Source: an uncultured Phycisphaerales bacterium (GTDB lineage: Bacteria; Planctomycetota; Phycisphaerae; WQYP01). From it: a stretch of 6,474 nucleotides of DNA. The position numbers and the translations under genes were made by a program. The notes beneath the pieces are model-generated. The model was given only the letters and a program-made list of their open reading frames with translations, made no database searches and was not told the DNA's origin. This document shows, piece after piece, positions 1 to 6,474 of the stretch (position 1 is its first letter; each line of letters starts with the position of its first letter). Location of the stretch: contig CALCHA010000179.1 of assembly GCA_937901265.1 (NCBI GenBank), positions 1 to 6,474 on the forward strand, written 5' to 3'.

Positions 1-39
1 CGGAATAGCGCCAGGGAAAAGATCGACCGTCTCGCCTAA
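1..39 (+). CDS. possible 3' end of an upstream gene
   Basis: The first reading frame is open from the window edge to a TAA at 37-39 and would encode the C-terminal residues RNSAREKIDRLA. In many bacteria the gene before ebfC-recR is dnaX (DNA polymerase III tau/gamma), so this could be its tail, but twelve residues do not allow recognition. A second frame is also open from the edge, to a TGA at 56-58. The 40-79 stretch before ebfC shows no obvious function. Confidence 0.2.
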   Translation, partial: RNSAREKIDRLA

Positions 40-79
40 AATAGTTGCTCTGACCTGATTACACGATGAGTGCCAACGC

Positions 80-427
80 ATGTTCGACAACCTCAAAGCC
101 CTGTCCCAGCTCGGTCCCATGATGGCCAAGGCCCGTGAGATGCAGGCCAAGATGGCCGAGGTGCAAGAGCGCCTGCCGCAGATTCGCGCCACCGGCAGCT
201 CCGGCGGGTCGCTGGTGACCGTGACGGCCAACGGGCTGATGGAAATCACCGAGATCGCCTACGCCACCAGCGCCCCGCTGACCGACACCGAGCTCCTCGC
301 CGACCTCACCCGCGCCGCCGTCAACCAGGCCCTGAAGAACGTGAAGGAGCTGGTGCAAAACGAGATGCAGGGTGCCACCGGCGACATGGACATGAGCGCC
401 TTCAAAGGCCTCATGGGCGGCGCGTAA
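80..427 (+). CDS. ebfC: YbaB/EbfC family nucleoid-associated protein
   Basis: This 115-residue protein matches the YbaB/EbfC family in length and layout. Family members form small dimers that bind DNA, coat the nucleoid and influence gene expression; a role in RecR-linked recovery has been proposed from gene order. The N-terminal half is a long amphipathic helix rich in Met, Lys, Glu and Gln (about residues 10-33). The family's beta segment follows at about 39-56 (GSSGGSLVTVTANGLMEI). A second helix at about 72-95 contains LTRAAVNQALKNVKELVQNEM, and the tail is Gly/Met-rich as is common in the family. The ATG at 80 gives the typical MFDNLK start; no strong Shine-Dalgarno sequence precedes it. 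It ends 2 bases before recR, so the two are almost certainly co-transcribed and perhaps translationally linked. The family and order are certain; the precise cellular role is not. Confidence 0.95.
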   Translation: MFDNLKALSQLGPMMAKAREMQAKMAEVQERLPQIRATGSSGGSLVTVTANGLMEITEIAYATSAPLTDTELLADLTRAAVNQALKNVKELVQNEMQGATGDMDMSAFKGLMGGA

Positions 428-429
428 GC

Positions 430-1086
430 ATGGCCGCCAACCCGCATTACACCGACTCTCTTCGCAAGCTCATGGAGCTCTTCGGCAAGCTGCCCGGCGT
501 CGGCTCGCGCTCGGCGGAGCGGATCGCGTTTCACCTGCTCAAGAGCAGCCGCGAGGAGGCCCTTGCCCTCGCCGACGCCATCCGGGCGGTGAAGGACCAC
601 GTGAAGCACTGCTCGATCTGCTTCAATCTCACCGAGCATGACCCCTGTTCCATCTGTGCCGACGCCGAGCGCGATCACTCCGTGATTTGCGTCGTTGAAC
701 AGCCCAAGGATCTGCTGCAGCTCGAATCGACCAACATTTTTCGCGGCGTTTATCACGTCCTGCTGGGCCGCATCGCCCCGCTGGAAAACGTCACCCCGGC
801 CGATTTGACGATCCCGCAACTGCTCGAACGCATTGTGCGAGGGGTGCGGAAGGAGGGGGAAGGGGCTAGCACGCCGCCGGTCGCTGCGGTCCGCGAGATC
901 ATTCTTGCGACCAACCCCACGATGGAGGGCGACGGCACCTCGCTCTTCCTGCAGCAGGAACTGGCCTACGTCGCCCCGCAGATCGCCGTCACGCGGCTCG
1001 CCCGTGGCCTGCCGGCGGGCGCGCAGATTGAATACTCGAACAAAGCGATTCTGGCGGACGCCTTGAACGGGCGGACGAAGGTGTGA
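430..1086 (+). CDS. recR: recombination mediator protein RecR
   Basis: RecR acts with RecO (and RecF) in the cytoplasm to load RecA on SSB-coated single-stranded DNA during gap repair and fork recovery. The 218-residue product has all the landmarks. A helix-hairpin-helix lies at about 12-37, with LPGVGSRSAERIAFHLL as its core. A four-cysteine zinc motif uses Cys61, Cys64, Cys73 and Cys76. A Toprim domain runs from about 84 to 180, with acidic Glu90 in VVEQPKD and the ATNPTMEGDGTS block at 160-171. The C-terminal Walker-B-like/ring-forming segment contains RLARGLPAGAQIEY. It is longer than E. coli RecR (about 201 residues), mainly because of about 14 extra residues near 137-151 (GVRKEGEGASTPP), just before the conserved REIILATNP strand. 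The matching DNA is strongly purine-rich at about 838-866. It follows ebfC by 2 bases and ends 8 bases from the convergent toxin gene. Confidence 0.97.
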   Translation: MAANPHYTDSLRKLMELFGKLPGVGSRSAERIAFHLLKSSREEALALADAIRAVKDHVKHCSICFNLTEHDPCSICADAERDHSVICVVEQPKDLLQLESTNIFRGVYHVLLGRIAPLENVTPADLTIPQLLERIVRGVRKEGEGASTPPVAAVREIILATNPTMEGDGTSLFLQQELAYVAPQIAVTRLARGLPAGAQIEYSNKAILADALNGRTKV

Positions 1087-1094
1087 CTTCTCGC

Positions 1095-1592
1095 CTAGAG
1101 CTGGCGAATCTCGCCCACCGTCCTGAGCACCGCGGATTCAAAGGCGGCGTGCATGTGGAAGCGCAGCTCCCGCCGCAGCCGTCCCAGCAGCGGCGCCACT
1201 TCGGGAAGGAGGCCGCGCCGCTTGGCCTCGATGAGAACGCCGATCACCCCGGCGATGCGCAGGCCCAGCCTTGCCGCGGCCGCCCGGCCCATGCGTTCGT
1301 CGATCAAGAGATAATCCGCGCCAATTTCTATCGCGAGGGTTATCGCTTCGATTTCTCCTGCATCAAGGCCGATGACAGCGAGGCTGATGTGCGCGCCGGT
1401 GGTAGGCGTCTGCACCCGCGCAACGCCAAGCAGCGCAAGGTCAATGGGCGCGAAGGCCTGCCGCGGCGTTCGTAGTTCCGTATCCACCGCCGGCGGGACC
1501 AGTAAATCGCCATACAGGGACTTGATCAGTCCAAGCAGCCCGAGGTGATGCAATGCTCTTATTGCGGACGTGTCGCTGACGACGATGGCCAC
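1095..1592 (-). CDS. DUF3368 / PIN-like toxin of a type II toxin-antitoxin pair
   Basis: I place the start at GTG 1592, giving 165 residues. The sequence begins with the family's VVSDTSAI opening, where Asp7 is the first PIN-type acidic residue. It continues with LDAGEIEAITLA (Glu80/Glu82), then the hallmark YLLIDERMGRAAAARLGL (Asp98) followed by IGVLIEAKRRGLLP. These are the typical positions of DUF3368 proteins, PIN-domain relatives predicted to be Mg2+-dependent RNases. The GTG is preceded by GGAG with a 5-base spacer inside the antitoxin gene. An in-frame ATG at 1634 would add 14 residues with no family resemblance, so I reject it. The start overlaps the antitoxin end by 34 bases in another frame, implying translational coupling. 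Its target and activity cannot be read from sequence. It converges on recR. Confidence 0.85.
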   Translation of the reverse strand: MAIVVSDTSAIRALHHLGLLGLIKSLYGDLLVPPAVDTELRTPRQAFAPIDLALLGVARVQTPTTGAHISLAVIGLDAGEIEAITLAIEIGADYLLIDERMGRAAAARLGLRIAGVIGVLIEAKRRGLLPEVAPLLGRLRRELRFHMHAAFESAVLRTVGEIRQL

Positions 1593-1840
1593 CGCTTCTC
1601 CATATCCGCCAGGGCGTTCTTTTCCTGCTCCCAATAGATATCATCCACGTAGTAGATCGGAATGTTTCGCACCGCCAGCTCGTCTTCCATCTCCCCACGG
1701 GACAGGCCAGCAACCTGCGCTGCGGGCCACAATTCGAGCTTACGGGCTGCGAACAATGCGCAGGCCAGCTCGATACGCACGGCGCGCTCGTCCAGCCCAG
1801 CCGCCTTCAGGAGATCATCGGGGATCGAGATCGTCGACAT
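1559..1840 (-). CDS. UPF0175 family antitoxin
   Basis: This 93-residue protein shows the UPF0175 layout: a short strand with STISIPDDLL, a helix containing LDERAVRIELACALFAARKL, then a helix-turn-helix-like segment at about 35-60 (LWPAAQVAGLSRGEMEDELAVRNIP) and IYYVDD. UPF0175 proteins are usually encoded just before a DUF3368 toxin and are taken as its antitoxin and autorepressor. The ATG at 1840 is chosen because AGAGG lies six bases upstream and because the family begins at this strand. An upstream ATG at 1876 would overlap the transporter stop and adds a dozen unrelated residues. The C-terminal WPSSSATRPQ is low-complexity and lies where the toxin ribosome site and start overlap, so this part may be shaped by the other frame. 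It starts 32 bases after the transporter stop, on the same strand. Confidence 0.85.
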   Translation of the reverse strand: MSTISIPDDLLKAAGLDERAVRIELACALFAARKLELWPAAQVAGLSRGEMEDELAVRNIPIYYVDDIYWEQEKNALADMEKRWPSSSATRPQ

Positions 1841-1846
1841 ACAACA

Positions 1847-1865
1847 CCTCTGCCCTATTGTAGCA
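1847..1865 (-). promoter_or_regulatory. candidate extended -10 promoter and ribosome site of the toxin-antitoxin operon
   Basis: On the minus strand TGCTACAAT (1865-1857) is a good extended -10 element (TGnTACAAT). No clear -35 appears 16-18 bases upstream, inside the 3' end of the transporter gene. AGAGG (1851-1847) is a ribosome site six bases from the antitoxin ATG. A start point about seven bases after the -10 would fall at or inside the AGAGG, leaving a very short leader. That makes the promoter uncertain; the operon may depend on transporter read-through instead. Confidence 0.35.
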
Positions 1866-1872
1866 AATCTGC

Positions 1873-3885
1873 TCACGCATGGATCAGCAGCGGGATGTCT
1901 TCCGGCAGGCCGTCGGCGACCTCGGTAAGGACATCGCCGCGCAGGGCACGGAGGACCGCCCCTTCGCGGCTGACGCCCATCAGCAGCGCCTGCACGTCGT
2001 AGGTCGCGGCGAAATCGAGAATCGTGTAAGCCACATCGCGGCTGACCGCATAGATCGGAATGATGTCGACACCCGCCGCCTTGGTCGCCTTGGCGGCGAG
2101 CTCAAATACGTGACGGGCCTCGGCGTCTTCGGCGAGGGTGGGGCCCTCCGCGCCCATGGAAAATTGCACGTTGAGCTGGCGGACAAACAGCACGAAGAGG
2201 ATGCCGTTGAGCTGCTTGGCGTAATTGGCCGAAAAATCGATCAGTCGCTGCCCGCCACGGGTGGCAACCATGACGTGGGGCTTGCTCATATCGAGGTCGC
2301 CCGCGGGGGTGCCGAGGGATTCGGCATCGACCTCGGTGACGGAGGGTTGGCGGTGTCCGCCCTTGGGCTGCATGATGACGTTGCCGCGGAAGGTCAAACC
2401 GCCGCTTTCGCGGGTCGCCGCCTCCAACTCCCCGAGGCGCCGGGCGCGTGCCGGCAGATAGGACCGGGTGAAGGCGCGGGCGCCGAGCCCGACGGCCAGG
2501 ATGATGCCCACAAAAATAAGGGCGTGGGGCTTCTCCACCGCAAGGGTCAACTCGATGGCGATCATGACCGCCGCGATCAGCCCGATGAAGGTGCGTTCGA
2601 TCGCGCGCACCGGCAATTTCCGGTTGATGGTGCAGCAGCTCAGGTTGATGGCGATGGCGCCCACCACGCCGATGGCGTAGAGATCCGCCAGCATTTCCAG
2701 CGTCGGAAACAGCAGCAGCAGCAGGCAGGGCACGCCCACCGCCGGAATCAGGCCCACCCATGGCACGCCGAAAAGGTTGAGGCGGCTGAAGACCGCGGGC
2801 AGCTCCCGGTCGCGCGCCATCACGTAACAGACGCTGAGCATCCCGCCCACCACCGTGTTGACGGCCGAGAGCAGCAGCATCCCGAAGACCACGCCGCAGA
2901 TGATGCCGAACCAGCGACCGACGAAGTAATCGCCCATCACGCGCAGGACCTTGTTCTTGATGTCCTGCTCGGCCTGAGAGGAATGGGGGGACTTTTCGGC
3001 GGCGAGTTCCACATAGGCGGTGTGCTGGGCGTCTGCCGTTTTCCAGTCGGGGTTGGCGTCCTTGAAGCGGTCAAGGACCTTGTCGTTTTCCTGAAAGTTG
3101 TTGGCGGGCTGGACGAATGCGGTCGCCGGCGCCGTGCCCCGGGCCTGCATCACCGCCGGCAGGGCCAGCATCGCCACCCCCAGCACCAGGTTGAAGATCA
3201 CGACTTCCAGCAGCACCGGCCAGATCGATTTTTTACTGGTGCGGCCGACCGGGGGGACCATGATGCCGGTCATGTTGGCGATGGCCTCGACACCCGAGAG
3301 GGCCAGCACGACGTTGACCAGGGTGATCCACTGGCCGGAAATGGGGCCGGAGGGCCGCTGGATGTGGTGCCAGCCGGTGGAGAGGTGCGGCACGGAGGCG
3401 ACGATGAGGACGAACATGAGCAGGAGCGTGGCCATGGCGACGACGAGGGCGAACTGCCCCGCGCGCTTGGGGCCGATGTAGTTGATCACGCCCAGGACGA
3501 GGATGGCGGTGATCGCCCAGATTTTGACCCATGTGTCACTGATGCCGAAGTAGTGCATGCCATCGAAGGAGGAGAGGGCGGCGGTGACGGCATAGTCGGC
3601 GAAGAGCAGCAGGGCGCCGATGACGGAAAGCAGCGGGGAAATCTGGCGGGCCGCGGAGTAGACGCCGCCGCCATCGGGATAGACGCGGCAGACGACGGTG
3701 TAGGCCCAGCCGACGGCGGCGACGAGGAGGCCGACACCGAGGATGTACCAGAAGGAGGCGTAGAGGGCGTAATAAAAGGCGAGACCGAGGACGTAGAAGC
3801 GGGAGGTGCCCCAGTCGCCGTAGAGCATGGGCCCGGCGTGATACCACTTGAGTTCGCGGGGGCGTTCCTGGTGGGAGACGAGCAT
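1873..3885 (-). CDS. KUP/KimA-like potassium transporter with C-terminal USP-like domain (left copy)
   Basis: This 670-residue APC-superfamily membrane protein probably imports K+ with H+. About twelve membrane segments can be drawn at roughly 21-41, 43-66, 84-106, 118-138, 144-165, 186-212, 221-245, 323-356, 376-393, 396-418, 431-451 and 453-470. TM1 carries GDWGTSRFY, close to the KUP signature GDIGTSPLY. Asp24, Tyr31, Thr101, Ser105, Ser197, Glu200 (in LSGVEA) and Tyr403 (in LYAIGVVGA) fall where I recall KimA K+-coordinating residues D36, Y43, T121, S125, T230, E233 and Y377; only T-to-S differs. YPDGGGVYSAA at 69-79 matches the YPxGGG(A/S)Y block. A charged loop of about 75 residues between TM7 and TM8 should be periplasmic. 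Residues about 536-670 form a cytoplasmic universal-stress-protein-like domain with a degenerate nucleotide motif. ATG 3885 is the only credible start: upstream in frame there is a TGA at 3940-3942 and no other ATG, GTG or TTG. There is no clear Shine-Dalgarno. A c-di-AMP riboswitch precedes it. Alternative: amino acid permease. Confidence 0.9.
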   Translation of the reverse strand: MLVSHQERPRELKWYHAGPMLYGDWGTSRFYVLGLAFYYALYASFWYILGVGLLVAAVGWAYTVVCRVYPDGGGVYSAARQISPLLSVIGALLLFADYAVTAALSSFDGMHYFGISDTWVKIWAITAILVLGVINYIGPKRAGQFALVVAMATLLLMFVLIVASVPHLSTGWHHIQRPSGPISGQWITLVNVVLALSGVEAIANMTGIMVPPVGRTSKKSIWPVLLEVVIFNLVLGVAMLALPAVMQARGTAPATAFVQPANNFQENDKVLDRFKDANPDWKTADAQHTAYVELAAEKSPHSSQAEQDIKNKVLRVMGDYFVGRWFGIICGVVFGMLLLSAVNTVVGGMLSVCYVMARDRELPAVFSRLNLFGVPWVGLIPAVGVPCLLLLLFPTLEMLADLYAIGVVGAIAINLSCCTINRKLPVRAIERTFIGLIAAVMIAIELTLAVEKPHALIFVGIILAVGLGARAFTRSYLPARARRLGELEAATRESGGLTFRGNVIMQPKGGHRQPSVTEVDAESLGTPAGDLDMSKPHVMVATRGGQRLIDFSANYAKQLNGILFVLFVRQLNVQFSMGAEGPTLAEDAEARHVFELAAKATKAAGVDIIPIYAVSRDVAYTILDFAATYDVQALLMGVSREGAVLRALRGDVLTEVADGLPEDIPLLIHA

Positions 3886-3895
3886 CAGGTGTTGG

Positions 3896-3937
3896 AAAAC
3901 GCGGGGCCGGCGCGGCGCAGGGCCGCGGGGGGCGCGT
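3896..3937 (-). terminator. terminator-like hairpin of the left riboswitch leader
   Basis: Read on the minus strand, ACGCG (3937-3933) pairs with CGCGU (3903-3899). Inside, CGCGGC (3927-3922) pairs with GCCGCG (3916-3911) around a CCUGC loop. UUUU follows at 3899-3896, ten bases before the ATG at 3885. This is the expected place and shape for an expression platform ending transcription when c-di-AMP is bound. The CCUGCG at 3921-3916 can also pair with the riboswitch's conserved CGCAGG (3962-3957), which would break the stem and act as an antiterminator. The U tract is short, so a translational effect is also possible. Confidence 0.55.
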
Positions 3938-3953
3938 TGTCACTCTCCAGCAA

Positions 3954-4085
3954 GAGCCTGCGAGGTAAGCTGACGGGCTTGGGTCGCTGAAACCCATCCA
4001 TCGGGGTGATGGATTAGCCCCTGGCGTCGAGACGCCTTTGGGTCCCCCGCTGCCGGGCGGCTGCCCGGCATTCGGCTGCAACAGC
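3954..4085 (-). promoter_or_regulatory. c-di-AMP (ydaO/yuaA) riboswitch, left copy
   Basis: The minus strand carries the conserved blocks of the ydaO class in order. These are GCCGAAUGCC near the 5' end (about 4076-4067), a perfect hairpin GCCGGGC-AGCC-GCCCGGC (4069-4052), GGGGGACCCA (4048-4039), a small hairpin GGCGU/ACGCC (4036-4023), and GGGGCUAAUCC (4021-4011). A helix AUCCAUC/GAUGGAU follows (4014-3996), then CCCGUCAGCUUACCUCG (3977-3961) and CAGGC. This class binds two c-di-AMP molecules and usually turns expression off, often for K+ or osmolyte transport and cell-wall genes. It sits 70-200 bases before the left transporter ATG. One departure from the right copy is GCUUACC where the usual form is GCUAACC. 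The precise outer pairing was not computed. Confidence 0.9.
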
Positions 4086-4098
4086 GTGTCGGAGGACG

Positions 4099-4126
4099 AT
4101 GATACCCCCCCTGCGGGGGGCGTCAA
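4099..4126 (-). promoter_or_regulatory. sigma70-type promoter with inverted-repeat spacer
   Basis: On the minus strand TTGACG (4126-4121) and TATCAT (4104-4099) are separated by exactly 16 bases. A start point near 4092 would begin the transcript just before the riboswitch (5' end about 4085), as expected. The 16-base spacer is six C, GCA and seven G, an almost perfect inverted repeat. It could be a protein-binding operator or alter spacer geometry. It indicates that the left transporter has its own promoter rather than depending on the right copy's transcript. Confidence 0.6.
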
Positions 4127-4139
4127 ATGGGGGGCGACG

Positions 4140-4153
4140 GCTCACGCATGAGC
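4140..4153 (-). terminator. small hairpin after the right transporter gene
   Basis: GCUCA-UGCG-UGAGC is a perfect five-pair stem with a four-base loop, starting 8 bases after the TAA at 4164-4162. There is no U tract, so intrinsic termination is doubtful; it may protect the mRNA 3' end or be chance. Eleven bases of it (CATGCGTGAGC) recur at the stop codon of the left transporter gene. Confidence 0.2.
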
Positions 4154-4161
4154 TCCGAACC

Positions 4162-6168
4162 TTATGCGTGGATCAGCAGAGAGATGTCTTCGGGCAAATC
4201 CGCCGCGACCGCTGCCAGCACATCGCCGCGGAGCGCCTTGAGCAGCTTGCCTTCGCGGCTGACGCCCATCAGCAGGGCATCGACGCTGTAGGTCGCCGCG
4301 TGATCCAGAATCGCATACGCCACATCCGCGCTGACGACATAGATCGGCACCATGGCCACGCCGGCGTTGCGGCAGGCCTCGGCGGCATTTTCGAAGACAC
4401 GCCGCGCTTCAGGATCCTCCTCGATCGACGGGTTTGGCGATTGGCCCATGCTGATCACGTTGATCTGCCGCACGAACATCACCAGCAGGACCGCATCGAA
4501 TCGCCGGGCGTAGCGGGCGGCGAAATCAAGCAGCTTCTGCCCGCCACGGGCCGCGACGAGGACCTTGGACTTGCTCATGTTGAGCTGCTCGGAGGGGGTG
4601 CCCAGCGCTGCGGGTTCGATCCCGGGTGCCAGGGCGGCCGGGGCGAGGGTCATGCCGCGGAACTGCACCGTGCCGGGGCCCACCGCCGCCAGCGCCCGCG
4701 CACGGGCGGGCAGAACCGTCTTGCTCACGTAACGCAGCCCCAGACCGATCACCAGCACGCTGCCGGCGAAGGTGAGGGCGGAGGGCTTTTCGATGCACAG
4801 CGTCAGCTCGATGGCCACCATGATCGCCGCGAGGAACCCCATGCCCAGGCGCTCGTGGATTTTCAGCGCCATCGCGCGGTTCGAACAGCAGCTTCCGAGG
4901 TTGATCGCGATGGCGCCGACCACGCCGATGGCGTAGAGACCCGCGAGCAGGTCGAGGTCGCCGGTGACCAGCAGGATGATCGTCGGCAGCGCGACCGCCG
5001 CCACCAGCGTGCGCCAGGGGACGCCGAAGGGATTGAGCTTCATCAGCCCCTTGGGCAGCTCGGTATCGCGCGCCATGACGTACTGGATCGAGACCATGTC
5101 GGCGACGGCGGTGTTGACGGCCGAGAGCAGCAGGAGGCCGAAAACGATGCCGCAGAGCGCTGCGAATGGCCCCCCGACGTATTCGCGGGCCATGACCCAC
5201 AGCACCCGGTTCTCCGCATCTTTTTGATCGGGAGTGAGGTCGATGCGGTCGTGCGCGGCGACCTCTTCGGCAGACTTTTTCCAGCCGGGATGCGCGGCTT
5301 CCCACGTCCGCACCTGTTCCTCCTGCTCCGCCAGCGTGATGCGGTTCCCCTGAGCGTCGGCGGCAAAATACTTCGCCGGCAGGGCGTTCATCGCCACCGC
5401 GAGGATCAGGTTGAAGATCACCACTTCCAGCAGCACCGGCCAGATGGATTTTAGCGCCGTCTTGTGCACCGGGGGCACCATGATGCCGGTCATGTTGGCG
5501 ATGGCCTCAACGCCGGAGAGGGCGAGCACGACGTTGACCAGGTTGTGCCACATGTGGCCGGTCGTGCCCTCGGGCCGGTGGATGGTCGCCCACCCCTGCG
5601 CGAGCGCGCTGACCGCGGCGTGGGGGATGAGGGTGGCACCGGCGAGGATCAGCGTCAGGAACAGGGTGCCGATGGCGACGATCAGGGCGAACGTGCCGGC
5701 TTTTTTGGGGCCGATGAAGTTGATCGCCCCGATCAGGAAGATGCCAAGGATGGCGGCGGCGCGGACGAAGGTTTCCGCGGCGTCGGCGCTGTGGGCCAGG
5801 CCCAGCGACATCACGAGTTCTTTGACCTGGAGGTAGTGCATGCCATCCATGGCGGAGAGCGCCGCGGTCACCAGGTAGTCGGCGAAAAGCAGCAACGCCC
5901 CCACCACGGCGAGCATGCGCGAAGTGTGCCGCGCCGCCGAGTAAACGCCCCCGCCATCCGGATAGCAGCGACAGATAATGGTGTAGGCCCAACCGACGGC
6001 GGCGACCAGGGCGCAGACGGCGGCGACGTACCAGAAGCTGGCGTGCTGCGAGTAATAGAGAGCGAGTCCCAGCACGTAGAAGCGGGAGGTGCCCCAGTCG
6101 CCATAGAGCATGGGCCCGGCGTGATACCAGCGAAGTTCGCGCGGACGTTCGGCGTGGGTGATGAGCAT
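4162..6168 (-). CDS. KUP/KimA-like potassium transporter with C-terminal USP-like domain (right copy)
   Basis: This 668-residue paralogue of the left transporter is collinear with it from end to end and probably has the same K+/H+ symport role in the cytoplasmic membrane. TM1 again has GDWGTSRFY (Asp24, Tyr31). TM3 has FADYLVTAALS (Thr101, Ser105), TM6 has LSGVEAIANM (Ser218, Glu221) and TM10 has LYAIGVVGA (Tyr412). All match the ion-site positions described for the left copy. Relative to the left copy it gains about 12 residues between TM3 and TM4 and about 8-9 between TM5 and TM6, and has a shorter linker before the USP-like domain (about 534-668). The TM7-TM8 periplasmic loop (about 264-333) is charged and much diverged. 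I start it at ATG 6168 because MLITHAERPREL aligns with MLVSHQERPREL. The longer frame from ATG 6285 adds 39 Arg-rich residues encoded by the leader hairpin. No clear Shine-Dalgarno is seen. Its own riboswitch lies upstream. Confidence 0.9.
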   Translation of the reverse strand: MLITHAERPRELRWYHAGPMLYGDWGTSRFYVLGLALYYSQHASFWYVAAVCALVAAVGWAYTIICRCYPDGGGVYSAARHTSRMLAVVGALLLFADYLVTAALSAMDGMHYLQVKELVMSLGLAHSADAAETFVRAAAILGIFLIGAINFIGPKKAGTFALIVAIGTLFLTLILAGATLIPHAAVSALAQGWATIHRPEGTTGHMWHNLVNVVLALSGVEAIANMTGIMVPPVHKTALKSIWPVLLEVVIFNLILAVAMNALPAKYFAADAQGNRITLAEQEEQVRTWEAAHPGWKKSAEEVAAHDRIDLTPDQKDAENRVLWVMAREYVGGPFAALCGIVFGLLLLSAVNTAVADMVSIQYVMARDTELPKGLMKLNPFGVPWRTLVAAVALPTIILLVTGDLDLLAGLYAIGVVGAIAINLGSCCSNRAMALKIHERLGMGFLAAIMVAIELTLCIEKPSALTFAGSVLVIGLGLRYVSKTVLPARARALAAVGPGTVQFRGMTLAPAALAPGIEPAALGTPSEQLNMSKSKVLVAARGGQKLLDFAARYARRFDAVLLVMFVRQINVISMGQSPNPSIEEDPEARRVFENAAEACRNAGVAMVPIYVVSADVAYAILDHAATYSVDALLMGVSREGKLLKALRGDVLAAVAADLPEDISLLIHA

Positions 6169-6192
6169 GACCTGCAGAAAGCGCGTACCCCG

Positions 6193-6267
6193 CCCTCCCG
6201 CGCCGATGCAAAACGCGACGCGCGCAGCCACCGGGGGCTGTGGGCGCGTGGTTTTTGCATGGGAGGG
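6193..6267 (-). terminator. long leader hairpin, likely expression platform of the right riboswitch
   Basis: Between riboswitch and ATG the minus strand folds on itself in several nested steps. CCCUCCC (6267-6261) pairs with GGGAGGG (6199-6193). AUGCAAAA (6260-6253) pairs with UUUUGCAU (6213-6206). ACGCGC (6249-6244) pairs with GCGCGU (6223-6218). AGCC (6239-6236) pairs with GGCU (6229-6226). The U-run after a GC stem, with an A-run before it, resembles an intrinsic terminator. The outer arm brings purine-rich GGGAGGG, about 25 bases before the ATG, into the structure. The platform could stop transcription or block ribosome entry. Folding energies were not computed. Confidence 0.5.
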
Positions 6268-6289
6268 GAAGCGGTGAGCTTTCACTCCA

Positions 6290-6464
6290 GCGTTCGCCTG
6301 CGAGGTTAGCTGACGGGCTCGGAAGCGCTGTTCTCCGTCCGGAACGGCCGTCCCGGATTAGCCCCTGCTTGGCAGCCAAAAAGGCCGCCGCGCGATACCT
6401 GCCGCAACTCGCAACAGGTTGGGTTCCCCGCTGCCGGCATTGCGACCGGCATTCGGCAACTCAG
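6290..6464 (-). promoter_or_regulatory. c-di-AMP (ydaO/yuaA) riboswitch, right copy
   Basis: The minus strand shows, in order: UUGCCGAAUGCCGG (about 6459-6446), a GCCGG/CCGGC helix closing at 6437-6433, GGGGAACCCA (6429-6420), and GGGGCUAAUCC (6365-6355). A GGGAC/GUUCC helix follows, then CCCGUCAGCUAACCUCG (6317-6301) and CAGGC. The outer stem UUGCC with GGCGA is visible. These are the diagnostic blocks of the c-di-AMP class. It has a larger peripheral region than the left copy, including GGCGGCC-UUUUU-GGCUGCC (6389-6371). The leader to the ATG at 6168 is about 122 bases. Its promoter must lie mostly beyond the window edge; only a possible TGTATT at about 6472-6467 is in view. Confidence 0.9.
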
Positions 6465-6474
6465 CGAATACAGA

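Follow-up and report, generated by a model that had tools for sequence, protein, structure and literature searches.

The two tandem transporter genes described here probably encode proton-coupled, KimA/Kup-like K+ importers with a predicted LeuT-type fold, and the riboswitch leaders that precede them would switch them off at high c-di-AMP. Both genes lie in the window, by which we mean the whole stretch of DNA analyzed, one entire contig of 6474 bases from an assembly of 3.4 Mb in 707 contigs that is 82% complete. Relatives with a name that resemble its proteins belong to the Phycisphaerae (Planctomycetota), and the host is probably a planctomycete of this class as well. The first-pass annotation of this DNA had already read the pair as potassium importers, a reading that is supported by profile searches, structure comparison, the residues of the potassium site, and a class-wide riboswitch survey.

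Gene layout and riboswitch leaders

The transporter genes are arranged in tandem on the minus strand, with one RF00379 match 5' of each. The features of the window are as follows:

80-427, plus strand: ybaB (Pfam search)
430-1086, plus strand: recR (Pfam search)
1873..3885, minus strand: transporter gene 1, 670 amino acids (open reading frame list, PF13520, profile comparisons)
1912..2274, minus strand: C-terminal USP domain of protein 1 (PF00582, E 5.1e-8; USP fold by model)
3793..3819, minus strand: TM1 motif GDWGTSRFY of protein 1, residues 23-31, with D24 and Y31 (alignment)
3886..3939, minus strand: GC-rich hairpin after the aptamer and ahead of the gene 1 start codon, a possible expression platform (RNA fold)
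3940..4087, minus strand: c-di-AMP (ydaO/yuaA) riboswitch aptamer of gene 1 (RF00379, 67.3 bits, E 2e-14)
4099..4126, minus strand: promoter-like TTGACG-16-TATCAT of gene 1 (10/12 consensus bases; consensus match only)
4162..6168, minus strand: transporter gene 2 (ATG 6168 by homology; the reading frame is open from GTG 6285, 4162-6285, 707 amino acids)
4198..4563, minus strand: C-terminal USP domain of protein 2 (PF00582, E 1.8e-11)
6076..6102, minus strand: TM1 motif GDWGTSRFY of protein 2, residues 23-31 (D24 = KimA D36 = Kup D23 by alignment)
6280..6468, minus strand: c-di-AMP (ydaO/yuaA) riboswitch aptamer of gene 2 (RF00379, 61.9 bits, E 6.1e-13)

Residues are numbered from ATG 3885 in protein 1 and from ATG 6168 in protein 2. 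The two proteins are 54% identical and share the longer TM1 string LYGDWGTSRFY. Each matches PF13520 (E 4.5e-17 and 3.3e-14, respectively), which carries the Pfam name AA_permease_2, and each also matches PF00582 (Usp). Together with RF00379, these matches bear out what had been proposed from the letters alone: two APC-type genes, each with its own ydaO-class riboswitch and GDWGTSRFY in TM1, whose products would be labelled amino acid permeases. Neither protein matched K_trans (PF02705) in Pfam at E up to 1, and an NCBIfam search of the proteins returned no meaningful match. A Mir-598 match at 4993-4903 (25.1 bits; cut-off of 69) was discarded as chance.

Both leaders span positions 1-134 of the RF00379 model and score above its gathering score of 38 in the covariance-model check; lack of a hit there had been named beforehand as a refuter of the potassium-importer reading. 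No other RF00379 match occurs in the host assembly, which is 82% complete. Both full-length matches keep the conserved stretches GCCGAAU and GUCAGCU(A/U)ACCUCGCAGGC, and both leaders differ from the consensus GGGGUGAAU by one base (GGGGCUAAU). Because the same base difference occurs in leaders of TrkH, KdpA, and Band_7 genes (as read by a simple pattern by which many leaders are unreadable), we dropped the idea of a family-specific change of riboswitch ligand. GC-rich hairpins precede both start codons in RNA folds; terminator prediction made no call for leader 1, whereas leader 2 received two weak calls that overlap, against 0.3 expected. Control could thus be transcriptional or translational. 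Since the promoter-like site lies directly 5' of leader 1 (mean of 0.0 such sites in 50 shuffles), gene 1 may be its own transcription unit. Leader 2 begins 6 bases from the contig end, and its promoter lies outside the window.

Relationship to KimA, Kup, and amino acid permeases

Searched against the PDB, a profile of 42 relatives matched KimA (E 4.3e-9) and nothing else at E up to 1; no amino acid transporter of solved structure reached that threshold. KimA was not found by a single-sequence phmmer search of the PDB (E up to 10), in which the sole match was a methyltransferase subunit (E 0.12; meaningless). In the structure comparison suggested by the first-pass annotation, KimA was the best match of the predicted model, and the whole-model alignment to KimA reached residue 670; amino acid transporters superposed on the membrane part with a lower rmsd than whole KimA. 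For the C-terminal domain alone, USPs ranked first. In comparisons between profiles, the KUP set scored below both KimA and the amino acid set, and the KimA set of the class itself (8 sequences) scored lower than the amino acid set (75.2 versus 83.1), a ranking repeated with a second set of the transporter family (98.0 versus 103.1).

In local profile alignments, the family aligns in TM1 with both KimA and Kup, which themselves show no TM1 alignment to each other in a profile alignment, and the family may thus bridge the two. The VFGD/IYGD motif of KUP is absent from KimA (PMC6994465); the TM1 motif therefore ties the family to Kup, and outside TM1 the sequence fits KimA best. Y-G-D is present in TM1 in 120/120 of the relatives listed, and divergent members have FGD or YGD.

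In a tree of 76 rows, the transporter family, KimA, and KUP each form one clade. The 14 KimA rows make up a clade of their own (99/100) and the 49 family rows another (97/98); the window proteins do not fall inside the KimA clade. Whether the amino acid set makes up a single clade is not clear from this tree, which leaves the order of the groups open and in which long branches meet. Nesting within amino acid transporters, which had been put forward as evidence against the potassium reading, was not seen for the permeases used. The link to KUP/KimA drawn in the first-pass annotation is upheld by profile, structure, site residues, and the class-wide survey of riboswitch-linked genes, with two refinements: the proteins are not KUPs by Pfam, K_trans being unmatched, and they do not belong to the KimA clade. 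We conclude that the proteins are likely KimA/Kup-like potassium importers, a reading that is supported though unproven, and that they make up a separate, USP-tailed third group beside KUP and KimA.

Proteins 1 and 2 belong to different branches of the family. Among the 120 relatives listed, 13 contig sizes, that of the window included, are each common to two or three family proteins (6433, 8192, 8869, 9644, and 11957 bases, for example). This suggests that neighboring copies are common, if equal size is taken to indicate the same contig.

According to PMC6994465, K+ is liganded in KimA by D36, T121, and Y377; Y43 is likely its outer gate, E233 serves as the proton site, and D117 is a probable sensor. 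In the same paper, Kup D23, E116, and E229 are the equivalents of KimA D36, D117, and E233. In an end-to-end profile alignment, D24, T101, Y403, Y31, E200, and D97 of protein 1 align with KimA D36, T121, Y377, Y43, E233, and D117, respectively. Local alignment (residues 2-413 versus KimA, 21-202 versus Kup, and 43-385 versus the amino acid set) reproduced all 11 pairs with KimA and 8 with Kup; the Kup Y367 column and, for the amino acid set, the D36, Y43, and Y377 columns come from the end-to-end alignment.

Equivalents of KimA D36, Y43, T121, S125, E233, and Y377 are kept in 120/120 of the relatives listed; in protein 1 numbering, D24, Y31, T101, S105, S197, E200, N204, T344, and Y403 are invariant in this sample. 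Position 97 is D in 110/120 and N in 10/120, and position 98 is Y in 117/120 and F in 3/120. A further sample comprised 19 riboswitch-linked members besides protein 1, of which 7, counting protein 2, belong to the host's family and some are also among the 120. All 19 keep D36, Y43, T121, S125, E233, N237, T317, and Y377, and 18/19 keep D117. Kup D23, Y30, T120, S127, T226, and E229 occupy the same columns in 5/5 Kup proteins. Across six KimA-type references, D36, Y43, and E233 are fixed, and T121 and Y377 are present in 4/6. None of five E. coli amino acid permeases has an Asp in TM1, where GadC carries Glu; their residues are N, G, G, L, and N at the D117 column and S, T, L, A, and V at the Y377 column (end-to-end alignment). 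The proton-site glutamate is not diagnostic, since it is common to 4/5 of these permeases.

Riboswitch-linked genes and potassium systems in the Phycisphaerae

RF00379 was found in 66/298 class genomes, with 86 places listed. We analyzed 81 sites; the five omitted were two close to the end of a contig (G155 and G145:C520) and three below the family cut-off. We took as the next gene the best match (at least 40 bits) among same-strand open reading frames starting no more than 900 bases away. The next gene was the transporter family at 20 sites, TrkH at 16, KimA at 14, KdpA at 6, and KUP at 1; the remainder were Band_7/SPFH (6), another KimA-like APC group (2), and sites with no assignment (16). 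Known K+ importer families thus follow 37/81 sites. No single group is larger than the transporter family, whose 20 sites include each of the 8 in the host's family. The amino acid permease set, composed of five E. coli proteins, gave the best match at 0/81. A Pfam scan of 20 downstream proteins returned TrkH at 7/7 TrkH sites, K_trans at the KUP site, and Band_7 at 3/3, with KimA-type and transporter-family proteins given as amino acid permease or no match. These data suggest that the c-di-AMP riboswitch class in Phycisphaerae marks mainly a potassium-import regulon of four K+ importer types plus the transporter family, and that the RNA 5' of a mislabelled "amino acid permease" may therefore reveal what the protein does. 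One of the unassigned sites precedes a histidine kinase.

The transporter gene occurs in 63/298 class genomes (E up to 1e-40), and in many of them no riboswitch was found. Within the host's family, the gene is present in 25/28 genomes versus 6/28 for the riboswitch; for the 19 gene-bearing genomes without a riboswitch, 17 loci were rescanned and still gave none, 7 of them also at a relaxed threshold. Most relatives in the host's family are therefore without the riboswitch.

TrkH and K_trans were each found in 0/28 genomes of the host's family, and a KimA query from the class gave 13 weak matches there (at most 27.6 bits), all within transporter-family genes. KdpA is present in 25/28, the host copy being a fragment at a contig edge. 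Because TrkH and K_trans were not found and the KimA matches lie inside family genes, the transporter family is, besides the Kdp pump, the sole K+ importer candidate in the host's family among the types searched. The c-di-AMP synthase domain (DAC) is present in 24/28 genomes of the family and in 17/17 well-assembled ones; neither DAC nor TrkH was found in the host assembly (82% complete), and c-di-AMP production is therefore shown for relatives only.

Proposed function, alternatives, and known systems

By analogy with B. subtilis KimA, the two probable importers would bind K+ at D24, T101, and Y403 behind an outer gate formed by Y31, and K+ would enter together with a proton, for which E200 would be the site. 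A rise in c-di-AMP, presumed to signal high potassium, would cause each leader to shut its gene, while the C-terminal USP domain would likely tune the transporter in response to a ligand, such as a nucleotide. The analysis itself shows the leader class, the order of the genes, the alignment of the site residues, the likeness of the predicted structure, and the regulon; from these we infer K+/H+ symport, binding of c-di-AMP, off-switching, and USP control. The "double c-di-AMP control" of the first-pass annotation is correct insofar as each gene has a riboswitch of its own; control of the protein by c-di-AMP through its USP domain would be a further, putative level. The two paralogues come from two branches of the family and lie side by side, each with its own leader.

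A more speculative extension, which we regard as possible but doubtful, is that the proteins form a third branch of the KUP superfamily, in which the TM1 motif of Kup is combined with a body resembling KimA and with a USP sensor tail, and that c-di-AMP acts on both the leader RNA and the USP domain. The latter would then bind c-di-AMP by an unrecognized motif made up of a T-x-G loop, the invariant R569, and G637-x-S-R/K. With a switch for each of the paired paralogues, the cell would have two set points for potassium uptake.

It is very unlikely that the genes encode amino acid or polyamine permeases placed under c-di-AMP control for osmotic reasons. The Pfam name AA_permease_2 speaks for such a function, as do the profile scores, in which the amino acid set exceeds both the KUP set and the class's own KimA set, and the amino acid transporters that ydaO riboswitches also precede elsewhere (PMC10117811). 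However, the Pfam label is uninformative, since a KimA-type protein of the same class receives it too (79.3 bits) and the KimA-like proteins of Streptomyces are classed among amino acid/polyamine transporters in PMC10117811. Moreover, solved amino acid transporters all miss E 1 with the profile, the five E. coli permeases lack Asp both in TM1 and at the D117 column, and this same set of five is never the best match at the 81 class riboswitch sites. A different mode of transport for K+ or another cation, such as cation-chloride cotransport or ammonium uptake, appears just as improbable, given that the profile search of the PDB (E up to 1) gave no match to such transporters and that KimA comes first in the PDB comparisons.

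The proteins could also be K+ importers whose leaders are unresponsive to c-di-AMP or act as on-switches, which we consider unlikely. The failure to find DAC in the host assembly and the 19/25 gene-bearing family genomes without a leader of the RF00379 class are in keeping with this idea; against it, both leaders are full-length RF00379 matches with the conserved stretches intact, and DAC is present in 17/17 well-assembled relatives.

Control of potassium by c-di-AMP has been described mostly in Gram-positive bacteria, and a ydaO-class riboswitch precedes B. subtilis kimA. The title of one study reportedly states that both the expression and the activity of KimA are controlled by c-di-AMP. Control of KimA activity by c-di-AMP is also stated in PMC10284832. 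If the leaders described here bind c-di-AMP, the control of potassium by this signal would extend to Planctomycetota. In the open-access literature, we found no paper joining a c-di-AMP riboswitch with Planctomycetes; as far as the accessible texts go, the ydaO riboswitch and Planctomycetes are co-mentioned in an unrelated context only, and in the accessible part of PMC4686210 Planctomycetes are named solely among the phyla that have KdpD.

Among known systems, the amino acid permeases BasC, ApcT, and AdiC share with the window proteins the LeuT-type fold and the PF13520 match, and 4/5 of the E. coli set share the TM6 glutamate; however, the five E. coli proteins, at 430-511 amino acids, are too short for a USP tail. 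With respect to that tail, the ATP-binding USP motif G-X2-G-X9-G(S/T) (PMC4686210) is not matched by G637-X2-R640-X9-G650-D651. The KdpD USP domain has been solved bound to c-di-AMP (PDB 7JI4), but its motif, (A/G/C)XSXSX2N(Y/F) (PMC8214093), is absent from the window proteins, in which the beta1-alpha1 loop reads ATRGG or AARGG. E. coli Kup and the KUP-HAK-KT family (PF02705) have YGDxGTSxxY in TM1 and the D23, E116, and E229 columns in common with the family, which in contrast lacks a K_trans match. From KimA (B. subtilis YdaO; PDB 6S3K, 8B70, and 8B71), to which the window proteins are ~20% identical, the family differs in keeping the Kup-type YGD motif, in its USP tail by Pfam and predicted fold, in forming a separate clade, and in not conserving the c-di-AMP residue R337 (the aligned position, 364, is alanine here, with no majority residue among 42 relatives). 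Nevertheless, KimA is the best match by both profile and structure, with aligned K+-site and proton-site residues (KimA T230 being serine in the window proteins), a 12-helix membrane domain, a long last helix, and a soluble C-terminal domain.

Gene pair downstream of transporter 1

Directly downstream of transporter 1 on the minus strand, ORF and domain matches identified two overlapping genes, together spanning 1095-1876 (-):
1559-1876, minus strand, UPF0175 protein
1095-1634, minus strand, DUF3368 PIN-like protein
Together they resemble a toxin-antitoxin pair.

Other genes behind RF00379 matches in the host's class

At 9 of the 16 class riboswitch sites whose next gene matched none of the compared protein sets (L114, L116, L120, L122, L123, L124, L133, L136, and L139), a conserved protein of ~75 aa was encoded downstream, with conserved stretches LRKAIENLIDAKL...GGLDRLLAHR...DIRNAERRL; the aptamers ahead of these genes contained GTCAGCTAACTCCG. 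The single member examined had no match in Pfam or NCBIfam; these genes, placed after riboswitches of the c-di-AMP class, probably encode a small protein that has not been described before. Large Band_7/SPFH (flotillin-like) proteins followed the riboswitch at six sites (L099, L102, L103, L121, L127, and L134; Band_7 assigned by Pfam for three of the six). A further site preceded a histidine kinase gene:
L080:1-1404, minus strand, HAMP-PAS histidine kinase
In one genome, two RF00379 matches lay back to back on opposite strands, ~100 bases apart (G116:C163:4368-4846).

A second APC group

Two class riboswitches preceded APC-type proteins of a separate group, with lengths of 781 and 794 aa:
L132:479-2821, APC-group protein (TM1 sequence CDLGSTAYY)
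L138:3-2384, APC-group protein
These proteins likely represent a further type of K+ importer: they are nearest to KimA (94.7) and the USP-tailed family of the window transporters (83.6), rather than to KUP (21.5) or amino acid permeases (20.7).
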